DNA of 64,000 nucleotides, taken from the NCBI RefSeq assembly GCF_011492945.1, contig NZ_CP045119.1:682001-746000 (forward strand). Reading direction: 5' to 3'. The notes beneath the pieces were generated by a model. That model worked only from the letters and a program-made list of their open reading frames with translations, had not been told where the DNA came from and did no database searches. The number at the start of each line of letters is the position of its first letter. The stretch's first letter is position 1. Source of the stretch: Rubrobacter tropicus (GTDB lineage: Bacteria; Actinomycetota; Rubrobacteria; Rubrobacterales; Rubrobacteraceae). The position numbers and the translations under genes were made by a program. Below are positions 1-64,000 of this stretch, piece after piece.

Positions 1-7
1 TAAGATA

Positions 8-35
8 TTGGAGACTTTTGAGTTTCGGTTATGTA
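8..35 (+). promoter_or_regulatory. possible promoter of Met-rich protein
   Basis: TTGGAG (8-13) and TATGTA (30-35) are separated by 16 bases and precede the gene starting at 114. This is a plausible but weak sigma-70 match. Confidence 0.3.
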
Positions 36-113
36 CACTGTGGGTAACTTCTCATGTGGAGAAGGAAATGCAGGCCGCTTGAGAGACGGAAACAACAGAA
101 AAAGGAGGACTGG

Positions 114-398
114 ATGAAGAGGGCAATACTCTTGGCCACTGTCGCACTTTTGGCCATGCTAGTCCTGGTGCCGATGGCGATGGCTCAGGACACCACCATG
201 ATGATGGGTGGCACGACGATGATGATGGAGCAGACGGGCGGCCAGATGATGGGCGGCACGACGATGATGGAGATGACCAGCGGTCAGATGGCTCAGGACG
301 ATCTGCCGACCAGCGGTGGCCCGGCCATACTCTTGCCGGCGGCCGCTCTGCTCGTGGGTTCGGGCATCTTGACCTACGCGATCCTGCGTCGCAGGTAG
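114..398 (+). CDS. secreted Met-rich protein with LPTSG-type C-terminal sorting signal
   Basis: This is a 94-residue protein of unknown function. The ATG at 114 is chosen because AAAGGAGGA sits 6-10 bases upstream. A signal peptide (about residues 1-25, ending AMAQ) is followed by about 35 residues built from repeats of TTMMM, GGQMM and TTMMEM, so Met makes up close to a third of the mature part. The tail has LPTSGG, a hydrophobic segment and RRR, the layout of a sortase signal with Ser where LPxTG has Thr. Clustered Met thioethers can bind Cu(I)/Ag(I) in known Met-rich proteins; metal binding here is only inference. Two sortase genes lie at 48.8 and 50.7 kb. It is a single gene followed by a strong terminator. 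Confidence 0.75.
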   Translation: MKRAILLATVALLAMLVLVPMAMAQDTTMMMGGTTMMMEQTGGQMMGGTTMMEMTSGQMAQDDLPTSGGPAILLPAAALLVGSGILTYAILRRR

Positions 399-415
399 CA
401 GATAACGTAACAAGC

Positions 416-446
416 GGGGGACGGACCACCAACAGGTCCGTCCCCC
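416..446 (+). terminator. perfect 12-bp hairpin after Met-rich gene
   Basis: GGGGGACGGACC (416-427) pairs perfectly with GGTCCGTCCCCC (435-446) over a 7-base loop, followed by ATTT. It is probably an intrinsic terminator acting with the next hairpin. Confidence 0.75.
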
Positions 447-452
447 ATTTGG

Positions 453-486
453 CCGGGGAAGAGCCTGCACCTCCCCGGTCTTTTTT
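453..486 (+). terminator. rho-independent terminator
   Basis: CCGGGGA (453-459) pairs with TCCCCGG (472-478) and is followed by a six-T run. It is the second of two tandem hairpins after the Met-rich gene. Confidence 0.7.
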
Positions 487-560
487 GTAGCATTTCAGCT
501 AGTCGGCACGCTTCGGCTTTACGGCCTCCGCTTTCGGCATCTCAGCCGCTTAGATCTTCC
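484..560. repeat. AGCNNTC-type heptamer array
   Basis: Degenerate copies of the intergenic heptamer family lie here, with the phrases cggcctccgctttcggcat and tcagccgctt that recur across the window. From 561 to 923 I see no gene, tRNA or convincing RNA, only a TATAAT hexamer at 787-792 without a well-placed -35 box. Confidence 0.6.
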
Positions 561-923
561 CGCACTCGGGTAACGTGTCGCCCCTTGTCTTGAACGCTTG
601 TAAGAGTAATTGTCTGATGCCCATAGACCGGGAGTTCGAACCGGGTCGGTCGCAGTAACCTCTCCTGACAGGTTGCCCGGACGTTACTCGTTTACATGCC
701 GGCAGCCCTTATCGTTGGGCCGACGCGGAGGTCCGCGGCGCGGCTCGTCGGCCACGCAAGCCCCGGTTAACAAAACTTAACGTTACTATAATCCGGGATC
801 GGGCCGATCCTGCGAGGGGTGGGCCGGAGGTTACGGCACGTTCCCGGTCATTTTCCCTGGTCCCGGCCTGGCGCTCTGGGTAGACCACTGTCGCCACCGA
901 GTCCGACGGCGGGCGCTTCTAAA

Positions 924-958
924 GCGGGTTGCGGTGGTATTGAACCACCGCAACCCGC
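924..958. terminator. 15-bp perfect inverted repeat
   Basis: GCGGGTTGCGGTGGT (924-938) and ACCACCGCAACCCGC (944-958) form a perfect stem with a 5-base loop. The type matches the hairpins at gene ends elsewhere in the window; it has no T-run and could act on either strand. Confidence 0.6.
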
Positions 959-993
959 GCTATCGGCTATCGGCTATCGGCTATCGGCTATCG
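959..993. repeat. (GCTATCG)x5 tandem heptamer repeat
   Basis: Five exact head-to-tail copies of GCTATCG directly follow the hairpin at 924-958 and grade into degenerate heptamers up to about 1058. This is the most regular example of the 7-base periodicity in the intergenic arrays and a candidate variable-number locus. Confidence 0.9.
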
Positions 994-1058
994 GCTATCG
1001 GCCGTCAGCCATCGGCCAAAGAAAAGGCAGCCGAAAGCTGATCGCTGAAAGCTGACGG
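994..1058. repeat. AGCNNTC-type heptamer array
   Basis: Degenerate heptamers change orientation here, from gccgtcagccatcgg to gctgatcgctgaaagctg. The array ends just before the hairpin at the GH5-like gene stop. Confidence 0.7.
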
Positions 1059-1059
1059 C

Positions 1060-1090
1060 GATTGCAGGGAGGTCCAACCTCCCTGCAATC
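1060..1090 (-). terminator. 14-bp hairpin at the end of the GH5-like gene
   Basis: GATTGCAGGGAGGT (1060-1073) pairs perfectly with ACCTCCCTGCAATC (1077-1090) around a 3-base loop. It starts 4 bases past the minus-strand stop codon and is probably its terminator, although it has no T-run. Confidence 0.7.
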
Positions 1091-1094
1091 TGCT

Positions 1095-2429
1095 CTAGTA
1101 ACCCTTCGCGGCGTAGTGGGCGTTCTCGTCCTCGTAGGAGCGCACGTAGTTGCCGCCGCCGGTGCCGGACCCCGAGTAGTAGTCGAAGTACTGGTGGGCC
1201 GTGTAGCGGACGTTGGGTATGCTGGTGGGGATCCAGGGTCCGTTGGGGTGGTGGTCCACGCACTCGTCCACGCTGGCCCTGTAGGTGGTGACGGCGATCG
1301 TGGTCCTGTCTCCGCGCCCGCGGATATCGGAGACGACGGAGCGGGTGATCGCCTCCCACGTCTGGCCCTGGGTCTTTCCGCGGGCCGGGACGATGCCCTT
1401 CTTGCCGTTGGGCTCGTTCATCAGGTCGTACACGATGACCGTCGGGTCCGAGCCGAACTGGGCGGAGAGCCTTTTCCACAGGTCCCTGAAGTGGCCCACC
1501 GTGCAGCGGGGGGAGTTGAGGGCCTGTTTGCCGGTGCCGTCGTGGCCGCCGATGGCCGCCGTCCAGTAGCCGCCGTAGTTGTGGCAGTCGAGCACGACCT
1601 TGAGGCCCGCCGCCCCGGCGTTGCGGACCGAGCGCTTCAGCCGCGCGAGCTCGGCCGTCTTCAGGCCGCCCCCGAGCACCGGCTGCAGGCGCTCCCACCG
1701 GAACCCGATCCTGACGATCCCCACCCCCTCGGAGCGCAGGTATCCGAAGGAGTTCATCCCGCCGTTGACCGCCGGGTCCGAGGGGGTGGGGTTGACGGTC
1801 GGGTACCAGTAATCTTCGCCGTAGACGCCTGGTGCCCTGTTGGAGTGGGTGCCCTCTTCCCACCGCTGCCCGCCCGAGAAGTTGACGCCGCGCCACGCCC
1901 CTGGCACGTCCAGGTGCCGCTTCACGAGCGCGGCCTGGTAGCCGGGTTTTGCGACGGCTATGGGGTTGGGGCCGCCCGCCCCCTCGCCCACGCTCATCCA
2001 CAGGGAGGCGAAGTAGCCGCCGTCGTGGGTATCGTTGTAGCGCTCCGAGCACTCCTGCGCGGTCACCCACAGGCCCTTCGCGTCGGCGTGGGAGTACCAC
2101 GCCTCGCCCAGTCGGGCCCACCGCTCCTCGTCGGGGGCGAACTCTTCGCGGCTCCTAGTCGTGTTCTGCGGGAAGCCGACCTCGCCTATGTAGCCCCGGG
2201 CACCCCGTAGCCAGGAGGTGAAGATCTTGAGCTCGTCGAGGGCCAGGTGGGTGACCGCATCCTGATACCCACCATGCTCCGGGTCTCCCGTGTGCGCCCG
2301 CGAGGGACCGCCGCCAACGACGCCCAGGGCGGTCGTCCCCGCCCCCGCAAGCGCCAGCCGCCTGATAAATCCCCTGCGGCTCAGGGTTCCGACGGCAGGC
2401 ACCCTCGAAGAATCGCCAACGGACCGCAC
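1095..2429 (-). CDS. Tat-exported GH5-like glycoside hydrolase with circularly permuted motif order
   Basis: Secreted cellulase-type glycoside hydrolase, 444 residues, GTG start with GGGGGG upstream. A Tat-type signal (SRRGFIRRLALAGAG, residues 17-31) gives export. Residues about 65-135 look like the C-terminal end of clan A (GH5) barrels: GYIGEVGFP (E83, expected nucleophile) and then GLWVTAQ. The usual GH5 beginning, WRGVNFSGG and RWERLQP, appears only at about 179-250. It is followed by NEP (E339, expected acid/base) and HQY (412-414), and the protein ends shortly after with AKGY. The nucleophile strand therefore comes first and the acid/base strand last. All expected catalytic motifs are present in rotated order. 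Family membership is recognised by motif, the permutation is inferred from motif order, and the substrate is unknown. Confidence 0.8.
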   Translation of the reverse strand: MRSVGDSSRVPAVGTLSRRGFIRRLALAGAGTTALGVVGGGPSRAHTGDPEHGGYQDAVTHLALDELKIFTSWLRGARGYIGEVGFPQNTTRSREEFAPDEERWARLGEAWYSHADAKGLWVTAQECSERYNDTHDGGYFASLWMSVGEGAGGPNPIAVAKPGYQAALVKRHLDVPGAWRGVNFSGGQRWEEGTHSNRAPGVYGEDYWYPTVNPTPSDPAVNGGMNSFGYLRSEGVGIVRIGFRWERLQPVLGGGLKTAELARLKRSVRNAGAAGLKVVLDCHNYGGYWTAAIGGHDGTGKQALNSPRCTVGHFRDLWKRLSAQFGSDPTVIVYDLMNEPNGKKGIVPARGKTQGQTWEAITRSVVSDIRGRGDRTTIAVTTYRASVDECVDHHPNGPWIPTSIPNVRYTAHQYFDYYSGSGTGGGNYVRSYEDENAHYAAKGY

Positions 2430-2462
2430 CTATTCCCCCCTCTTCTGTTCGGTGGCCCGGCC

Positions 2463-2480
2463 GCCTATCCGCGGATAGGC
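2463..2480. promoter_or_regulatory. 18-bp perfect palindrome upstream of the GH5-like gene
   Basis: GCCTATCCGCGGATAGGC is a perfect palindrome 34 bases upstream of the GTG start at 2429. It could be an operator for a dimeric regulator; the function is inferred. Confidence 0.4.
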
Positions 2481-2534
2481 CCGTGGCTTTGCCTGCCCGC
2501 CTCACGACGGGGTCGCCCTTGCGCAGCAGGAGGC

Positions 2535-2544
2535 AAATGTATAC
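2535..2544. promoter_or_regulatory. ATGTATACAT palindrome
   Basis: A 10-bp perfect palindrome containing a TATACA element lies between the GH5-like gene and the candidate RNA at 2551. No well-spaced -35 box is visible. Confidence 0.25.
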
Positions 2545-2550
2545 ATGTGA

Positions 2551-2683
2551 ACAAGGGGTGTCAAGACGGCGAGGTTTGTCCGAGATGGACGAAGCGCCAG
2601 GTCAGCGAAGCGGCCCGTGGGACCGAGAAGGTCTGGCGAAAGCACCCGTTGCAGTAGGGAGCCCCCGGCGGTCCACCGGGGGC
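2551..2683 (+). ncRNA. candidate structured RNA upstream of tRNA-Lys
   Basis: This non-coding stretch has nested complementary segments. GGGTG (2554-2558) pairs with CACCC (2641-2645) and encloses a GTCC/GGAC hairpin (2576-2588) and a CGCCAG/CTGGCG helix (2593-2598 with 2631-2636). It ends in a perfect 10-bp hairpin (2657-2666 with 2674-2683). GAGA-type loops occur twice. It resembles a three-way junction plus terminator. I could not match it to a known riboswitch or RNase P, SRP or tmRNA core. The promoter and exact ends are unknown. Confidence 0.4.
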
Positions 2684-2729
2684 TCTTCCCGCTGCCGTGT
2701 CCTGCCCGCAAGACGGGGCATTCTTGGAG

Positions 2730-2802
2730 TGAGCCGCCCAGGACTCGAACCTGGAACCTAAAGATTAAGAGTCTTTTGCTCTGCCAATTGAGCTAGCGGC
2801 CC
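2730..2802 (-). tRNA. tRNA-Lys (anticodon CTT)
   Basis: The minus strand folds as a 73-nt cloverleaf. The acceptor is GGGCCGC with GCGGCTC (one G-U pair), the D arm contains AGCTCAATTGGCAGAGC, the anticodon loop is CTCTTAA, and the T arm is CCAGG-TTCGAGT-CCTGG with discriminator A. The anticodon CTT reads AAG. CCA is not encoded directly after the discriminator. Confidence 0.95.
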
Positions 2803-2870
2803 GTGCGCGGGGATTATAGCATCGCCGATCGGGATGGCCAGGGTCGAAGGTTAAGTTTTGTTGTCGAGGC

Positions 2871-2900
2871 TTGCGCGGACCCTGGCCGTGTGTTTATAAT
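2871..2900 (+). promoter_or_regulatory. promoter of candidate small RNA
   Basis: TTGCGC (2871-2876) and TATAAT (2895-2900) are 18 bases apart, predicting a start near 2907. The -10 is consensus and the -35 is partial. Confidence 0.55.
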
Positions 2901-2906
2901 CTTTGT

Positions 2907-2984
2907 ATCATCCTAGCGGTTCTTCTACGGGCCGCTAAGGGCCGGAAAAGGGGCTTCCCTTCTGTGAACGCCGGCCCTTTTTTT
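2907..2984 (+). ncRNA. candidate short RNA with two hairpins and a terminator
   Basis: Downstream of a consensus -10 box, TAGCGG (2914-2919) pairs with CCGCTA (2932-2937). Then AAGGGCCGG (2937-2945) pairs with CCGGCCCTT (2971-2979), directly followed by a seven-T run (2978-2984). No start codon with a ribosome site lies in it, and the next gene is on the other strand. The transcript would be about 78 nt. It is best read as an orphan small RNA; a terminated leader of a lost gene is the alternative. Confidence 0.5.
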
Positions 2985-2985
2985 A

Positions 2986-3170
2986 TGAGCTGGTCAGCAG
3001 TTCAGCCTGTCAGCATTTCAGCCGGTCAGCACGCCGCCTTCGGCGGCTCTCAGCGCTTCAGCCGGACCAGAAATCCTCTGCTCGCCCGGGTGGTGCCAGA
3101 GCAACCTCTGAAATGCTGAGATGCCGAAAGCGGAGGCCGCAAGGCCGGAGCGTGCTGACAGGCTGAAACG
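2986..3170. repeat. heptamer array with inverted halves
   Basis: Copies such as ggtcagcagttcagcctgtcagcatttcagc run in one orientation, and the array closes with inverted copies (ctgaaatgctgag, ctgacaggctgaaacgctg). It fills the gap between the small RNA and the end of the HD-like gene. Confidence 0.7.
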
Positions 3171-3174
3171 CTGT

Positions 3175-4506
3175 TTATCCGACTTCCCTTGCGATGGTGA
3201 AGAGCTCTTCGGCGTGGCGTTTCACCGAGGTCGCGAGGTTTTCGGTCGCGGTGGCTATGGTTACGCGGCGGAGGGGGGCGTGGAAGCGGGTAAGGTCGTC
3301 CCCGGACATGCCGGAGAGGCTTCGCCAGCCGACGGGGTTGCGTTCGCCGGGGAGGGGGAGGTGGCGGATCAGGCGCAGGTCGACGGAGAAGTCCTGGCGC
3401 CTGGGGAGGTCTATGAGGATGTCGAAGGGGCCGGCGACGCCCTTGCGGTAGCGGGTGAGGTAGCGGGACCAGGCCTCCTCGACCCGGCGTCGCCAGGAGG
3501 CGTCGTCGCGGAGGCGTATCAGGGGGTCGTAGCCCGGATGGCGCTCGTCGAACTGCAGGGCGAGGTGGTAGGGCTTTCGCTCGGCGAGGCGGTTCATCAG
3601 GACCGACGTGGAGCTCTCGGCCTCGGCCGAGTCCTCCAGCAGCACGAAGGCGCCCGCGTCGTCCTGTTCGGAGAGCTTGTCGAAGGTAACTATCTCGTCC
3701 TGAACGGCGTCCTGGACGGCGCGTTGGAACATCACCGTCGGGATGCGGAGGGCATGGTGGCCGTAGACGTTGTGGTGGATCAGGTACCTGGAAAAGACGA
3801 GGGACTGCAGGCATCCCGCGCTCTCCTCATCCAGGGAGAGGACGGCCCGGTTCTCCTGGCCGACGATCCTCAGGTTCTCGATCAGGGGCATCGCCTCGAC
3901 GAGGCCGAAGGGCACCCTCGCCCCCCGCCCGTCGCGCACGAGCCGGTCCAGGCCGTCCACGTCGAGCGAGCCGAAGAGGATGTCGCGCAGGAGGTGCTCT
4001 GTCGGGGTGAGGCCGCGCGGAGGAGTATCTCCACGGGATACGAGCCGGAAGACGTTGTGGGGCTCGAGGTCCCAGTCGTTGCGCAGGACCTTGGCGACCT
4101 CGGTATGCTCGATCCAACGCCGGCTCAACTCTTTGAAAGTGGGCGCTCCCGGCAGGGCTATCCCCTCCACGGCGCCCGAGTAAGGGTAGCGGCCGGCGTT
4201 GAGGAGGAGGGCGGCGGCCAACGCGCCCTGCACGTCGCGATCTTCGAGGTAGGCGCCGGTGTCCACGATCCTCTTGAGGGTGAGCCGCGCGAGGTGATAG
4301 GTGCCGACGGCGTGGTCCAGGCGCGTGTGGCGGGCCCTGGGGAAGGCGGCGAAGGTCAGGCCGAGCTGGCTCAGGCCTTTGAGGCGTTGCATCGCGTCGG
4401 TCTCGAGCAGGGCCCTCACCGACCTGTCCGTGGGGACGTCGCCCCAGATCACATCCCGGATTCTTCTTCCGGAGCCCCCGAAGAACTCCCCGACCGTTCC
4501 GCTCAA
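3175..4506 (-). CDS. HD-superfamily protein with the HD doublet lost
   Basis: It resembles SAMHD1/dGTPase-like phosphohydrolases (YwfO type), which hydrolyse nucleotides at an H...HD...D metal site. The first His region is present (ARHTRLDHAVGTYHLA), as is the late LRDILFGSLDVDGLDRL segment. Where the family has LLHDIGHGPFSH, this protein reads LLLNAGRYPYSG, so the HD doublet and following GH are gone. Catalysis is therefore unlikely, and a binding or regulatory role is inferred. Length (443-456 residues) is normal for the family. The start is uncertain: TTG at 4506 after a G-rich stretch, or TTG at 4545. Confidence 0.7.
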   Translation of the reverse strand: MSGTVGEFFGGSGRRIRDVIWGDVPTDRSVRALLETDAMQRLKGLSQLGLTFAAFPRARHTRLDHAVGTYHLARLTLKRIVDTGAYLEDRDVQGALAAALLLNAGRYPYSGAVEGIALPGAPTFKELSRRWIEHTEVAKVLRNDWDLEPHNVFRLVSRGDTPPRGLTPTEHLLRDILFGSLDVDGLDRLVRDGRGARVPFGLVEAMPLIENLRIVGQENRAVLSLDEESAGCLQSLVFSRYLIHHNVYGHHALRIPTVMFQRAVQDAVQDEIVTFDKLSEQDDAGAFVLLEDSAEAESSTSVLMNRLAERKPYHLALQFDERHPGYDPLIRLRDDASWRRRVEEAWSRYLTRYRKGVAGPFDILIDLPRRQDFSVDLRLIRHLPLPGERNPVGWRSLSGMSGDDLTRFHAPLRRVTIATATENLATSVKRHAEELFTIAREVG

Positions 4507-4625
4507 AGACGCCCCCGGTTGACTCGCCCAGCACATTCTAACCAAAATGGCCCCGCGCGCCCGACGGGTGTAACATTCTGTTTTTCGAGAAGGGGGCAGC
4601 CATACACGCCGAAGAGGTCCAGGTT

Positions 4626-5129
4626 TTGAGCGGGGAGTCGATCCTCCTCAGGCCGCCGCGCGAGTCGGACGTGGAGGCGGCCTACTCCTGGGACCGCGAC
4701 CCCGAGCTCGCCGCCTGGAACGGACGCTCCCCGATACGGGTCTCCCTCTCCGCCGCCCGTCGCGACTACCTGGCCCGCTGGGAGGACCGCTCCGTCAAGA
4801 CGTTCATCATCGAAGCCGAAGGTGGTCCCATAGGCATGGCGACCCTCTACGACTTCCGCAGGGGGGGCTGCGAGCTCGGCATCAAGATCGGGCCCGACGC
4901 CCTCCGCGGCAGGGGATACGCCACCGAGGCCGTCGAGCTCCTGGTCGAGTACGTCTTCGACACCTTGGGCCTCGAAAACATCCGCGGCTCGACGCTCTCC
5001 CACAACCACCGCATGCAGCGCGTCTTCGAGAAGAACGGCTTCACGCAGGTCGGCGACGGCAGCCTCCTCAGCCGCTACGACAACCGCCGCTACACAGAGC
5101 TCTTCTACGAACGCCGGCGCGAATCCTGA
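4626..5129 (+). CDS. GNAT family N-acetyltransferase (RimJ/RimL type)
   Basis: Transfers an acetyl group from acetyl-CoA to an amine or protein N-terminus; the substrate is unknown. The 167 residues begin with LRPPRESDVEAAYSW, typical of RimJ/RimL-like GNATs. The acetyl-CoA loop is RGRGYATEAVELL and the C-terminal part contains GSTLSHNHRMQRVFEKNGF, where N and the NGF turn are family hallmarks. The TTG start at 4626 has GAGG upstream. Its last 25 bases overlap the end of a convergent degenerate gene. Confidence 0.85.
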   Translation: MSGESILLRPPRESDVEAAYSWDRDPELAAWNGRSPIRVSLSAARRDYLARWEDRSVKTFIIEAEGGPIGMATLYDFRRGGCELGIKIGPDALRGRGYATEAVELLVEYVFDTLGLENIRGSTLSHNHRMQRVFEKNGFTQVGDGSLLSRYDNRRYTELFYERRRES

Positions 5130-5520
5130 ACGCCCCGCGGTCCTGAAGGGTTGATGCCGAGCAGACGCGCTACCGACGCACCCATCGTCGAAGAGAGAAA
5201 GCTGACGGTGAAACCGATTTCCCCTCCTTCCTCCACGACGGTGGACAGCAAGAGCAAGACTATTTTCGCGAGCATGAAGACGAGAGGGCCAACGACGGAG
5301 GCCAGCAACAGCAGCGCGGCGATGCGCTGCCGCTTCGCGGGGACCTCGTCAGCAGCATTACCGGGATCAGGCCGGGCACGCCACCGGCCGCGGAGCGCAA
5401 CAGGTCGGAGGCGAGCCCGAAACCAGCCAGGGCGAAGAGCGCTAGGGCCGAGACGGCGAGCAACGCGCCGAACGCGGCCAGTGAGAACAGCGCCTTCTCC
5501 ACCTTGCTGTGACCTTCCAC
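5105..5520 (-). pseudogene. small membrane protein with a frameshift
   Basis: From a GTG at 5520 the minus strand encodes a membrane segment (about residues 9-36) up to GLIPVMLL near 5350. The continuation is in another frame, EVPAKRQRIAALLLLASV, with a second membrane segment, ending at 5105. One indel near 5340-5355 would join the halves into a protein of about 135 residues. It is either a real frameshift or a base-call error. The family is not recognised. Confidence 0.5.
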
Positions 5521-5618
5521 GCGGGCCCATCCTTGTTGTCCCGGGCCCTACGGGATCAGGATAGCCGATCCCCGATGCCAGGTGCATCTCCGTAGCGTCA
5601 CCAGCTACAATAAGACCG

Positions 5619-6542
5619 ATGAAGACGCAGCTGGAACTGAACGTCAGCAGCCGGGGCGCGATGAGCGGGGTGCTCACGATGGGCAGCCTCGACCCCGCGT
5701 TCGCTGCCGCCACGGGGGTGGACGGGGGGCCGGTGGCGCTCGACTTGAGCACGGTCGAGTTCGTGGAGCCTGCGGGTCTCTGCGGCCTGGCGGCGCTCTT
5801 GGAGTACCTGTGCGAGCGGTGCGAGGACGTCAGCCTCGCGCTTCCGAGGCGCGACGTGCCGGCTTACCTGGAGCGGATGGACTTCTTCAGGATTTTCGGA
5901 GATAGGATCACCACGAACGCGGACCTCGAATCCCTGGGGGAACGCCGTCGACACAACCCCGGAACGCTTCAGGAGCTCGTCAACTTCCACACCGAGGAGG
6001 AGATACCGGGCATCATTCACAGGATCTCCGAGATCCTGGAGAACCAGGGATACCGCCTGCGCGAACGCGTCGCGATCTGCTCCACCCTCTCCGAGGTCTG
6101 CGCGAACGCCGCCGAGCACGGCGTCTCCTCTTTCGGCGCCTACGCTGCCGTCCAGGCCTACCACCACATCGTCAGCGGCTCCCGCCGCCGCGGGGAGGAG
6201 GTCCTTATAGCCATCGCCGACGGGGGGGTGGGCGTGCGCGAGACCCTGTCTCGCAACCCGAAGTACGCCGAGGAGACCGCCACAGACAACGACGCCCTGC
6301 GCCACGCCCTCGAGATGGGCGTCTCCGGAACCGGTGAGATCGGACGCGGCGGAGGACTCGCCCTCGTAGCCGGCATCGCAGCCCGCTCCGGGGGCTCCCT
6401 CTCCCTCCGCTCCGGCAAGGGCCGTGTAACCGTCTACGAGAGCCGCAAGAACTCCCGCAACGTCCCCCAGTTCCCAGGCACCTTCGTCCGCGTCTCCCTG
6501 CCGAGAACAGCTGTCAGCAGTCAGCAAGAAACAAAAGGCTGA
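5619..6542 (+). CDS. STAS-like domain fused to GHKL ATPase (anti-sigma/histidine-kinase type)
   Basis: Regulatory protein of 307 residues. The first ~110 residues look STAS-like (VALDLSTVEFVEPAGLCGL). The second half is a GHKL ATPase with N-box EVCANAAEHG, G1 IADGGVGV and G2 GRGGGLALVAG. Such ATPases phosphorylate STAS partners or sequester sigma factors; no phosphoacceptor His domain is seen. TACAAT (5606-5611) lies 7 bases before the ATG, suggesting a nearly leaderless mRNA. The last residues (AVSSQQETKG) are encoded by the intergenic heptamer repeat. The next gene is a STAS-like protein, a likely partner. Confidence 0.8.
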   Translation: MKTQLELNVSSRGAMSGVLTMGSLDPAFAAATGVDGGPVALDLSTVEFVEPAGLCGLAALLEYLCERCEDVSLALPRRDVPAYLERMDFFRIFGDRITTNADLESLGERRRHNPGTLQELVNFHTEEEIPGIIHRISEILENQGYRLRERVAICSTLSEVCANAAEHGVSSFGAYAAVQAYHHIVSGSRRRGEEVLIAIADGGVGVRETLSRNPKYAEETATDNDALRHALEMGVSGTGEIGRGGGLALVAGIAARSGGSLSLRSGKGRVTVYESRKNSRNVPQFPGTFVRVSLPRTAVSSQQETKG

Positions 6543-6572
6543 GAGCTGAAAGCTGATGGCTGAAAGCCCCAA
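6510..6572. repeat. heptamer array overlapping a gene end
   Basis: cagctgtcagcagtcagc followed by inverted copies gctgagagctgaaagctgatggctgaaagc. The first part is translated as the C-terminus of the GHKL protein. Confidence 0.8.
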
Positions 6573-6579
6573 AACACCG

Positions 6580-6608
6580 TTGACTTCTCCCACCCCGGCC
6601 GGTACAAT
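6580..6608 (+). promoter_or_regulatory. sigma-70 promoter of the STAS-like/HTH gene
   Basis: TTGACT (6580-6585), a 17-base spacer and TACAAT (6603-6608) form a near-consensus promoter. The ATG at 6617 lies 8 bases beyond, so the mRNA would be leaderless or nearly so. Confidence 0.75.
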
Positions 6609-6616
6609 CCTCTCAT

Positions 6617-7222
6617 ATGATTTCACTGACGACAGTGAGGACGGGCACGGTGCCTGAGGAGCGGGCGCGGCGGACCTTCGAGGTGGCCGGCGGCGACTTC
6701 GGGGGCAAGCTGATGGTCACGCGCCGGACGGGCCGGTCGGTGCGGGCCGCGCTCGAGGAGGCTCTGACGGATCTCCCGAAGGGTGGCACGTTGTACGTGG
6801 ACACCCGCGGGGTCGAGCTCATGGACTACTCTTTCGCCGACGAGGCGCTCGGGATACTGGCGTCCAGGGTGGCGAGCGGGGAGTACGGGGAGCGGCATCT
6901 CGTGCTGGTCGAGGAGGACCGGGATCTTCTGGAGAACGTCGAGGCGTCCTTGATGCAGCGGTCGCTCGCCATGATCCGGGTGGACGAGGTGGGTGCGGAG
7001 CCGGCCATCGTCGGCAAGGTGCCCGACCACCTCGTCGACACCCTGAACGCGATCTACGACGCCGGTTCGATCACGAACACGGCCCTCGCCGCGAAGCTCG
7101 GGCTCAATAACACCGCCTGCAACAACCGGGCGACGAGGCTCGCCAAACTGGGCCTCATACACCGCAGAACCGAGACGGCCGCCCCCGGTGGCCGCCAGTA
7201 CGCCTACGAGAGGATCGCCTAG
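6617..7222 (+). CDS. STAS-like (DUF4325-type) domain with C-terminal winged helix
   Basis: Unknown role, 201 residues. Residues about 30-110 resemble the STAS-like DUF4325 family: LYVDTRGVELMDYSFADEAL has the buried strand and the D-YSF turn. The C-terminal ~70 residues form a winged helix (TNTALAAKLGLNNTACNNRATRLAKLGL, then a wing with GGRQYAY). DUF4325 genes often accompany GHKL ATPases, as here, so a phosphorylation- or binding-controlled DNA-binding switch is inferred. It has its own strong promoter and no obvious ribosome site. The alternative is a plain transcription factor. Confidence 0.7.
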   Translation: MISLTTVRTGTVPEERARRTFEVAGGDFGGKLMVTRRTGRSVRAALEEALTDLPKGGTLYVDTRGVELMDYSFADEALGILASRVASGEYGERHLVLVEEDRDLLENVEASLMQRSLAMIRVDEVGAEPAIVGKVPDHLVDTLNAIYDAGSITNTALAAKLGLNNTACNNRATRLAKLGLIHRRTETAAPGGRQYAYERIA

Positions 7223-7243
7223 TGTCCTTTTTTGCTTTCAGTC

Positions 7244-7259
7244 TCACTAGGTTCAGTGA
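7244..7259. promoter_or_regulatory. 16-bp inverted repeat shared with 27788-27803
   Basis: TCACTAGGTTCAGTGA upstream of the gene at 7298 differs at one base from the minus-strand site TCACTAGCTTCAGTGA upstream of the gene starting at 27773. It is likely a binding site of a common regulator. Confidence 0.5.
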
Positions 7260-7297
7260 AGGTAGCGACGGTGAACGGCACCGGAGGAGGTACAGCC

Positions 7298-7894
7298 GTG
7301 CGTGAGGAGTACATGATCGAGCGTCAGGGCAAGCGTTTCGTCCTGTACGCGGGTCTTTTGGAAGAGGCCCACAGCAGGGGACTCAGGAGCATCGAGACGG
7401 AGCTGTTGCAGGTGCCGACGGCCGAGAACGGCCAGGCGGCGATAGTCAAGGCCGTGGTCCGGATGGAGGACGGCAAGTTCGCGGGCATTGGTGACGCGAG
7501 CCCGCAGAACGTGGGGCGTCAGATCGCGCCGCACATCATCAGGATGGCCGAGACGCGGGCCAAGGCGCGGGCTTTGCGGGACGCTATCAACGTTGGCGTT
7601 ACCGCCTTCGAGGAGCTCGGCGGGGAGGAGGCGCCCGGGGAGAGGTATCCGGCCGCGTCCTTCTCCAAGGAGGAGGCCGCCTCCGGCCAGGGCGGGCGTC
7701 AGGCGGCGCGCGAGGAGAACAGGGGAGAGTTGCCGGCCACGCGCAAGCAGCTCAACTACCTGGAGGCCCTCGTCTCCGACGTGGTCGAGGACGGCATCGG
7801 GAAGTTCGAAGAGATGGTGGGCAAGCCCATAGGGGAGCTCACGCGCGAGGAGGCGAGCGAGTGGATCGGCCGCCTCTCCGGGAGGGCCGCTTAG
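7298..7894 (+). CDS. conserved hypothetical, possible ssDNA-handling protein
   Basis: The GTG at 7298 is preferred over an upstream TTG because CCGGAGGAGG precedes it by 7 bases. The N-terminal ~120 residues hold a compact domain with the phrases [29 protein letters not shown] and [12 protein letters not shown], and the helix [16 protein letters not shown] low-complexity linker and a short helical domain ([13 protein letters not shown]) follow. The R-A-K-A-R-A-L-R-D helix recalls Erf/Rad52-like annealing proteins, but that is a weak hint. It heads an operon of four small genes with overlapping ends and carries a palindromic site in front. Confidence 0.6.
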
Positions 7895-8100
7895 TGCGAG
7901 GCTTCGCCTGGATCGCGGCTCTGGGTGAGGAGGTCGTCTACGAGGCCGACCTCCCCGCCTGCTGCGCCCGCACCGCGCGGTCCCACGAAGACTCGTTCGA
8001 GTGCCCCGGCTGCGGGGCGATGTGGCGCAAGCCGTTACCCGTGGAGCCCGAGCACGACGCGTTCATGCGCGGGGACGAAGAGCAGAGAGGCGCGGCGTAG
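7894..8100 (+). CDS. small Cys-rich protein, LPACC / CPGCG motif
   Basis: 68 residues of unknown function. The GTG overlaps the stop of the preceding gene by one base and GGGAGG lies upstream. The core is ADLPACCARTAR, then SFECPGCGAMWR. The CC plus CxxC spacing suggests a small zinc ribbon (inference). The same layout, LPACC-R then FEC-CG--WR, returns in the gene at 8351, so the two are paralogues in one operon. Confidence 0.65.
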   Translation: MRGFAWIAALGEEVVYEADLPACCARTARSHEDSFECPGCGAMWRKPLPVEPEHDAFMRGDEEQRGAA

Positions 8101-8138
8101 GAGACCTATGAAGACGCGGAGGACGGGGAGGTCCGAAG

Positions 8139-8354
8139 TTGCACGGGATGGGGAACGACCCCCGGCTCGCGAGGCTGCACCGGGAAGAGGTGGCGCGGGA
8201 GGTCCGGTCGCTGCGACGGCCGCGGTCGTCCGGGGCGCGGGGGACCGCGGGCCTTCTATCGGCCTTCTGGCGGGAGCTCGGGGCGGACGCCGGGCGTCTC
8301 GTCGGGGTCTTCGGGCTGTCGGTGAAGGTTCGCAAGCGGAAAGGAGCGGCGTGA
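8139..8354 (+). CDS. small basic hypothetical protein
   Basis: 71 residues, unrecognised. The TTG at 8139 has GGGGAGG 7 bases upstream (ATG at 8148 is the alternative). The first half is charged (RLARLHREEVAREVRSLRR), the middle contains SAFWRELGADAGRLVGVFGL and the end is basic (KVRKRKGAA). The stop TGA overlaps the GTG of the next gene, so translation is probably coupled. Another frame is open across this stretch but reads as Arg/Gly/Ala-rich shadow. Confidence 0.5.
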   Translation: MHGMGNDPRLARLHREEVAREVRSLRRPRSSGARGTAGLLSAFWRELGADAGRLVGVFGLSVKVRKRKGAA

Positions 8355-8620
8355 GGAGAAAGAGCGCCCTCAGGCCGGACACGACGCTCGCGCCGGCGGG
8401 CGACGTGGAGGGAGAGATCTACGTGCGGGGGTTGCCGGCGTGCTGCCTGCGTTCGTTCAAGGAAGAGGCGCTGGCCGAGGCCGGCGAGCGTCGCCGGCTC
8501 GGGTTCGAGTGCGGGTGCGGCAGGAGTTGGCGGATCACATCAAGCCTCGACGACCGCGTGCTCGACCGCTTCGTCACGCACGCGGGGCCGAGGGCCGGCG
8601 GCTCGTACCCGGCGGCGTGA
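8351..8620 (+). CDS. small Cys-rich protein paralogous to the one at 7894
   Basis: 89 residues of unknown function, with a GTG start overlapping the preceding stop (GTGA). It carries GLPACCLRSFKEE and GFECGCGRSWRI, aligning with LPACC-R and FEC-CG--WR of the protein at 7894. The first Cys of the second motif is spaced CxC rather than CxxC. Two versions of one small putative metal-binding fold in the same operon suggest partners or duplication. Confidence 0.6.
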   Translation: MRRKSALRPDTTLAPAGDVEGEIYVRGLPACCLRSFKEEALAEAGERRRLGFECGCGRSWRITSSLDDRVLDRFVTHAGPRAGGSYPAA

Positions 8621-8624
8621 AGGA

Positions 8625-8785
8625 GCTGTCAGCTTTCAGCGATCAGCGGCGACCCGGGGTGTGAACCTTGTCCGGGTATCGGTTCCTTCTCTGGGTGAGC
8701 AGGGTTGGCCAAAGCGCAGGCTCGGGCGGTAGAGCAACGTGGAGAGAAGCTGACGGCTGAAAGCTGACAGCTAACAGCTACAAAG
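8625..8785. repeat. heptamer arrays flanking a short spacer
   Basis: gctgtcagctttcagcgatcagcgg opens the gap and gctgacggctgaaagctgacagctaacagc closes it, in opposite orientation. The middle (8655-8745) shows nothing recognisable. Confidence 0.7.
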
Positions 8786-8794
8786 GGAGAAGAG

Positions 8795-9640
8795 ATGACA
8801 CAGGCGGCGCAGGACGTTCTCACGCAGTACCTCGGTAGGATCAGGGACGGCAGGTTGCTCGACGCGCGGGAGGAGAAGGAGCTCAGCCGTCGCGCGCGCG
8901 AGGGCGACGAGTTGGCGCGAAGGCGGCTCATCGAGTGCAACCTCAGGCTCGTTATCTCCATCGCCAAGAAGTACAGGGGGAGGGGCGTGCTATTCGAGGA
9001 CCTGATCCAGGAGGGGAACGCCGGCCTGATTCGCGCGGTCGAGAAGTTCGACCCGGAGATGGGCAACCGCTTCTCGACCTACGCGACGTGGTGGATCCGT
9101 CAGGCCGTCACCCGCGCCGTCGCGGACAGCGCGCGCACGGTCCGCCTCCCGGCCCACGTCGTCGACGCCCTCTATCGCCTGCGCCGCGCCGAGAACTCGC
9201 TCAGCCTGGAGCTCGGCCGCGACGCCACGGAAGAGGAACTCGCAGACAGGCTCGACGTGAAGCCCCAGGAGGCCCGCCGCCTGCGCGAGGTGGGGCAGCC
9301 GATCTCCAGCATCCACGCGAAGATGGGCTCGGAGGACGGCTCCGAGATGGGCGAGCTCCTACCCGACGAGAGGAGCGGCGAAGACTACGCCCGCGTCGAG
9401 GTCGGCCAGTGGGAGCGGACGCTCGTCGAGGCCGTGAGGTCCCTGCCCGAGCGCGAGGCGAAGGTCATCCAGATGCGCCACGGCCTCGACGGCAGCGAGA
9501 CCCGCACCCTCCGCGAGGTCTCCGAAGTCCTCGGCATAAGCCAGGAACGTGCCAGGCAGGTCGAGATGAAGGCGCTCAGGACCATCCGAACCGGCCGCTA
9601 CGCCGGCACCCTTCGCCGCGCCCTCTCGGAGGCCGTGTAG
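8795..9640 (+). CDS. sigma-70 family RNA polymerase sigma factor (RpoD-like, short)
   Basis: Directs RNA polymerase to promoters. The 281 residues hold regions 1.2 ([14 protein letters not shown]), 2 ([55 protein letters not shown]), 3 ([15 protein letters not shown]) and 4 ([30 protein letters not shown]). It lacks the long region 1.1 of primary sigma factors, so it is probably a group 2 or 3 alternative factor. GGGAGAAGAG precedes the ATG. A paralogue lies at 61984. It follows the GHKL/STAS pair and the small-gene operon on the same strand. Confidence 0.93.
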
Positions 9641-9654
9641 CGCGCCGGCTTCGC

Positions 9655-9795
9655 CGGCGAGCACGCTACGCCCTTCGGGCTCCGCTCTCAGCGCGGCGCT
9701 TCGCGCCTCTCAGCACGCTTAGGGCCTTAGCAGGCCCTCGCTTTCAGCTCGTCAGCTTCTTGTTGAGGTGCTGACGAGCTGAAATGCTGACCGGA
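9655..9795. repeat. heptamer array
   Basis: Includes ctcagcacgcttagg, tttcagctcgtcagc and inverted gctgacgagctgaaatgctgac. No gene is visible between the sigma factor and thyX. Confidence 0.7.
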
Positions 9796-9857
9796 TGACG
9801 AGCTAATCCGCCGTCGATGGGCTACCCTGTTCCCAGTTCGTAACAGAAGGGAGCCCA

Positions 9858-10793
9858 TTGGAGACTACCGAGCGGAACGCCGCGCGCGCAGCAGAGCTTT
9901 TTGGGGAGATGGGCGGGGTCGTCCGGGATGGTTTTCCGGCCATCCACTCGCCCGTCTACCACACCGCATCGGGTACGGCCTATCTCAAGAGGCCTGGCGT
10001 CGTCGTCCTTACGAAGCCGCAGACCAACGTCGCGGGGCTCGGAGGTTTTCTCGAGGGCTTCGACCCCGAGCTTCGCTTCCCGGAGTACCTCGAAGACCCG
10101 ACGGAGCTTCCGGATTCCTCCCAGCTCTGCAAGACGGCGGGCCAGCTCTGCTACGCGTCGTTCGGTCCGAGGCGCACGACGAACGAGAACGCCGGCGCGT
10201 ACTTCGAGCGGTTGACCTCCGCGGGACACGGTTCTGTTCTGGAGCACGCGAGCTTCAGCTTCGTGCTCTACGGGATAAGCCGCAGCGTTACCCACGAGCT
10301 GGTGCGGCACAGGGCTGGGGCGGCTTTCTCGCAGATCTCGCAACGCTACGTGTCGGGGAGCGTCCTGCGCTTCGTGGAGCGGCCCGAGTACCAGGAGGAC
10401 GAGGAGTTGCACCGGCTCTTCGAGGAGCGGGCCGACGGGGCCGCGGCCGGGTACGAGGAGATGGCACAGCGGTTGCTCGGGCGGCAGGGGGAGGGGCACG
10501 CGATGCTCTCCGCCGACCAGAAGACGGACGCCCGCAAGAAGGTGCAGCAGACGGCGCGGTCGCTGTTGCCCAACGAGACCGAGGCGCCGATGGTCTTTAC
10601 GGGCAACGTAAGGGCTCTGAGGCACATCATCGAGATGCGGGCGGACGCGCACGCGGAGAGCGAGATCCGGGGCCTCGCCCTGCGTCTCTTTCTCTGCCTG
10701 AGGACGGCCGACCCGATCCTCTTCGGCGACTACGAGCTCGGAGACCTCCCGGACGGCACGGTTACGGTCTCGACCCGCAACAGAAAGGCATAG
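9858..10793 (+). CDS. thyX: flavin-dependent thymidylate synthase, atypical ThyX
   Basis: Makes dTMP from dUMP using methylene-tetrahydrofolate and FADH2. Recognised by HELVRHR (about 146-152) followed by FSQISQRY. In classical ThyX seven residues separate RHR from the Ser; here eight do (AGAAFSQI, then S161), a variant seen in a ThyX subgroup. At 311 residues it is longer than classical ThyX (~220-250), mainly through about 90 N-terminal residues. TTG start with AGAAGGGAG upstream. No thyA is visible in the window, and dut, which supplies dUMP, lies at 14.3 kb. Confidence 0.85.
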   Translation: METTERNAARAAELFGEMGGVVRDGFPAIHSPVYHTASGTAYLKRPGVVVLTKPQTNVAGLGGFLEGFDPELRFPEYLEDPTELPDSSQLCKTAGQLCYASFGPRRTTNENAGAYFERLTSAGHGSVLEHASFSFVLYGISRSVTHELVRHRAGAAFSQISQRYVSGSVLRFVERPEYQEDEELHRLFEERADGAAAGYEEMAQRLLGRQGEGHAMLSADQKTDARKKVQQTARSLLPNETEAPMVFTGNVRALRHIIEMRADAHAESEIRGLALRLFLCLRTADPILFGDYELGDLPDGTVTVSTRNRKA

Positions 10794-10853
10794 CTGCTCC
10801 CGACGGCTGCTAACATTCGGACCTTGACGTGCGATGCGAGAGGGAGGAGCGTT

Positions 10854-11213
10854 GTGGCGAAGAGCTACGAGGAGCTGGTCTCGGAGGCGAGGGCCGAGAC
10901 CGAAGGGACGGACGTCGAGGCGGTGCGCGAGGAGCTCCGCTCCGGCGGGGGCGTCACGGTGGTCGACGTGCGCGAGCCGGACGAGTACGAGGCCGGGCAC
11001 ATCCCCGGCGCGAAGCCGCTGCCACGGGGCCTGCTCGAGTACAAGGCGGCCGAAGAGCTTCCTGACAAGGACGCCCGCATCGTGGTCCACTGCGCCCTCG
11101 GCGGGAGGGGCTCCCTGGCGGCCAAGAGCCTCAAAGAGATGGGCTACACCAACGTCGCCAACATGGAGGGCGGCATAAAAGACTGGAAGGAAAAGGGCTA
11201 CGAGGTCGAGTAG
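10854..11213 (+). CDS. rhodanese-like domain protein
   Basis: A single rhodanese domain of 119 residues that probably carries sulfur as a Cys persulfide. VVDVREPDEYEAGHIPGA and the active loop HCALGGRGSLAA (catalytic Cys) are clear, and the C-terminal GGIKDWKEKGY is family-typical. The GTG at 10854 is preferred because AGGGAGGAG lies 6 bases upstream. The MFS gene starts 13 bases after it and is probably co-transcribed. Confidence 0.9.
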   Translation: MAKSYEELVSEARAETEGTDVEAVREELRSGGGVTVVDVREPDEYEAGHIPGAKPLPRGLLEYKAAEELPDKDARIVVHCALGGRGSLAAKSLKEMGYTNVANMEGGIKDWKEKGYEVE

Positions 11214-11226
11214 CCAGCCCGACGGC

Positions 11227-12393
11227 ATGCCGCGCGGGCTCCTGGCCGTCGGGCTGGGAGCCTTCGGCTTCTTCGGGCTCTTCTGGGGCGTCTTCGCGGT
11301 CCTGCTCACGGACCTGACCCGCGCCCTCTCGCTCTCGCCGGGCCCGCTCGGGTTCGCATTATTCGTAGGCGCCGGGGCTTCCATAGTCGCGATGGCCGCC
11401 CTCGGTTGGACGGCAGACCGGCTGGGAAGAAGGGCGTTTCTTCTCGTTTCGGGAGTCGTGATGGGGTTCGGGATCTCGGGCCTCGCCCTCTCGGGGGGCT
11501 ACGTGGCCCTGCTCTTGACGCTGGTCGTGCTCTACTCTGCATCGGGGCTCTACGACGTCGGCATCAACTCGGCCGCCGTGGACCTGGAGCAGACGTCGGG
11601 CCGCCGCTTCATGACGCTCCTGCACGCGGCCTTCTCCGCCGGGGCGACCCTCGGTGCGGTAGCGGCCGGCGTGCTGGTCCAGGCCGGCGCCGACTACAGG
11701 CTCGTCTACCTGGGCCTGCTCCTCCCGCTAGCCGTTCTGCTCGTGGCGTTCGCGGCGACCCGGTTCCCCGCGGGTACGCGGAACACGCCAGGGAGGGATG
11801 AAGAGGGGGGGCGTTACGGGCTGTATCGGCACCTGCCGCTGCTGCTCGTCGGTGGGATCGCGCTGCTCGGGCTCGGCTCGGAGGGGGAGATGGAGCACTG
11901 GTCGGGCCTCTACCTGCGCGACACTCTAGGGCTGCCGGCGCTTCTCGGCGGGTCCGGGGTCGCCGTGTTCTACGCGGCCATGGCCGTCGGCAGGCTCGGG
12001 ACCGCGGGGGTGGTGCGCCTCATTGGGAACCGGGGGACCCTGATCTGGGCCGGCTCGTTTACGGCCGCCGGGATGGTCCTCGCCCTCGCCACCCGCGAGC
12101 CCTTGCTGGTGGTCGCCGGCTTCCTGGTGGTCGGCCTCTCGCTCTCGGGCGTCGCGCCCATAGCGTTCTCCGTCGCGGGCGACCTCGCGCCCGACCGGGC
12201 CGGCGCCGCCATCTCCGTCATCACCACGATGGGGTACGGCGGCTTCCTGCTCGGTCCCGTCGTCGTGGGCGGACTCGCGGAACTGGTGGGCTTGAGGACG
12301 GCCCTCCTCACCATAGCGGCGGCCGGGCTGGTAATAGCCGGCCTCGGCTACCGGGTTCCCGTCGCCAAGGTCAGGCCGAAACAGGCGGGCTGA
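11227..12393 (+). CDS. major facilitator superfamily transporter
   Basis: 388-residue inner-membrane permease with about 12 hydrophobic segments in two halves. The loop between the second and third segments, GWTADRLGRRAFLL, matches the MFS G-x-x-D-R-x-G-R-R signature. Glycine- and alanine-rich helices and the absence of a large soluble domain suggest a drug/sugar-type carrier; the substrate cannot be told. It closely follows the rhodanese gene and converges on metG with a 21-base gap. Confidence 0.85.
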   Translation: MPRGLLAVGLGAFGFFGLFWGVFAVLLTDLTRALSLSPGPLGFALFVGAGASIVAMAALGWTADRLGRRAFLLVSGVVMGFGISGLALSGGYVALLLTLVVLYSASGLYDVGINSAAVDLEQTSGRRFMTLLHAAFSAGATLGAVAAGVLVQAGADYRLVYLGLLLPLAVLLVAFAATRFPAGTRNTPGRDEEGGRYGLYRHLPLLLVGGIALLGLGSEGEMEHWSGLYLRDTLGLPALLGGSGVAVFYAAMAVGRLGTAGVVRLIGNRGTLIWAGSFTAAGMVLALATREPLLVVAGFLVVGLSLSGVAPIAFSVAGDLAPDRAGAAISVITTMGYGGFLLGPVVVGGLAELVGLRTALLTIAAAGLVIAGLGYRVPVAKVRPKQAG

Positions 12394-12414
12394 CGACGGC
12401 CCCGCGAGGAGATG

Positions 12415-14133
12415 CTACTCCCCGCGCATCCTGCGGGAGAGTTCCTCCTCCGCGGCAAAAACTTCCTCGTTCTCGATCCTCTTGAATAGCGGCTTCGCCC
12501 CGGTCGAGCGGTAGCCCTCAGGCAACTCTTCGAGATCCAGGACACGGGCCACCGGTCCTTCGAAGAACTCCTGTAGCCGTCCGACGGCTTCGGGGACGTA
12601 CGGGGCGGCGTGGTAGGCGATGGAGCCGAGCAGGACGGAGCAGACGTAGAGGGTCGTCCGGGTGAGCTCAGGGTCTTCCTTGCGGGTCTTCCACGGAGCC
12701 GAGGCGTCGAAGAACCGGTTGGCGCGGCGGCCCATGGCGAGAAGCTCGTAAAGCGCCTCGCGCGGTTTGGGGGCCAGCATCCGCTCCTCGTAGCGCCTCT
12801 CGAGCTCCTTGAAATCCTCGATGACGTCGCGGGCTGCGTCCGGCAGGGAGGCCGGACGCAGGGCCTCGCCGTCGGCGTACTTCTCGGTAAAGGAGAGAAC
12901 GCGGTTTATGTAGTTGCCGAGGTTGCCGATCAGGTCGGAGTTCACCCGGCTCCCGAAGTCGCGCCAGGAGAAGACCACGTCGCCGGTCTCGGGCAGGTTG
13001 GAGGCGAGGTAGAAACGCAAGGGGTCAGCCGGGAAGCGGTCGAGCGCCTCGTGTACCCACACGGCCAGGTTGCGGCTGGTCGACATCTGCATCGCCCGCC
13101 GCTCGCCGTCCACCACCACTTCCAGGTTCATGAACTCGTTGGCTGGCACGTCGTGGGGCAGGATGAAGGGCTCCTCGCCGCTCTCGCCGACGCCCATGAG
13201 CTGGGCCGGCCACATCGTGGTGTGAAAGACGGTGTTGTCCTTGCCGATAAAGTGATAGAGCTTCGTCCCCGGCTCCTGCCAGTACTCGCGCCAGCGGTCG
13301 GGGTCCCCCTCCCTCTCGGCCCACTCCGCCGTCGAGGAGACGTAGCCTATGCAGGCGTCGAACCACACGTAGAAGCGCTTGTCCTCGAACCCGGGCTCGG
13401 GTACCGGGACGCCCCACTGGATGTCGCGCGTGATCGGGCGCTTCTCCAGCCCGCCGTCGATGATGCCGAGGATGAAGTTCTTGACGGAAGATCGCCAGTG
13501 TTTCTGGCTGCCCACGTACTCCCTGAGCCTGTCGGAGAACCTGGGGAGGTCGAGGTAGAGGTGCGTGGTCTCGCGGACCTCCACCGGGCCGCCGGTGACC
13601 TTGGAGTGGGGCTCTATGAGCTCGTAGGCCTCGTACCACGAGCCGCAGTTGTCGCACTGGTCTCCCCGCGCCTCCTTGTAGCCGCACACCGGGCACGTGC
13701 CCTCGACGTAGCGGTCGGGCAGGAAGCGCCCCTCGGTCGGGCTGTACATCTGCTTGCTCTCGGCCTCGGAGACGTAGCCGCCTTCCTTGAGCTTGCGGTA
13801 GAAGAGCTGCGTGTTCTTCGCGTGCACCTCGGTGGAGGTCTGCGAGAAGTTGTCGAAGGAGATGCCCAGGCGCCCGAACGTCTCGTTCATGTGCGTCCAC
13901 CAGTAGTCCACTACCTCTTTCGGGTCCTTCCCCTCCCGCTCGGCCCTGAGCGTTATGGGCACCCCGTGGTCGTCGGTGCCGCAGACGTAGACCACGTCCT
14001 CCCCGCGCATCCTCAAGTAGCGCACGAAGGCGTCGGCGGGCAGGTATGCGCCCACGATCTGGCCCACGTGCAGGGGCCCGTTGGCGTACGGCAACGCGGA
14101 AGTCACGAGATAACGTCGTCTATTTTCGCTCAT
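12415..14133 (-). CDS. metG: methionyl-tRNA synthetase
   Basis: Charges tRNA-Met with methionine. The class I HIGH-type motif PYANGPLHVGQIVGAY is near the N-terminus, followed by CGTDDHG. A CPVC...CDNC zinc knuckle lies around residues 145-165, and the KMSKS loop reads QMSTSRN, as in many actinobacterial MetRS. An anticodon-binding helical domain ends the protein, with no C-terminal tRNA-binding (EMAP) domain. ATG at 14133 is exactly 6 bases after TATTCT, so the mRNA may be leaderless; the in-frame TTG at 14139 would add two residues. Confidence 0.95.
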   Translation of the reverse strand: MSENRRRYLVTSALPYANGPLHVGQIVGAYLPADAFVRYLRMRGEDVVYVCGTDDHGVPITLRAEREGKDPKEVVDYWWTHMNETFGRLGISFDNFSQTSTEVHAKNTQLFYRKLKEGGYVSEAESKQMYSPTEGRFLPDRYVEGTCPVCGYKEARGDQCDNCGSWYEAYELIEPHSKVTGGPVEVRETTHLYLDLPRFSDRLREYVGSQKHWRSSVKNFILGIIDGGLEKRPITRDIQWGVPVPEPGFEDKRFYVWFDACIGYVSSTAEWAEREGDPDRWREYWQEPGTKLYHFIGKDNTVFHTTMWPAQLMGVGESGEEPFILPHDVPANEFMNLEVVVDGERRAMQMSTSRNLAVWVHEALDRFPADPLRFYLASNLPETGDVVFSWRDFGSRVNSDLIGNLGNYINRVLSFTEKYADGEALRPASLPDAARDVIEDFKELERRYEERMLAPKPREALYELLAMGRRANRFFDASAPWKTRKEDPELTRTTLYVCSVLLGSIAYHAAPYVPEAVGRLQEFFEGPVARVLDLEELPEGYRSTGAKPLFKRIENEEVFAAEEELSRRMRGE

Positions 14134-14154
14134 GGGCAAAGAATAGCACTTCGT

Positions 14155-14284
14155 TGTAGGTTTCAGGCTTCGGGCATCAGGTGTCAGGTCGCCCGGCTTG
14201 CGGCCTTCGGCCTTCCGCCTTCGTGCCCCGTTCGGCCCTGGGTTCTACCTGAAAGCCGAAGCCTGAAACCTGAAGCCTTCTGCT
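14155..14284. repeat. AGGCNTC-type repeat with palindromic layout
   Basis: ggtttcaggcttcgggcatcaggtgtcagg opens and the inverse cctgaaagccgaagcctgaaacctgaagcc closes this gap between metG and dut. This is the second heptamer subtype of the window. Confidence 0.75.
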
Positions 14285-14299
14285 AAGATCACGCTCCGT

Positions 14300-14797
14300 A
14301 TGAGCCCCGAGCGTACTCTCCGCGTCGCTTTTCGCCGTCTTCTGCCGGAGGCCGGCGCGCCTGAGAGGGCGCACGCCGGGGACGCCGGGTACGACCTGCG
14401 CTCGGTCGAGGGGGCACAGCTCCGTCCGGGGGGACGCGCCCTCGTCGGGACGGGCATCTCGATCGCCATACCAGAAGGTTACGCCGGGCTCGTGTTGCCG
14501 AGGAGCGGGCTCGCGGTGAAGCATGGCATCTCGCTGGTCAACGCTCCCGGGCTCATAGACTCGGGGTACAGGGGGGAGATCCTGGTCCCCCTCATCAACC
14601 ACGACCGCGGGAAGGCTTTCCGGGTGGAGCCGGGGATGAGGATCGCCCAACTCGTCCTCGTCCGGGCCGCGGGTGCGACCTTCGAAGAGGTCGAGTTCCT
14701 CGAAGCCGGGACGGACGGCAGGGGGCGGGCGGCTTCGGATCTTCGGGGAGTAGCTATCAGCTTTCGGCCTGGTTTGGGTGGGACTCCGTGTTTTTGA
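14300..14797 (+). CDS. dut: dUTP diphosphatase
   Basis: Hydrolyses dUTP to dUMP and pyrophosphate, feeding thyX and keeping uracil out of DNA. Motifs 1 to 4 of trimeric dUTPases are clear: AGDAGYDLRS, PRSGLAVKHG, LVNAPGLIDSGYRGEI and GMRIAQLVLV. The C-terminal motif 5 (normally GGFGSTG) reads GTDGRGRAASD and is followed by about 20 residues partly encoded by the repeat array (VAISFRPG), so the tail that covers the active site may be altered. TAAGAT (14284-14289) lies 10 bases before the ATG. Confidence 0.9.
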   Translation: MSPERTLRVAFRRLLPEAGAPERAHAGDAGYDLRSVEGAQLRPGGRALVGTGISIAIPEGYAGLVLPRSGLAVKHGISLVNAPGLIDSGYRGEILVPLINHDRGKAFRVEPGMRIAQLVLVRAAGATFEEVEFLEAGTDGRGRAASDLRGVAISFRPGLGGTPCF

Positions 14798-14915
14798 TTC
14801 GTGAGCCGTCAAAGCTACAGGTCTCCCGTATTTTCGACGGGCAGCGGGGGCGCCGTTCTCTTACGCGGAGGTTGGGGTTTCGCGGGAGGGGCCGGGGAGG
14901 GTTCCTGGATATACG

Positions 14916-15383
14916 GTGGACCACAGCCGCGTGAGGCTCGGTGAGGGGGAGGAGGTTTTCGGGCGGGCGGTGGGGGCGCTGTTTGCCTGGAAGATGTTCG
15001 ACGTGGGATGGGCGCGTCTGTTGCCGGAGGACGCCCGCGTCGAGGTTGGAGCGACGGTCGGGGTCCTGGCCCGGCACTACGGATTCTGGTCGCTGAACCT
15101 CAGCCGGGTGGTGTACGGGATCGAGGCCGACGGTCCGGTCCGCAGGCGCGGCTTCGCCTACGGGACGTTGCCGGAGCACGGCGAGAGCGGCGAGGAGCGG
15201 TTCACCGTCGAGTGGCACGAGGACGGGTCGATCTTCTACGATCTCTACGCCTTCTCCCGGCCCGCTCATCCCCTGGCGCGGCTGGGACGCCCGTTCGCCC
15301 GCGGGCTGCAGCGACGCTTCGCGCGGGACTCCCTGAGGGCGATGGTCAGGGCCGCCGGAGGGGAAGGCGCGCCGGGGCGCTAG
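14916..15383 (+). CDS. DUF1990 family protein, apparently frameshifted at the 5' end
   Basis: Function unknown. VDHSRVRLGEGEEVFGRA to the C-terminal FARDSLRAMVRA follows the DUF1990 family. The family N-terminus (SYAEVGVSREGPGRVPGYT) is also encoded just upstream in the same frame but without any start codon. A GTG at 14801 starts a short reading frame that joins it if one G of the five-G run at 14846-14850 is removed. The complete gene is therefore probably 14801-15383 with an insertion or base-call error. GTG at 14916 is only the first available start. Confidence 0.7.
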   Translation: MDHSRVRLGEGEEVFGRAVGALFAWKMFDVGWARLLPEDARVEVGATVGVLARHYGFWSLNLSRVVYGIEADGPVRRRGFAYGTLPEHGESGEERFTVEWHEDGSIFYDLYAFSRPAHPLARLGRPFARGLQRRFARDSLRAMVRAAGGEGAPGR

Positions 15384-15475
15384 CGCGAACGGCCCGACGG
15401 GGGAGCGGCGGACGAATCATACGCGGGGGCCGACCGGTCCACCTTTCGGATGATGCGCTTACCGGGCTACTTCTC

Positions 15476-15481
15476 TACAAT
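15476..15481 (+). promoter_or_regulatory. possible -10 box of the RTX-type gene
   Basis: TACAAT lies about 45 bases before the ATG at 15528; no clear -35 partner is seen. Confidence 0.3.
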
Positions 15482-15527
15482 GCCGGGTGTTGGCAAGGTC
15501 CTGTAGCGGTCTTCCGGGGAGGAAACG

Positions 15528-15896
15528 ATGAAGGGTAAGTTGATGGCGGCCTGTGTCGTTATGTTGGTTGGTGTGTTTCTGGTCGGAGGGGTGGCGTTGG
15601 CGGATGGGTTCAGAGGGACCTCCGGCCCGGACGAGATCTCCGGTACCGATAGGGCGGACCTGATCAGGGGCCTCGGAGGCAACGACCGCCTCTCCGGCCG
15701 CGGCGGGGACGACGACATCTACGGGGATGGCGGCTACGACAAGATCCGGGGCAACAAGGGCGACGACTACCTCGTCGCGAACGACGGCAAGAAGGATACT
15801 ATCTACTGCGGCGACGGCAGGGACTTCGTCTACGCCGACCCCACGGACCTTGTCTACTACGGCTGCGAGACGGTGAGGATAGACAGGTCCAAGTAA
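15528..15896 (+). CDS. secreted RTX-like calcium-binding repeat protein
   Basis: 122 residues. A signal peptide (about 1-25, ending ALADG) precedes Asp/Gly-rich nonapeptide-like repeats: GTDRADLIRGLGGNDRLSG, RGGDDDIYGDGGYDKIRG and NKGDDYLVAN. These match the GGxGxDxLx beta-roll type, which binds calcium. The C-terminal half has two Cys (YCGDGRD and YGCETV) that may form a disulfide. No catalytic domain is present, so it is probably a small extracellular structural or calcium-binding protein. AGGAAACG precedes the ATG. Confidence 0.85.
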   Translation: MKGKLMAACVVMLVGVFLVGGVALADGFRGTSGPDEISGTDRADLIRGLGGNDRLSGRGGDDDIYGDGGYDKIRGNKGDDYLVANDGKKDTIYCGDGRDFVYADPTDLVYYGCETVRIDRSK

Positions 15897-15941
15897 GAGG
15901 GGGCACCCGCCCGCTTCCGAGTTGCTAGACTGCTCCCCGGA

Positions 15942-16505
15942 TTGAACGGGACCACGCACGCCGTCTTCGGGGTCGCCGCCCTGGCCGGAGCCGCCCTCGT
16001 AGCGGGGGCGGACCCGCCCGCCTACGTCTACCCGGCGGCCGTGGCGGCGGCCTGGCTGCCCGACGTGGACAACCCCCGCAGCACCCTGGGCAACGGCCTC
16101 AGCCGCTCGAAGAACCCCATCTTGAACGTCCTGAGCAGGCCCGTTAGCTGGGTCTTGCGGACCACCTCGTTCGTGCTCGTCAGGACGGTCGGGCACCGGA
16201 CGCTGACGCACTCGATCCTGGGCTCCCTCCTCTTCGCCCTGCCCGTCTACCTCTTCCTCGCTGACTACCCGAACCTCTCCCTCGCCCTCGTCGCCGGCTA
16301 CGCCTCGCACGTCTTCGCCGACGCGCTGAACACGAGGGGCGTGCCGCTTCTGTGGCCGGTGGGACGGCCTTTCAGGTTGCTGCCCGGGGGCATAAAGTCC
16401 GGGGGCGCGGTGGAGGTCGCCGTCGCCCTCGGGGCCTTGATGGCGGCGCTCTACGCCATCCTGCAGCTCAACCCGTCGCTACGCGCCCTCCTCGGCCTCG
16501 TCTAG
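15942..16505 (+). CDS. YdjM-type membrane-bound metal-dependent hydrolase
   Basis: 187-residue integral membrane protein. The YdjM/DUF457 pattern is present: NGTTHAVFGV at the start (His), AWLPDVDNPRS, GHRTLTHSILG and GYASHVFADALNTRG, with conserved His and Asp that would bind metal. The biochemical role of the family is poorly defined. TTG start at 15942 with TAGACT upstream. Its last 27 bases overlap the convergent yqeK-like gene. Confidence 0.85.
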   Translation: MNGTTHAVFGVAALAGAALVAGADPPAYVYPAAVAAAWLPDVDNPRSTLGNGLSRSKNPILNVLSRPVSWVLRTTSFVLVRTVGHRTLTHSILGSLLFALPVYLFLADYPNLSLALVAGYASHVFADALNTRGVPLLWPVGRPFRLLPGGIKSGGAVEVAVALGALMAALYAILQLNPSLRALLGLV

Positions 16506-17072
16506 CCAGGCCAGCGTCTCGATGCTCATGGGATGCGTGGGACGGCCGCGCTCCTCGTTGTGCGCGATAGACCGCCGCAAGGACTCGGCGGCCGCCGCGC
16601 GCAGGTCCTCCCTGGCCAGGCCCCTCAAGCGCCCGACGCTCGGGTAGTCCCTGGCCGGCTCTATCTTGTCGGCGACGTACAGGACCAGCGAAAGGGACCC
16701 CATCCCGGGCCGGCCCGTAGTGTGCTCCCTGACCGCGTCGAGCACCCCTTCATCTCTCACGCCGAGTTCCCGCCGGGCCAACTCCGCGGCGACCGGGCCG
16801 TGCAAAAGCTTCGGGCTCTCCCGCTCCGGCTCTCCGATGGGCAGGCCCCAGCGTTCGGCAAGATCCAGGAACTCCTCCGAAGTGACCTCGCGGGCCGCGT
16901 CGTGCAGGAGGCCGGCGAGGCGCGCGCGGTAGGGGTCGAGTCCGTGGACCCGCGCGAGGTCCTCCGCCGTGTCGGCGACCCGTAGGGTGTGGCCGTAGCG
17001 TTTGGCCGAGAGGCGTTCGCGGGCAAAGACGTCGGCGGCCTCTGCGGGGTTGATCTTCACACGGTCTTCCAT
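16479..17072 (-). CDS. yqeK: HD-domain hydrolase, YqeK type
   Basis: HD phosphohydrolase of 197 residues similar to YqeK, which symmetrically cleaves diadenosine tetraphosphate. The motifs are in order: RYGHTLRVADTA (His), LAGLLHDAAREV (HD), LLHGPVAAELARRELGV (His), VLDAVREHTTGRPGMGSLS (H, then TTGRPGM as in YqeK) and YVADKIEPARDYPSV. All metal ligands are intact, unlike the HD-like protein at 3175. It starts 23 bases from the divergent cinA gene and is usually linked with nadD/rsfS in other genomes, which are not in this window. Confidence 0.88.
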   Translation of the reverse strand: MEDRVKINPAEAADVFARERLSAKRYGHTLRVADTAEDLARVHGLDPYRARLAGLLHDAAREVTSEEFLDLAERWGLPIGEPERESPKLLHGPVAAELARRELGVRDEGVLDAVREHTTGRPGMGSLSLVLYVADKIEPARDYPSVGRLRGLAREDLRAAAAESLRRSIAHNEERGRPTHPMSIETLAWLDEAEEGA

Positions 17073-17095
17073 CCGGCGGATTGTAGAATAAACGG

Positions 17096-18361
17096 ATGCA
17101 GAATGGACAGAGAGACATGAGAAGCGCCGAGATAGTAACCATAGGGACCGAGATGCTGCTCGGAGACCTGGTCGACACGAACACGGCCTGGATCAGCAAC
17201 AGGCTCGCCGCCCTCGGGGTGGGCATCTACCGCCACACGACCGTTGGCGATAACACCGACCGTATCGTCGGGGCCCTCAAAGACGCCGCCTCCAGGGCCG
17301 ACCTAGTGGTCACGACGGGCGGCCTCGGCCCCACCTCCGACGACCTCACAAACGCGTGCCTGGGCCTGCTCACGGGCCGGGAGATGGTCGAGTACCCCGA
17401 GGCCCGCGCCCACGTCGACGAGAAGTTCGCGAAGTTCGGCCGGGAGCCGACGCCGTCGAACTACAAGCAGGCCCTCTTCCCCGAAGGCACGAAGCTTATC
17501 CCCAACCCGCTCGGCACGGCGATGGGGGCCCTCGTGGAGTGGAACGGAACGCTCTTCGCCACCCTACCGGGCGTTCCCTCGGAGATGAAGGGGATGTTCG
17601 AGGAAACGATCGCCCCCCTGGTGAGCTCCCGCAGCGACGGCTCGATCGTCTCGAAGACCCTGCACTTCACGGGCATCGGCGAATCGGCCCTCGCCGAGAA
17701 GGTCCAGGACTTCCTCGACGCCGCCGACCCAACGGTCGCGCCGCTCGCCGGCCAGGGACGAGTCCGGCTGCGCATCACCACCCGGGCGGCCACGGAGGCC
17801 GAGGCCGAGCAGAAGATAGCGCCGGTCGAAAAGGAGATCCTCGCCCGCCTCGGAGAGTTTTTCTTCGGCGAAGACGAGGAGACGCTCGAAGGCTCCGTAG
17901 GCCGTCTCCTGCGGGAGCGGGGCGCAACGGTGGCGCTGGCTGAGAGTTGCACGGGGGGCCTGATCTCCAAACGCCTCACGGACGTCGCCGGCTCTTCGGA
18001 ATATTTCGGGGAGGGCTTCGTCACCTACTCCAACGAGTCCAAGGAACGCCTGCTCGGCGTCCCGAAGGAGACACTGGTCGAGCACGGAGCCGTCTCCGAG
18101 CCCGTCGCCCGCGCCATGGCCGAAGGCGCCCGCAAGCTCGCCGGCGCCGACTACGGCCTCTCCGTCACCGGCGTCGCGGGACCGGGCGGAGGCTCCCCGG
18201 AGAAGCCCGTCGGCCTCGTCTTCGTCGGTGTGGCCGATGCTGACGGAACGCGCGCCGAGAAGGTGGACCTCACGGCGTGGGCCCGTTCCCGCACCTCCAT
18301 CCGGGAGCGCAGCGCCAACCGGGCGCTAGACCTGCTGCGGCTCCGGATCGAAGGAAGATAG
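17096..18361 (+). CDS. cinA: CinA family protein (competence/damage-inducible, NMN deamidase)
   Basis: The N-terminal MoCF-like domain ([39 protein letters not shown]) is joined to a C-terminal nicotinamide-nucleotide amidase domain ([41 protein letters not shown] type). CinA proteins process damaged pyridine or ADP-ribose nucleotides. At 421 residues it is full length. ATG at 17096 lies exactly 6 bases after TAGAAT (17084-17089), indicating a leaderless mRNA. ATG at 17117 gives the more usual family N-terminus. Confidence 0.92.
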
Positions 18362-18535
18362 CTGTCAGCAATCAGCCCGCTACGGCCTGCGGCCTCCGCT
18401 CTCAGCCTTCAGCTCCCGGTCTTGCAGGCGCACTCCATCCTGCAAAAGTCTTGCTCTCGGTGCGGTGGCGCAGGAAGTACGGTTTCGTCAAAAGGTTTCA
18501 GCTGATAGCTGACGGCTAAAAGCTGAAAGCTATAA
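18358..18535. repeat. heptamer array after cinA
   Basis: tagctgtcagcaatcagc at the stop codon, then cagccttcagct, and inverted gctgatagctgacggctaaaagctgaaagc at the end. The middle shows no gene. Confidence 0.75.
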
Positions 18536-18543
18536 AACATCTC

Positions 18544-18572
18544 TTGCCGCGTGTCTATTGCGGTAGTAGAAT
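18544..18572 (+). promoter_or_regulatory. sigma-70 promoter of the structured RNA
   Basis: TTGCCG (18544-18549), a 17-base spacer and TAGAAT (18567-18572) predict transcription from about 18580. Confidence 0.75.
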
Positions 18573-18579
18573 CCTCGCT

Positions 18580-18813
18580 AGTCGAAAGCACGCGAGAGGA
18601 GGTGATCCAGATAGACGCATCGAGCAGTAGTAGCCGCGGGTATCTTCTGGGAGAGGTGGCTCTGACCTAGCCCCACCTAAATCCCATGTGGGATCCTGGG
18701 TTATCTCTAATCCGCCTCTCTGGTTGTTTAGGCGGACGTGCTAGAAACAAGGATACCTGCGCAAGGCTCAAATGGGTACGGCCCCCGGATCTTCTCCGGG
18801 GGCTCGTTTTTTT
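18580..18813 (+). ncRNA. stand-alone structured RNA with 14-nt complement of the 16S rRNA 3' end
   Basis: A region of about 234 nt with its own promoter and a strong terminator but no credible gene. AGGAGGTGATCCAG (18597-18610) is the exact complement of the conserved 16S 3' terminus (CUGGAUCACCUCCU), an extended Shine-Dalgarno. Helices follow: AGGTGG/CCACCT (18654-18659 with 18673-18678), ATCCC/GGGAT (18681-18694), TCCGCCT/AGGCGGA (18711-18717 with 18730-18736) and the terminator stem. A 19-codon reading frame beginning with ATA at 18611 is correctly placed after the SD-like element but lacks a normal start. It does not match tmRNA, RNase P or SRP cores. A raiA-type RNA is one family to test. 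Function unknown. Confidence 0.65.
18781..18813 (+). terminator. rho-independent terminator of the structured RNA
   Basis: GCCCCCGGA (18781-18789) pairs with TCCGGGGGC (18795-18803) over a 5-base loop, followed by TCG and a seven-T run. Confidence 0.9.
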
Positions 18814-18847
18814 GGTATCGAGTTTTGGACGCCAGCTCTTCTTCTGC

Positions 18848-19171
18848 CTACGCTTCGTCCACGTAAGCGACCTCGTAAAGGTGGGGCTCGAAACTCTCCG
18901 CCAGCCCCGCGGCTTGTCTCATGTGTCCCACGGCTGCCGGGTCTTCTAGCATCGCCTCGAACGCCTCCTTGCTCCGCCACTGGGCGTAGTTGACGACGCG
19001 GGTGCCGTCGAAGCTCTTGTGCAAGTTGGCCGACACGAACCCCGGCCGCCGGTTCATGACCGACTCGGTCGCCTCCACGAGCAGGTCGAGCAAAGGCTGC
19101 TGATCTTCGGGCCTTACGGTGAACACGTTGATCAGGGTCACGACGTTACCACTCTGCGAGATCTCGGCCAC
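18848..19171 (-). CDS. antibiotic biosynthesis monooxygenase (ABM) domain protein
   Basis: 107 residues forming one ferredoxin-like ABM domain: VVTLINVFTVRPEDQQPLLDLL, then RPGFVSANLHKSFDGTRVVNYAQWRSKEAFEAM. ABM proteins are cofactor-free oxygenases or haem degraders; the substrate is unknown. It is divergent from a MarR-type regulator 78 bases away, and a palindrome lies between them, so MarR control is likely. Confidence 0.85.
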   Translation of the reverse strand: MAEISQSGNVVTLINVFTVRPEDQQPLLDLLVEATESVMNRRPGFVSANLHKSFDGTRVVNYAQWRSKEAFEAMLEDPAAVGHMRQAAGLAESFEPHLYEVAYVDEA

Positions 19172-19193
19172 GTATGCTCCTCTATGTCGAATT

Positions 19194-19209
19194 TATCAGT
19201 GTACTGATA
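19194..19209. promoter_or_regulatory. operator in the ABM/MarR divergent region
   Basis: TATCAGT-GT-ACTGATA is a perfect 7-2-7 inverted repeat in an AT-rich stretch (TATTATATAA follows). A related half site TATTGATA lies at 19221-19228. It is the likely MarR binding site. Confidence 0.6.
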
Positions 19210-19249
19210 TTATATAAGGGTATTGATAATAAGAAAGGGGCAAAATCCG

Positions 19250-19705
19250 ATGGTCGAGGACGGGACGCGGCGGCGGATCGGCTATCAGATGAAGCGGGCG
19301 CAGCACGCGTTGCGGCTGGCGATGGACGCGGCGGTCCGGGATCTGGGGTTGACGACGCCGCAGTACGCGGCGCTCGCCGTCTTGGAGGGGGAAGCGGGGT
19401 TGTCGGGGGCGGGGCTGGCGCGGAGGTGCTTCGTGACGCCGCAGACTATGAACGGGATCCTGGCGAAACTGGAGGGTGCCGGGCTCGTCGAGCGTCGACG
19501 GCATCCGGAGCACGGGCGTGTACTGCAGGCTTACCTTACGGAGACCGGAGGTGCGGTCGTCTCGCGGGCCCACGCGCTCGTGGAGGCCGTGGAAGGGCGC
19601 ATGCTAGAAGGCCTCACGGAGCACGAGCGGGGGCGTCTTTTAGTCGTGCTTCGTGGCTGCGCCGAAGCACTGGAGCGCGACGATGGGCGGGCGGGGTTAC
19701 CCTAA
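19250..19705 (+). CDS. MarR family transcriptional regulator
   Basis: About 151 residues with a MarR winged helix: LGLTTPQYAALAVLEGE, LARRCFVTPQTMNGILAKLEGAGLVERR (recognition helix), and the wing HPEHGRVLQAYLTETGG. Dimerisation helices lie at both ends. ATG at 19250 follows AAAGGGG; an in-frame TTG at 19223 is possible. It probably represses itself and the divergent ABM gene through the palindrome at 19194. Confidence 0.88.
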   Translation: MVEDGTRRRIGYQMKRAQHALRLAMDAAVRDLGLTTPQYAALAVLEGEAGLSGAGLARRCFVTPQTMNGILAKLEGAGLVERRRHPEHGRVLQAYLTETGGAVVSRAHALVEAVEGRMLEGLTEHERGRLLVVLRGCAEALERDDGRAGLP

Positions 19706-19806
19706 AGCGGTTAGCAGTCAGCCCGCTGCGGCTTCGCCTCCGCTTTCGGCGGTCAGCTTTCAGCAAGAACAAAAAAGCTGAAAGCTGACCGCCGATGGCT
19801 GACAGC
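19704..19806. repeat. heptamer array, palindromic layout
   Basis: taaagcggttagcagtcagc ... ggcggtcagctttcagc, then inverted gctgaaagctgaccgccgatggctgacagct. The outer ends, TAAAGCGGT (19704-19712) and ACCGCTTTA (19835-19843), are inverted copies that enclose the whole array plus hairpin. Confidence 0.75.
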
Positions 19807-19835
19807 TTTGCAGAGAGGTAGAACCTCTCTGCAAA
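19807..19835 (-). terminator. 13-bp hairpin at the citrate synthase stop
   Basis: TTTGCAGAGAGGT pairs perfectly with ACCTCTCTGCAAA over a 3-base loop, 5 bases past the minus-strand stop. No T-run. Confidence 0.65.
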
Positions 19836-19840
19836 CCGCT

Positions 19841-21016
19841 TTAGCGCTCTTGCGCTGGGAGCCAGGTACGATCCGTCGCGCCCACGTATTCGGATTGCGG
19901 CCGGATGAGGCGGTCTTCGGACCGCTGTTCGAGGCAGTGGGCGGTCCAGCCCGCAACCCGGCCTATGGCGAAGGTCGGGGTGAAGAGGTCTGTGGGGAGG
20001 CCGAGGCCGTGCAGGAGCAGGGCCGTGTAGAACTCGACGTTGGTCTGGAGGTTGCGGCCGGGGCGGTGCTCTTCGAGAAGGCGCAGGGCGGTCTTCTCCA
20101 CTTCAAGGGCGAGGGCGTAGAGGTCCCTATCCCCGTCCGTGGCGAAGAGTTTCTCTGCTGCTTCGGCCAGGACGTCGGCGCGGGGGTCGCGGACGCGGTA
20201 GATCCTGTGCCCGAATCCCATGAGCCGCTCGCCGCGCCGGAGCTTCTCGCGCAGGACGGGCTCGGCGTTCCCCGCTTCCCCGATCTCGAAGACCACGTCG
20301 AGCGCGGGTCCCGGCGCCCCGCCGTGCAGCGGCCCTTTTAGCGCCCCTATGGCCCCGACGATGGCCGAGACGAGGTCGGAGCGGGTGGCGACGATGACGC
20401 GGGCTGCGAAGGTCGAGGCGTTCATGCCGTGGTCGGAGACGGTGTTGAGGTAGGTCTCCAGAGCCCGCACGGAATCCTCTCCCGGCCTCTCGCCGTCGAG
20501 CATGTACAGGTAGTTGGCGGCGTGGCCGAGGTCGGGATCAGGGACCACGGGCTCCTGACCATTGAGCAGTCTGTGGTAGGTCGCCACTATGACGGGCAGG
20601 CGCGCGACGAGGTCGAGCGCGGGGTCGTCGGGGGCATCGAGGCCGAGGGTGCCGGCCGCCATGCGCAGCGCGTCCATCTGCGGGACGTTGCGCGCGCCCG
20701 CCGCCCGCAGGAGCTCCAGGGTTGCCGCCGGCAGCCCCCGACGTCCCGCCAGAGCCCCCCGAAACGCCGCGAGTTCCTCGGTATTCGGCAACTCGTCGTG
20801 CCAGAGGAGGTAGACCATCTCCTCAAACGAGGCGCGGCCGGAGATCTCCTCGACCGGATAACCCGCCAGCGTCAACGCGCCAGCGTCGCCGTCCACGCCG
20901 CTGATCCTCGTCTCGGCCGCCACCACGCCCTCTAGCCCCGCCACGAAAGAAGACCCCGAACTACCGCCCATCCCGATACCTCCCGTCGCACGCACGCTGG
21001 CCAAACCGGAGCCCAA
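19841..21016 (-). CDS. citrate synthase / 2-methylcitrate synthase
   Basis: Condenses acetyl- or propionyl-CoA with oxaloacetate. Family landmarks are GLEGVVAAETRISGVDG, SDHGMNASTFAARV (first active-site His), MGFGHRIYRVRDPRA (second His) and NVEFYTALLL. In the last, Glu occupies the position of the usual catalytic Asp; this occurs in some actinobacterial members, so activity is not excluded. 391 residues in the longest form, and the first ~20 residues may not be translated. It is divergent from an HTH-fused homologue, with an operator-like site between. Confidence 0.85.
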   Translation of the reverse strand: MGSGLASVRATGGIGMGGSSGSSFVAGLEGVVAAETRISGVDGDAGALTLAGYPVEEISGRASFEEMVYLLWHDELPNTEELAAFRGALAGRRGLPAATLELLRAAGARNVPQMDALRMAAGTLGLDAPDDPALDLVARLPVIVATYHRLLNGQEPVVPDPDLGHAANYLYMLDGERPGEDSVRALETYLNTVSDHGMNASTFAARVIVATRSDLVSAIVGAIGALKGPLHGGAPGPALDVVFEIGEAGNAEPVLREKLRRGERLMGFGHRIYRVRDPRADVLAEAAEKLFATDGDRDLYALALEVEKTALRLLEEHRPGRNLQTNVEFYTALLLHGLGLPTDLFTPTFAIGRVAGWTAHCLEQRSEDRLIRPQSEYVGATDRTWLPAQER

Positions 21017-21057
21017 ACGCCCCCATGCCCACCATCGTAGGCTTTCGAAGCTTCATT

Positions 21058-21083
21058 ATCAATATTGATCTATAAATCAATAT
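21058..21083. promoter_or_regulatory. operator between divergent citrate synthase genes
   Basis: The AT-rich block contains ATCAATATTGAT (21058-21069, perfect palindrome) overlapping a second inverted pair, ATATTGAT (21062-21069) and ATCAATAT (21076-21083). It resembles the half site TATTGATA near the MarR gene. It may be the binding site of the HTH-citrate synthase fusion (inference). Confidence 0.45.
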
Positions 21084-21126
21084 GTCGTAGGATGCGGGTG
21101 CCATTCAAGGGTCTTGCGGGGGTGGG

Positions 21127-22359
21127 ATGGGTTCTGGGCGCTACATGACGGCGCGGGAGGCGGCCGGGGAGTTGGGGGTGAGCCTGCCGACTCTGTACGC
21201 GTACGTGAGCCGGGGGATGGTCAGGTCCGAGGCGGTCGAGGGCGGGCAGCGCAGCCGGCGGTACAGGGCTGAAGACGTGCGGGCGTTGTTGGAGCGCAAG
21301 GAGAGGAGGCGTGACCCGGAGAGGGCCGCCGAGGGGGCGCTGCGCTGGGGGGCGCCGGTGCTCGAGTCGGGCATCACGCTCGTCGAAGGGGGGCGGCTGT
21401 TCTACAGGGGGCGTGATGTGGGGGAGTTGGCGGCGGGGAGCAGCATCGAGGAGGTGGCGGCCCTGATCTGGGCGGGCGACCCTGGCGAGGCGGATAATAT
21501 CTTCGCCCGTCATGAAGACTTGTCCCGACCGCTACGTGAGACGCTCGCGACGCTGGGAGGTCTCCCGCCCGCCGAGGTCTTCCAGGCGTTGTTGCCCGTG
21601 GCCGCGGCCTGGGACCCGGTCGGGTACGACCTCAGGCCCGCGGCCGTCGCCCGCACGGGCGTGAAGATCCTGCGCCTCATGGCCCGCGCGGTCGGTGGCG
21701 ACGGGACCGGGCGCACGGCCGAGACGCTCGGGCGCGGCTGGTGCCCGGGCGAACCGGACGCGGCGGCGCTCATAGACGCGGCGCTCGTCTACTGCGCGGA
21801 CCACGAGCTGCCCGTCTCCACCTTCGCCGCCAGGTGCGTCGCCTCGGCGCGGGCCACCCCTTACGCCGTCGTGCAGGCCGGCCTCGCGGCCCTCGGCGGC
21901 GTAAGGCACGGGGGGCAGGTGGAGCTCGTCGAGGCCTTCCTGCGCGAGGTCGAGACGGTGGGAGACGCACGGGCCGTCGTCTCCGGCCGGCTCAGGCGGG
22001 GGGACGGAATACCGGGGTTCGGACACCCACTCTACCCGGAAGGGGACCCGCGCGGCGCCGGTCTGCTCCGGGCTACCGTCGGGTTCCATCCGGAAATCCC
22101 CGCCGTCGCGCTGGCCGACACCGTCTCCGAAGCGGTGCTCGACCTCACGGGGGAGCGGCCGACCGTGGACCTGGCGCTGGCGACCGTCGCGCGCGCCCTG
22201 GGCCTGCCGCCAGGCGGCGCCGTGGCCCTGTTCGCGGTCGGCAGGACCGTCGGCTGGATCGGGCACGCCATAGAGCAATACGCCAGCGATACCCTGGTAC
22301 GTCCGAGGGCCCGATACGTCGGGCTCCTCCCTTCGGTCGTCGCGCACGCTACGCCCTGA
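21127..22359 (+). CDS. citrate synthase-like protein with N-terminal MerR-type helix-turn-helix
   Basis: About 410 residues. Residues 7-60 form an HTH (MTAREAAGELGVSLPTLYAYV, then SRRYRAEDVRALLERKE) like excisionase/MerR domains. The rest is a citrate synthase fold (SGITLVEGGRLFYRGRDV, ADHELPVSTFAARCVASA with the first His, GIPGFGHPLYPEGDPRG with the second). At the NVDFY position the sequence reads TVDLALATVA, keeping Asp. This domain pairing is known in databases but not well characterised; it could be a metabolite-sensing regulator, an enzyme, or both. Divergent from citrate synthase at 21016. ATG at 21145 is an alternative start. Confidence 0.8.
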   Translation: MGSGRYMTAREAAGELGVSLPTLYAYVSRGMVRSEAVEGGQRSRRYRAEDVRALLERKERRRDPERAAEGALRWGAPVLESGITLVEGGRLFYRGRDVGELAAGSSIEEVAALIWAGDPGEADNIFARHEDLSRPLRETLATLGGLPPAEVFQALLPVAAAWDPVGYDLRPAAVARTGVKILRLMARAVGGDGTGRTAETLGRGWCPGEPDAAALIDAALVYCADHELPVSTFAARCVASARATPYAVVQAGLAALGGVRHGGQVELVEAFLREVETVGDARAVVSGRLRRGDGIPGFGHPLYPEGDPRGAGLLRATVGFHPEIPAVALADTVSEAVLDLTGERPTVDLALATVARALGLPPGGAVALFAVGRTVGWIGHAIEQYASDTLVRPRARYVGLLPSVVAHATP

Positions 22360-22657
22360 CGGGCTCCGCTTGTCAGCCCGGCGCTTCGCGCCTTTCAGCA
22401 CGCTTCGGCCCGCTCCGGCTTCGCCTCCGCGGGTCCCGCTTTCAGCACGCCGCCTGACGGCGGCTCTCAGCCAAGTCGTCTGTGCGCGTTACGCCCCGCG
22501 ACATCCGAACCGCCGCGCAGGGCGCAGCCCGGTCGGGCTCTGCGCGGCAAGAAGCTGACAGGCTGAAAGCGAGGCCCGCGAAGCAGGCCGAAGCGTGCTG
22601 AGAGCGGAGCCCATAGGGCGGAACGTGCTGACAAGCGGAGGCGAAGCCGGAGCGTGC
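22360..22657. repeat. long heptamer/REP-like array
   Basis: This 300-base gene-free block is made of repeat units: tttcagcacgcttcgg, cggcggctctcagcc, gctgacaggctgaaagcgagg, gtgctgagagcgg and gtgctgacaagcgg. The two orientations meet near 22540. No gene or RNA is seen. Confidence 0.75.
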
Positions 22658-22676
22658 GCGCCGCCAAAGGCGGCGC
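22658..22676 (-). terminator. 8-bp hairpin abutting the CPBP gene stop
   Basis: GCGCCGCC-AAA-GGCGGCGC ends on the first base of the minus-strand stop codon complement (22676). Confidence 0.55.
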
Positions 22677-23377
22677 TACACGGGCAGTTCGAAGACGCCG
22701 AGGCCGTTCAGGATTATCAGCGAGGTGGCGAAGGAGTTGAAGGTCGCGTGGGCTATGAGGGGGGGGAGGAGGCTGCCGGTGCGTTGGAAGAGGGCGCACA
22801 GGGCGATGGCGAGGATGAAGATGGCCGGCAGTAGGACCGGCTCGAGGTGGAGCAGGGCGAAGAAGACGGAAGAGACGAGGGCGGAGAGGACGAAGGCGGT
22901 TCTGTTGGTACGGTTTGCCGGGTTCCCGCTTACCGTGGTGCGGGAGAAGACGAGGGCGCCGAGGCGGTTCAGGCCGTTGAAGATCGCGCCGCGGAAGACC
23001 AGTTCTTCGACGGCCGGGCCGAAGAGGACGACGACCAGGAGGATAGCGGGTATCGCCAAGGAGGGGTTGCTCTCCACCCAGCCGACGAGGCCGCGCATGA
23101 ACGGTTGCTGGACGGTGGACTCGGTCGAGTAGCCGAGGCTGTCAAGCAGGTAGGCGCTTATTGGGTTGACGATCACGCTCATCACAATCGCCCCGACGCC
23201 GACGGCGATCCCGGTACCGATACCGGCGAGAACGCCCCCCTTGGGGCGCGAGAAACCGAGAGGCGCCAGCGAGAAGCTCGCCTTCCGGCCCAGGGCGCGG
23301 GCGACCGTAACCCCGAGCCAGAAAACGCAGATCACGAGAGCCGCGACGGCGGTGTTCGTCATAACGACGGAGAGCAA
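22676..23377 (-). CDS. CPBP family intramembrane glutamic endopeptidase
   Basis: A multi-pass membrane protein of about 233 residues with the CPBP/Abi motifs EELVFRGAIFNGL (EExxxR), FFALLHLEP (FxxxH) and AHATFNS (HxxxN). Family members are CAAX-prenyl-protease-like or bacteriocin-immunity proteases; the substrate is unknown. The start is uncertain: TTG at 23377 after CAGGGAA, or ATG at 23362. It follows the NUDIX gene by about 16 bases, so the two are probably co-transcribed. Confidence 0.82.
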   Translation of the reverse strand: MLSVVMTNTAVAALVICVFWLGVTVARALGRKASFSLAPLGFSRPKGGVLAGIGTGIAVGVGAIVMSVIVNPISAYLLDSLGYSTESTVQQPFMRGLVGWVESNPSLAIPAILLVVVLFGPAVEELVFRGAIFNGLNRLGALVFSRTTVSGNPANRTNRTAFVLSALVSSVFFALLHLEPVLLPAIFILAIALCALFQRTGSLLPPLIAHATFNSFATSLIILNGLGVFELPV

Positions 23378-23393
23378 CGTTCCCTGCGGGTCG

Positions 23394-23885
23394 TTAACGG
23401 CGCCCGCCTCCCAGGTAGATCTCGCCCGCCGCCCACCCGCCCGAGGCGTCCTCCAGCAACCGTTCCTTGAGCTGGACCGGAAGGAGCCCGATCCCAGCCA
23501 GTTCTTCCACACTGACCCAGCGCAGCTCGCGCAGGGTAGGCTCCGAGCCTGGCTCTACTTCCGGGTCGTTCCCGAGGGCGGCCTCGGACTTGCCATCCGC
23601 GGCCATCCTGGCGGTTACGTCTACCGTGTGCCGGCCTTCGCGCAGGAACTCGCCCACGTAGAGGATGCCGGAGAACCGGGCGTCGAGGCCCGTCTCCTCC
23701 GCCACCTCGCGCGTGGCGCACTCGGGGATGGTCTCGCCCGGCTCCAGCCTGCCGCCCGGCAGGACCCAGTACGGGTCCCGGTCAGGCTTCTGGTGGCGGA
23801 CGAGCAGAAGGCTGCCCCCGCGTTCGATCACCGCGGCCACGCGCACCCCGAAGTCCATGCCGGTCGATGACCTGTGCTTGCCCAT
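23394..23885 (-). CDS. NUDIX hydrolase
   Basis: 163 residues. The Nudix box is complete: GGRLEPGETIPECATREV-AEETGL gives GX5EX7REVXEEXGL. NUDIX enzymes cleave nucleoside diphosphates linked to another moiety; the substrate cannot be assigned. It lies between a glutamate-cysteine ligase-like gene (33-base gap) and the CPBP protease gene on the same strand. Confidence 0.9.
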   Translation of the reverse strand: MGKHRSSTGMDFGVRVAAVIERGGSLLLVRHQKPDRDPYWVLPGGRLEPGETIPECATREVAEETGLDARFSGILYVGEFLREGRHTVDVTARMAADGKSEAALGNDPEVEPGSEPTLRELRWVSVEELAGIGLLPVQLKERLLEDASGGWAAGEIYLGGGRR

Positions 23886-23918
23886 GCCGCGTGAGTATAA
23901 CCGCGAGTTACGCAGGAT

Positions 23919-25274
23919 CTACGACGCGCCCGCGGTCTCCCCTTCGGGTTCGAACTGCCGGTCTAGACGGGAGACCTGGGCCTCCAACTCCTCGCAGGCC
24001 CACAGCACGAGGCGGAGACCTTCTTCCCGGGAGATGAGGCCATTCTCAGCGGCGTGGGTTGCGAGGATCTCCCCCTCCGTGGTCGGGTAGGCGCCTTCCC
24101 GCGCGCGACGGTCCCGCAGCTTTTCTAGGCGTCCTTCGGCGGGCTCGGCGAACTCTAGGATGGAGTCGAGGTAGGTGGTCGTCGTGGGGTCCTCGGCGTT
24201 CCCGGAGACCGCCGCGCGGAACATCTCACCGCTGAGGCGCTCGAAGCCGGGAACGAGAAGCCTGCCGCCCGAGACCTCGAAGGTCGAGATCTCCTCGTTC
24301 GGGGTGACGGTCAGGCCGTATTCGCGGACGCGGGCGGCGGAGGCGAGCACCAGTTCGACGGCGGCGAAGGTGGCTTCGGGCAGGTTGCTGTCCAGGCCGC
24401 GGAGTTCCAGCGTGCCCTGGCGGTTCAGCCTCACCGGGTTCCAGGCGGGCCTGAGAAGGTCCCCGCCCGACTCCAGGAAGAGAGCCAGGTTCACGCCCGC
24501 TTTCTCCATGGCCGAGAGCCAGGTTTCGTAGCGGTCGAACTGCTGGCGGACGAGGTGTTCGGGGTTCCGGGCGTAGGGGCGCAGAGCCCCGACTTCCGGG
24601 AGATGCCTGTAGACGCCATCCCAGCCGAAGGCGTCGCTGCCCCGGTAGCGGGTGGTGCGGGGTGAGAGGCCCGTCATCCGGCCCTCGTAGAACGGGCAGG
24701 ATCTGGACAGGAAGATCAGGGCCGGGTCGAGCGCCGTCGCCAGGTTGTAAAGGTCGAGCAACTCTTTACGCGCCCCTTCGGAAGCCGCAGGCGAGAGGCC
24801 GTGTTCCGTATCCACCGTGCCGGCAGGGAGCCCCAGGTGCAGGTGGGTACCGGCGCATCTCCCGGCGTCCATGAACCTCTCCGGGCCGACGGTGCGGACC
24901 TGGACCTGGTAGTCGGGCTCCTCCCTGACGGCGGGTTCCAGCGGCAACGGGTAGGTGCCCAAAGGGTAGATCCTGAGCCCGATCTCCCGCGCAGAGCGGA
25001 GGGCCAGGCGCACGTTTCCCGCGTATTCCTGTTCTAGATCCGCCAGCGAGCGCACGGGCGGCGTGTTGACCTCGACCACGCCTTTCACCCACTCCGGAGC
25101 CAGGCATGCCGCGCCGTCTCCCTCGGATACTTCCCTGCAGCGCTCCAGAAACTCGTCCGCCCGCACCGAAGGCTCGCCCGAGTCCTCGACCAGGAAGAAC
25201 TCCTGCTCCAGACCTATGCTGCGGTCCGGGGGTTTGTCTCCTTCGTACCCCTTGCCCCCGGAAAAATGTCTCAC
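23919..25274 (-). CDS. GCS2-family carboxylate-amine ligase (glutamate-cysteine ligase-like)
   Basis: Makes a gamma-glutamyl amide bond with ATP, or a related ligation. GLEQEFFLVEDSG at the start, APEWVKGVVEVNTPPV, AGTHLHLGLP and TLELRGLDSN match the GCS2 (YbdK/EgtA) family, with Glu and His metal ligands in place. 451 residues. GTG at 25274 is chosen because GGGAGGAGGAGC precedes it closely; a longer frame upstream has no such site. It heads the operon with NUDIX and CPBP genes. Whether it makes gamma-glutamylcysteine or another product is open. Confidence 0.82.
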   Translation of the reverse strand: MRHFSGGKGYEGDKPPDRSIGLEQEFFLVEDSGEPSVRADEFLERCREVSEGDGAACLAPEWVKGVVEVNTPPVRSLADLEQEYAGNVRLALRSAREIGLRIYPLGTYPLPLEPAVREEPDYQVQVRTVGPERFMDAGRCAGTHLHLGLPAGTVDTEHGLSPAASEGARKELLDLYNLATALDPALIFLSRSCPFYEGRMTGLSPRTTRYRGSDAFGWDGVYRHLPEVGALRPYARNPEHLVRQQFDRYETWLSAMEKAGVNLALFLESGGDLLRPAWNPVRLNRQGTLELRGLDSNLPEATFAAVELVLASAARVREYGLTVTPNEEISTFEVSGGRLLVPGFERLSGEMFRAAVSGNAEDPTTTTYLDSILEFAEPAEGRLEKLRDRRAREGAYPTTEGEILATHAAENGLISREEGLRLVLWACEELEAQVSRLDRQFEPEGETAGAS

Positions 25275-25479
25275 GCTCCTCCTCCCATCGGAGAACTCTA
25301 CCCCAAGGCGGGCCCCCGCGTAACTGGCCGCCCGGAGAGAAATTCGCCACGGAGGCCCCGCGGTCTTTGCGCCAACGTGCGAAGAACCCTCGCCCGGAAC
25401 CCCGCGCCTTACCGGAGCGTCTCGTCTCGGCAAGGGCGCGGGATACGGTGGCCAGATAGCCAGACGACGTAGGCGTTGA

Positions 25480-25530
25480 GCTGATAGCCGAAAGCGGAGG
25501 CGAAGCCGCAGCGGGCTGATGGCTGACAGC
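25480..25530. repeat. heptamer array
   Basis: gctgatagccgaaagcgg ... gggctgatggctgacagc, ahead of the hairpin at 25531. The 205 bases before it, back to the ligase start, show no gene. Confidence 0.65.
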
Positions 25531-25562
25531 GCGGGTTGGGGAGGTATTACCTCCCAACCCGC
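25531..25562 (-). terminator. hairpin at the moaE stop
   Basis: GCGGGTTGGGGAGGTA and TACCTCCCAACCCGC pair with one bulged G. The hairpin abuts the minus-strand stop at 25564. No T-run. Confidence 0.6.
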
Positions 25563-25563
25563 T

Positions 25564-25992
25564 TCAGCCTGGGCGGGTTCCGACCTGGCTGCCGACCCAG
25601 ACGTAACCGTCGGACCAGACCTCGCGCTTCCAGATCGGGACTATCTCCTTGATCCTCTCTATCGCGTACCGGCTAGCCTCGAAGGCCGGCCCGCGGCGGG
25701 GCGAGGCGACGACGATGGCGACGCTCGCCTCGCCAGGGTCGACGCGTCCGACGCGATGGACTATCGCGACGTGCCCCACGTCCCACCGCTCCTCTATCTC
25801 GGCCCCGATCTCCTCCAGCTTCCGGTCCGCCATCGGCCTGTAGGCCTCGTACTCCAGGTACTCGACCGAATTATCCCCGGCCTCGTCCACCCGCGTCGTC
25901 CCGACGAAGGTGGATACCGCGCCGCAGTCGGGCCTCCGGGCGCCCTCGATCAGCGCCCCGACGTCTATCTTCTCATCGACGATTGCGAACAA
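25564..25992 (-). CDS. moaE: molybdopterin synthase catalytic subunit
   Basis: Transfers sulfur from MoaD thiocarboxylate to precursor Z (cPMP) to make molybdopterin. GAVSTFVGTTRVD, YLEYEAYRPMADRKLEEI, HRVGRVDPGEASVAIVVASPRR and IVPIWKREVWSDG are MoaE hallmarks, with the active-site Lys in WKRE. 142 residues, normal length. It starts 6 bases after moaD and is co-transcribed with it. No other molybdopterin genes are in the window. Confidence 0.93.
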   Translation of the reverse strand: MFAIVDEKIDVGALIEGARRPDCGAVSTFVGTTRVDEAGDNSVEYLEYEAYRPMADRKLEEIGAEIEERWDVGHVAIVHRVGRVDPGEASVAIVVASPRRGPAFEASRYAIERIKEIVPIWKREVWSDGYVWVGSQVGTRPG

Positions 25993-25998
25993 TTCCCT

Positions 25999-26241
25999 CT
26001 AACCGCCGGAGACCGGCGGGAGCACGGCGACCTCGTCGCCCGGCTCCACGCGTCCGTCCATCTTCGCGTACTCACCGTTGACGGCGAAGGCTAGAGTGTC
26101 GCGCATGGAGGCGAGGTCCGGATACCTGTCGGCGAGCAGCGGCCAGATCGCCGCCAGGGTGGAGGCCTCTTTTACGTCCAGCCGAACCGTCCGCGTGCCG
26201 GCCCGGTCGGCCGCCGCGCCGAAGAGGAGGACCTCGATCAC
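25999..26241 (-). CDS. moaD: molybdopterin synthase sulfur carrier subunit
   Basis: Ubiquitin-like sulfur carrier of 80 residues ending in PPVSGG, the Gly-Gly tail that is adenylated and thiocarboxylated. VIEVLLFGAAADRAGTRTV and EVAVLPPVSGG are typical. The GTG at 26241 overlaps the stop of the lipid kinase gene (GTGA), so translation is coupled. moaE follows. Confidence 0.92.
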   Translation of the reverse strand: MIEVLLFGAAADRAGTRTVRLDVKEASTLAAIWPLLADRYPDLASMRDTLAFAVNGEYAKMDGRVEPGDEVAVLPPVSGG

Positions 26242-27167
26242 GACCCTGTCCCCTGCGGTTCGGGGTCGTAGTCGGGACCGACGATGACCTTGAGCGCCCG
26301 GGGCACCACCGAGAAGCGGGCGGGCTCGTCGCCGACGACCTCGCCGTCGACGGTGAACTCGAGGCCCGGAGGCTCGGTCTCTACCCGGATCTCCCTGGCC
26401 CGCGCGCTGAACACGCCCTCCTTGCCCGCGTAGTCCGACCTCGCCATGGACGCCGGCGCGAGCTGGAGCAGATCCGCCAACCCCAGCTTCTCTATGATGA
26501 CCACGTCGAGCAGGCCATCCTCGGGGTTCGCCTTGGGCGCCGCGAGCCAGCCGCCGCCGGCGAAGCGGCAGTTGGCGACGACCACGTTGACGGCCCTCAC
26601 CTTGCGAAGCTCGCCGTCCAGGTAGAGGTCGAGCTCCTTGACGTCGAAGTCCTTCGCCACTTCGAAGGACGCCCGCAGGTAGGAGAGCTTGCCCCACCTC
26701 TCCTTCAACTCGCCCTCGTTGGCGTCGGAGATCTCGGCCCCGAGCCCCCCGGTCGCCACGTTTATGAAGAACCGTTCCCCGATCCCGTCCGAGCGTACCC
26801 GCGCCACGTCGAGCGTCCGCACCCTGCCCTGCCGGATCACGTCCTCAGCCTCGTCCGGGTCGTTCGGGATACAGAGGGTCGCCGCCAGGTCGTTGCCCGT
26901 ACCCGCGGGGAGGATGCCCAAAGTGACGCCCTCGGGGAAACCGGCCTTTCCGAGGCCGTTGACGGCGTCGTTGATGGTGCCGTCGCCCCCGGCGACAATG
27001 AGCAGGCCCTCCCGCCACTCACCGGCGGCCTCGCTGGCGTCGCCCGGCCCCCCGGTTTGGACCCAGTCGAGTTCGTAGCCGTCCAACTCAGCGCGCAACT
27101 CGTCCGGGTCGTAAGCGCCGCCGCCCGAAGTGGGGTTGCAGATCACCCGCGCTTTGGGCCGTCCCAT
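26238..27167 (-). CDS. diacylglycerol/lipid kinase (YegS/DgkB type)
   Basis: Phosphorylates diacylglycerol or a related lipid with ATP at the membrane face. VICNPTSGGGA, IVAGGDGTINDAVNGL (GGDGT nucleotide site), GILPAGTGNDLA, FINVATGGLGAEI and the C-terminal FTVDGEVV are family signatures. ATG at 27167 has GGAGGAG about 7 bases upstream; a frame extends further but lacks this. 309 residues. It is unusually coupled to moaD by a 4-base overlap. Confidence 0.9.
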   Translation of the reverse strand: MGRPKARVICNPTSGGGAYDPDELRAELDGYELDWVQTGGPGDASEAAGEWREGLLIVAGGDGTINDAVNGLGKAGFPEGVTLGILPAGTGNDLAATLCIPNDPDEAEDVIRQGRVRTLDVARVRSDGIGERFFINVATGGLGAEISDANEGELKERWGKLSYLRASFEVAKDFDVKELDLYLDGELRKVRAVNVVVANCRFAGGGWLAAPKANPEDGLLDVVIIEKLGLADLLQLAPASMARSDYAGKEGVFSARAREIRVETEPPGLEFTVDGEVVGDEPARFSVVPRALKVIVGPDYDPEPQGTGS

Positions 27168-27236
27168 CGTCTGCTCCTCCGTAGCCTCACGTCCGCCGTA
27201 GTCTACCCGGAAAACCACGGGCCCGATGCCGCGAGG

Positions 27237-27773
27237 CTACGAGGCTTCGCGCACCTCCGCTTCGGGACGCGAGAGCCTCGCGACCGGCAACCACACCTCC
27301 TGCCTGGACCCGCCGTCGAGCCGGATCGCCGCGTCCTGCCCACCCTCCGAGACGTACCTGACCTCCCCCGTCCCGAACGGCGTGAGCACCTGCTCGCCCA
27401 CGGTCAGCTCACCGAGGAAAGCATCCCTCAAGGCCTCCACGTAGGCGAGCGCGAGCGACCGCCCGAGGTTCGCCCCCTCGTCCCGCCTGTCGGCCACGAG
27501 AATACCCGCGATCCTGTACAGGTTCGCCCTGCTTACCTGCGAGACCAGGCAAGCCCTGACCGTCTGCCGCACCAACTCCTTCTCGAAGGCCGAGTACCGC
27601 TCCCCACTCCGCTCCAGGATGTTCACCACCCGGGGGGCCGCCCGCCGCACAGCTTCCTCGACCGTCAACCCATTAATCCCACGCTTGTAAACGTGGGGAT
27701 CCAACCGCTCCTCCTCCCGCCGCCGCGGGACGCTCAACCATTCCTGTCGCATCTCGTTCCTCTTCTCTGTCAT
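27237..27773 (-). CDS. hypothetical protein with C-terminal CarD/Tudor-like segment
   Basis: 178 residues, family not recognised. The first ~120 residues are helical and charged. The C-terminal part, GELTVGEQVLTPFGTGEVRYV followed by GGSRQEVWLPVARL, resembles the small beta-barrel start of CarD/TRCF RNA-polymerase-interacting domains. ATG at 27773 lies exactly 6 bases after the complement of TATAAT (27780-27785), so the mRNA is probably leaderless. The promoter contains a 16-bp inverted repeat shared with the operon at 7298. Confidence 0.6.
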   Translation of the reverse strand: MTEKRNEMRQEWLSVPRRREEERLDPHVYKRGINGLTVEEAVRRAAPRVVNILERSGERYSAFEKELVRQTVRACLVSQVSRANLYRIAGILVADRRDEGANLGRSLALAYVEALRDAFLGELTVGEQVLTPFGTGEVRYVSEGGQDAAIRLDGGSRQEVWLPVARLSRPEAEVREAS

Positions 27774-27779
27774 GCAGGA

Positions 27780-27803
27780 ATTATACCTCACTGAAGCTAG
27801 TGA
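27780..27803 (-). promoter_or_regulatory. promoter -10 with overlapping 16-bp inverted repeat
   Basis: On the minus strand TCACTAGCTTCAGTGA (27803-27788) is followed by GG and TATAAT (27785-27780), placing the transcription start at the ATG. The repeat would lie over the promoter spacer, a good position for a repressor or activator. Confidence 0.6.
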
Positions 27804-27821
27804 AACCACTGCTAGTAGCTC

Positions 27822-28072
27822 GCTCCGGCCTTGCGGCCTCCGCTTTCAGCCCGGCGCTTCGCGCCTTTCAGCGGTCGGCTATCAGCAAGTCGTCCGTACA
27901 CCCCACGCCAAGCGACAACCGGACCGTCGCGCCCGGCGCTCACCGGTTCGGCCCTGCGCGGCTGAAAGCTGATTGCTGAAAGCGAGGGGCTGCGAAGCAG
28001 GCCCGACGCGTGCCGAGAGCGGAGCCCATAGGGCGCAGCGGGCTGAAAGCTGCCCGTAGGGCTGCGTGCCCT
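27822..28072. repeat. heptamer/REP-like array
   Basis: A 250-base gap filled by repeat phrases similar to 22370-22650: ggcctccgctttcagc, ggcgcttcgcgcctttcagcggtc, inverted gctgaaagctgattgctgaaagcgagg, and gccgagagcggagcccatagggcg. No gene is seen. Confidence 0.7.
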
Positions 28073-28113
28073 GTTGCGTTAAACTAGGGGACCTGCGACG
28101 GACGGAGTGCGAG

Positions 28114-28842
28114 ATGAACCCCGAAGAGTTTCTCAACAGCTTAAAGCGCGAGGTTATCGGGCATCCGGCGTTGAGGCATCCGTTTCTGGAGAGGTTCGGG
28201 GATGGGGACGTTGGGGTCGAGGGGGTTCGGACGTTTGCGGTGCAGTACTACCGCCACGTCAGGGTGAGCCGGCTGTACCTGGCGGCGCTCATCTCCAACT
28301 GCGGGCACGACGAGGCTTTGCAGCTCGCGCTCGCGGAGGTCCTCTTTGACGAGTATGGGCATCTGAAACCGGATGAGACGCACCCGGCGTTGTACCGGCG
28401 GTTTCTGGGGGCGCTCGGGATCACCGAGGAAGAGTGGGAGGGGCCGGCGACGTTGCCCGAGATAGACCTCTACGTCTCGGCGCACCGGGCGTTGTCCGGG
28501 CATCCCGACTTCAGGCTCGGGCTCGGGGCTTTGGGGCCCGCGAGCGAGTGGCCCGTGCCCCCGATCTACGTGCGGCTCGCGGAAGGATTGAAAAAGGCGA
28601 CGGGGTTGCCGGAGGAGGCGTTGGAGATCTTCACCAGCCACGTCACCATGGACGTTACCCACGCCCGCATAATGATGGACGCCATAGCCCCATACACGCA
28701 GGATGAACAAGGCCAGGCACGGGTACGGGAAGGGGCGATGCGCTCCCTCGACGCCCGCTCCGTGATGCTCGACGGGCTCTACAAGGCGGTCTTCCGCGAA
28801 CCGGCCCCGCTGCTCGACGTCTCCGCCCGAGTAGGCGGCTAG
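28114..28842 (+). CDS. iron-containing redox enzyme, haem-oxygenase-like fold (PqqC/TenA-like)
   Basis: 242 residues, all-helical. FAVQYYRHVRVSRLYLAALIS, LFDEYGHLKPDETHPALYRRFL (E-x-x-H diiron-type ligands) and HVTMDVTHARIMMDAI (D-x-x-H) mark the haem-oxygenase-like diiron oxidase group. The substrate is unknown. ATG at 28114 has GGAG upstream. A SAM methyltransferase starts 20 bases downstream, suggesting a two-gene pathway step. Confidence 0.78.
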   Translation: MNPEEFLNSLKREVIGHPALRHPFLERFGDGDVGVEGVRTFAVQYYRHVRVSRLYLAALISNCGHDEALQLALAEVLFDEYGHLKPDETHPALYRRFLGALGITEEEWEGPATLPEIDLYVSAHRALSGHPDFRLGLGALGPASEWPVPPIYVRLAEGLKKATGLPEEALEIFTSHVTMDVTHARIMMDAIAPYTQDEQGQARVREGAMRSLDARSVMLDGLYKAVFREPAPLLDVSARVGG

Positions 28843-28862
28843 AAGGTCCGCCGGACCGCGGC

Positions 28863-29594
28863 ATGGTCGACTGGTACCGGGAAGACCTCGCCTACATCCA
28901 CGACGTCGGCCACGCCGACTTCGCCCTCAAATCGGCGCCCGGTATCCTGGAGATCTTGAAAGACAACGGGATACCGGACGGTCTGGTAGTGGATCTTGGG
29001 TGCGGCAGCGGGCTGTGGGCGCGGGAGCTTCTGGGGGCCGGGTATCGGGTGCACGGGATCGACATCTCGGAGGCCATGATCGAGCTCGCGTGGCAGAAGG
29101 CGCCCGGCGCCGAGTTCAGGGTTGGGTCGCTATTCGAGGCGGAGATCCCGCCCTGCGACGCGGTCACGGCCGTGAGCGAGGTCCTGAACTACCTCTTCGA
29201 CCCCGCGTACGAGGAGCGGGGGCTGAGAGATCTCTTCGGGCGCGTTCATGGGGCGTTGAGACCGGGCGGCGTCTTCGTCTTCGACGTCCTGGGACCGGGT
29301 CAGGTCCCCGCCGGCGTCAAGAAGCAGGGCTTCTCGAAAGGACCGGACTGGGCGGTGCTCAACGAGAAGGAAGAGGACGAGGAGACGGGCACGATGGAGC
29401 GCCGGATCGTCAGCTTCCGGAGGGTTGGGGATCTCTACCGGCGGACCGACGAGGTCCACCGCGTAAGGCTCTACGGCCCGCAGGAGACCGCGGCCGCCCT
29501 CGGTAGGGCGGGCTTCGAGGTGAGGACGATGGGCTCTTACGGGGGCTACCCCCTCGGGGAGAACCACGCCGCGTTCGTCGCCCGCAAGACGTGA
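28863..29594 (+). CDS. class I SAM-dependent methyltransferase
   Basis: 243 residues. Motif I VVDLGCGSGLWAREL binds SAM, VHGIDISEAMIELA is the acidic-loop motif, and LRPGGVFVFDVLGPG is the post-III strand. The substrate is unknown. It follows the haem-oxygenase-like oxidase gene closely. Confidence 0.85.
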   Translation: MVDWYREDLAYIHDVGHADFALKSAPGILEILKDNGIPDGLVVDLGCGSGLWARELLGAGYRVHGIDISEAMIELAWQKAPGAEFRVGSLFEAEIPPCDAVTAVSEVLNYLFDPAYEERGLRDLFGRVHGALRPGGVFVFDVLGPGQVPAGVKKQGFSKGPDWAVLNEKEEDEETGTMERRIVSFRRVGDLYRRTDEVHRVRLYGPQETAAALGRAGFEVRTMGSYGGYPLGENHAAFVARKT

Positions 29595-29638
29595 AGGCGT
29601 CGCGGGTTCCGACGGCCGGGGAGGGGTATAACTAGTTC

Positions 29639-30499
29639 GTGCCCGAACTGCCCGAAGTAGAGACGATAAAGAGGGACCTTGGCGAGCTCGTCGTAGGGGC
29701 GAGGGTGGAGGACGTTGAGATCCCGTCCCCCGTTCTCGTGGAGCATCCTTCGAGAGAGGACTTCGTCCGGCGGCTGAGGGGCGCGCGGGCAGCCGGCGCG
29801 CGCCGGCGTGCCAAGCACCTCATCGTCGACCTCGACTCGGGGGACGCGCTCGTCCTGCAACTGAAGATCGGCGGTCAACTCCTGCTAGTTCCCCCGGTGA
29901 AGGAACCGGCGACGGCCCTCATGCTCGTGCTGCGCCTGGAGGGGGGCCGGAGCCTCTTTTTGCGGGACGAGACCGGCTTTACCAGGGCGCGGCTCCTGGA
30001 CGCCGGTGAGTTGGAGCGCCGCTTCGAAGACCTCGGCCCCGAGCCTTTGGGCGACGAGTTCCGGCCCGGCTACCTGCGGGAGAAGCTCGGCGGGCGCAGG
30101 GCGCGCATCAAGGGTCTGCTCCTCGACCAGAAGGTCGTGGCCGGCGTCGGCAACATCTACGTCGACGAGGCCCTCTTCGACGCCCGGATACACCCCACGC
30201 GCAAGGCCAACACGCTCACGGAAGACGAATGGACGAGGCTCCAGGCCGCCGTAAAGGAGAACCTCAGGGCCGGCATAGAGCACCGGGGCACGACCTTCAG
30301 CCTCTACAGGGACGTCCTCGGGCGCAAGGGACACCACCAGGACCACCTCAAGGTCTTTGTACAGGCGGGCAAGCCTTGCCCCGGCGGCTGCGGGGGGAAG
30401 GTCGTCAAGGAGAAGGTCGGGGGGAGGGCGACGTTCCTGTGTCCCGCCTGCCAGCCCGAAGATGGCTCCGGGGAAGCGGTACGATTAGAATTCGGTTAG
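29639..30499 (+). CDS. mutM: formamidopyrimidine-DNA glycosylase (Fpg/MutM)
   Basis: Excises 8-oxoguanine and ring-opened purines and cleaves the DNA backbone. The N-terminal PELPEVETIKRDL carries the catalytic Pro2 and Glu3 once Met is removed. The H2TH region contains LLLDQKVVAGVGNIYVDEALF, and a C4 zinc finger closes the protein (CPGGCGG and LCPACQ). GTG at 29639 lies exactly 6 bases after TATAAC, consistent with a leaderless mRNA. 286 residues, normal length. Confidence 0.93.
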   Translation: MPELPEVETIKRDLGELVVGARVEDVEIPSPVLVEHPSREDFVRRLRGARAAGARRRAKHLIVDLDSGDALVLQLKIGGQLLLVPPVKEPATALMLVLRLEGGRSLFLRDETGFTRARLLDAGELERRFEDLGPEPLGDEFRPGYLREKLGGRRARIKGLLLDQKVVAGVGNIYVDEALFDARIHPTRKANTLTEDEWTRLQAAVKENLRAGIEHRGTTFSLYRDVLGRKGHHQDHLKVFVQAGKPCPGGCGGKVVKEKVGGRATFLCPACQPEDGSGEAVRLEFG

Positions 30500-30662
30500 G
30501 AGGTTTCAGGTGTCAGGCTACAGGCATCAGGAAGGGGAGGTACTCGGCGCAAGTTACGTTGCGGAATTCGGGTCGATTTTTGGGAGGCTTTTGGTTCGGT
30601 TGTCGGCGCGGGTCGGGGTCACAAGACCTGAAGCCTGACACCTGCGGCCTGAAGCCTACAAA
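30498..30662. repeat. AGGCNTC-type repeat, palindromic layout
   Basis: aggtttcaggtgtcaggctacaggcatcagg opens and cctgaagcctgacacctgcggcctgaagcct closes; the sequence between is unique and non-coding. Confidence 0.8.
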
Positions 30663-30677
30663 GAAAGGAGATAGCAA

Positions 30678-32165
30678 GTGGCGGAAAAATTTGATCTCGT
30701 GATAATCGGTGGAGGGAACGCGGGGTACATCCCGGCGATCAGAGCGAGCCAGCTCGGCATGAAGGTCGCGCTTATCGAGAAGCGGGAGGGGGGGCATCTC
30801 GGCGGGACGTGCCTGAACGTGGGCTGCATCCCGACCAAGGCCCTGCTCCAGACGGCGCACCTGCTCCACGACGCGAAGAACGGCGAGGAGTTCGGGGTCA
30901 AGACCGGCGAGGTCGAGTTCGACTACCCGCAGGCCGCCAAGAGGAGAGAGCAGGTGGTCACGCAGCTCCGCAGGGGCGTGCAGGGCCTGATGAAGAAGAA
31001 CAAGGTGACCGTCTACAACGGCGTGGGTTCGTTCGTCGAGCCGAAGAAGATCAAGGTGGAGAACGGCGAAGGGACCGAGGAGCTCGAGGCCGAGAAGGTC
31101 CTGATCTCCACCGGCTCCGCCGTCAACACGCTGCCCGGGCTCGAGTTCGACGGGGAGAAGGTCATCTCCAGCGACGACATCGTCACCAACAACGAGAGTT
31201 ATCCCAAGAGCGTCATCATCCTGGGCTCCGGCGCTGTGGGGGTAGAGTTCGCGAGCATGTACAAGGACTTCGGCACCGAGGTGACCATCGTCGAGATCCT
31301 GGACAGGCTCGTGCCGCTGGAAGACCCGGAGATATCCGAAGCCCTCCGGAAGAGCTTCGAGAAGCGCGGCATCAACGTCATGACCGGCACCAAGGCCGAT
31401 CCGGAGAGCCTCGAGAAGACGGATTCCGGCGTCAAGATCAAGATAGCCTCCGCCGACTCGGGCGAGAAGGAGGAGACCAAGGGCGAGGGCGGCTCCTACG
31501 GCGGCGAGGACCCGCCGACCGGGGACGCGGACGGTGGGGATACCATCGAAGCCGAAGCCCTGCTGGTCGCGGTCGGCCGCAAGACCGTTACGGAGGACCT
31601 GAACCTGGACGTAACGGACGTCGAGATCAACGAGCGCGGGATCATCCAGGTCGACGGCTACGGCCAGACGGCCGCTGACGGCATCTACGCCGCCGGCGAC
31701 GTCGTCGGCGGGTACTGGCTCGCGCACGAGGCCGGGCACGAGGGCATCATCGCCGCCGAGCACATGGCGGGCGAGGACCCGATGCCGATGGACCGGAGCC
31801 TGGTCCCGCGGGTGACGTACTGCCGGCCCGAGATCGCCTCCTTCGGCCTCACCAAGGCGCAGGCCGAGGAGGAGGGCTACGAGGCCAAAGAGGCCAAGTT
31901 CCCGTTCCAGGCGATCGGCAAGGCGCTCATCGAGGGCGAGCCGAACGGCTTCTTCAAGATCGTTACCGACGCAGAGACCGACATGATCCTCGGGATGCAC
32001 GCGATCGGCCCGAAGGTGACGGACCTCATAACCGAGGGCGTCTTCGCCAAGCTCGTCGAGGGCACGCCGGAGGAGATCGCCATGACGATCCACCCCCACC
32101 CGAGCCTCTCGGAGGTGGTCGGCGAGGCCGCGATGGCCGCGGAGGGGCATCCGATTCATTTCTAG
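30678..32165 (+). CDS. lpdA: dihydrolipoamide dehydrogenase (E3)
   Basis: Reoxidises dihydrolipoyl groups of 2-oxoacid dehydrogenases and passes electrons to NAD+ through FAD. FAD site DLVIIGGGNAGYIPAI, redox disulfide GGTCLNVGCIPTKALL, NAD site VIILGSGAVGVEFASMY, second FAD strand DGIYAAGDVVGG and the C-terminal His-Glu HPHPSLSE are all intact. An acidic Gly-rich insert (about residues 258-288, KEETKGEGGSYGGEDPPTGD) makes it longer (495 residues) than typical E3. GTG start with AAAGGAGA. Neighbouring lipA and lipB supply the lipoyl cofactor. Confidence 0.94.
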   Translation: MAEKFDLVIIGGGNAGYIPAIRASQLGMKVALIEKREGGHLGGTCLNVGCIPTKALLQTAHLLHDAKNGEEFGVKTGEVEFDYPQAAKRREQVVTQLRRGVQGLMKKNKVTVYNGVGSFVEPKKIKVENGEGTEELEAEKVLISTGSAVNTLPGLEFDGEKVISSDDIVTNNESYPKSVIILGSGAVGVEFASMYKDFGTEVTIVEILDRLVPLEDPEISEALRKSFEKRGINVMTGTKADPESLEKTDSGVKIKIASADSGEKEETKGEGGSYGGEDPPTGDADGGDTIEAEALLVAVGRKTVTEDLNLDVTDVEINERGIIQVDGYGQTAADGIYAAGDVVGGYWLAHEAGHEGIIAAEHMAGEDPMPMDRSLVPRVTYCRPEIASFGLTKAQAEEEGYEAKEAKFPFQAIGKALIEGEPNGFFKIVTDAETDMILGMHAIGPKVTDLITEGVFAKLVEGTPEEIAMTIHPHPSLSEVVGEAAMAAEGHPIHF

Positions 32166-32212
32166 GTTTCAGGCTACAGGCATCAGGCTTCAGGTATTGT
32201 GGCGATGCCGCC
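32160..32212. repeat. AGGCNTC-type repeat
   Basis: ctaggtttcaggctacaggcatcaggcttcaggt starts at the lpdA stop codon. An inverted copy (cctgatgcctgatgcc) forms the start of the next gene at 32281. Confidence 0.8.
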
Positions 32213-32214
32213 GT

Positions 32215-32255
32215 ACGGGGAGCCGCCGCGAGTTCTTCACGGTGGCTCCCCGTTT
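32215..32255 (+). terminator. 14-bp hairpin terminator after lpdA
   Basis: ACGGGGAGCCGCCG (32215-32228) pairs with CGGTGGCTCCCCGT (32240-32253, one G-U pair), followed by TT. Confidence 0.75.
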
Positions 32256-32280
32256 GGGTTAGGCGCTTTCCTGTAACCTG

Positions 32281-32766
32281 ATGCCTGATGCCTCCAAAGC
32301 CGAGTTCTTTTACGGGGACCCGAACGCCCCGCGGCCCAACCGGCCGATAGGCGTGGGTGTCCTGGCGCTGATCGAGCGCGGCGGGGAGCTTCTGATGGAG
32401 AGGCGGAGCGACTGCGGGCGGTGGGGGTTCGTCGGGGGCGCGATAGAGGCCGAGGAGTCGCTGGAGGACGGGCTGCGGCGCGAGACGCTGGAGGAGACGG
32501 GGCTCGTCGTGGTGGAAGAGGAGCTGTTCGCGGTGTTCCCCGGACCTTCGCGGGTCGTCCGGTACCCCGACGGGAACGTGGTGCGGCTTATGACGTTCGT
32601 CTACAGGGCCGAGGTCGAGGACTTCGGGACGCTGCGGCGTTCGGAGGAGTCCCAAGAGCTTCGGTTCTTCCGGCGTAAGGAGCTTTCCGGGCTCGACGTG
32701 ATAGAGACTTCAAAGCCCATCCTCGAGGCGTACCTCGACCCGCCACGAGAACTCTTCTTGAAATAG
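32281..32766 (+). CDS. NUDIX hydrolase
   Basis: 161 residues with a complete Nudix box: GGAIEAEESLEDGLRRET, then LEETGL. The N-terminal GVGVLALIERGGELLMERR and C-terminal SQELRFFRRKEL are typical of small-nucleotide NUDIX enzymes; the substrate is unknown. The start codon falls inside an inverted copy of the AGGCNTC repeat (ATG CCT GAT GCC), so the repeat contributes the first residues. The TAA/CTG context gives no clear ribosome site. Confidence 0.85.
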   Translation: MPDASKAEFFYGDPNAPRPNRPIGVGVLALIERGGELLMERRSDCGRWGFVGGAIEAEESLEDGLRRETLEETGLVVVEEELFAVFPGPSRVVRYPDGNVVRLMTFVYRAEVEDFGTLRRSEESQELRFFRRKELSGLDVIETSKPILEAYLDPPRELFLK

Positions 32767-32807
32767 CGCTTGGGACACGCAATCGCCACGAGTGCCGGAC
32801 TATCCGT

Positions 32808-32862
32808 AAGAAGCCGACTGCTGAAAGCCGATAGCTGAAGGCGCGGTTCGCGCAGCGAACCG
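32808..32862. repeat. heptamer repeats and 9-bp hairpin
   Basis: gctgaaagccgatagctgaagg followed by GCGGTTCGC-GCA-GCGAACCGC (32842-32862), a hairpin of the type seen at other array ends. Confidence 0.6.
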
Positions 32863-32946
32863 CCAGAGCGCGGTTTCACGGCGGGCGTAGCCGGGTCGGA
32901 TACAATACCCATCTCAGGGGAATACGACATACGAAAGAGGCGAACC

Positions 32947-33981
32947 GTGGCCCGCAGGCAGATCAACGTCAAGGTCCTTGAAAACGGTACGAAGACCTTC
33001 GAGGTGCGTCACCGCTGGGAGGACAGGCCCGTCGCCCCGCCGCCAGACGGGACGCCGGTGGAATATCTGCCCTTCAGGCAGCAGGTCAAGGGCACGCCCG
33101 GCCTGCACGGCCGCCCCGACTGGCTAAAGGCGAAGGTGCCCGACGGCGAGGTCTACAGGGATATCAAGGAGACGATGCGCGGGCTGAACCTGCACACCGT
33201 TTGCGAGGAGGCCCGCTGTCCGAACATTGGGGAGTGCTGGAACAACCGGACCGCGACGTTCATGATCCTCGGCAACGTCTGCACCCGCTCTTGCGGCTTC
33301 TGCGCCGTCCTCACGGGCAAGCCGACCGAGCTCGACCTCGACGAGCCCCACCGCGTCGCCGACGCGGCGAAGCAGATGGGGCTGGAGCACGCCGTCATCA
33401 CGAGCGTGAACAGGGACGAGCTCGCCGACGGCGGAGCCTCGATCTTCGCGGCCGTGATCCGGGAGATCAGGGAGCAGGTCCCCGGCTGCGCCGTCGAGGT
33501 CCTCACCCCGGATTTCAAGGGGAACCGGGACGCCATAAGGACCGTCATCGACGCGAGGCCCGACACCTTCAACCACAACATCGAGACCGTGCCGCGCCTC
33601 TACCCGGCCGTCAGGCCGCAGGCGAAGTTCAAGAGGTCCCTCGAAGTGCTCCAGTACGCCAAGGAGCTCAACCCGGACGGGTTGACCAAGAGCGGGTTCA
33701 TGGTGGGCCTCGGCGAGGTGGAGGAGGAGATCCACCAGACGATGCGGGACCTCAGGGACCACGACGTGGACATCCTCACCATCGGCCAGTACCTCCGTCC
33801 GTCGGAGAACCACCTGCCGATGAGCCGCTACTACAAGCCCAAGGAGTTCGCCGACCTGCGCCGGTACGGCTTCTCCCTCGGCTTCAGGCACGTCGAGAGC
33901 GGGCCTCTCGTGCGCTCCTCCTACCACGCCCACGAGCAGACCACCGACGCCCGCCGCGGGGTATTGGGGGCGAAGGCCTAG
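32947..33981 (+). CDS. lipA: lipoyl synthase
   Basis: Radical-SAM enzyme that inserts two sulfurs into octanoyl groups. [15 protein letters not shown] holds the auxiliary cluster Cys (CX4CX5C), [10 protein letters not shown] the radical-SAM CX3CX2C, and [10 protein letters not shown] the C-terminal Ser/Arg motif. The first ~60 residues, rich in charged and Pro residues, extend beyond the minimal enzyme. GTG start with GAAAGAGGCG. TACAAT (32901-32906) may be its -10. 344 residues. Confidence 0.95.
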
Positions 33982-34000
33982 AGAAGCCGGGCCAGCGGCC

Positions 34001-34978
34001 GTGATCTCGACGGACTTCACCCGCCTCCTCGGCGTCCGCCACCCCATGGTCTCGGCCCCGATGGCCGGGTGGTCCGGGGGAGGGCTGGCCGGCGCCGTCA
34101 GCGCCGCCGGGGCTCTCGGCATGATCGGGGTCGGGTCCGCCACCCCCGTCGGCTGGATCCCCGAGCAGGCAAAGCTCGCCAGGGGGCGCGGCCCGTTCGG
34201 GTTCGGCCTGATGTCGTGGGTTCTCGAAAGTCGTCCGGAACTGCTCGAAGCCGTGCTCGCGGAGGAGCCCGCCGCGGTCTCCCTCTCTTTCGGCGACCCT
34301 GCGCCGTTCGTGGGGAGGGTGCGTGAGGCTGGCGCGATCACGATGAGCCAGGTCCAGGATGCGGGAAAGGCCGAGGCGGCCGTCGGGGCCGGCGTGGACG
34401 TGCTGGTGGCCCAGGGCACGGACGCCGGCGGGCACACGGGCCAGGTCGGCACCCTGCCGCTGCTGCAAAGGGTTCTGGAGATCGGGGAGCGGGCCGGAAA
34501 GCCGGTATTGGCGGCCGGCGGCATAGGGACCGGGCGCGGCATCGCGGGCGTGCTGGCGATGGGGGCCTCGGGGGCCTGGATCGGGACGCGCTTCTGCGCG
34601 ACCGTCGAGTCTACGGGGACCGACGAGGCCAAGCGCCTCATCCTCCAGGCCGACGAGACCGCCACCGTCCACACCCGCGTCTTCGACCTCGTCCAGGACA
34701 TCCCCTGGCCCGAGGAGTTCGCCGGAAGGGCGATCCGAAACTCCTTCTCCGACCGCTGGCACGGCCACGAGGCACGACTCGTAGAACAACGTTCTTCGGT
34801 AAGCGCCGGGTTCGAGGCCGCGCGCGGGGACTACTCAGAGGACTTCGTCTACTCCGGACAGGCCGCCGGCCTCATAGACGACCTGCCTCCGGCCGGGGAG
34901 TTGGTGGACCGCATGATGGCCGAGACCGAGGCTAGACTAAGAGCCTGCGGCGCGTTGCTCGGGGGACGTCCTTGTTAG
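34001..34978 (+). CDS. nitronate monooxygenase family (2-nitropropane dioxygenase/FabK-like)
   Basis: FMN enzyme of the NPD/FabK barrel family, 325 residues. LGVRHPMVSAPMAGWSGGGLAGAVSAAGALG, VDVLVAQGTDAGGHTG (His-Thr-Gly) and PVLAAGGIGTGRGIAGVLAMGASGAWIGTRF are typical phosphate- and flavin-binding segments. It could oxidise nitronates or reduce enoyl groups. It sits between lipA and lipB and overlaps lipB, so a role linked to lipoate or fatty-acid metabolism is possible but not shown. Confidence 0.85.
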   Translation: MISTDFTRLLGVRHPMVSAPMAGWSGGGLAGAVSAAGALGMIGVGSATPVGWIPEQAKLARGRGPFGFGLMSWVLESRPELLEAVLAEEPAAVSLSFGDPAPFVGRVREAGAITMSQVQDAGKAEAAVGAGVDVLVAQGTDAGGHTGQVGTLPLLQRVLEIGERAGKPVLAAGGIGTGRGIAGVLAMGASGAWIGTRFCATVESTGTDEAKRLILQADETATVHTRVFDLVQDIPWPEEFAGRAIRNSFSDRWHGHEARLVEQRSSVSAGFEAARGDYSEDFVYSGQAAGLIDDLPPAGELVDRMMAETEARLRACGALLGGRPC

Positions 34979-35631
34979 AAGAGAGAAGAGGGTCGTTGAA
35001 CGACCTGGAAGTGCGGCGGCTGCCGGGGCTGACGCCCTACGCGGAGGCCTGGGACCTCCAGAGAGACCTGGCCCGGAGGCGCAAGAGAGACGAGGTTTCG
35101 GACACCTTCATCCTGTGCGAGCATCCGCCCGTCTACACGGTGGGGCGGGCGGCCAAGGACGGGTCGAACCTGGGGGCGGGGGAGGAGTACCTGCGCTCGC
35201 TCGGGGCCGAGGTCTTCTGGAGCGACAGGGGAGGGGACGCGACCTTCCACGGGCCGGGCCAGATCGTCGGTTATCCGATTATTCGTCTCAAAGATCGCGA
35301 CACGCACGGCTACCTGCGGCGCCTCGAAGACCTCCTGATCGGGGTCCTCGCAGAGTACGGGCTCCAAGGTTGGCACCACCCGGAGTACACCGGGGTCTGG
35401 GTGGGGGAGAAGAAGATCGCGGCCATCGGCGTGAAGTTCTCATCGGGCTGGATCGCCTCCCACGGCTTCGCCCTGAACGTGAACACGGACCTCTCCTGGT
35501 TCGACCGCATCACCCCGTGCGGCATAAAGGAGTTCGGCGTGACGAGCCTCGCCCGCGAACTGGACAGGGACGTACCCCTCTCAGAGGTCGAGGAGAGGGT
35601 CGTGCCCCATTTTCTCGACCGCTTCGGTTAG
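34972..35631 (+). CDS. lipB: octanoyl-[ACP]:protein octanoyltransferase
   Basis: Moves octanoate from acyl carrier protein to E2/GcvH lysines, the step before LipA. FILCEHPPVYTVGR, RGGDATFHGPGQIVGYPI, GVWVGEKKIAAIGVKFS (catalytic Lys) and HGFALNVNTDLSWFDRITPCGI (catalytic Cys) are diagnostic. 219 residues. The TTG at 34972 overlaps the preceding stop and has GGGGGA upstream; TTG at 34996 is an alternative. It closes the lipoate gene group. Confidence 0.94.
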   Translation: MLEERRGSLNDLEVRRLPGLTPYAEAWDLQRDLARRRKRDEVSDTFILCEHPPVYTVGRAAKDGSNLGAGEEYLRSLGAEVFWSDRGGDATFHGPGQIVGYPIIRLKDRDTHGYLRRLEDLLIGVLAEYGLQGWHHPEYTGVWVGEKKIAAIGVKFSSGWIASHGFALNVNTDLSWFDRITPCGIKEFGVTSLARELDRDVPLSEVEERVVPHFLDRFG

Positions 35632-35701
35632 TTTACTTACTGCCTACCCGGGTACTTCCTGACAAGCTAACCCCGTTCACGAAACGCAGAGGAGGCAGCA
35701 C

Positions 35702-36055
35702 ATGCTCAAGGGCATAGCGGTAGTATGGATGCCGGTCCAGGACATCGACCGGGCCAAGAACTTCTACGGGAGCACCCTGGGGCTCTCCATCACCAAGGAG
35801 GACGGCGACTGGGCCGAGGTCGACGCCAACGGCCTCACCATCGGCCTGAACGGCCGCGAGCCCGCCGGCGCCCAGTCCGATGGCGGCCCCGTCGTCACCT
35901 TCCAGCCCGAGGCCAGCCTGGAAGACACCGTCAGCGAGCTCCAGAACCAGGGCGTAGAAGTCCCCGCCGGCATCTCCGAGCACCCCTGGGGCCGCGTAGC
36001 GACCTTCAAAGACTCCGAAGGCAACGACGTCCAGCTCTACGAGCCGCCGAAGTAA
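35702..36055 (+). CDS. VOC (glyoxalase/bleomycin-resistance) family protein
   Basis: One VOC domain of 117 residues in two beta-alpha-beta-beta-beta halves: VVWMPVQDIDRAKNFYGSTLGL and the C-terminal GRVATFKDSEGNDVQLYEP. Members include glyoxalases, dioxygenases and drug-binding proteins; no specific role can be assigned. AGAGGAGG precedes the ATG. Confidence 0.85.
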   Translation: MLKGIAVVWMPVQDIDRAKNFYGSTLGLSITKEDGDWAEVDANGLTIGLNGREPAGAQSDGGPVVTFQPEASLEDTVSELQNQGVEVPAGISEHPWGRVATFKDSEGNDVQLYEPPK

Positions 36056-36195
36056 ATAGCTGTCAGCTTTCAGCGGTCAGCCAAGAACAGCCAGGGCGTC
36101 AGCCGGTAGCGAAAAGCGAGGGCGCCGGACCGGGTTTACTCCCGGTCCGGCGCCTGACGTTTGGCCACGAGTGGAAAAAGCTGAGAGCTGACAGC
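36056..36195. repeat. heptamer array surrounding a hairpin
   Basis: tagctgtcagctttcagcggtcagcc starts right after the VOC stop and the inverse gctgagagctgacagcgcgg ends near 36198. Between them lies the perfect terminator-like hairpin at 36121-36154. Confidence 0.8.
36121..36154. terminator. 14-bp perfect hairpin
   Basis: GGCGCCGGACCGGG pairs with CCCGGTCCGGCGCC over TTTACT. It probably serves both converging genes. Confidence 0.7.
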
Positions 36196-36212
36196 GCGGC
36201 CCGAAGGGCCGC
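36196..36212 (-). terminator. 7-bp hairpin abutting the VIT-like gene stop
   Basis: GCGGCCC-GAA-GGGCCGC ends on the stop codon of the minus-strand gene at 36212. Confidence 0.5.
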
Positions 36213-36736
36213 TAAGCGCTTCCTATGAGGACGCCCGAGCCGAAGACTAGCGCGCCGCCGAGGATTACCTGGAGGGCGCTCATCGTGAAGCTCATTGCGA
36301 AGTACCTGTAGCGGATGTAGGAGATCGCGAGCAGCTCGACGCCCACGACCGCGAAGGCCAGGTAGAGCGCCAGGCCGATGTCGGGCAGCAGGAACGGCAG
36401 CGTGTGCATGATGCCGCCTATAAAGGTCGCGAACCCCGTGATGGACCCCCGCAACCACGGCCCCCCGCGCCCGGTCAGCGACCCGTCGTCCGAGAGGCCC
36501 TCGGAGAAGGCCATGCTGATCGCCGCCCCGACCGCCGCCGCCAACCCGATCAAAAACGTCAGCCGCGCGTCCCCGCTCGCAACCGCAACCGCGAACACCG
36601 GCGCCAGCGTCGAGACCGACCCGTCCATCAAACCGATGAGCCCCGGCTGAACCACCCTGAGCACGAAGTCCTTGCTGTGCCCGGAGACCGTCATCTCCCG
36701 ACCCCCAAGCCCCAACTTCTCCATCAATGCCGCCAA
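36212..36736 (-). CDS. VIT1/CCC1-like membrane transporter
   Basis: 174 residues with about five membrane segments. VLRVVQPGLIGLMDGSVSTLAPVFAVA and AAAISMAFSEGLSDDGSL-like elements match the vacuolar iron transporter (VIT1/CCC1) family, which exports Fe2+ or Mn2+ from the cytosol. The N-terminal ferritin-like domain found in some members is absent. TTG start at 36736 with GGGAGG upstream. An inverted repeat CAAGAA-CGA-TTCTTG lies 61 bases upstream and may be a metal-responsive operator. Confidence 0.78.
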   Translation of the reverse strand: MAALMEKLGLGGREMTVSGHSKDFVLRVVQPGLIGLMDGSVSTLAPVFAVAVASGDARLTFLIGLAAAVGAAISMAFSEGLSDDGSLTGRGGPWLRGSITGFATFIGGIMHTLPFLLPDIGLALYLAFAVVGVELLAISYIRYRYFAMSFTMSALQVILGGALVFGSGVLIGSA

Positions 36737-36796
36737 AGAACCATCCTCCCACGTACCCGAAAACCTCCCTTATTCTAACGGGATACGAACATATAT

Positions 36797-36811
36797 CAAG
36801 AACGATTCTTG
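36797..36811. promoter_or_regulatory. inverted repeat upstream of the VIT-like gene
   Basis: CAAGAA-CGA-TTCTTG is a 6-3-6 palindrome in an AT-rich patch (ACATATATCAAG...). It is a candidate operator; the regulator is unknown. The rest of 36812-36943 shows nothing recognisable. Confidence 0.4.
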
Positions 36812-36943
36812 TTCCTGGTTAATGGGAGTCATTGTCGGTTCGGGGGACTGTGGAGGCCCTTTTCCGAGCCGTTAGGGGCGGTATTGCGAAGGGTTCCCTG
36901 TTAGCTGGTGGGGCAAGAGGGGCGCGGGGCACAACGATGACCG

Positions 36944-36982
36944 TCCCGGGCGCGACCGACGTGGCAAGGGCCGCGCCCGGGA
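36944..36982 (-). terminator. 11-bp hairpin after the acyl-CoA synthetase/GNAT gene
   Basis: TCCCGGGCGCG (36944-36954) pairs with CGCGCCCGGGA (36972-36982), 26 bases past the minus-strand stop; heptamer copies (gctgatagct) lie between. Confidence 0.55.
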
Positions 36983-37008
36983 AACCGAAAGCTGATAGCT
37001 AAAAGTTC

Positions 37009-39754
37009 CTACGCCCTCTGGTACAGGTCCAGCTCGGCCTTCACCACCATATCCTCCATGTCGCGGCGGAGTTCGAAGCCGAGGCGTTTGCTGATGCGTT
37101 GCATGGGGTGGTTGTCGAGCAGGATCTCGGCGGTGATCCGTTGCAGGCCTTCGGCGCGGCCGACTTCGAGGAGGCGTTCGACGAGGAGGGTGCCGACGCC
37201 CTGGCGCTGGAAGCGGTCGCTGACGAGGACTGAGAACTCGGCCTCGTTGGGGGCGGCTCCGTGGCGGCTGAGGCGGGAGACGCCCATGATCTCGCGCTCT
37301 CCGGTCTGGGGGTCTGTGTGCTCGGCGACGAGGGCCATCTCGCGGTCGTAGTCTATAAAGCAGATGCGTGTCAGGCGGTCGTGGGCCGTGCGCTGGTCGA
37401 GCTTCATCATGTGGAAGTAGCGCATGTAGACGCTCTGCTCGGAGAGCGACTCGTGGAACCTGACCATCAACGGCTCGTCCTCCGGACGGATGGGCCGGAC
37501 CCTGACCCTGGCGCCTTCCTGCGGCTCCTCGTCGAAGACGTACTGGGTCGGGTAGGGCCGGATGGCGGTGGTTGGGAGGTCCTCCTCGGCGGTCTGGGGG
37601 TCGTGGAGGACGATGCGGGCGTCCAGGGCTATCAGGCGCTCGGGGGAGGCGAGGAGCGGGTTTATGTCGAGCTCCTTGATCCAGGGCTGCTCCACCACGA
37701 GCTGGGAGAACCGCACGAGAAGCTTCTCGAGCGACGCCACGTCAACGGGCGCCCGCCCGCGCACGCCGCCTAAAGCGCCGAAGATGCGGGTCCTCTCCAT
37801 CATGCGCCGGGCGAGCGTGGTCGTTAGCGGCGGCAGGGCGAGCGACCTGTCCCTGTAGACCTCGACCAGAGAGCCGCCCGAGCCGAAGAGGAGCACCGGC
37901 CCGAACTGGGGGTCGAGGCTGCTGCCGACTATGAGCTCGTAGCCGTCGAGGCTCACCATCTGCTGCACCGCCGCGCCGCCGAAGTCCTCCGGCCGGAAGT
38001 TCTCGAGGATTGAAGACCTCATCTCCTCGAAGGCGCGCCTGACTTCTTGGGCGTCCTGGAGGTTCAGGCGGACGCCGCCGACGTCCGTCTTGTGGGTTAT
38101 GGTCTCCGAATCGAGCTTGAGGACCACGGGGTAGCCCATGCGTTCGGCTATGCTGACGGCCTCATCAGCGGTTCTGGCGACCTCCGTCCGGACGGTCGGG
38201 ATGCCGTAGGCGGCGAGAGCCTGCTTGGCCTCGAACTCGGTGAGGATCGTGCGGCCCGAGTCGCGGACGCCGGCGATTATGTCTTCCACCGCTTCGCGGT
38301 CGGCGTCGGTCTCCTCGGCGGGTTCGGGGGTCTCGTAGATGCCGCGGAGGTTGTACGTGTAGCGCCACATGTTCGTGAAGGCGCGGGCGGCGGCGTCGGG
38401 GAAGTCAAAGGTCGGGATGCCGGCGCCGTTTAGGATGGACTCGCCGGCGGCGATCTCGGCGCCGCCCATCCAGCTCGCCAGCACCGGCTTGCCGGTCTTG
38501 TTGGCGTAGGGGACGAGTCGCTCGGCGGTCGCGGTCGGGTCTGTCATGTCCTGGGGGGTGAGGACGACGAGCAGACCGTCGCTCTCCGGGTCGTCCGCCG
38601 CCGTTTCGAGCGTTTTGGCGTAGCGCTCCGGGTCGGCGTCGCCCAGCACGTCCACGGGTTGCCGTGGCTCCAGGGGCCGGGAGGAAGTCGTCTAGCTTCT
38701 CCATGGTTTGCGGGGAGATCTCCGTCAGCTCGCCGCCGCCGCTTATGAGGGCGTCGGTCGCGAGGACGCCGGGGCCGCCGGCGTTGGTGAGGATGGTCAG
38801 GCGGGGGCCGCGGGGGCGGGGTTGCTTGCCGAGGACCTCGGCCATGGCGAAGAGATCGGAGATCTCGTCCACGCGCAGCACGCCGCTGCGGGCGAACGCC
38901 GCGTCGAGCACCTCGTCGGAGCCTGTGAGGGAGCCGGTGTGGGAGGCGGCGGCCTTGCCGGCGGCCTCGGTGCGGCCCGCCTTAATTACTATGATGGGCT
39001 TGGTGAGGGCCACTTCTCTCGCGGCAGACAAGAACGAGCGGGCGTCGCCGACGGACTCCATGTAGACGACTATGCTCTTCGTCTTCGGGTCGTCGCCGAG
39101 GTAGTAGATCAGGTCCCCCCAACCCACGTCCATCATGGTCCCGACCGAGACTATGTTCGAGAAGCCTACGTTCTCCTGAAAGCTCCGGTCGAGAATGGCC
39201 GTGAGCAGGGCCCCGCTCTGGCTAAGAAAGCCGACGCTCCCGGGACGGGCCATGGCGCCGGCGAAGGTCGCGTTGAGGCCTGTGGTCGGGTTCATCACGC
39301 CGAGGCAGTTGGGGCCTATTATCCTCATCCGGCCCTTGCGGGCTTCCGCGAGGATCCGCTCCTCCAACTCGAAGCCCTCCCGGCCCGTCTCCCTGAAACC
39401 CGCGGAGATGATGATGGCGCCCTCGACGCCCGCCTCGACGCACTCGGCGATGATGCCGGGCACCGTCGGGGCGGGGGCCACGATCACGGCGAGGTCCACC
39501 TTCTGGGGGACTTCCGAAACGGAAGGGTAGGCCTTGATGCCGAGCACGTTCGGACGCCTAGAGTTGACGGGGAAGACCGTTCCTCCGAAGGGGCTTGAGA
39601 CGAGGTTCCACATGATCGTGCGCCCAACGCTCCCGGGCCGCTCGGTCGCCCCGATGACGGCGACCGTCTCGGGCCGGAAGACGGCGTCGAGCGTCCCGCC
39701 CTCGTACCCGAGGACGTCGTGCGCCGGGTCCCCGCTCCTGGTGCCTCGCTTCAT
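37009..39754 (-). pseudogene. ADP-forming acyl-CoA synthetase / GNAT acetyltransferase fusion, frameshifted
   Basis: The full product of about 900 residues would be a CoA-binding/ligase part ([53 protein letters not shown]), an ATP-grasp part (FEAKQALAAYGIPTVRTE, ELDINPLLASPER) and a C-terminal GNAT domain (FSVLVSDRFQRQGVGTLLVE). This is the Pat/AcuA-like lysine acetyltransferase or acetate-CoA ligase layout. The frame breaks at about 38650-38690. To restore it one base must be added before CCTGGAGCCAC and one in AACCCGTGG, both in C-rich runs, so base-calling error or a recent mutation is equally possible. ATG at 39754 has GGGAGAAG. Confidence 0.8.
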
Positions 39755-39771
39755 GCTTCTCCCTTCGGTCG

Positions 39772-39890
39772 TCGCGGCACGCCTCCTTCGGAGGCTCTCA
39801 GCACGCTCCGGCTTGCGCCTGCGCTTTCAGCACGCTTCGGCCTGCTACGAGCAGGCCTCGCTCTCAGCCTGTCAGCTTTTGGCTATGTTC
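39772..39890. repeat. heptamer/REP-like array
   Basis: gcacgcctccttcggaggctctcagcacgc ... gctttcagcacgcttcgg ... ctctcagcctgtcagctttt. From 39900 to 40083 no repeat or gene is seen. That stretch is the leader of the Ig-repeat gene and contains a hairpin ACGGGA-CGCC-TCCCGT (40045-40060). Confidence 0.65.
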
Positions 39891-40083
39891 CTTTTGCATC
39901 TACTTTTGTAACATCGGGCTTTGTCGTGGGGCGTGAACGCTTGTACCGCGTCTTTCCGTAGCATGCGGGGACGAGAAAAACTTAGCCCATTTTCGGGATG
40001 CCGTCTCTCCGCCGCGAGTCTATTGTTTTCCGTGCAGGGTCTTACGGGACGCCTCCCGTTGGCGGGCAGGGGAGCTGGATATC

Positions 40084-43000
40084 ATGACCATCACTAACAT
40101 CGCATTCGTTTCGCGAAGGGGCGCGGTCATCCTCGTCGCGCTCGCGCTGGCATTTGCGTTCTTCGCCGGGCAGGTTTGGGCGCAGGAGACGGACACCACA
40201 CCGCCCACGGTCGAGGCCTTCTCGCCCGCGGATAACGGCACCGCCCGGCCCACGGACAACGTCACGGTCACCTTCTCCGAGCCGATGGACGCTTCTAGCG
40301 TGAACACCGCCTTCACCCTTACGAGGGACGGCGCGGCCGGTCCGGTCGCGGCCTCCGTCACGCCCGGTACCGGAGTAGACACCTCCTTCACGCTTGACCC
40401 GTCTGGCGACCTTGCCCAGGGCGCGACCTACACCGCCCGCATCGAGGGCGCCGCCGACGTGGCGGGCAACGCGCTGGATACGGACCCGGCCGCCGATGGC
40501 AACCAGCCCAAGGTCTGGAGCTTCCAGGTCTCGGATATCGAGGACCCGGCCATTACGCTCGACGGCCCCGGCCCGAACACCGAGGCCCGCGATTCCCTGC
40601 GGGCAACGGCGACCGCCACGGATAACGTGGGGGTCGACCGGGTGGAGTTCGTCATAGACGGCACGGCGCGGGTGCAGGCCGTCCGCTCCGGGGACTCCTA
40701 CTCGGCCGAGATCGACACCAGCGGCTTCGCGCACGGCTCCACCCACACGTTGGCCGCCCAGGCGTTCGACACCGGCCAGAACGCTTCCGCGGTCTCCCCT
40801 TCCCCGGCCAGGAGCTTCACGATCGACCGCCAGGTCTCGCTCTCGCTCGGCAATACGCCCGCGCCGGGCGGCTTCGTCACCGCCCTCCCGGCGCCTCTCT
40901 CGTTTGCGACCGATGATGACGTGTCGCCCGCAAACCGCGAGTGCCGGGCCTTCCGGACGGCGACCACGGCCGGGGCCTTCGCGGACTGCTCCTCGCCGTT
41001 CTCCCCGAACCTGGCCGCGGATGGCGCCTACACCTACGAGGTGCGAGTCACGGACAACGTGGGGAATACGGACTCCCAGACCCGCACCTTCACCCTCGAC
41101 AGGGTCGACCCGACGCTTACCATAGACGGCGGCCCGAACGACGGCGCGACCTTCGGCCCGAACACGACCCAGAGCTGGACCTTCACGGCCGGGGACGCCA
41201 CGAGCGGACCGCCGCGGGTCGAGTGCAGCGTCATAAAGACCGGGGCGCAGGAGCAGCACGTCTTCGGCCCCTGCAGTGGCGCCTCCTCCCACTCCGTCTC
41301 CAACAGGGGCGGCGGCCAGCACGAGTTCAAGGTCAGGGCCACGGACGGGGCTGGCCACCAGACGACGCTGACGCGGAGCTTCTCCATAGACGCGACGGCG
41401 CCCGCGGTCTCCCTCACGAGCCCCTCGGAAGGCCAGGAAGCCAGGGACTCCGTGACCGCCGCGGCCACGGCCACGGATACCGGCGGCGTGGCCCGGGTCG
41501 AGTTTCTGATCGACGGCGCGCTCAGGGCGACGGACACCACCTCGCCCTACTCGGCGGACCTGAACACGGCGGCCCTCCCGCACGGTACCACGCACACGGT
41601 CACGGCCCGCGCCGTCGACGCCTTCGGCAACGAGGAGTCCGCGTCACGGACGTTCGTCGTCGACCGGCAGGTCTCGCTGACGCTCGGCGCATCGCCGACC
41701 GCGGGCGGCTTCACCAACGCTCCCTCCGTGCCGCTCTCGTTCACCACCGACGATGACGTGGCGGCCGGCGACCGGGAGTGCAGGGCGACCAGGACTGGCG
41801 CGGCGCAGGGAACGTTCGTCGCCTGTGCCTCCCCGTTCTCGCCCACGCTCTCGGCCGACGGCGAGTACACCTACGAGGTCAGGGTTACCGACAACGTCGG
41901 CAACGTCGCCGGGGCTTCGCGCGTCTTCACGCTCGACAGGACGTCCCCCAACCTCGCCATCGGCACGGGCCCCGACGGCGGTACCTTCGGGCCGAACACC
42001 ACGCAGACCTGGACGTTCACGGCGGGGGACGCGACGAGCGGGCCGGCGACCGTCGAGTGCAGCGTCGCGGCGGCCGGCGGCACGCACGCCTTCGGCGCCT
42101 GCAGCGCGGCCGGTTCGCACTCCGTAACGAACAGGCCCGACGGGTCCTACGAGTTCAAGGTCAAAGCCATCGACAAGGCAGGCAACGAGCGGGTGCTGAC
42201 GCGGTCGTTCACCATCGACGCCACGGACCCGACCGTTGGGATCTCGGGCCTCGACGAAGGCCAGAAGGTCGGCGCGTCCGTTACGGTCGCGGCCACCGCC
42301 TCGGACAACATCCCCGGCGCCCCGAGGGTCGAGTTCCTGGTCGACGGCGCGGTCAAGGCCACCGACAACGACGCCCCGTACTCGGCCGGCCTGAACCTGG
42401 CCGCCTTCGCCCACGGGTCTTCACACACGATCAGCGTCCGTGCGACGGACGGCGTGGGCAACACCGCATCGGCCTCAAGGACCGTCACCCTGGACAAACT
42501 GGTCTCGCTGACGCTCGGCGCATCGCCGGCCGCCGGTGGCTTCACAAACGCCGCCTCCGTGCCCCTGTCATTCGATACCGACCCCGACGTCGTGAAGCGC
42601 GAGTGCCGGGCGACGAGGAGCGGGACCGTGGCCGGAAACTTCGCCCCGTGCGCCGCGCCGTTCGAGCCCGCCCTCACCCAGGACGGGGTCTACACGTACG
42701 AGGTCAGGGTTACGGACGACGTGGGCAACACGAAGACCGAATCCCGCGCCTTTACCTTCGACAGGACGAGCCCGAACCTCGCCCTGAGCAGCGGCCCCGA
42801 CGGCGGGACCTTCGGCCCGAACACGACCCAGAGCTGGACCTTCAACGCCGGAGACGCGACCAGCGGCCCGCCCGAGGTGCTCTGCAGCGTCGCGGCCGTC
42901 CCCCCGGTAGGCGCTGCCGCACACGAGTATGGTCCTTGTGGCGGGGCGGGCTCGCACTCCGTAACGAACAGGCCGGACGGGACCTACGAGTTCTCCGTGC

Positions 43001-44502
43001 GGGCCGCGGACAGGGCCGGTAACCAGAGCGTGGTGAAGACGCGTGCGATCCGGATAGACGCAACGGCGCCGACCGCCACGCTTACCGGGCCCGCGACCGG
43101 GACGAAGGTCGGCAAGACCATGACCGTTACCTTCGCAGCCTCGGACGACCTCACCGGCGCGCCGCGGGTCGAGTTCCTCGTAGACGGAACGGTCAGGGCG
43201 CCGGTGCCCGGGTCAAGGACCCCCAACTCCGCGACGCTGGATATGCAGGTCTACGATCAGGACAGCACCCACACGGTGGCGGTCCGCGCGACCGACGACG
43301 TCGGCAACCGGTCGGCGTCCTCCGGGGCGGAGGTCACGGTAGACAGGCAGGTCTCGCTCGCCCTCGGCGATTCCCCCGTCCAGGGCGGCCAGACAAACGC
43401 GGCCTCCGTGCCGCTCTCGTTCACGACCGACGCCGACGTGTCCGACGCCGGGCGGGAATGCCAGGTCGAGCGCAGGGGCACGCCCCCCGAGCCATACGCG
43501 CCTTGCGCCTCGCCCTACGCGCCAGATCTAACCGCCGACGGCGTCTACATCTACAGGGTCAGGGTCACGGACGACGTCGGCAACGTCGCCACGGCCTCCC
43601 GCGCCTTCACCTTCGACGAGACGCCCCCGGCGTTGACGGTCAACGGCCCCAACGACGGGGTCTTCGGGCCGGGGACGCGGCAGGAGTGGACGATCTCCGC
43701 GGGCGACGCGACGACGGGACCGGCCAGGGTGCAGTGCAGCGTCGCGGCGGCCGGGGCGTCCCCGAACTACGGCCCCTGCGCCACCTCCACCTCGCACTTC
43801 GCGGCCAACAGGCCGGAGGGCTCTTACGAACTCCGCGTGCGGGCCACCGACGGGGCGGGCAACGCGACCGAGGTGGCGCGGACGTTCGCCATAGACGCCA
43901 CGCCGCCGGCCGTGGCTATAGACGCCGGCCTCCCAGACAACGCCATCACCAACCGGACGAGCCTCACGTGGACCTTCTCCGCGGAGGCCGGCGCGACCTT
44001 CCAGTGCCGGGTCTACGCCGCGGGGAGCACCCCGCCGGCCTTCGGGCCCTGCTCCGGTGACGGCCGGCACACGGCGGGGCCGCTGGCGCAGGGGAAGTAC
44101 ACCTTCGAGGTCAGGGGTCTGGACACGCTCGGCAACCGCCTCGACGGACCGTCAGCGGGCCGCACCTTCACCGTGGACACCACGGCGCCCAGGATCTCCG
44201 GCGTCACGCCGGCCAACAACGCCAGGAACGTGGCGCCCAACGCCAACGTGGCTGCCACCTTCACGGAGGCGATGAGGCTCACCACCCTGGGCAAGGCGAA
44301 CTTCAAGATCATCCGGTCGGGCACCTCCACCCCGGTCGCCGCGTCGGTCACCTTCAGCCCGGTCACGAACCGCGCGACCCTCAACCCGGTCAACCCCCTG
44401 CGGCAAGGGGCGACCTACAGGGTAGTCGTAACGACCGGCGCGAGGGATCTCGCGAACAACCCGCTGCAAGTAACCAAGTCCTGGAACTTCAGGGTGAGGT
44501 AG
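40084..44502 (+). CDS. giant secreted Ig-like repeat protein
   Basis: 1472 residues. A signal peptide (about 12-37, ending VWAQE) is followed by a Big_5-type Ig domain (TTPPTVEAFSPADNGTARP...). Four tandem copies of a ~280-residue module then each contain VEFLIDG..., SLTLG-SP--GGFTNA, CRATR...PFSP, YTYEVRVTDNVGN and FGPNTTQSWTF---DATSGP. A C-terminal Big_5 domain ends the protein (APRISGVTPANNARNVAPN ... SWNFRVR). DNA repeats start near 40831, 41669, 42500 and 43349 (spacing 831-849 bases). There is no LPxTG or membrane anchor, so it is released or held non-covalently. Probably an adhesin or surface-matrix protein. GGGGAG precedes the ATG. Confidence 0.9.
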   Translation: MTITNIAFVSRRGAVILVALALAFAFFAGQVWAQETDTTPPTVEAFSPADNGTARPTDNVTVTFSEPMDASSVNTAFTLTRDGAAGPVAASVTPGTGVDTSFTLDPSGDLAQGATYTARIEGAADVAGNALDTDPAADGNQPKVWSFQVSDIEDPAITLDGPGPNTEARDSLRATATATDNVGVDRVEFVIDGTARVQAVRSGDSYSAEIDTSGFAHGSTHTLAAQAFDTGQNASAVSPSPARSFTIDRQVSLSLGNTPAPGGFVTALPAPLSFATDDDVSPANRECRAFRTATTAGAFADCSSPFSPNLAADGAYTYEVRVTDNVGNTDSQTRTFTLDRVDPTLTIDGGPNDGATFGPNTTQSWTFTAGDATSGPPRVECSVIKTGAQEQHVFGPCSGASSHSVSNRGGGQHEFKVRATDGAGHQTTLTRSFSIDATAPAVSLTSPSEGQEARDSVTAAATATDTGGVARVEFLIDGALRATDTTSPYSADLNTAALPHGTTHTVTARAVDAFGNEESASRTFVVDRQVSLTLGASPTAGGFTNAPSVPLSFTTDDDVAAGDRECRATRTGAAQGTFVACASPFSPTLSADGEYTYEVRVTDNVGNVAGASRVFTLDRTSPNLAIGTGPDGGTFGPNTTQTWTFTAGDATSGPATVECSVAAAGGTHAFGACSAAGSHSVTNRPDGSYEFKVKAIDKAGNERVLTRSFTIDATDPTVGISGLDEGQKVGASVTVAATASDNIPGAPRVEFLVDGAVKATDNDAPYSAGLNLAAFAHGSSHTISVRATDGVGNTASASRTVTLDKLVSLTLGASPAAGGFTNAASVPLSFDTDPDVVKRECRATRSGTVAGNFAPCAAPFEPALTQDGVYTYEVRVTDDVGNTKTESRAFTFDRTSPNLALSSGPDGGTFGPNTTQSWTFNAGDATSGPPEVLCSVAAVPPVGAAAHEYGPCGGAGSHSVTNRPDGTYEFSVRAADRAGNQSVVKTRAIRIDATAPTATLTGPATGTKVGKTMTVTFAASDDLTGAPRVEFLVDGTVRAPVPGSRTPNSATLDMQVYDQDSTHTVAVRATDDVGNRSASSGAEVTVDRQVSLALGDSPVQGGQTNAASVPLSFTTDADVSDAGRECQVERRGTPPEPYAPCASPYAPDLTADGVYIYRVRVTDDVGNVATASRAFTFDETPPALTVNGPNDGVFGPGTRQEWTISAGDATTGPARVQCSVAAAGASPNYGPCATSTSHFAANRPEGSYELRVRATDGAGNATEVARTFAIDATPPAVAIDAGLPDNAITNRTSLTWTFSAEAGATFQCRVYAAGSTPPAFGPCSGDGRHTAGPLAQGKYTFEVRGLDTLGNRLDGPSAGRTFTVDTTAPRISGVTPANNARNVAPNANVAATFTEAMRLTTLGKANFKIIRSGTSTPVAASVTFSPVTNRATLNPVNPLRQGATYRVVVTTGARDLANNPLQVTKSWNFRVR
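40831..43900 (+). repeat. four ~840-bp direct repeats inside the Ig-repeat gene
   Basis: GTCTCGCT-CGCTCGG-type module starts recur at about 40831, 41669, 42500 and 43349. Blocks such as TACGAGGTCAGGGTTAC and CCGAACACGACCCAGAGCTG are shared almost exactly, so recombination could change copy number. Confidence 0.8.
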
Positions 44503-44504
44503 CT

Positions 44505-44727
44505 GGTAGCTTTCAGCTCTCAGCTCTCAACCGTCAGCTTTTCGGTGTGTGTTGCTAACCGCAGCGTCTCTCGCACCGTAGATTGTTCGGACCGCGACCG
44601 AAGCCGAATGCTCTCCGACCAACGGCTCGCAGGAGCGAGCTTCAAACCCACCCGCGCCAGGCAAACGGAACTGGTATCGCCCCGAACGGCAAAAAGCCGA
44701 GAGCTGACCGCTGACAGCTGGGGACCC
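44505..44727. repeat. heptamer arrays flanking a spacer with a small hairpin
   Basis: gctggtagctttcagctctcagctctcaaccgtcagc opens and gccgagagctgaccgctgacagct closes. The middle holds GCTCGC-AGGA-GCGAGC (44625-44640) and no gene. Confidence 0.75.
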
Positions 44728-45528
44728 TCAGTTTCTCTTGCGTACCACGTTTTCAAGCAGGGTGCGGTTCGGGATGCGGTGGAGGGTTCCGTCTTCGGAG
44801 CGGATGGCTATGGAGGCGTAGCCCAGTTCTTCTACGGTTCCTTCTACGTCCAGTACGGAGATGACGTCGCCGACTTCGGTGCCGTCCTGGACGTAGCGGC
44901 CCGCGGCTATGTTGCCCGAGAGGAGCGCGAGGCCCTGGCCGAGGGCGAGGGCCGTGACGAGGCCTATGGTCGCGAGGATGACGACGGCGAGGAGGACTAT
45001 CACGTAGGTTTCGAGGCCGAGTTGGCTGGCGGCTATGAGGGCCGTTACGGCGACTATGGTGGTGAAGACCACGCGGCGGAAGGTGTTGTGGCCGCGCAGG
45101 CCGGAGCGTTCGGCCTCGCGGGCCACGAGCTCGGCCAGCCAGCCGGCGCTCATGATGCCGGCTATGAGGATGACGAGGGCCACGAGGGCGCGGCCCGAGA
45201 GGTTTACAACCTGGTCCATCGTGCTCTCCAGGGAGGAGAGGCCGAGGACGCTCAAGGAACCGGCGACGCCCGTGAGCATCACGCCCCAGAAGAGGACTAT
45301 GCCTAGCAGGCGCGAGGGGCCTCCCTCGTAGCCGAGTTGCCAGAGGGAGTTGGCAGCACCCGTCCTGTCGAAGAGGTCGTCGAGGCCGAGGCCTTCGAGA
45401 AAGCGGGCAAGGAGGCGCTGGAGGAGCAGGGCGGCGACCAGCGCGGCCAGCAGCACCACGACGGCGCCGACGAGCCTCGGGACGAACTCGGCCAACGTGC
45501 CGAACAGGTCGTTTGCGGCTTGTGACAA
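44728..45528 (-). CDS. MscS-family mechanosensitive channel-like protein
   Basis: 266 residues. Several N-terminal membrane helices (FVPRLVGAVVVLLAALVAA, LLGIVLFWGVMLTGVAG, ALVALVILIAGIMSAGW) are followed by an MscS pore-type helix and the beta domain VQDGTEVGDVISVLDVEGTVEELGY ... RIPNRTLLENVV. It likely opens under osmotic downshock or is a CmpX-like modulator. The TTG start is immediately after the stop of the upstream anti-sigma-like gene, so all three minus-strand genes (ECF sigma, anti-sigma, MscS-like) form one operon. Confidence 0.85.
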   Translation of the reverse strand: MSQAANDLFGTLAEFVPRLVGAVVVLLAALVAALLLQRLLARFLEGLGLDDLFDRTGAANSLWQLGYEGGPSRLLGIVLFWGVMLTGVAGSLSVLGLSSLESTMDQVVNLSGRALVALVILIAGIMSAGWLAELVAREAERSGLRGHNTFRRVVFTTIVAVTALIAASQLGLETYVIVLLAVVILATIGLVTALALGQGLALLSGNIAAGRYVQDGTEVGDVISVLDVEGTVEELGYASIAIRSEDGTLHRIPNRTLLENVVRKRN

Positions 45529-45891
45529 CTAGATCCCTCCTCCGTAACCCTGGCCCGCCGTCTTGGGGCGCAGCCCCAGATAATAGACGAACGCGTCGAG
45601 GTATGAACGGCCCAGCGAGGCCAGGAGGACCTCGGCGCTCTGCATGAAGGCCGAGACGTAGGCCCGCCTGATGACGAAGCTTATGACGACCTCGGGAGCC
45701 TCGACGGGTTCGTTGCCTAAAGTGTCTAGCATGACGAGCATCCTGGCGTAGGACTCGGCCAGGCGCCTGTAGTCGGCCCGCTCGAAGATCAGCCGCTCCG
45801 CCTCGCGGGCCTCCTCGCCCCCGAGTTCGCCGGCGGCGTAGGCCCCGATCTTCTCCAGCACCTCCCAGCGCTCCTGTTCGGCCGAGCGCAT
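45529..45891 (-). CDS. putative anti-sigma factor
   Basis: 120 residues. ATG overlaps the stop of the ECF sigma gene (TGATG), the usual arrangement for a cognate anti-sigma. The N-terminal IGAYAAGELGGEEAREAERLIFE resembles the anti-sigma domain helices, but the zinc HxxxCxxC signature is missing. No confident membrane helix is present, so it would be cytosolic. The C-terminus is rich in Tyr and Gly. The role is inferred mainly from position. Confidence 0.6.
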   Translation of the reverse strand: MRSAEQERWEVLEKIGAYAAGELGGEEAREAERLIFERADYRRLAESYARMLVMLDTLGNEPVEAPEVVISFVIRRAYVSAFMQSAEVLLASLGRSYLDAFVYYLGLRPKTAGQGYGGGI

Positions 45892-46472
45892 CACGGGCCC
45901 GTACCTTCGGTCCTGTGGTTGCCGTTCTCTTTGGAGAGGGCGACGAGCATGGCGGCGCGGCCCCTGCTCACCCATCCCTTCGCGGTGCCGTCGGGGACGT
46001 CGAGCACCTCGGCTATCTCGGCGTAGGAGAGGCCCTCCATGTGGCGCAACACCAGGGCCGCCCTGTGGTCGGCCCTGACGTGTTCGAGGGCCGCCTCTAT
46101 CTCGTCGCGGCGCTCGGAGTTCAGGGCCGAGAACTCCGGGTCGGCGTCGCCGCCGGGGGGTTCGGCCAGGAAAGGGACCTCGCCCTCGTAGTGGCGCTCG
46201 TCGCGGCGGGCCTCCTTCTGGCGGGCGCTCAGGCAGGTGTTCATGGTTATCCTGTACAGCCAGGTAGTAAAGGCGCTGTCTCCCCTGAAGTTCTTTATGT
46301 TGCGCCAGACCCTGATCCAGACCTCCTGGCTAGCATCCTGGGCGTCGCGCGCCCCGAGCACGCGAAGCGACACCCTGTATACGAGGCCGGAATGCTCCTG
46401 GACCAGCGCGCTGAAGGCTCCTACGTCCCCCCTGGCTGCGCGCAGGGCGAGTTTCCGATCCTCGGCACTCAC
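45891..46472 (-). CDS. ECF-family RNA polymerase sigma factor
   Basis: 193 residues with sigma region 2 (ALVQEHSGLVYRVSLRVLG, DAQDASQEVWIRVWRNI, AFTTWLYRITMNTCL) and region 4 (LVLRHMEGLSYAEIAEVLDVPDGTAKGWVSRGRAAM). Binding -35/-10 elements of a stress or envelope regulon is expected. GTG start with GGGAGG about 8 bases upstream. Translationally coupled to a putative anti-sigma and then an MscS-like gene, suggesting envelope or osmotic stress control. Confidence 0.92.
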   Translation of the reverse strand: MSAEDRKLALRAARGDVGAFSALVQEHSGLVYRVSLRVLGARDAQDASQEVWIRVWRNIKNFRGDSAFTTWLYRITMNTCLSARQKEARRDERHYEGEVPFLAEPPGGDADPEFSALNSERRDEIEAALEHVRADHRAALVLRHMEGLSYAEIAEVLDVPDGTAKGWVSRGRAAMLVALSKENGNHRTEGTGP

Positions 46473-46669
46473 TACTGTGACCCTCCCGAACGCCTGTCGG
46501 ATACGGGCAGCCCCGTGTACGGTCCCATAACCCGGTACGATAACAAACCATTATCTCCCGCGAGATGCGCCGGGGGATCTCCGAAAGAATCCCTCGTTTC
46601 CCGTAACTTTTCGGCCCCGGCGCGGGTCTTAAGTTCTGCGGTCGGGAATCGTTCGAGAGGGGAAAGCCC

Positions 46670-47002
46670 ATGTTCGGCGTCCAGGTTGAAGGGAACGGCT
46701 CGGAGACGAGGGTAGGCATGTGGGGGGAGTTCGACGCGTTCTCCCTGCCGCGCCTGCGCGAGGCGCTCGACGACGCCTCCGCGTTCGGCGGGCCGGTCGT
46801 GGTCGACCTGTCCGGGATCACCTTCCTCGACCTCCAATCCACCCGCGAGCTCGTGGTGCGGTCCCTGATCCAGACCCACCAACTCGTCTTCCGGAACCCC
46901 TCGCCCAACGTTCTCGCCAGCATCCAGGCCCTCGGCATGAAGGACGCGGCCCGCGCCTGGAACGGGCCCGACCGCGGGGAGCACATCTTCTCGGAGGCCT
47001 GA
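46670..47002 (+). CDS. STAS-domain protein (anti-anti-sigma-like)
   Basis: 110 residues in one STAS fold: GVQVEGNGSETRVGMWGEFDAFSLPRLREAL, VVVDLSGITFLDLQSTREL. At the phospho-Ser site of SpoIIAA/RsbV (usually D-S-S-G) it reads LQST, so phosphorylation may still be possible. It is divergent from the ECF sigma operon and may link it to a GHKL kinase such as the one at 5619 (speculative). GAGGGGAAAG precedes the ATG. Confidence 0.82.
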   Translation: MFGVQVEGNGSETRVGMWGEFDAFSLPRLREALDDASAFGGPVVVDLSGITFLDLQSTRELVVRSLIQTHQLVFRNPSPNVLASIQALGMKDAARAWNGPDRGEHIFSEA

Positions 47003-47040
47003 AGCAAGGTTACAGGCTTCGGGTTTCAGGCATCAGGAAG
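47003..47040. repeat. AGGCNTC-type repeat
   Basis: aggttacaggcttcgggtttcaggcatcagg after the STAS gene. Confidence 0.7.
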
Positions 47041-47159
47041 AGCGTCTCTCCGTTCCCGATCGTCCACCCGGCGATACCGCTCCCCGGCCACGAAAAACCG
47101 AAAAGCGCCCACAAAGCCTGCCCGCGAACGTGGTACTAAACTGTCAAACCATGTAGGAT

Positions 47160-47300
47160 TGCAGTTAGCACGGAGGTCTCGGGCATGGCAAGTGCCTGAT
47201 CTGTAGACCTTCGGGCGCGAGGGAGGAATAGCGGGATGGAGCCGCCGACGGGTGACCGGAGCGTACCGGCGCTTTCGGGCGCGGAAGGAGACGGGGATAC
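47160..47300 (+). other. structured 5' leader of the LPETG surface protein gene
   Basis: GGTCT ... AGACC (47178-47204) encloses GGCA/TGCC, and a GC-rich hairpin region follows up to the ribosome site GGAAGGAG. There is no gene in the ~300 bases between the STAS gene and 47301. It could be an untranslated regulatory leader; no known riboswitch is recognised. Confidence 0.35.
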
Positions 47301-48794
47301 GTGAGGTCTATCTTGGGTGGGACGAAGCTCCGGGACGCAGGCAAGTCAAACGCATTCTTCGCGACGCTCGCGGCGGCCTTGATGACGCTTGCGTTGCTAG
47401 GGGCTTCACCGGCTTGGGCGCAGGACAACGGTGCCAACCTCCGGATAACCAAGAGCGGCCCTGATGAGGTAAAGCTGGGGCAGAACTTCGACTACGTCCT
47501 GACGGTGTCCAATGCTGCGGACGCGGCTGCAGCTGACATGGTCACGGTCACGGATGATCTGCCGGATGGCGTAACATTCGTTAGATCTGAAGGAGCCAAC
47601 TGCAAACTCGCAGGCGCCCCCGCCGATGAAAACACCGTAACCTGCACCATTCTGACCCTGGCGCCCGGAGGACCGAGCCGAGATATAACCCTGACGGTTA
47701 GATCACCGCAAATGAACCCCGGGGTGATTGAGAACCAAGCGAGGGCAAAGGCTACAAATGATGATTCTGGTGCAACCTCGAACGAGGTAACCACCAGGGT
47801 CGTACCCAACCTCGTGATTGAAAAGTTGGACGACCCGGACCCGGTCAGTCGGGAAGGCCTGCTTGAATACACTCTCAGGGTGCAGAATCGGAGTGAAGTA
47901 TCGGTCTCCGGCATATCCATCACGGACGATCTACCGGTGGATGACGTGGACTTCCTCAGGTTCACTTCCTCGGACCCTAACTTCTCCTGTACGGAGACCG
48001 CCGGCGCCATACAGTGCGACGGTAGACTTGGGGCGGGCGAGCGTGGTGTAGTCAGGATTCTGGTAGAGGCGGAGAGGGCTGGCACTATACGAAACCGGGC
48101 CGACGTCTTTGTCAATGGTATTCGTAACTCCATCGACTCGGATACGGAAACGACTACTGTGAGGGGTAGCGACGAACCGGACGACCCTAATGATCCGGGA
48201 GACCCCGGTGATCCTGGTGACCCGGGAGATCCTGGTGCTCCCGGTAACGATTTGCCCCAGGGAGAGCAGTGTTCGCCGGTGGTGAACCTGGATACCGAGG
48301 AGCCCATCGGGGTAATCTCCGGCACGGAGAACAGCAGCCTGACTTTCACTAACACCTTCAACGAGCCGTTGCCGTTGCGGATCGTCTACGCCACCAGCTC
48401 GGAGGACGGCTCGTTGGGGATCACGGTGACCCCCCAGGATGGGGGAGAGGCGATCCTGGACGAGACGATAGACGGCAAGAAGCGGGGCGTCCTCCAGGTG
48501 GAAACGGAGGTCGGCGCAACCTACGACGTCGAGATACTCCCCGAGGAGCAGGGTTTCGCCGTCCAGTTCGAGATCGACCGTGGCGCCGAAGCATGCACGG
48601 ACCCCGAGACCCTGGACCCGGATGTCGCTTCGTCGTCGAATGATCCCAAAGACGATGTCATAGACAGCTCGATCCCGGACGACGACAACCTCCCCGAGAC
48701 GGGCGGCTTGCCCATCTCCGTCCTGGCGGGTTTTGCAGCCCTTCTGCTGACCGGGACCGCCGTGGTCGTGGCAGCGGTGAGACGGAAGCCGTAA
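47301..48794 (+). CDS. LPETG-anchored surface protein with two DUF11 domains
   Basis: 497 residues exported and sorted to the cell wall. After a signal peptide (cleaved near AWAQD, ~residue 41) come two DUF11/Ig-like domains (ITKSGPDEVKLGQNFDYVLTVSN and IEKLDDPDPVSREGLLEYTLRVQN). A collagen-like (DPG)n spacer at about residues 293-315, a beta-rich domain and an acidic stalk follow. The C-terminus has LPETGG, a hydrophobic stretch and RRKP. The sortase gene 38 bases downstream is its likely partner. GTG start with GGAAGGAG. Confidence 0.9.
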   Translation: MRSILGGTKLRDAGKSNAFFATLAAALMTLALLGASPAWAQDNGANLRITKSGPDEVKLGQNFDYVLTVSNAADAAAADMVTVTDDLPDGVTFVRSEGANCKLAGAPADENTVTCTILTLAPGGPSRDITLTVRSPQMNPGVIENQARAKATNDDSGATSNEVTTRVVPNLVIEKLDDPDPVSREGLLEYTLRVQNRSEVSVSGISITDDLPVDDVDFLRFTSSDPNFSCTETAGAIQCDGRLGAGERGVVRILVEAERAGTIRNRADVFVNGIRNSIDSDTETTTVRGSDEPDDPNDPGDPGDPGDPGDPGAPGNDLPQGEQCSPVVNLDTEEPIGVISGTENSSLTFTNTFNEPLPLRIVYATSSEDGSLGITVTPQDGGEAILDETIDGKKRGVLQVETEVGATYDVEILPEEQGFAVQFEIDRGAEACTDPETLDPDVASSSNDPKDDVIDSSIPDDDNLPETGGLPISVLAGFAALLLTGTAVVVAAVRRKP

Positions 48795-48832
48795 AAAGCC
48801 CTGTTCCGGGCGACCTTTAGAGCGGAGAGCGG

Positions 48833-49573
48833 ATGCTCCTCAAGCTAGGCTTCGTGATGATGGCTCTCGCGGCGGCGTTGACGGGAGTGGTGATCGCGGT
48901 CGCCACGCAGGAACCACCCAGGAGCGTCGCGGCCAGATCCGCCGAGCGGCAACCCGCCGAGCCTCTCGAACGCGCGGACCCCGCGGGCCAGCCGCAACGC
49001 GAAAAGCAGGTAGCCGCACAAACTTCAGAAGAACCCGAAGCCGCGCCAAAGGACCAGACCGAACCAGAGCCTCTGCCGGACGTCGAAGGCGAGCCGCCGA
49101 AGCCCACGGCCGAGGACGTGGCCTCGGCCCACAGGGAACGCCACTACGACCTGCCGGACGGGGCCGTGCTCGGACTTACGGTCAAAGCGCTCGGCATCCA
49201 CGACGCCCCCGTCTTCGACTCGGTCGGCGAGCGTGCGCTGGCGAAAGGCGTGGGCCACCACCCCGAGACCTCGATGCCGTGGACGGAAGCCCCGCAGCGC
49301 AACGTTTACCTGGCGGGCCACAAGCTGGGGTTCCCGGGCACCGCAAGCCACCTGATCTTCTACCGCCTGGGCGAGCTCGGCAGCGGGGACGAGGTCGTTC
49401 TGAAAGACAGGGACGGCAGGAAGTACCGCTACGAGGTCAGCGAGAGCTTCGAGGCGGACCCGGGCGACTCGTGGGCGATGGGGCAGGTCAGGAACAGGGA
49501 CATGCTCACGCTTCAGACCTGCACAGGCCCCGGCTTCTCCAAGCGCCTCATCGTCCGCGCGGACCGGGTCTAG
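48833..49573 (+). CDS. sortase (class E-like), copy 1
   Basis: Transpeptidase of 246 residues that would join LPxTG proteins to the wall. An N-terminal membrane anchor (6-25) is followed by an acidic Pro/Glu linker (about 26-90) and the sortase barrel. AGHKLG (His163), LQTCTGPG (Cys230) and SKRLIVRAD (Arg238) form the catalytic set. It lies directly after an LPETG client and is paired with a near-identical catalytic domain in copy 2 at 50733. GGAGAG precedes the ATG. Confidence 0.92.
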   Translation: MLLKLGFVMMALAAALTGVVIAVATQEPPRSVAARSAERQPAEPLERADPAGQPQREKQVAAQTSEEPEAAPKDQTEPEPLPDVEGEPPKPTAEDVASAHRERHYDLPDGAVLGLTVKALGIHDAPVFDSVGERALAKGVGHHPETSMPWTEAPQRNVYLAGHKLGFPGTASHLIFYRLGELGSGDEVVLKDRDGRKYRYEVSESFEADPGDSWAMGQVRNRDMLTLQTCTGPGFSKRLIVRADRV

Positions 49574-49769
49574 AGGGGCTATCGGTCCCGAGGTCGAGCT
49601 GAAAAGTGGCGCTGCGCCGCCTGATAGGGCATAGTTCTTTATGTAGTTCGCGTGACAATGGGAAGTGGGGAGAATGCGTCGGATGGATGCAGGCGCGGTT
49701 TCGGTGACGTGTTAGTCAGTGAGTGTACGGGACGCCTGATAGGTGAGACGGCTCGGGGAGAGGATAGGT
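49574..49769 (+). other. leader of the second surface protein gene
   Basis: No gene. It contains TACGGGACGCCT (49726-49737), also found at 40053 minus 10 to +2 (40043-40054) in the leader of the Ig-repeat gene, and ends in the ribosome site GGGGAGAGGA. Confidence 0.3.
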
Positions 49770-50696
49770 ATGCAGCATAGGATTCTGGCGCTGATCTCGA
49801 CGGGCCGCCGGTCGAGCGTGACGGTCGCGGCGTTCTTTGTGGGCCTGATCTTGCTGGCCATGCTCGCGATCCCCGCGAACGCCCAGGAGGCCGGGGGCGA
49901 AGAAGACGCCGGAACGGTCGAGAAGGATGGGACCGTCACCAGGGTGCAAGGCTCCAGCTCCCAATCGCTGACGGTCACGCAAAAGCAGGACTCCAACGGA
50001 CAACAGACCGTGATCCAGAGCGCCCAGAGCTCGGACCGGGCGCGGGACCTGCTCGCGGGCATGATGGTGCAAGTCCGCAACACGGGCGACGACTCCGATA
50101 GGGCGAACGTCATCGGCCCGATCACGGTATCCGACTGCAAAGAGCTTGAAGTGGATTCGGACGCGGTCGTGGTCTTGCGCGGTGAGAATGACAGGGCTGT
50201 TCGTATAACCAACGGCAGCAACAACTTCTTCGTGGCGAAAGACACCAACGAGTTGAGGATAACGGGTCCTTCGGGCGGCGATCTTGTGGGTTCGAACGTA
50301 CCGAGTCTCAACGAGGGGGGCCGCAATGAAATCTTCAGTTCTTCGGGCATTACGTGCAGACGCGGCGACGCCGCTGACGACGGCGGCGGGAGCGGTGGCA
50401 ATGGCGACGGCAATTCGGGAAACACCAACACCCTCGAAGACCTGGAGTGCGACGAGTTGCTCCGGCGGTTTCGGGAGGAAGAGACCGGCCAGTATGGTGA
50501 CCGGTCTCTCTTCTCGGACGTCGAAGTTCGCAAGAAGGTCGAGGTGTGCCTGGAACAGGAAGTGATCCAGGACACCGCGGCGGACGGGCAACTGCCCGAC
50601 ACGGGTGGACTCTCGTTGTTGAGCCTCGCGGTTCTCGGTGCCGTATCGGTCGTTGCCGGGGTTTCCGTGGTTCGCGGAGCCCGAAGGGAACGGTAG
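49770..50696 (+). CDS. LPDTG-anchored surface protein
   Basis: 308 residues. ATG at 49770 has GGGGAGAGGA upstream. A long signal peptide (about 1-40, ending ANAQ) precedes a Gln/Ser-rich region, a compact domain with two Cys (TVSDCKELEVDSDAVVVLRG, GITCRRGD), a Gly/Asn linker (about 205-225) and a second pair of Cys (ECDELL, EVCLEQ). LPDTGG, a hydrophobic stretch and RRER end it. The domain is not recognised. The second sortase gene starts 36 bases downstream and is its likely partner. Confidence 0.85.
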   Translation: MQHRILALISTGRRSSVTVAAFFVGLILLAMLAIPANAQEAGGEEDAGTVEKDGTVTRVQGSSSQSLTVTQKQDSNGQQTVIQSAQSSDRARDLLAGMMVQVRNTGDDSDRANVIGPITVSDCKELEVDSDAVVVLRGENDRAVRITNGSNNFFVAKDTNELRITGPSGGDLVGSNVPSLNEGGRNEIFSSSGITCRRGDAADDGGGSGGNGDGNSGNTNTLEDLECDELLRRFREEETGQYGDRSLFSDVEVRKKVEVCLEQEVIQDTAADGQLPDTGGLSLLSLAVLGAVSVVAGVSVVRGARRER

Positions 50697-50732
50697 CCGG
50701 TAGACCGGGACGGGCGGCGAAAGGACGCGCGA

Positions 50733-51575
50733 TTGCACCTGAGGACGGGCATCACCGCGATGGTTTTCGCCCTCGTATGCGCGGTCGCGGTCGCGGCGTT
50801 CGCGCTCCTCGGCGGAACACCGGAGCCCGCGGCCGCGGTGAAGTCGGCGACGCAACGCGAGGCCGAGCCCCTGAAACGTTCGAACCCCGGCGTGGAGCCG
50901 CAGAAAGAGAGAGTCGTAGACCTCCCAGAACCCGAAGAACCAAAGCCGGAACCGAAACCCGCACCGCCCCCGGAGCCAGACCCGTCGCCGAAACCCGAGC
51001 CTGTGCCGCCTCCCGACCGCGAGCCGCGGCCCGACGAGACTCCAGACCCTAGACCGGAGGCCGATCCTGAGCCGCTGCCGGACGTCCAGGCCGAGCCGCC
51101 CAAGCCCACGGCAGAGGACGTCGCCTCGGCCCACAGGGAACGCCACTACGACCTGCCGGACGGCGCCGTCCTCGGCCTCACGGTCAAGGCCCTCGGCATC
51201 CACGACGTCCCGGTGTTCGACTCGGTCGCGGAGCGGGCCCTCGCGAGCGGCGTCGGCCACCACCCGGAGACATCGATGCCGTGGACCGACGAGCCCCAAC
51301 GAAACGTCTATTTGGCGGGGCACAAGCTCGGCTTCCCGGGCACCGCAAGCCACCTGATCTTCTACCGGTTGGGAGAGCTCGGCAGCGGGGACGAGATCCT
51401 GCTGAAGGACAGGGACGGCAAGAAGTACCGCTACGAGGTCAGCGAGAGCTTCGAGGCGGACCCGGGCGACTCGTGGGCGATGGGGCAGGTCAGGAACAGG
51501 GACATGGTGACCTTGCAGACCTGCACCGGCCCCGGCTTCTCGAAGAGGCTCATCGTCCGCGCTGATCGCCAATAG
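50733..51575 (+). CDS. sortase (class E-like), copy 2
   Basis: 280 residues with the same architecture as copy 1: N-terminal anchor, linker, sortase barrel with AGHKLG, LQTCTGPG and SKRLIVRAD. From DVASAHRERHYDLPDG to the end the two proteins differ at only a few positions. The linker here is longer and made of Pro/Glu/Lys dipeptides (PEPEEPKPEPKPAPPPEPDP...), which could span more cell wall. TTG start at 50733 with GAAAGGA. It is the second half of a duplicated client-sortase cassette. Confidence 0.92.
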   Translation: MHLRTGITAMVFALVCAVAVAAFALLGGTPEPAAAVKSATQREAEPLKRSNPGVEPQKERVVDLPEPEEPKPEPKPAPPPEPDPSPKPEPVPPPDREPRPDETPDPRPEADPEPLPDVQAEPPKPTAEDVASAHRERHYDLPDGAVLGLTVKALGIHDVPVFDSVAERALASGVGHHPETSMPWTDEPQRNVYLAGHKLGFPGTASHLIFYRLGELGSGDEILLKDRDGKKYRYEVSESFEADPGDSWAMGQVRNRDMVTLQTCTGPGFSKRLIVRADRQ

Positions 51576-51766
51576 CCCAACGCTTTCGACCCTTCCGGCC
51601 GCTCCGGCTTCGCTTCGAGCTGGCCGACTTGCTCGCTTCGGGGCTTCCTCTGGTCGCACCGTGAAGATCGGCTAGTTCATTTTGCGTATATATCGCGGGT
51701 TGATACCGTTGTATCGTGGGCCACAGGGAACGCCCCGCTTTCGGGGCCGCGGAAAGGAGATTGGTC

Positions 51767-52198
51767 GTGGGGAAGAGGTTATCGGTCGCCGTGGCGGCGG
51801 CTGTGGTGGCGGCGATGATGCTGGCCGGTCCGGTACTCGCGGCGCCGGTCGTGACGCTCGAGGCAACCCTGACGGGGGAGCAGGAGGTGCCGGGGCCGGG
51901 CGACCGGAACGGTAGGGGGGACGCGAAGCTCATAGTGAACCGGGCCAGGGTCTGCTACGTGCTCCGTTCGGACAACATCAAGCGTCCCCAGGCGGCCCAC
52001 ATACACGAGGGGCGTCGCGGGGTGGCAGGCGACATAGTCGTCGAGCTCAGGCCGCCGAGGAACGGCTTCTCAAGCGGGTGCGAGAAGATCAGCCGCGCCC
52101 TGAGCCGCGACCTCAGGAACAACCCGACGCATTACTACGTCAACGTCCACAACAAGCGTTTCCCGGACGGCGCGATCAGGGGACAATTGCACCAGTAG
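51767..52198 (+). CDS. secreted CHRD-domain protein
   Basis: 143 residues. GTG at 51767 is chosen because AAAGGAGA lies upstream. The signal peptide runs to about residue 26 (VLAAPVV). The CHRD domain, first named for chordin, is marked by LTGEQEVPGPGD, AHIHEGRRGVAGDIVVEL and NPTHYYVNVHNKRFPDGAIRGQL. The bacterial role is unknown; it is probably extracellular. It follows the sortase cassette but has no sorting signal. Confidence 0.9.
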   Translation: MGKRLSVAVAAAVVAAMMLAGPVLAAPVVTLEATLTGEQEVPGPGDRNGRGDAKLIVNRARVCYVLRSDNIKRPQAAHIHEGRRGVAGDIVVELRPPRNGFSSGCEKISRALSRDLRNNPTHYYVNVHNKRFPDGAIRGQLHQ

Positions 52199-52232
52199 CT
52201 GTTAGCTTTCAGCGGTCAGCTTTCAGCTTTTT
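52199..52232. repeat. heptamer repeat
   Basis: gctgttagctttcagcggtcagctttcagc directly after the CHRD gene stop. Confidence 0.8.
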
Positions 52233-52256
52233 AGCCCTGGAGCCGAGCATTGGTGC

Positions 52257-52625
52257 GTGAAAGATTTTCGGGGCCTGGAAGTCTGGCGGAAAGGTCACGT
52301 GTTGACCCTCGAGGTCTATGCGGCCGCGGCCGGGTTTCCGCGGGATGAGCTATACGGATTGACGAGTCAGATTCGGCGCTCTTGCTCTTCCATAGCGGCA
52401 AATATTGCCGAGGGTTGTGGAAGAAATGGAGACGCCGAACTGGCCCGCTTCCTGAAAATGGCCGCAGGCTCCGCCGGCGAGCTCGAATACCACCTGCTGT
52501 TGGCCCGCGACCTCCACCTGCTCGGACCACAGCAACACGAACGTCTGGCGGACGCTACGGTGGAAATAAAGCGCATGCTCACAACCTTCGTAAAGCGCCT
52601 CAAAGCCCCGCCGCAGAAAAGCTGA
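52257..52625 (+). CDS. four-helix bundle protein (23S rRNA IVP-like family)
   Basis: 122 residues. FRGLEVWRKGHVLTLEVY, LTSQIRRSCSSIAANIAEG and FLKMAAGSAGELEYHLLLARDL are diagnostic of the S23/IVP four-helix family, of unknown function (sometimes near rRNA intervening sequences or retroelements). No rRNA or retroelement is nearby. The GTG at 52257 lies just after a heptamer array. Confidence 0.85.
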   Translation: MKDFRGLEVWRKGHVLTLEVYAAAAGFPRDELYGLTSQIRRSCSSIAANIAEGCGRNGDAELARFLKMAAGSAGELEYHLLLARDLHLLGPQQHERLADATVEIKRMLTTFVKRLKAPPQKS

Positions 52626-52632
52626 AAGCTCT

Positions 52633-53646
52633 CTACTCCATCGATTCCGAATAGCTGCCGCTCCTCGCCGCACCGTTCATCTTCAAACGGTGGTAGAACG
52701 CTTTTTGTGCCTCTTCGACGTTGCCGGTCTGGCCTTTCCAGATCTCCATGGGCGGTTCTTGCAGCGCCCGCGCGTAGGAGAAGGAGAGCTCCCAGGGCAG
52801 ACCGTCGTACATGGAGTTCATGGCGTTGAGGTGGGCCGTGGCCTGGGTGGTGCTCTGGCCGCCTGAGAGGAAGACGATGCCGGGCACGGCGGCGGGCACG
52901 CACCGGCGCAGGCACTCGACGGTGGCCCTGGCGACCTCCTCCACGCCGGCCTGGCGTTCGGCCTCCTTGCCCGAGATGACCATGTTCGGCTTCAGGAGCA
53001 TCCCGGAGAACTCGACGTTCTGCTCGTAGAGGGCCTGGAAGGTGGCGTGGAGGGTCCACTCGGTCGCCTCGTAGCACTGCTCGATGGAGTGGTCGCCGTC
53101 TATGAGGACCTCCGGCTCGACTATCGGGACGAGGTCGTGGTCCTGGCAGAAGGCCGCGTACAGGGCGAGCGAGCGGGCGTTGGCCTCGATGCAGCCCCGC
53201 GACGGGATCCCGTCCCCGATGGTGATGACGGCCCGCCACTTGGTGAAGCGCGCCCCCATCTCCCTGTACTCGGGGAGCCTCTCGCCCAGGCCGTCGAGGC
53301 CCTGGGTGAACTTCTCGTCTGGGGAGAGGGGCATCGAGACGGTGCTCTTGTCCACCTTTATGCCGGGGATGATGCCGTGGTCCAGAAGCACCTGCGGCAG
53401 CGGCCTGCCGTCGGACGCCTCCTGGTTCAGGGTCTCCTCGAAAAGGATCACGCCCGAGAGAAACTCCCCGATCCCCTCCGTCGTAAACAACATCTCCCTG
53501 TAGGCCCGCCGGCTCTCCTCGCCCGTCTCTATCCCGACGGCCTCGAACCGCTTGCCTATGGTCCCCATGCTCTCGTCCGCGGCGAGTATGCCCTGCCCCG
53601 GCGCCACGAGCTCCCTGGCGGTCCCTTCGAGCGTCTGAACGTTCAT
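52633..53646 (-). CDS. fructose-bisphosphate aldolase class I
   Basis: Reversibly cleaves fructose-1,6-bisphosphate in glycolysis. 337 residues with the plant/animal-type class I pattern: GQGILAADESMGTIGKRF, GVILFEETLNQ, PGIKVDKS, AKWR-like TKWRAVI, IVEPEVLIDGDH, GMLLKPNMV (Schiff-base Lys) and FLSGGQST. ATG at 53646 with GGGGAGAGGAG. The stop converges on the four-helix gene with a 7-base gap. Confidence 0.94.
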   Translation of the reverse strand: MNVQTLEGTARELVAPGQGILAADESMGTIGKRFEAVGIETGEESRRAYREMLFTTEGIGEFLSGVILFEETLNQEASDGRPLPQVLLDHGIIPGIKVDKSTVSMPLSPDEKFTQGLDGLGERLPEYREMGARFTKWRAVITIGDGIPSRGCIEANARSLALYAAFCQDHDLVPIVEPEVLIDGDHSIEQCYEATEWTLHATFQALYEQNVEFSGMLLKPNMVISGKEAERQAGVEEVARATVECLRRCVPAAVPGIVFLSGGQSTTQATAHLNAMNSMYDGLPWELSFSYARALQEPPMEIWKGQTGNVEEAQKAFYHRLKMNGAARSGSYSESME

Positions 53647-53684
53647 CCGGCTCCTCTCCCCGTCTTGAATCCCACGTATAGAAC

Positions 53685-53712
53685 GGGGCCCCGGGCCGCG
53701 GCCCGGGGCCCC
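53685..53712. terminator. 28-base GC-only palindrome
   Basis: GGGGCCCCGGGCC and GGCCCGGGGCCCC (13-bp stem) flank GC. It lies between the small basic gene at 53743 and aldolase on the minus strand and probably terminates the former. Confidence 0.6.
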
Positions 53713-53742
53713 ATCGCTATGGCGTTCTGGCGAGGTCCCTTG

Positions 53743-53901
53743 CTAGGTCCTTACCAGCTCGCGTTCTTTCTCCGGCACGCGCCTGACGGCCTCCCTCGCC
53801 TCTCCTTTTCGGCGCCTGCGCTCCTCTCGCTCCCGCTTCGCCCGCCTGCGGGCCTCTTCCTGGGCTTCCCGGGCTTCGTGGTCCCTGTGGGAGTAGCACA
53901 C
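53743..53901 (-). CDS. short highly charged coiled-coil protein
   Basis: 52 residues, not recognised. The GTG at 53901 has GAGGAGGTGGC upstream, a strong ribosome site. The N-terminus is VCYSHRDHEAREAQEEA and the middle an Arg/Glu-rich helix (RRRAKREREERRRRKGEAR), ending KERELVRT. A single early Cys and continuous charged helix suggest a small coiled coil or nucleic-acid-binding peptide (inference). It is isolated from its neighbours and ends before a strong hairpin. Confidence 0.55.
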   Translation of the reverse strand: MCYSHRDHEAREAQEEARRRAKREREERRRRKGEAREAVRRVPEKERELVRT

Positions 53902-54074
53902 GGCTGCCACCTCCTCGCTAGCTTTCCCTACCGAAACTACTACCCGCCCCCGCGCCCGCTAAACCCTTTGACACCCTTTTCACGCGCGCCACCTCGGGAG
54001 GGTTCCGCGCGGGCTCCGATAGGCGGCTCGTGGCGGCCGTTAGGAACGCGGGCAACGATAGGAGAGGAGGCGCC

Positions 54075-54166
54075 GTGTCCGCAGAGGAGAGCAAAAGCGT
54101 GTCCGCCGGTTCGTCGATGAGGTGATGAACGGGGGCGCGACGCCGCAGTCCGAAGACGGCGCCTGA
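54075..54166 (+). pseudogene. remnant of a SnoaL-like/polyketide cyclase gene
   Basis: After GGAGAGGAGG a GTG opens VSAEESKSV. One base shift later the sequence continues VRRFVDEVMNGG, the classic beginning of SnoaL-like proteins, then stops at 54166. It is probably a decayed gene start. The surrounding 53902-54260 holds no other gene; AGGCNTC-like repeats lie at 54168-54195. Confidence 0.4.
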
Positions 54167-54260
54167 GGCCCGATACCTGAAGCCAGATACCTCCCGACGG
54201 TTACGCGACGCCCCGCGTGTGGTACGAATGCGGGCAGTAGACCCTTAGGAGAGCAGACAC

Positions 54261-56315
54261 ATGCCGAACCGACTGGCCGGGGAGACGAGCCCCTACCTCC
54301 TGCAGCACAAGGACAACCCCGTGGACTGGTATCCGTGGGGCGAGGAGGCCCTGGCGCGGGCGCGCGAGGAGGACAGGCCGATCCTGCTCTCCGTGGGCTA
54401 CTCGGCCTGCCACTGGTGCCACGTCATGGAGCGCGAGTCGTTCGAGGACGAGCAGACGGCGCGCATGATGAACGAGCACTTCGTGAACATAAAGGTCGAC
54501 CGCGAGGAGCGGCCCGACATCGACTCGATCTACATGTCCGCCGTCCAGGCCCTGACCCGCAGCGGCGGCTGGCCGATGACGGTCTTCATGACGCCCGACG
54601 GTGCCCCGTTCTACGGCGGCACGTACTTCCCGCCCGTCCCGCGGGGCGGCCTCCCGTCCTTCCAGCAACTCCTCCTGACCCTCGCCGACGCCTACGAGAA
54701 CCGCCGCGAGGAAGTCCTTCAGAGCGCGGGCTCCGTCCGCGACTACCTCCAGGCCTCGACGGGCGCCGCCATGCCGAAGGCGGAGGCGGCGGGGGCCGAG
54801 GTGCTGGCGGGCGCGGGCGCCGCCCTGCTCGACCAGCACGACGACCGATTCGGCGGGTTCGGCGGGGCGCCCAAGTTCCCCCAGCCGATGAACCTGGAGG
54901 TGCTGCTGCGCCACCACCACAGGACAGGAGACCGGGGCGCTTTGGCGGCCGTGGAGACGACCCTGCGCCGGATGGCCGACGGCGGGATCTACGACCACCT
55001 CGGCGGGGGCTTCGCCCGCTACTCCGTCGACGCGTACTGGCTCGTCCCGCACTTCGAGAAGATGCTCTACGACAACGCGCTCTTGTCCAGGATCTACCTC
55101 GAAGCCCACCAGGCCACGGGCGACCCCTTCTACCGCCGCGTCGCCGAGGAGACCCTCGACTACGTCCTGCGCGACATGACGAGCCCGGAGGGCGGCTTCT
55201 ACTCCGCCGAGGACGCGGACTCCGAGGGCGAGGAGGGCAAGTTCTACGTCTGGACGCCGCGGGAGATAGAGGAAGTTCTCGGCCCGGAGGACGCGAGGCT
55301 CGCGATCCGGTACTGGGACGTGACCGAGCGGGGCAACTTCGAGGGCAAGAACATCCTCAACGTGCCGCGTCCTTTGGAGGCCGTGGCCGACGAGTTCGGT
55401 CTGGCGCCGGGGGCGTTGTGGGACCGTATAGTCGGGATCCGGTCGAGGCTCCTGGCGGCCCGCGACGAAAGGGTGAGGCCGGGCCGGGACGAGAAGGTGC
55501 TCGCGGCGTGGAACGGGCTCATGCTCCGCTCCTTCGCCCTGGCGGCCCGCGTTACGGGCCGGGACGACTACCTCGAAGCCGCAAGGAAGAACGCGGCGTT
55601 CCTGATCGGGAACATGAAAACTGACGGTCGCATCCACCGCTCCTACAAGGACGGGCGGGCGCGGTTCAACGGCTACCTGGAGGACTACGCGATGGTCGCG
55701 GACGGGCTCGTGGCGCTGTACGAGGCGACCTTCGAGACGCGCTGGCTCGTCGAGGCCGACGTGCTCTGCGGCGCGATGAACGAGCTCTTCTGGGACGAGG
55801 AGAGGCGGTCCTTCTACGACACCCCCGCCGACCACGAGGAGCTCGTAACCCGCCCGCGCGACGTCTACGACAACGCCACACCGTCGGGAAACTCCGTGGC
55901 CGTCGAGGTCTTGCTGAGGCTCGCGCTCCTGCTCGACCGGAACGACTACAGGCAGCGGGCCGAGGAGGTGCTCGACGAGATGGGAGGGGGGATGGAGAAG
56001 ATCCCGTCGGCCTTCGGGCGCCTGCTCGCCGCCCTCGACTTCTCCGCCTCGGGGACCCGCGAGGTCGCGATCATAGGCGACCCCGACGCCGCCGACACGA
56101 GGGCGCTGCTCGACGTCGTCTACTCCCGCTACCTGCCGAACAAGGTTGTGGCCGGCCGGGCGGAGGAGGACGCGGAGTCGGCCGGCCTGATCCCACTGTT
56201 GGCCCAGCGCCCAACCCGCGACGGCAAGGCGACGGCCTACGTCTGCGAGGGCTACGCCTGCCAGGCCCCCACCACGGACCCGGAAGAGCTAAGAAAACAA
56301 CTCGAGACCCATTAG
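54261..56315 (+). CDS. YyaL-type protein: thioredoxin-like domain plus (alpha/alpha)6 barrel
   Basis: 684 residues. The N-terminal DUF255/thioredoxin-like domain has [22 protein letters not shown] and [16 protein letters not shown], with a CHWC active-site-like motif. The rest resembles N-acylglucosamine 2-epimerase/cellobiose epimerase-type barrels ([39 protein letters not shown]). The family (YyaL, spermatogenesis-associated protein 20) has no settled function; a role in thiol or sugar chemistry is inferred. Not cotranscribed with clear neighbours. Confidence 0.9.
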
Positions 56316-56338
56316 CCGCGCGATATCTTGGCTGGTAG

Positions 56339-56354
56339 TACCATACATATGGTA
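56339..56354. promoter_or_regulatory. operator overlapping the antitoxin start
   Basis: TACCATA-CA-TATGGTA, a perfect 7-2-7 inverted repeat, ends on the A of the ATG at 56354. Autoregulation by the ribbon-helix-helix protein is likely. Confidence 0.65.
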
Positions 56355-56584
56355 TGCGCAAGACGACAGTATATTTGGAGGATGAAGAGGCGGAAGGGCT
56401 TCGTCGGCTCGCGGCCGAGAGCGGTGAGTCACAGGCGGAGTTGATCCGTGAGGGTGTCCGCCGGCTTTTGCGGGAAGGTACGGAGCGGACTTTTCACAGC
56501 ATGGGCAAGGGCGCGGGGAGCGGTGAGACTAGGCCCCGCTGGGGCGCGGATGCCGTGCGTGAGAAGACGCGCGGGCGCCGGTAG
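56354..56584 (+). CDS. ribbon-helix-helix (CopG-type) antitoxin
   Basis: 76 residues. RKTTVYLEDEEAEGLRRLAAESGESQAELIREGVRRLL is a clear ribbon-helix-helix: TTVYL beta strand, then two helices. The C-terminal tail (FHSMGKGAGSGETRPRWGADAVREKTRGR) would wrap the toxin. It precedes the PIN-domain gene by 8 bases and has a palindrome at its own start, the typical vapB arrangement. Confidence 0.9.
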   Translation: MRKTTVYLEDEEAEGLRRLAAESGESQAELIREGVRRLLREGTERTFHSMGKGAGSGETRPRWGADAVREKTRGRR

Positions 56585-56592
56585 AAGGAGTT

Positions 56593-57015
56593 GTGGCCCT
56601 CATAGTGGATGCCGGCGGGCTCTACGCGCAGGCAGACCGGGCCGATCCGGCGCACGAGGCTGTGGCCGAGGTTCTCAAAGAAGAGCGTGGGCCGCTGGTG
56701 ACTTCGGGAATCGCCGTCGCAGAAGCCGATTACCTGATCTTGAACCGTTTAGGTTTCGATGTCGAGCTTGCCTCTCTGGACGATCTGGCCGAGGGAACAT
56801 TCATCCTCGAAGCTCTGACGCGCGGTGATCTCGATGTGGCACGCGGTCTGGCGCGTCGTTATAGGGACCTGGAGTTGGGACTGGCCGACGTGTCGCTGGT
56901 GGTCCTGGCGAAACGTTACGACACCAGGCGAATCGTCACGTTTGACGAACGCGCATTCCGGGCCGTGACGCCCCTGCAGGGCGGGAGCTTCACTATCCTC
57001 CCGGCTGACGGATGA
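56593..57015 (+). CDS. PIN-domain toxin (VapC-like)
   Basis: 140 residues, probable Mg2+-dependent ribonuclease. The acidic residues of PIN domains appear in order: VDAGGLYAQAD (Asp), VAEADYLIL (Glu), LELGLADVSLVVLAKRY (Asp) and IVTFDERAFRAV (Asp). Partner of the RHH antitoxin immediately upstream. GTG start. The stop overlaps the ATG of the DUF5946-like gene (ATGA). Confidence 0.9.
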   Translation: MALIVDAGGLYAQADRADPAHEAVAEVLKEERGPLVTSGIAVAEADYLILNRLGFDVELASLDDLAEGTFILEALTRGDLDVARGLARRYRDLELGLADVSLVVLAKRYDTRRIVTFDERAFRAVTPLQGGSFTILPADG

Positions 57016-57509
57016 AAGGGGCTCGACCGTGCGTCGGGTGCGGGGCGCTCGTGCCGGATATCGGCGGGCCGACGCACCGCTACATCGGCGCCTCGCCCGG
57101 ATGCTGGGAGATATACGGGGAGGTGCTGGGGAGGGAATACGAGGACTACTCGCGATTCGCGCCCGTCCACCGGCTGACCGTGGATGCCTACGCGGCGCAG
57201 CACCCCGGGACGCCCTCTCCGCAGGCGGTAGGGTCCGTGGGGGTGCACCTGATCCGGCTGCACCTCCAACTCGAACGCGGCCTGCCCCACGACCACGCGA
57301 ACGCCGCCATGTTGCACATATCATCCCGCCTCAAAAAGGACTTCGTCTGGCTCGACCCGCCTGACCACCTCGGGGATCTCACGGTGCTCCACGTTAGCGA
57401 GGCCGGGAATCCTGACGACCACGCGGAGCGGGTGCGCGCGTGGGCCCGGTCCGTGTGGGAGGCCTGGTCCCCGCACCACGAGACGGTACGCCGGTGGGCG
57501 GGTGGATAA
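57012..57509 (+). CDS. DUF5946 family protein
   Basis: 165 residues, function unknown. CVGCGALVPDIGGPTHRYIGASPGCWEIYGEVLGREY and HAYAAQHPG-like VDAYAAQHPGTPSPQAVGSVGVHLIRLHLQLERG are typical. An N-terminal CxxC and a later Cys may bind a metal. The ATG overlaps the toxin stop, so it may be translated with the toxin-antitoxin pair by chance or function. Confidence 0.82.
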   Translation: MKGARPCVGCGALVPDIGGPTHRYIGASPGCWEIYGEVLGREYEDYSRFAPVHRLTVDAYAAQHPGTPSPQAVGSVGVHLIRLHLQLERGLPHDHANAAMLHISSRLKKDFVWLDPPDHLGDLTVLHVSEAGNPDDHAERVRAWARSVWEAWSPHHETVRRWAGG

Positions 57510-57559
57510 TACTGCCGATTCGGTTGCCACTTTACGGGCCGGGTCGTATTCTTACCCGG

Positions 57560-57682
57560 CGCCTGTCGCCGGGAGACCGGCTATCAGAAGAAAAAGCTGA
57601 CCGCTGAAAGCTGCGGCGAAGCCGTAGCGGGCTGAAAGCTGACAGCGCGCTTTGCTTACAGCAAATCGCCAGAGCGGAGGCA
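57560..57682. repeat. heptamer array
   Basis: Inverted-orientation copies (gctgaccgctgaaagctgcgg, gggctgaaagctgacagcgcgc) fill the gap, ending with the hairpin TTTGCT-TAC-AGCAAA (57652-57666) before the YedE gene. Confidence 0.7.
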
Positions 57683-57685
57683 GAG

Positions 57686-58105
57686 ATGGAAGATTTCACG
57701 CCCGTAAGCGGGCTTTTGGGTGGTTTGCTCATAGGGCTCGCCGTGGCGCTCTTGCTGTGGCTCAACGGCAGGCTGGCCGGGATCAGCGGCATCGTGGGCG
57801 GCCTGGTGCCGGGCGGGGCGCGCGACGGGTGGTGGCGCTGGGCCTTCGTCGCCGGCCTGGTGCTCGGCGCCCTCGCCTACGTGCTGGTGGCCGGCGGCGC
57901 CGACGCCGTCGAGGTCACGGCCTCCCTGCCCGTGCTCGTGGTCGGGGGTCTTCTGGTCGGCTTCGGCACCAGGCTCGGCTCGGGCTGCACCAGCGGCCAC
58001 GGCCTCTGCGGGCTCGCCAGGTCCTCCAGACGCTCCGTGGTCGCCACGGCCGTCTTCTTCGGCGTCGCGATGCTCACCGTCTTCGTCGGAAGCCACGTCC
58101 TGTGA
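57686..58105 (+). CDS. YedE/YeeE-type sulfur transport membrane protein, first half
   Basis: 139 residues with about four membrane helices. GLLGGLLIGLAVALLLWLNGRLAGISGI and the Cys-containing GFGTRLGSGCTSGHGLCGLARSS are YedE/YeeE hallmarks; the Cys take part in thiosulfate uptake in characterised members. The gene is split in two halves as in many genomes; the second starts 4 bases before its stop. Confidence 0.9.
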   Translation: MEDFTPVSGLLGGLLIGLAVALLLWLNGRLAGISGIVGGLVPGGARDGWWRWAFVAGLVLGALAYVLVAGGADAVEVTASLPVLVVGGLLVGFGTRLGSGCTSGHGLCGLARSSRRSVVATAVFFGVAMLTVFVGSHVL

Positions 58106-58563
58106 GCCGCTCAGGCGTTCTGCGGTCGTTCGGCGCGCTGGTCTCGGGGGCGATCTTCGGCCTCGGGCTCGCCGTCTCCGGCATGATGAACCCCGCGAAA
58201 GTCATAGGCTTCCTCGACGTCGCGGGAGACTGGGATCCCACGCTCGCCTTCGTCATGGGCGGGGCGCTCCTCGTGACCGTTCCGGCTTTTCGCCTGATCC
58301 TCGGCCGCGGGCGCCCCGTGTTCGACCGCAGCTTCGCGCTACCCGACCGGACGGCCGTGGACGGGCGCCTGATCTCCGGCGCGGCCCTCTTCGGCGTGGG
58401 CTGGGGCATGGTCGGCTTCTGCCCCGGCCCCGCCGTCGCCGCCCTCGCCACGGGCCTGACCCCCGTGCTCGTCTTCGTAGCAGCCATGGTCGCGGGCATG
58501 GCTTTGCAGAGCTGTCAGCAATCAGCCCTTAGCTATCAGCGAAGGAAAAAAGCCGAAGGCTGA
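58102..58563 (+). CDS. YedE/YeeE-type sulfur transport membrane protein, second half
   Basis: 153 residues. GTG overlaps the stop of the first half (GTGA), so the two are coupled. GAIFGLGLAVSGMMNPAKVIGFLDVAGDWDP and FGVGWGMVGFCPGPAV are characteristic, with a conserved Cys in GFCPGP. The C-terminus from about residue 135 (LQSCQQSALSYQRRKKAEG) is encoded by a heptamer array, so the original end has been replaced or extended by repeat sequence. Confidence 0.88.
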   Translation: MSRSGVLRSFGALVSGAIFGLGLAVSGMMNPAKVIGFLDVAGDWDPTLAFVMGGALLVTVPAFRLILGRGRPVFDRSFALPDRTAVDGRLISGAALFGVGWGMVGFCPGPAVAALATGLTPVLVFVAAMVAGMALQSCQQSALSYQRRKKAEG

Positions 58564-58605
58564 GAGCGGAGGCCGAAGGCCGCAGCGGGCTGAAAGCTGA
58601 ACAAC
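58505..58605. repeat. heptamer array overlapping the YedE 3' end
   Basis: cagagctgtcagcaatcagcccttagctatcagc is translated at the end of the gene. Inverted copies (gctgagagcgg, gggctgaaagctga) follow after the stop. Confidence 0.85.
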
Positions 58606-58640
58606 GCGGTTTTCGGACGCATCTAGCTTCCGAAAACCGC
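58606..58640 (-). terminator. 12-bp hairpin at the amidase stop
   Basis: GCGGTTTTCGGA (58606-58617) pairs with TCCGAAAACCGC (58629-58640). The stop codon of the minus-strand gene lies in the loop. Confidence 0.6.
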
Positions 58641-59558
58641 CAGCGGTAGATACGAGGAGACGATCCAGTTCGGGGCGTCGACGACCTCGGAGATCTTGAG
58701 GTCCACCACCAGGCTCGCCAGCGCGTAGGCCTCGACCGGCTCCAGCCCGTACGTGGTGCTTATGTGCTCGACCATCGCCCGGACGGAGTCTTTCGTGGCC
58801 TGCATGAGGTCCGGGTTTACGCCCATCGTCGCGTACCAGCCGCCGTCGTCGACGAGCGGCGTCAGCGGGCCGGGCGTCTGGAACTGGGGGGCCGGGATGC
58901 TCTTGCCCTTCACCAGGTCGAAGCGAAGCGCCGCGTACATCGGGCACTCGATGCCCGTGACGCAGACCTCGCCGTCGCCCTGGGCGGCGTGGGCGTCGCC
59001 GCAGGAGAACAAGGCGCCCGCGTGCTGCACCGGCAGGTAGAGGACAGAGCCCTTCGTGATGTGCCTGGTGTCCATGTTGCCGCCGAACGGTCCAGGCGGC
59101 ATGATGACAGGCTTTTCGGGGCCGGTGGGGGAGACGCCCATCGTGCCGAAGAAGGGCTCTATCGGGATCACAACGTCGTCCTTGAAGAACGTGTAGTCGC
59201 CGTTGGTCAGGTCGAAGATCTTCAAGTAGGCGTCCGGGAAGTCCTCCGGCAGGAGGCCGAAGCCGGGCAGGATCGCCGTCCAGCCCCACCCCACGGTGTG
59301 GATGTCCAGAACCTCGACGGCCAGCACGTCGCCCGGCTCGGCGCCCCGCATCGCGACGGGACCGGCCAGCGGATAGAGCTTCTCCCAGTCCAGGTTCGCG
59401 AGGTCCTCGGCCGTCGAGTCGGGCGTTACCTGCCCGTCGGAGACCTCCCGCGTCCGGTAGACGACCGTGTCCCCGGGCTCGACGGTCAGCACCGGCTCCT
59501 GCTCGTTGTCCCAGACGTAATGGACCCTGTCCTCCGGAAAGTAGTGCGTCCTCGCCAC
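58623..59558 (-). CDS. acetamidase/formamidase family protein
   Basis: Hydrolyses formamide, acetamide or a related small amide to ammonia and acid. 311 residues with the FmdA/AmdA pattern: VLTVEPGDTVVYRTREVSDGQ, GPVAMRGAEPGDVLAVEVLDI, GPFGGNMDTRHI, SCGDAHAAQGDGEVCVTGIE and TPGPLTPLVDDGGWYATMG. GTG start with GAGGAGGAC. Single gene between arrays. Confidence 0.93.
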   Translation of the reverse strand: MARTHYFPEDRVHYVWDNEQEPVLTVEPGDTVVYRTREVSDGQVTPDSTAEDLANLDWEKLYPLAGPVAMRGAEPGDVLAVEVLDIHTVGWGWTAILPGFGLLPEDFPDAYLKIFDLTNGDYTFFKDDVVIPIEPFFGTMGVSPTGPEKPVIMPPGPFGGNMDTRHITKGSVLYLPVQHAGALFSCGDAHAAQGDGEVCVTGIECPMYAALRFDLVKGKSIPAPQFQTPGPLTPLVDDGGWYATMGVNPDLMQATKDSVRAMVEHISTTYGLEPVEAYALASLVVDLKISEVVDAPNWIVSSYLPLAVFGS

Positions 59559-59601
59559 GGGCGTCCTCCTCGTCTCGCTTGGCCTGGGACGTACTTTCTC
59601 A

Positions 59602-59703
59602 TAATTCGGCTTTCAGCTTTCAGCTATCAGCCCTCAGCTATCAGCGAGCGAAAAAAGCTGACCGCTGAAAGCGGAGGCGAAGCCGGAGCGGGCTGAAAGC
59701 TGA
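59602..59703. repeat. heptamer array, palindromic layout
   Basis: ggctttcagctttcagctatcagccctcagctatcagc, then inverted gctgaccgctgaaagcgg ... gggctgaaagctgacgg, ending at the hairpin at 59708. Confidence 0.85.
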
Positions 59704-59707
59704 CGGC

Positions 59708-59746
59708 GCGGCCTGTGAAGAGGCTAGATGCCTCTTCACAGGCCGC
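59708..59746 (-). terminator. 17-bp perfect hairpin at the PLP enzyme stop
   Basis: GCGGCCTGTGAAGAGGC pairs with GCCTCTTCACAGGCCGC over a 5-base loop and directly abuts the minus-strand stop at 59747. No T-run. Confidence 0.7.
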
Positions 59747-60979
59747 TCAAAACCTGTCCAACGCCTGTTCGAGGTCGTCCATTACGTCGTCCGGGTGCTC
59801 GATGCCGACGGAGAGGCGGATGAGGTTCTCCCCGACGCCCAGCCTCTCGCGCCGGGAGGGGGAGAGCTCGCGGTGGGATGAGGTGGCGGGGTGGATCGCC
59901 AGCGTGTAGACGTCGCCGAGGCTCGGGGCTTTTACGCAGAGGTCGAGCGCGTTGAGGAAACCGAAGGCCGCCTCCCGGCCTCTCCCGGGTTCGACGGCCA
60001 GCTCGAAGGAGACGAGGCCGCCTGTGTCGGAGAGGACCCGGCCGGCGGTCTTGCGGTCGGGGTGGTCCTCCAGGGAGGGGTGGTTGACCTTCGAGACCCT
60101 CGGATGCCCCGACAGACGCGCGGCTATCTCCCGCGCGTTCTTGCACTGGCGTTCCATTCTCAAAGGCAGGGTCTTGAGGCCGCGGTGGGCGAGCCAGGCC
60201 TCGAAGGGGCCGAGGACGCCGCCGACGAGCTTGCGGATGCTCTCCACGGCCGCGTCGTAGGGCGGCTTCGCCACGACCACGCCCGCGGTGATGTCGCCGT
60301 GTCCCGAGAGGTACTTGGTCGCGCTGTGGACCACGATGTCCGCGCCGAGGTCGAGCGGGCGCTGCAGGTAAGGGGTTCCGAAGGTGTTGTCCACTATAAG
60401 GGCCGCCCCAAAAGCGCGCGTTATCTCCGCAAGCCCCGCGACGTCCGCGACCCGCAAGAGCGGGTTCGAGATGGTCTCTACCATAACCGCCCTGGGCTTC
60501 GACTCCGCGACTTTCTTCTCGACTTCTCCGAGGTCGTAGGCGTCGAAGAAGCGGGTCTCCACGCCGTTTGCCCCGAAGACCTGAACCAGCAAGGTCGCGG
60601 TCGAGCCGTAGAGTTGCTCGGCGGCGAGCGCCGTCGCCCCGTCCGCCAACTCCGCGGCCGCGAGCGCCGCGTGCGTGGCCGCCATCCCGGAGCCGAAGGC
60701 GAAGGCGCGGGCCTCTCCCCGCAGGCCCTCCAGCGCCCCGACCGCGCTCTCGAAGGCGCGCACGGTCGGGTTGTCGTAGCGGGCGTAGCTGTAGCCGGGC
60801 TCCTCGCCGCCGAGCACCCTGTCCGTGGTCTGGACGTCGGGGTGGGAGAAGGTGGTCGAGGCGTAGATGGGCGTCGAGATCGGGTAGAAGTCCCCACCGC
60901 CGTCCGGGGTTCTGTCGGGACGGCCGTGTCGCTCGCCGGCGTGCACGGCCCTGGTGTCGAAGCGTCTGTTCTCGTTCAT
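59747..60979 (-). CDS. trans-sulfuration family PLP enzyme (cystathionine gamma-synthase/lyase type)
   Basis: Handles sulfur amino acids through a PLP aldimine. 410 residues. TRAVHAGERHG, PISTPIYASTTF, YSYARYDNPT, AFGSGMAATHAAL, PRAVMVETISNPLLRVADV, ALIVDNTFGTPYLQRP and VHSATKYLSGHGD (catalytic Lys) are diagnostic. The sequence does not separate MetB, MetC and methionine gamma-lyase. Upstream on the minus strand AGGATAGG precedes the ATG. Confidence 0.93.
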   Translation of the reverse strand: MNENRRFDTRAVHAGERHGRPDRTPDGGGDFYPISTPIYASTTFSHPDVQTTDRVLGGEEPGYSYARYDNPTVRAFESAVGALEGLRGEARAFAFGSGMAATHAALAAAELADGATALAAEQLYGSTATLLVQVFGANGVETRFFDAYDLGEVEKKVAESKPRAVMVETISNPLLRVADVAGLAEITRAFGAALIVDNTFGTPYLQRPLDLGADIVVHSATKYLSGHGDITAGVVVAKPPYDAAVESIRKLVGGVLGPFEAWLAHRGLKTLPLRMERQCKNAREIAARLSGHPRVSKVNHPSLEDHPDRKTAGRVLSDTGGLVSFELAVEPGRGREAAFGFLNALDLCVKAPSLGDVYTLAIHPATSSHRELSPSRRERLGVGENLIRLSVGIEHPDDVMDDLEQALDRF

Positions 60980-60999
60980 GGTCGCCTATCCTAACCTAT

Positions 61000-61215
61000 C
61001 CTGGTCAGCACGCTGGCTTCGCGAGCTTGTCGGCCCGCTCCGGCTCCGCCTCCGCTCTCGGCCCGCTTCGCAGCCCTCGCTCTCGGCCGTCAGCTTCTTG
61101 CCGTGGAGAGTCAGGCCCGGCCGCGTCTGGCGAGACGGTTCGGGGGCCGGGTGCCGTAGGTGTACAGACAACTCGCTGAAATGCTGACCGGCTGAAGTGC
61201 TGACAGGCTGAAACG
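61000..61215. repeat. heptamer/REP-like array
   Basis: ggtcagcacgctggcttcgcgagc, gctctcggcccgcttcg, ctctcggccgtcagc and then ctgaaatgctgaccggctgaagtgctgacaggctgaaacgct. This 216-base gap has no gene. Confidence 0.7.
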
Positions 61216-61217
61216 CT

Positions 61218-61874
61218 TCACATTGCGGAGCCGAGCATTTTAAGGCACCTGTTTCGGGCTTCGGTGTCTTGCTCGTCTCGGGCCTGGATCTTCCCGTACT
61301 TCAGTGCTTCCTCGGGTGTCAGCCTCCCGGCCGCGAGGTCCAAGAAGGTGCGGGCCTCGCCGGAGACCGCGACGTCCGGTGCTTCGGCCGGTCCCTGCCT
61401 GGCCTCGACCACGCCGTCGTCTATGCGCAGGTGGAACGCCTCCCCGTCGATGCGGAACTCGTAGGTCTCCCGCAGGCCCACCGCCGCGCCGGGCTCGAAC
61501 AGGGACCTCAACGCCATCGCCGCCCACGCCGGGCGCCGCTCGTCCCCGTCCCGCGGCTCCCCCGCGAGCCTGGAGCCCCACCGCGACAGCGCCACGATGA
61601 CCGGCTCAAGCGCCCGGCCGAGCTCCGTCAACTCGTAGACGCCCGACCCCGCGGGCGGCGGCAGCGTACCGCGCCGCAAGACCCCGTGCTCCTCGAGCGC
61701 CTTCAGCCGCGCGGCCAGAAGGTTCGTCCCGATCCCGGGTAGCCCCCCCAGAAGATCCTTGAACCGCTTCGGCCCCGTCAGGAGCTCGCGCACCAAGAGC
61801 AACGTCCAACGCTCCCCCACGACGTCCAAAGCCCGCGCCACCGTGCAGTGCTGGTCGTAACTCCTCTTGCCCAT
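61218..61874 (-). CDS. HxlR-type winged-helix regulator with extra C-terminal domain
   Basis: 218 residues. The N-terminal ~95 are HxlR: CTVARALDVVGERWTLLLVRELLTGPKRFKDLL, TNLLAARLKALEEHGVLRRG and the wing YELTELGRAL. The remaining ~115 residues (ETYEFRIDGEAFHLRIDDGVVE, AEAPDVAVSGEARTFLDLAAGRLTPEEAL) resemble an SCP2-like lipid-binding fold, so ligand sensing is plausible. GGGAG precedes the ATG. It is divergent from a sigma-70 gene across an AT-rich region. Confidence 0.85.
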   Translation of the reverse strand: MGKRSYDQHCTVARALDVVGERWTLLLVRELLTGPKRFKDLLGGLPGIGTNLLAARLKALEEHGVLRRGTLPPPAGSGVYELTELGRALEPVIVALSRWGSRLAGEPRDGDERRPAWAAMALRSLFEPGAAVGLRETYEFRIDGEAFHLRIDDGVVEARQGPAEAPDVAVSGEARTFLDLAAGRLTPEEALKYGKIQARDEQDTEARNRCLKMLGSAM

Positions 61875-61916
61875 AACCGCAGCTCCCAGTACTGTTTAAA
61901 ATAACATAGTTGTAGC

Positions 61917-61945
61917 TTGAAAATTATATAGTAATGGTGTATATT
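61917..61945 (+). promoter_or_regulatory. sigma-70 promoter of the second sigma gene
   Basis: TTGAAA (61917-61922), 17 bases, TATATT (61940-61945). The surrounding AT-rich stretch (61891-61950) may also bind the divergent HxlR protein. Confidence 0.7.
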
Positions 61946-61983
61946 TACAACCGATGGAGAACGAATATTTTGGGGGATCTAAT

Positions 61984-62847
61984 ATGGCCGAAGAGGTTCA
62001 GAGAACGGTTGCGCCGGGGCGGACTTCGGAGACGCCGGAGTTGTTACCGGGTTATTTCGCGCGAATCGACAAGGGCAGGTTGCTCTCACGGGAGGAGGAG
62101 ATGGATCTCGCGCGGAGGGCGCAGGCCGGTGATCTTCGGGCGAGGCAGCGGCTCATCGAGAAGAACCTGAGGCTCGTGGTGAGCGTCGCAAAGAAGTACA
62201 GGGGGCAGGGCTTGCCCTTCGAGGACCTCATCCAGGAGGGCAACCTCGGTTTGATGAAGGCCGTCGAGAAGTTCGATCCCGAAAAGGGTTGGAGGCTCTC
62301 GACGTACGCGACGTGGTGGATCCGCCAGGGCGTGCAGCGCGCCGTCGCCGACAAGGGAAGGACGATCAGGGTGCCGGTGCACAGGGGCGACAAGGTCCGC
62401 AAGATGGCCCGCACCTACAACGAGCTCTCCGCCGAACTGGAGCGGGAGCCCACCGACGAGGAGGTTGCCGGGCGGCTTGAGTGGCCCGTGGAGCAGGTGC
62501 GAGATCTGAAGAGCTCCCTGTGGGACGCGACGAGCCTCAACCAGTCGCTCTCCTCAGATGGCGACGGTTCGGAGCTCGGCGAGCTCATCACCGACGAGCG
62601 GTCCTCGGATACCGCCGGGGAGGTCATCAGCGAGATCGAGACCGCGGGCCTCGAAGAGGCCATCGGGCGGCTCCCGGAGCGTCACAGGACCGTCCTGATC
62701 CGTCGCTACGGCCTCGGCGACGAGGGCGTCTCCACCCTGGCCGAGCTCAGCGACGAACTCGGCATCTCCCGCGAGCGCGTCCGCCAGGTCCAGCGGGAGG
62801 CCGAGCGGATGCTCGCCACGAGCGAGTACGGCCGGGCGGCGGCCTAG
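61984..62847 (+). CDS. sigma-70 family RNA polymerase sigma factor (RpoD-like, short)
   Basis: 287 residues from ATG 61984 (GGGGGATC upstream; ATG at 61954 would add 10). Regions 1.2 ([25 protein letters not shown]), 2 ([60 protein letters not shown]), 3 and 4 ([40 protein letters not shown]) are present. No long region 1.1, so it is probably a group 2 factor. Paralogous to the gene at 8795. It has its own strong promoter and terminator. Confidence 0.94.
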
Positions 62848-62874
62848 CGCCCAACGATCTACGACACCGACACG

Positions 62875-62911
62875 AAGCCGCCACGCGAACAGCGCGTGGC
62901 GGCTTCAAGGT
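62875..62911 (+). terminator. 13-bp hairpin terminator of the sigma gene
   Basis: AAGCCGCCACGCG (62875-62887) pairs perfectly with CGCGTGGCGGCTT (62893-62905) over AACAG, then CAAGGTTTTC. Confidence 0.8.
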
Positions 62912-63000
62912 TTTCAGGTTCCAAGGCTTTCAGGGGTGCCCGGTGGAGCGGGGTGCTGGCTTCCAACCCCTCAAAACCTCAAAGCCTCGAGACCTTCTGC
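62906..63000. repeat. third repeat variant (aggtttt/aaggctttcagg)
   Basis: aaggttttcaggttccaaggctttcagggg and inverted cccctcaaaacctcaaagcctcgagacc show a period similar to the other arrays but a different unit. Confidence 0.5.
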
Positions 63001-63073
63001 ACGACGTAGCGAGGTCTCCACGCCAGCCGCTTCTATACTAGGAAGCCGCAAAGACTTCGACGAAAGGTTTTCC

Positions 63074-63397
63074 GTGGAGAACGCGCAGAACAGGATCGAC
63101 TACTTCGAGCGGATGCTGGCGGACAACCCGGAGAACCCGACGGGGCTGCTCGCGCTCGCCAACGAGTACAAGAAGGCCGGGCGCGACGAGGACGAGGCGG
63201 CCGTTCTCAAGAGGTACGTCGAGGCCAACGAGGACGAGGGCAACGCGTACCTGCGCCTGGGCGAGGTGTTGACGAAGTTGGGCCGGGAGGACGAGGCCAG
63301 GGAGGCCTACGGGACGGGCATTCGGCAGGCCGAGAAGTTCGGGCACAGCGGGATGGCCGAGGACCTCAGGCTCGCGCAGGTCCAGCTCGGGAGGTAG
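63074..63397 (+). CDS. TPR-type protein
   Basis: 107 residues. GTG at 63074 has GAAAGG upstream. Two tetratricopeptide-like helix pairs are visible: RIDYFERMLADNPENPTGLLALANEYKKAGRDEDEAAVLKRYVE, then GNAYLRLGEVLTKLGREDEAREAYGTGIRQAEKFG. Protein-protein interaction is the likely role; the partner is unknown. It lies alone, upstream of kgd on the same strand. Confidence 0.82.
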   Translation: MENAQNRIDYFERMLADNPENPTGLLALANEYKKAGRDEDEAAVLKRYVEANEDEGNAYLRLGEVLTKLGREDEAREAYGTGIRQAEKFGHSGMAEDLRLAQVQLGR

Positions 63398-63512
63398 GCT
63401 TGAGGTTGCAGGTCGCCTGCTCCGCAGGCTCTCAGGCTTCAGGGTTGCGAGGTCGGGACCTGGACCCGCCGACCGAACCTGTAACCTGAAGCCTGTAGCC
63501 TGAAACCCGGCG
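63398..63512. repeat. AGGCNTC-type repeat, palindromic layout
   Basis: aggctctcaggcttcagggttgcgaggtcggg ... cctgtaacctgaagcctgtagcctgaaaccc flank a short spacer after the TPR gene. Confidence 0.8.
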
Positions 63513-63600
63513 TCGCGGCCTCCGTTGGTGGCGGTGTAAGAGAGAGCCCCTCTGGGGTAAAACCATACCTGCCATGTGGGGTATCATAAAGAGGATCAAG

Positions 63601-63629
63601 TTGTCTTCTAGCCTTGCCAAAAGTGCTAA
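63601..63629 (+). promoter_or_regulatory. possible promoter of kgd
   Basis: TTGTCT (63601-63606) and TGCTAA (63624-63629) are 17 bases apart. The -10 is weak. Confidence 0.3.
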
Positions 63630-63633
63630 GCGG

Positions 63634-63663
63634 GGGGAGGCGGGGTTGGTGCCCCGTCTCCCC
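63634..63663 (+). other. 12-bp hairpin in the kgd leader
   Basis: GGGGAGGCGGGG pairs with CCCCGTCTCCCC (one G-U) over TTGGTG, 49 bases before the GTG. It has no T-run; it could be a stability or attenuation element. Confidence 0.45.
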
Positions 63664-63712
63664 TCATGGACGCCTGGACTTCTCTGAAAAAGCAACGTGA
63701 GGGTGTGATCCT

Positions 63713-64000
63713 GTGGAGAGACAATCGGAGTACCAGTTTTACGGGCCCAACCTGGGCTACGTGCTCGAGTTGTACGAGAGGTATCGCGAAGACCCGAACT
63801 CCGTGGACGAGGGGGCTCGGGAGTTCTTCGAGTCCTGGAGCCCGCCGCGGTCCAACGGGGCGAACGGGAGTGCCGCGACGGCGTCGCGGGATCTCGAGCT
63901 CGACGTCGAGAAGGCCGTCGGGGCCTCCAAGCACGTCAGGCACATCAGGGACTTCGGGCACAGGGCGGCCAAGCTCGACCCGCTGGGCAGCGAGCCGCCC
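63713..64000 (+). CDS. kgd: 2-oxoglutarate dehydrogenase E1 / Kgd, N-terminal part (cut by window end)
   Basis: The visible 96 codons read VERQSEYQFYGPNLGYVLELYERYREDP then VDEGAREFFESW, the E2-binding N-terminal segment of E1o and multifunctional Kgd proteins of actinobacteria, followed by a low-complexity linker and a charged helix (HVRHIRDFGHRAAKLDPLG). The enzyme decarboxylates 2-oxoglutarate with thiamine diphosphate in the TCA cycle, and lpdA/lipA/lipB at 31-36 kb would serve the same complex. GTG start with GAGGGTG. Whether the acyltransferase domain is fused cannot be seen here. Confidence 0.8.
   Translation, partial: MERQSEYQFYGPNLGYVLELYERYREDPNSVDEGAREFFESWSPPRSNGANGSAATASRDLELDVEKAVGASKHVRHIRDFGHRAAKLDPLGSEPP

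Follow-up and report, generated by a model that had tools for sequence, protein, structure and literature searches.

The sequence analysed is a 64,000-nt stretch of the Rubrobacter tropicus genome (hereafter the window; coordinates are positions in it, on the + strand unless stated otherwise). Downstream of cinA, and on the same strand, there is a putative RNA gene whose predicted transcript, with both ends deduced from the promoter and the terminator, comprises ~232 nt (18580–18811); the gene that follows is convergent. The predicted promoter (18544–18572) consists of a −35 box, TTGCCG, a 17-nt spacer and a −10 box, TAGAAT, with 9/12 matches, and is conserved in 34 homologues. The RNA would end at an intrinsic terminator (18780–18811), formed by a conserved and covarying GC-rich stem (18780–18804) followed by the T run CGTTTTTTT. 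In an alignment of 34 loci the promoter boxes, a block complementary to 16S rRNA and the terminator are conserved, and the stretches between them are variable. The promoter with its 17-bp spacing, the terminator and the opposing genes on either side had already been proposed in a first-pass annotation made from the letters of the window, and all three are borne out by the sequence.

The gene cinA is also found upstream in most loci of the Rubrobacteraceae, and the downstream gene is variable and often convergent; this arrangement indicates that the RNA of this family is a stand-alone gene. The loci of other families, described below, have different neighbour genes (named by eye), with downstream genes on either strand. 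In the window, downstream of the RNA, two divergently oriented genes (18848–19705) code for a monooxygenase-type protein (− strand) and a MarR-like regulator (+ strand), both named by eye, and a self-similar stretch (AGCTGATAGCTGACGGCT...; 18496–18517), without a further copy in the window, lies between cinA and the promoter. Two other RNA features were recognised at a distance, a c-di-GMP-I riboswitch aptamer (2448–2527, − strand; 45.8 bits, exceeding the cut-off) and a tRNA gene (2730–2802, − strand; 68.5 bits).

The 16S rRNA complement and the fold in Rubrobacteraceae

Close to its 5′ end the RNA contains GAGAGGAGGTGATCCAG (18594–18610), a 17-nt complement of the 16S rRNA tail and the predicted Shine-Dalgarno sequence of a mini-ORF. 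The 14-mer AGGAGGTGATCCAG (18597–18610) within it has no other exact copy in the window, and in the 4.58-Mb genome it occurs in only two exact copies, one at the RNA locus and one complementary to the 16S 3′ end, GCGGCTGGATCACCTCCTTTCT. The first-pass annotation had claimed a complement of 14 nt, which is real and conserved; the pairing exceeds that claim and can be lengthened to 17 nt (GARAGGAGGTGATCCAG opposite CUGGAUCACCUCCUUUC), with a computed energy of −30 kcal/mol for the duplex of the window RNA and the 16S tail. Across the Rubrobacteraceae alignment the block reads GARAGGAGGUGAUCCAG, facing CUGGAUCACCUCCUUUC; since its variable positions are only A or G opposite U, every variant of the block still pairs with 16S rRNA.

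A DNA search identified the RNA in 38 of the 39 Rubrobacteraceae genomes, in 22/22 of those of good quality and in 13/13 genera, Rubrobacter taiwanensis and R. marinus being among the named carriers; the sole genome without it is 60 % complete. There is nearly always one copy per genome. Genome G060 contains two copies of equal score (L132 and L133), each on its own contig, one of which may be a duplicate arising from assembly.

No family of Rfam 15, the raiA motif included, reaches its gathering score at the window locus or at 18 loci of other families. The locus is neither tmRNA nor RNase P RNA, both of which have proper copies elsewhere in the genome. The 6S RNA model (RF00013) had no match at the locus or, at E ≤ 1, in the whole genome, with controls that were matched; the model for the raiA motif (RF03072) was likewise unmatched at the locus, its best match in the genome, situated elsewhere, scoring 11.3 bits against a cut-off of 101.3. 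The best sub-threshold match, which aligned mainly the shared block, was that of CC2171 (RF01867), at 13 bits (cut-off 75). These covariance model searches agree with the initial description of the locus as an orphan RNA distinct from tmRNA, RNase P and 6S RNA, and leave no Rfam family that explains it.

When folded as a single sequence the RNA is only mildly unusual (z-score −2.05), and its structure was therefore judged by comparison. The comparative structure contains helices P1c, P1b, P1, P2, P3 and P4, together with a pseudoknot helix, P0. Pairs were counted in an alignment of 36 distinct sequences that was made with a model, fitted to the nested helices and hence favouring them (P0 lies outside that model); 96.9 % of the cells are paired, against 27–47 % with partners slid. 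Doubly changed pairs number 8 (shuffle mean 4.0) and doubly changed cells 22 (shuffle mean 7.9), values that were reached by 0 of 500 shuffles, and compensatory changes are present in each of P0, P1c, P1b, P1 and P2. The internal helices seen at the outset, for which a search for homologues and for covariation had been advised, are thus corroborated: the RNA is conserved in the family and its comparative fold, pseudoknot included, shows compensatory changes.

Helix P0 pairs AGCACG (18587–18592), directly 5′ of the 16S-complementary block, with CGTGCT (18737–18742), situated 3′ of P2, and forms a pseudoknot with P1; 99.1 % of its cells are paired, its outer pair changes from A-U to G-C, and locus L035 carries the compensatory form GGCACA/UGUGCC. 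P1c (18616–18621, pairing with GGTACG, 18775–18780) is the weakest helix, with 84.7 % of cells paired and one position that is usually C·A. P1b (GAGC, 18622–18625, with GCTC, 18766–18769) is 100 % paired with compensatory change, and reads GAGU/ACUC in most relatives; P1 (GCGGGTATC, 18636–18644, with GATACCTGC, 18752–18760) is also 100 % paired, with compensatory change at two pairs. The 5′ strand of P2 (GAGAGGTGG, 18651–18659, with CCGCCTCTC, 18712–18720; 97.2 % paired, compensatory in L034) includes GAGGUG, the second conserved motif of the RNA class, and that of P3 (TGACCTAG, 18663–18670, with CTGGGTTA, 18696–18703; 99.0 % paired) includes the stop codon of the mini-ORF. Since P0 crosses P1, the 16S-complementary block is left unpaired in the model, between the strands of P0 and P1c. 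Sequestration of the block by CCGCCUCUC was considered and rejected as the main state, being 83 % paired, without covariation, and with one position that never pairs. Separately, the CCGCC of the P2 3′ strand can alternatively pair with GGCGG (18731–18735) in a hairpin (18712–18735) that competes with P2 and abuts P0; this hairpin is nearly invariant and so carries no covariation information.

Related RNAs in other families and their predicted mini-ORF

Outside the Rubrobacteraceae, a covariance model of their RNA (R1) produced weak matches only, and those of low score in genomes G113, G208 and G130 looked like chance. The matches in G078 and G266, from one genus of family f27, were real and opened a wider class; both share AGAAAGGAGGTGGTCCAGATAGAC, an upstream −10 box and a GGAGGUGG helix, and a DNA search in that class located the RNA in about 15 f27 genomes. 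With a second model, built from f27 only (R2), 36 of the 39 Rubrobacteraceae genomes gave a match precisely at the RNA locus, with E values ranging from 7.7e-7 to about 5e-3; this model also pointed to additional families. The pattern AAAGGAGGTGGTCC, followed by AGGT within 14–44 nt, is present in 73 of the 396 phylum genomes, nearly always at a single place, although conservation of the block in this set is not independent, because the pattern is conditioned on the Shine-Dalgarno block; the reversed pattern, used as a control, gave about 4 matches in all. The exact pattern was not found in some large-genome families of the phylum, which divergence may explain. In one f27 genome whose 16S tail is readable, it is the universal GGAUCACCUCC, so that the GGUGGUCC form of the block there would pair with one G·U.

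The details of the fold vary by family, P0 being a pseudoknot in Rubrobacteraceae and a local hairpin elsewhere. In most families the strands immediately 5′ of the block and immediately 5′ of GAGGUG pair with each other, and for this cross-family P0 the energy of the own pairs was below that of all 300 between-family swaps. A second long-range helix, occupying the place of the Rubrobacteraceae P1, pairs xyzGACN before GAGGUG with N′GUCz′y′x′ in the 3′ part of the RNA (for example, CGUGACC/GGUCACG, UGUGACG/CGUCACA and AGGACC/GGUCCU). In a test of P1 restricted to GACN/NGUC, own pairs scored above all 2000 swaps; an unrestricted test of the best contiguous helix in the other families did not discriminate between them (own 15.4, swapped 14.3, maximum 16.0). 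The RNA of one family (L211, G048:C5) is situated just upstream of a tRNA gene, read by eye as tRNA-Glu, and the corynebacterial CoRP RNA, which binds RNA polymerase, likewise lies among tRNA-Gln/Glu genes (PMC11077062).

The predicted mini-ORF of the window (18611–18670; IDASSSSSRGYLLGEVALT) starts with ATA, 8 nt past AGGAGG, and extends for 19 codons to a TAG stop (18668–18670). Among the related loci the stop is kept as TAG, as TAA (L024) or, together with a 1-nt insertion, as TGA (L150). In Rubrobacteraceae the start is always ATA or ATC and the frame has 18–19 codons. This family alone provides weak evidence for a mini-ORF, and it is the sequences of other families that settle its anatomy. 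Among 121 loci from 26 families, 119 have a start-type codon (AUG, GUG, UUG, CUG, AUA, AUU or AUC) situated 8–13 nt past AGGAGG that opens a frame of 10–19 codons with its stop at a common place, which in the other families is just past the GGAGGUG motif. The family-weighted score of this arrangement is 25.7 out of 26; neighbouring windows for the start score 0.7, 6.3 and 2.6, and the shuffle expectation is 2.5. Since the 8–13 nt window was chosen post hoc, and shared descent among relatives inflates the statistics, we attach no formal probability to these values.

The frame in which GGAGGUG is read varies by family, as Glu-Val in most and as Gly-Gly in f27, f14, f43 and f57, and start and stop remain in frame despite this variation. 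As a result of the shift the predicted peptide is entirely different between families, even if EVxGR-like C-terminal endings recur in many of them. Changes at the three codon positions number 17/10/22 in Rubrobacteraceae and 24/21/27 in a second family, with 11/17 and 17/32 distinct synonymous/nonsynonymous replacements, respectively. Conservation of the peptide as the driver is unsupported, given these near-neutral counts and the differences between families. Judged from the alignments, the block complementary to 16S rRNA is an extreme Shine-Dalgarno sequence for a predicted mini-ORF whose existence, rather than its peptide, is conserved.

The first-pass annotation had offered a choice between a ribosome-associated regulatory RNA and a leader for a 19-codon peptide starting at ATA. 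The anatomy of that predicted frame is strongly supported by the starts and the common stop of its relatives, and the choice itself proves needless, the 16S complement being the putative Shine-Dalgarno sequence of the mini-ORF. A ribosome-associated regulatory RNA is still a plausible reading. The term leader does not hold, because there is no conserved same-strand gene beyond the terminator.

Possible roles of the RNA

We consider it highly probable that the locus contains the Rubrobacteraceae member of an undescribed actinobacterial RNA class with a genuine mini-ORF. The best explanation of the observations as a whole, to which we give about an even chance of being correct, is that of such a class together with a ribosome-coupled switch; the mechanism itself, in which ribosome engagement would toggle the fold, is a reasonable possibility that we hold to be a little less than evenly likely.

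Complementarity of such length to the anti-Shine-Dalgarno sequence holds 30S subunits strongly. The 15–17-nt complement of the 16S tail would recruit these subunits and bind them very strongly, with a slow release into elongation as the regulated step. Translation would start at the AUA, 8 nt downstream, and proceed through 19 codons to a stop within the fold. Since the 5′ strands of P1c, P1b, P1, P2 and P3 are all part of the ORF, an elongating ribosome and the folded RNA would be mutually exclusive; a passing ribosome would open P1, P2 and P3, giving two states of the RNA, one folded, with a parked or absent 30S subunit, and the other translated and opened. IF3 selects against initiation at AUA, AUC and AUU, infC being an example, and the use of these near-cognate codons by many members would make the RNA sensitive to the conditions of initiation. 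A role in sensing IF3 cannot be general, as many families start with AUG, GUG or UUG. Candidate outputs are the holding or freeing of 30S subunits, or the exposing or hiding of the downstream half of the RNA, and in the Rubrobacteraceae and their actinobacterial relatives the RNA may couple this switch to the state of the ribosome. More speculatively, and with a rather low expectation of being right, the class might consist of phylum-wide RNA switches that sense initiation, with a near-full partner of the 16S tail and often a poor start, in which one ribosome moving over 10–19 codons rewires the fold and reports ribosome or initiation-factor status without an adjacent regulated gene.

Alternatively, the RNA could be a 30S decoy of the hibernation type, whose exposed block would hold the subunit through the 16S tail and whose ORF would be incidental or a trace of a P-site codon. 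A complement of the full single-stranded 16S tail that has no second copy in the genome apart from the rRNA and forms a duplex of −30 kcal/mol would suit a decoy, as would a block left unpaired between P0 and P1c in the model and a poor start codon such as AUA. However, the in-frame start and stop kept in 119/121 loci of 26 families, despite changes in length and frame, would be needless for this purpose, and many families have an AUG start, so that we regard a simple decoy as unlikely. A dual-function small RNA, whose 3′ half would regulate mRNAs and be freed or protected by translation of the mini-ORF, seems to us no more probable than the decoy. It would be consistent with a stand-alone gene ending in a terminator, with an ORF and helices that use common strands, and with the nearly invariant CCGCC/GGCGG hairpin, which could form once P2 opens, but the 3′ half is structured, and we identified no conserved, unstructured seed of the kind that pairs with targets.

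The conserved in-frame start and stop, the near-perfect Shine-Dalgarno sequence and the EVxGR-like endings recurring in many families would also fit an ordinary micropeptide gene, with a peptide of 10–19 residues as its product and the fold as an expression device; nevertheless, peptides wholly different between families (EV.. as opposed to GG..) and codon-position counts near neutral make this improbable. We give even less credence to an RNA-polymerase-binding RNA of the 6S/Ms1 kind. Its closing stem, asymmetric bubble and long inner stem resemble those of 6S RNA, for which the genome has no match, and actinobacteria use diverse RNAs that bind the polymerase (PMC11077062). Yet the 6S model is unmatched, the HAD-IB hydrolase/oxidoreductase synteny of Ms1 (PMC9130861) is absent, with cinA in its place in Rubrobacteraceae and other genes elsewhere, and neither the 16S complement nor the mini-ORF would have a role. 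Finally, a leader or attenuator of a downstream gene is scarcely credible and was rejected, for although the anatomy fits (promoter, competing helices, terminator, and a short ORF that keeps its start and its stop in one frame in 119/121 loci from 26 families), the next gene is convergent in the window, no conserved same-strand gene follows the terminator in the window, in Rubrobacteraceae or in the other families, and downstream genes that differ in kind and lie on either strand make attenuation of a neighbour unlikely.

The preferred reading, an RNA class coupled to the ribosome through its mini-ORF, would have several consequences if the RNA is real and expressed. It would be kept across many actinobacterial families, yet missing from Rfam 15, and in Rubrobacteraceae it would be as universal as a housekeeping RNA. 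It would also constitute a natural, long-conserved RNA addressing the whole single-stranded 16S rRNA tail, with a short ORF maintained because it is translated and not for the sake of its peptide, and RNA-based sensing of free 30S subunits or of initiation-factor status would become directly testable.

Comparison with known RNAs

Searches of the open literature returned no paper on a Rubrobacter 6S RNA, none in which the block in its GGUGGUCC form is a motif of bacterial RNAs, and none with the recurring peptide endings; the GGTGATCC form occurs in 918 papers and, among the matches listed, corresponded mostly to 16S primers. The main text of two surveys of structured RNAs makes no mention of Rubrobacter. 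Among the kinds of RNA described in the body of open papers, none matched a stand-alone RNA of this sort, without a conserved peptide or a regulated neighbour.

RNAs of the SgrS/SR1 type have conserved functional peptides and known base-pairing targets. These dual-function sRNAs are likewise small and stand-alone, with a short ORF, whereas neither a conserved peptide nor known targets were seen for the RNA described here. The Caulobacter sRNA CC2171 (RF01867) shares with it GAAAGGAGGUGAUCCAG near the 5′ end and a terminator-like 3′ stem, but has little in common outside the block in the alignment to window positions 18586–18707; from its sequence, CC2171 may be an independent or distant alphaproteobacterial counterpart. 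To our knowledge, no 16S complement or ORF exists in the raiA motif RNA. This RNA, also called ModT (RF03072; PMC11751092, PMC11706538), is similar in being compact, pseudoknotted and stand-alone, although its pseudoknot pk-1 links a stem loop with a junction loop and here the 5′ strand pairs across P1. The actinobacterial RNAs Ms1, MTS2823 and scr3559 (PMC4191392, PMC9130861) are also stand-alone and structured, with their own promoter and terminator, and measure 300 nt, as against about 230 nt here. Their neighbours differ, the context of Ms1 being a HAD-IB hydrolase (PMC9130861), and the papers on Ms1 (PMC4191392, PMC9130861) mention no Shine-Dalgarno sequence.

The uORF motifs and leader attenuators, such as those of ilvB and fthC (PMC11109978), are alike in possessing a short ORF with a Shine-Dalgarno sequence, alternative helices that the ORF overlaps, and a terminator. 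In contrast to them, the RNA described here is found without a regulated downstream gene and its peptide is unconserved, its predicted Shine-Dalgarno sequence complements the whole 16S tail, and near-cognate starts are common. The Shine-Dalgarno sequence, the short ORF, the competing helices and the terminator are each familiar elements; what appears to be new is their combination in a phylum-wide, stand-alone RNA.
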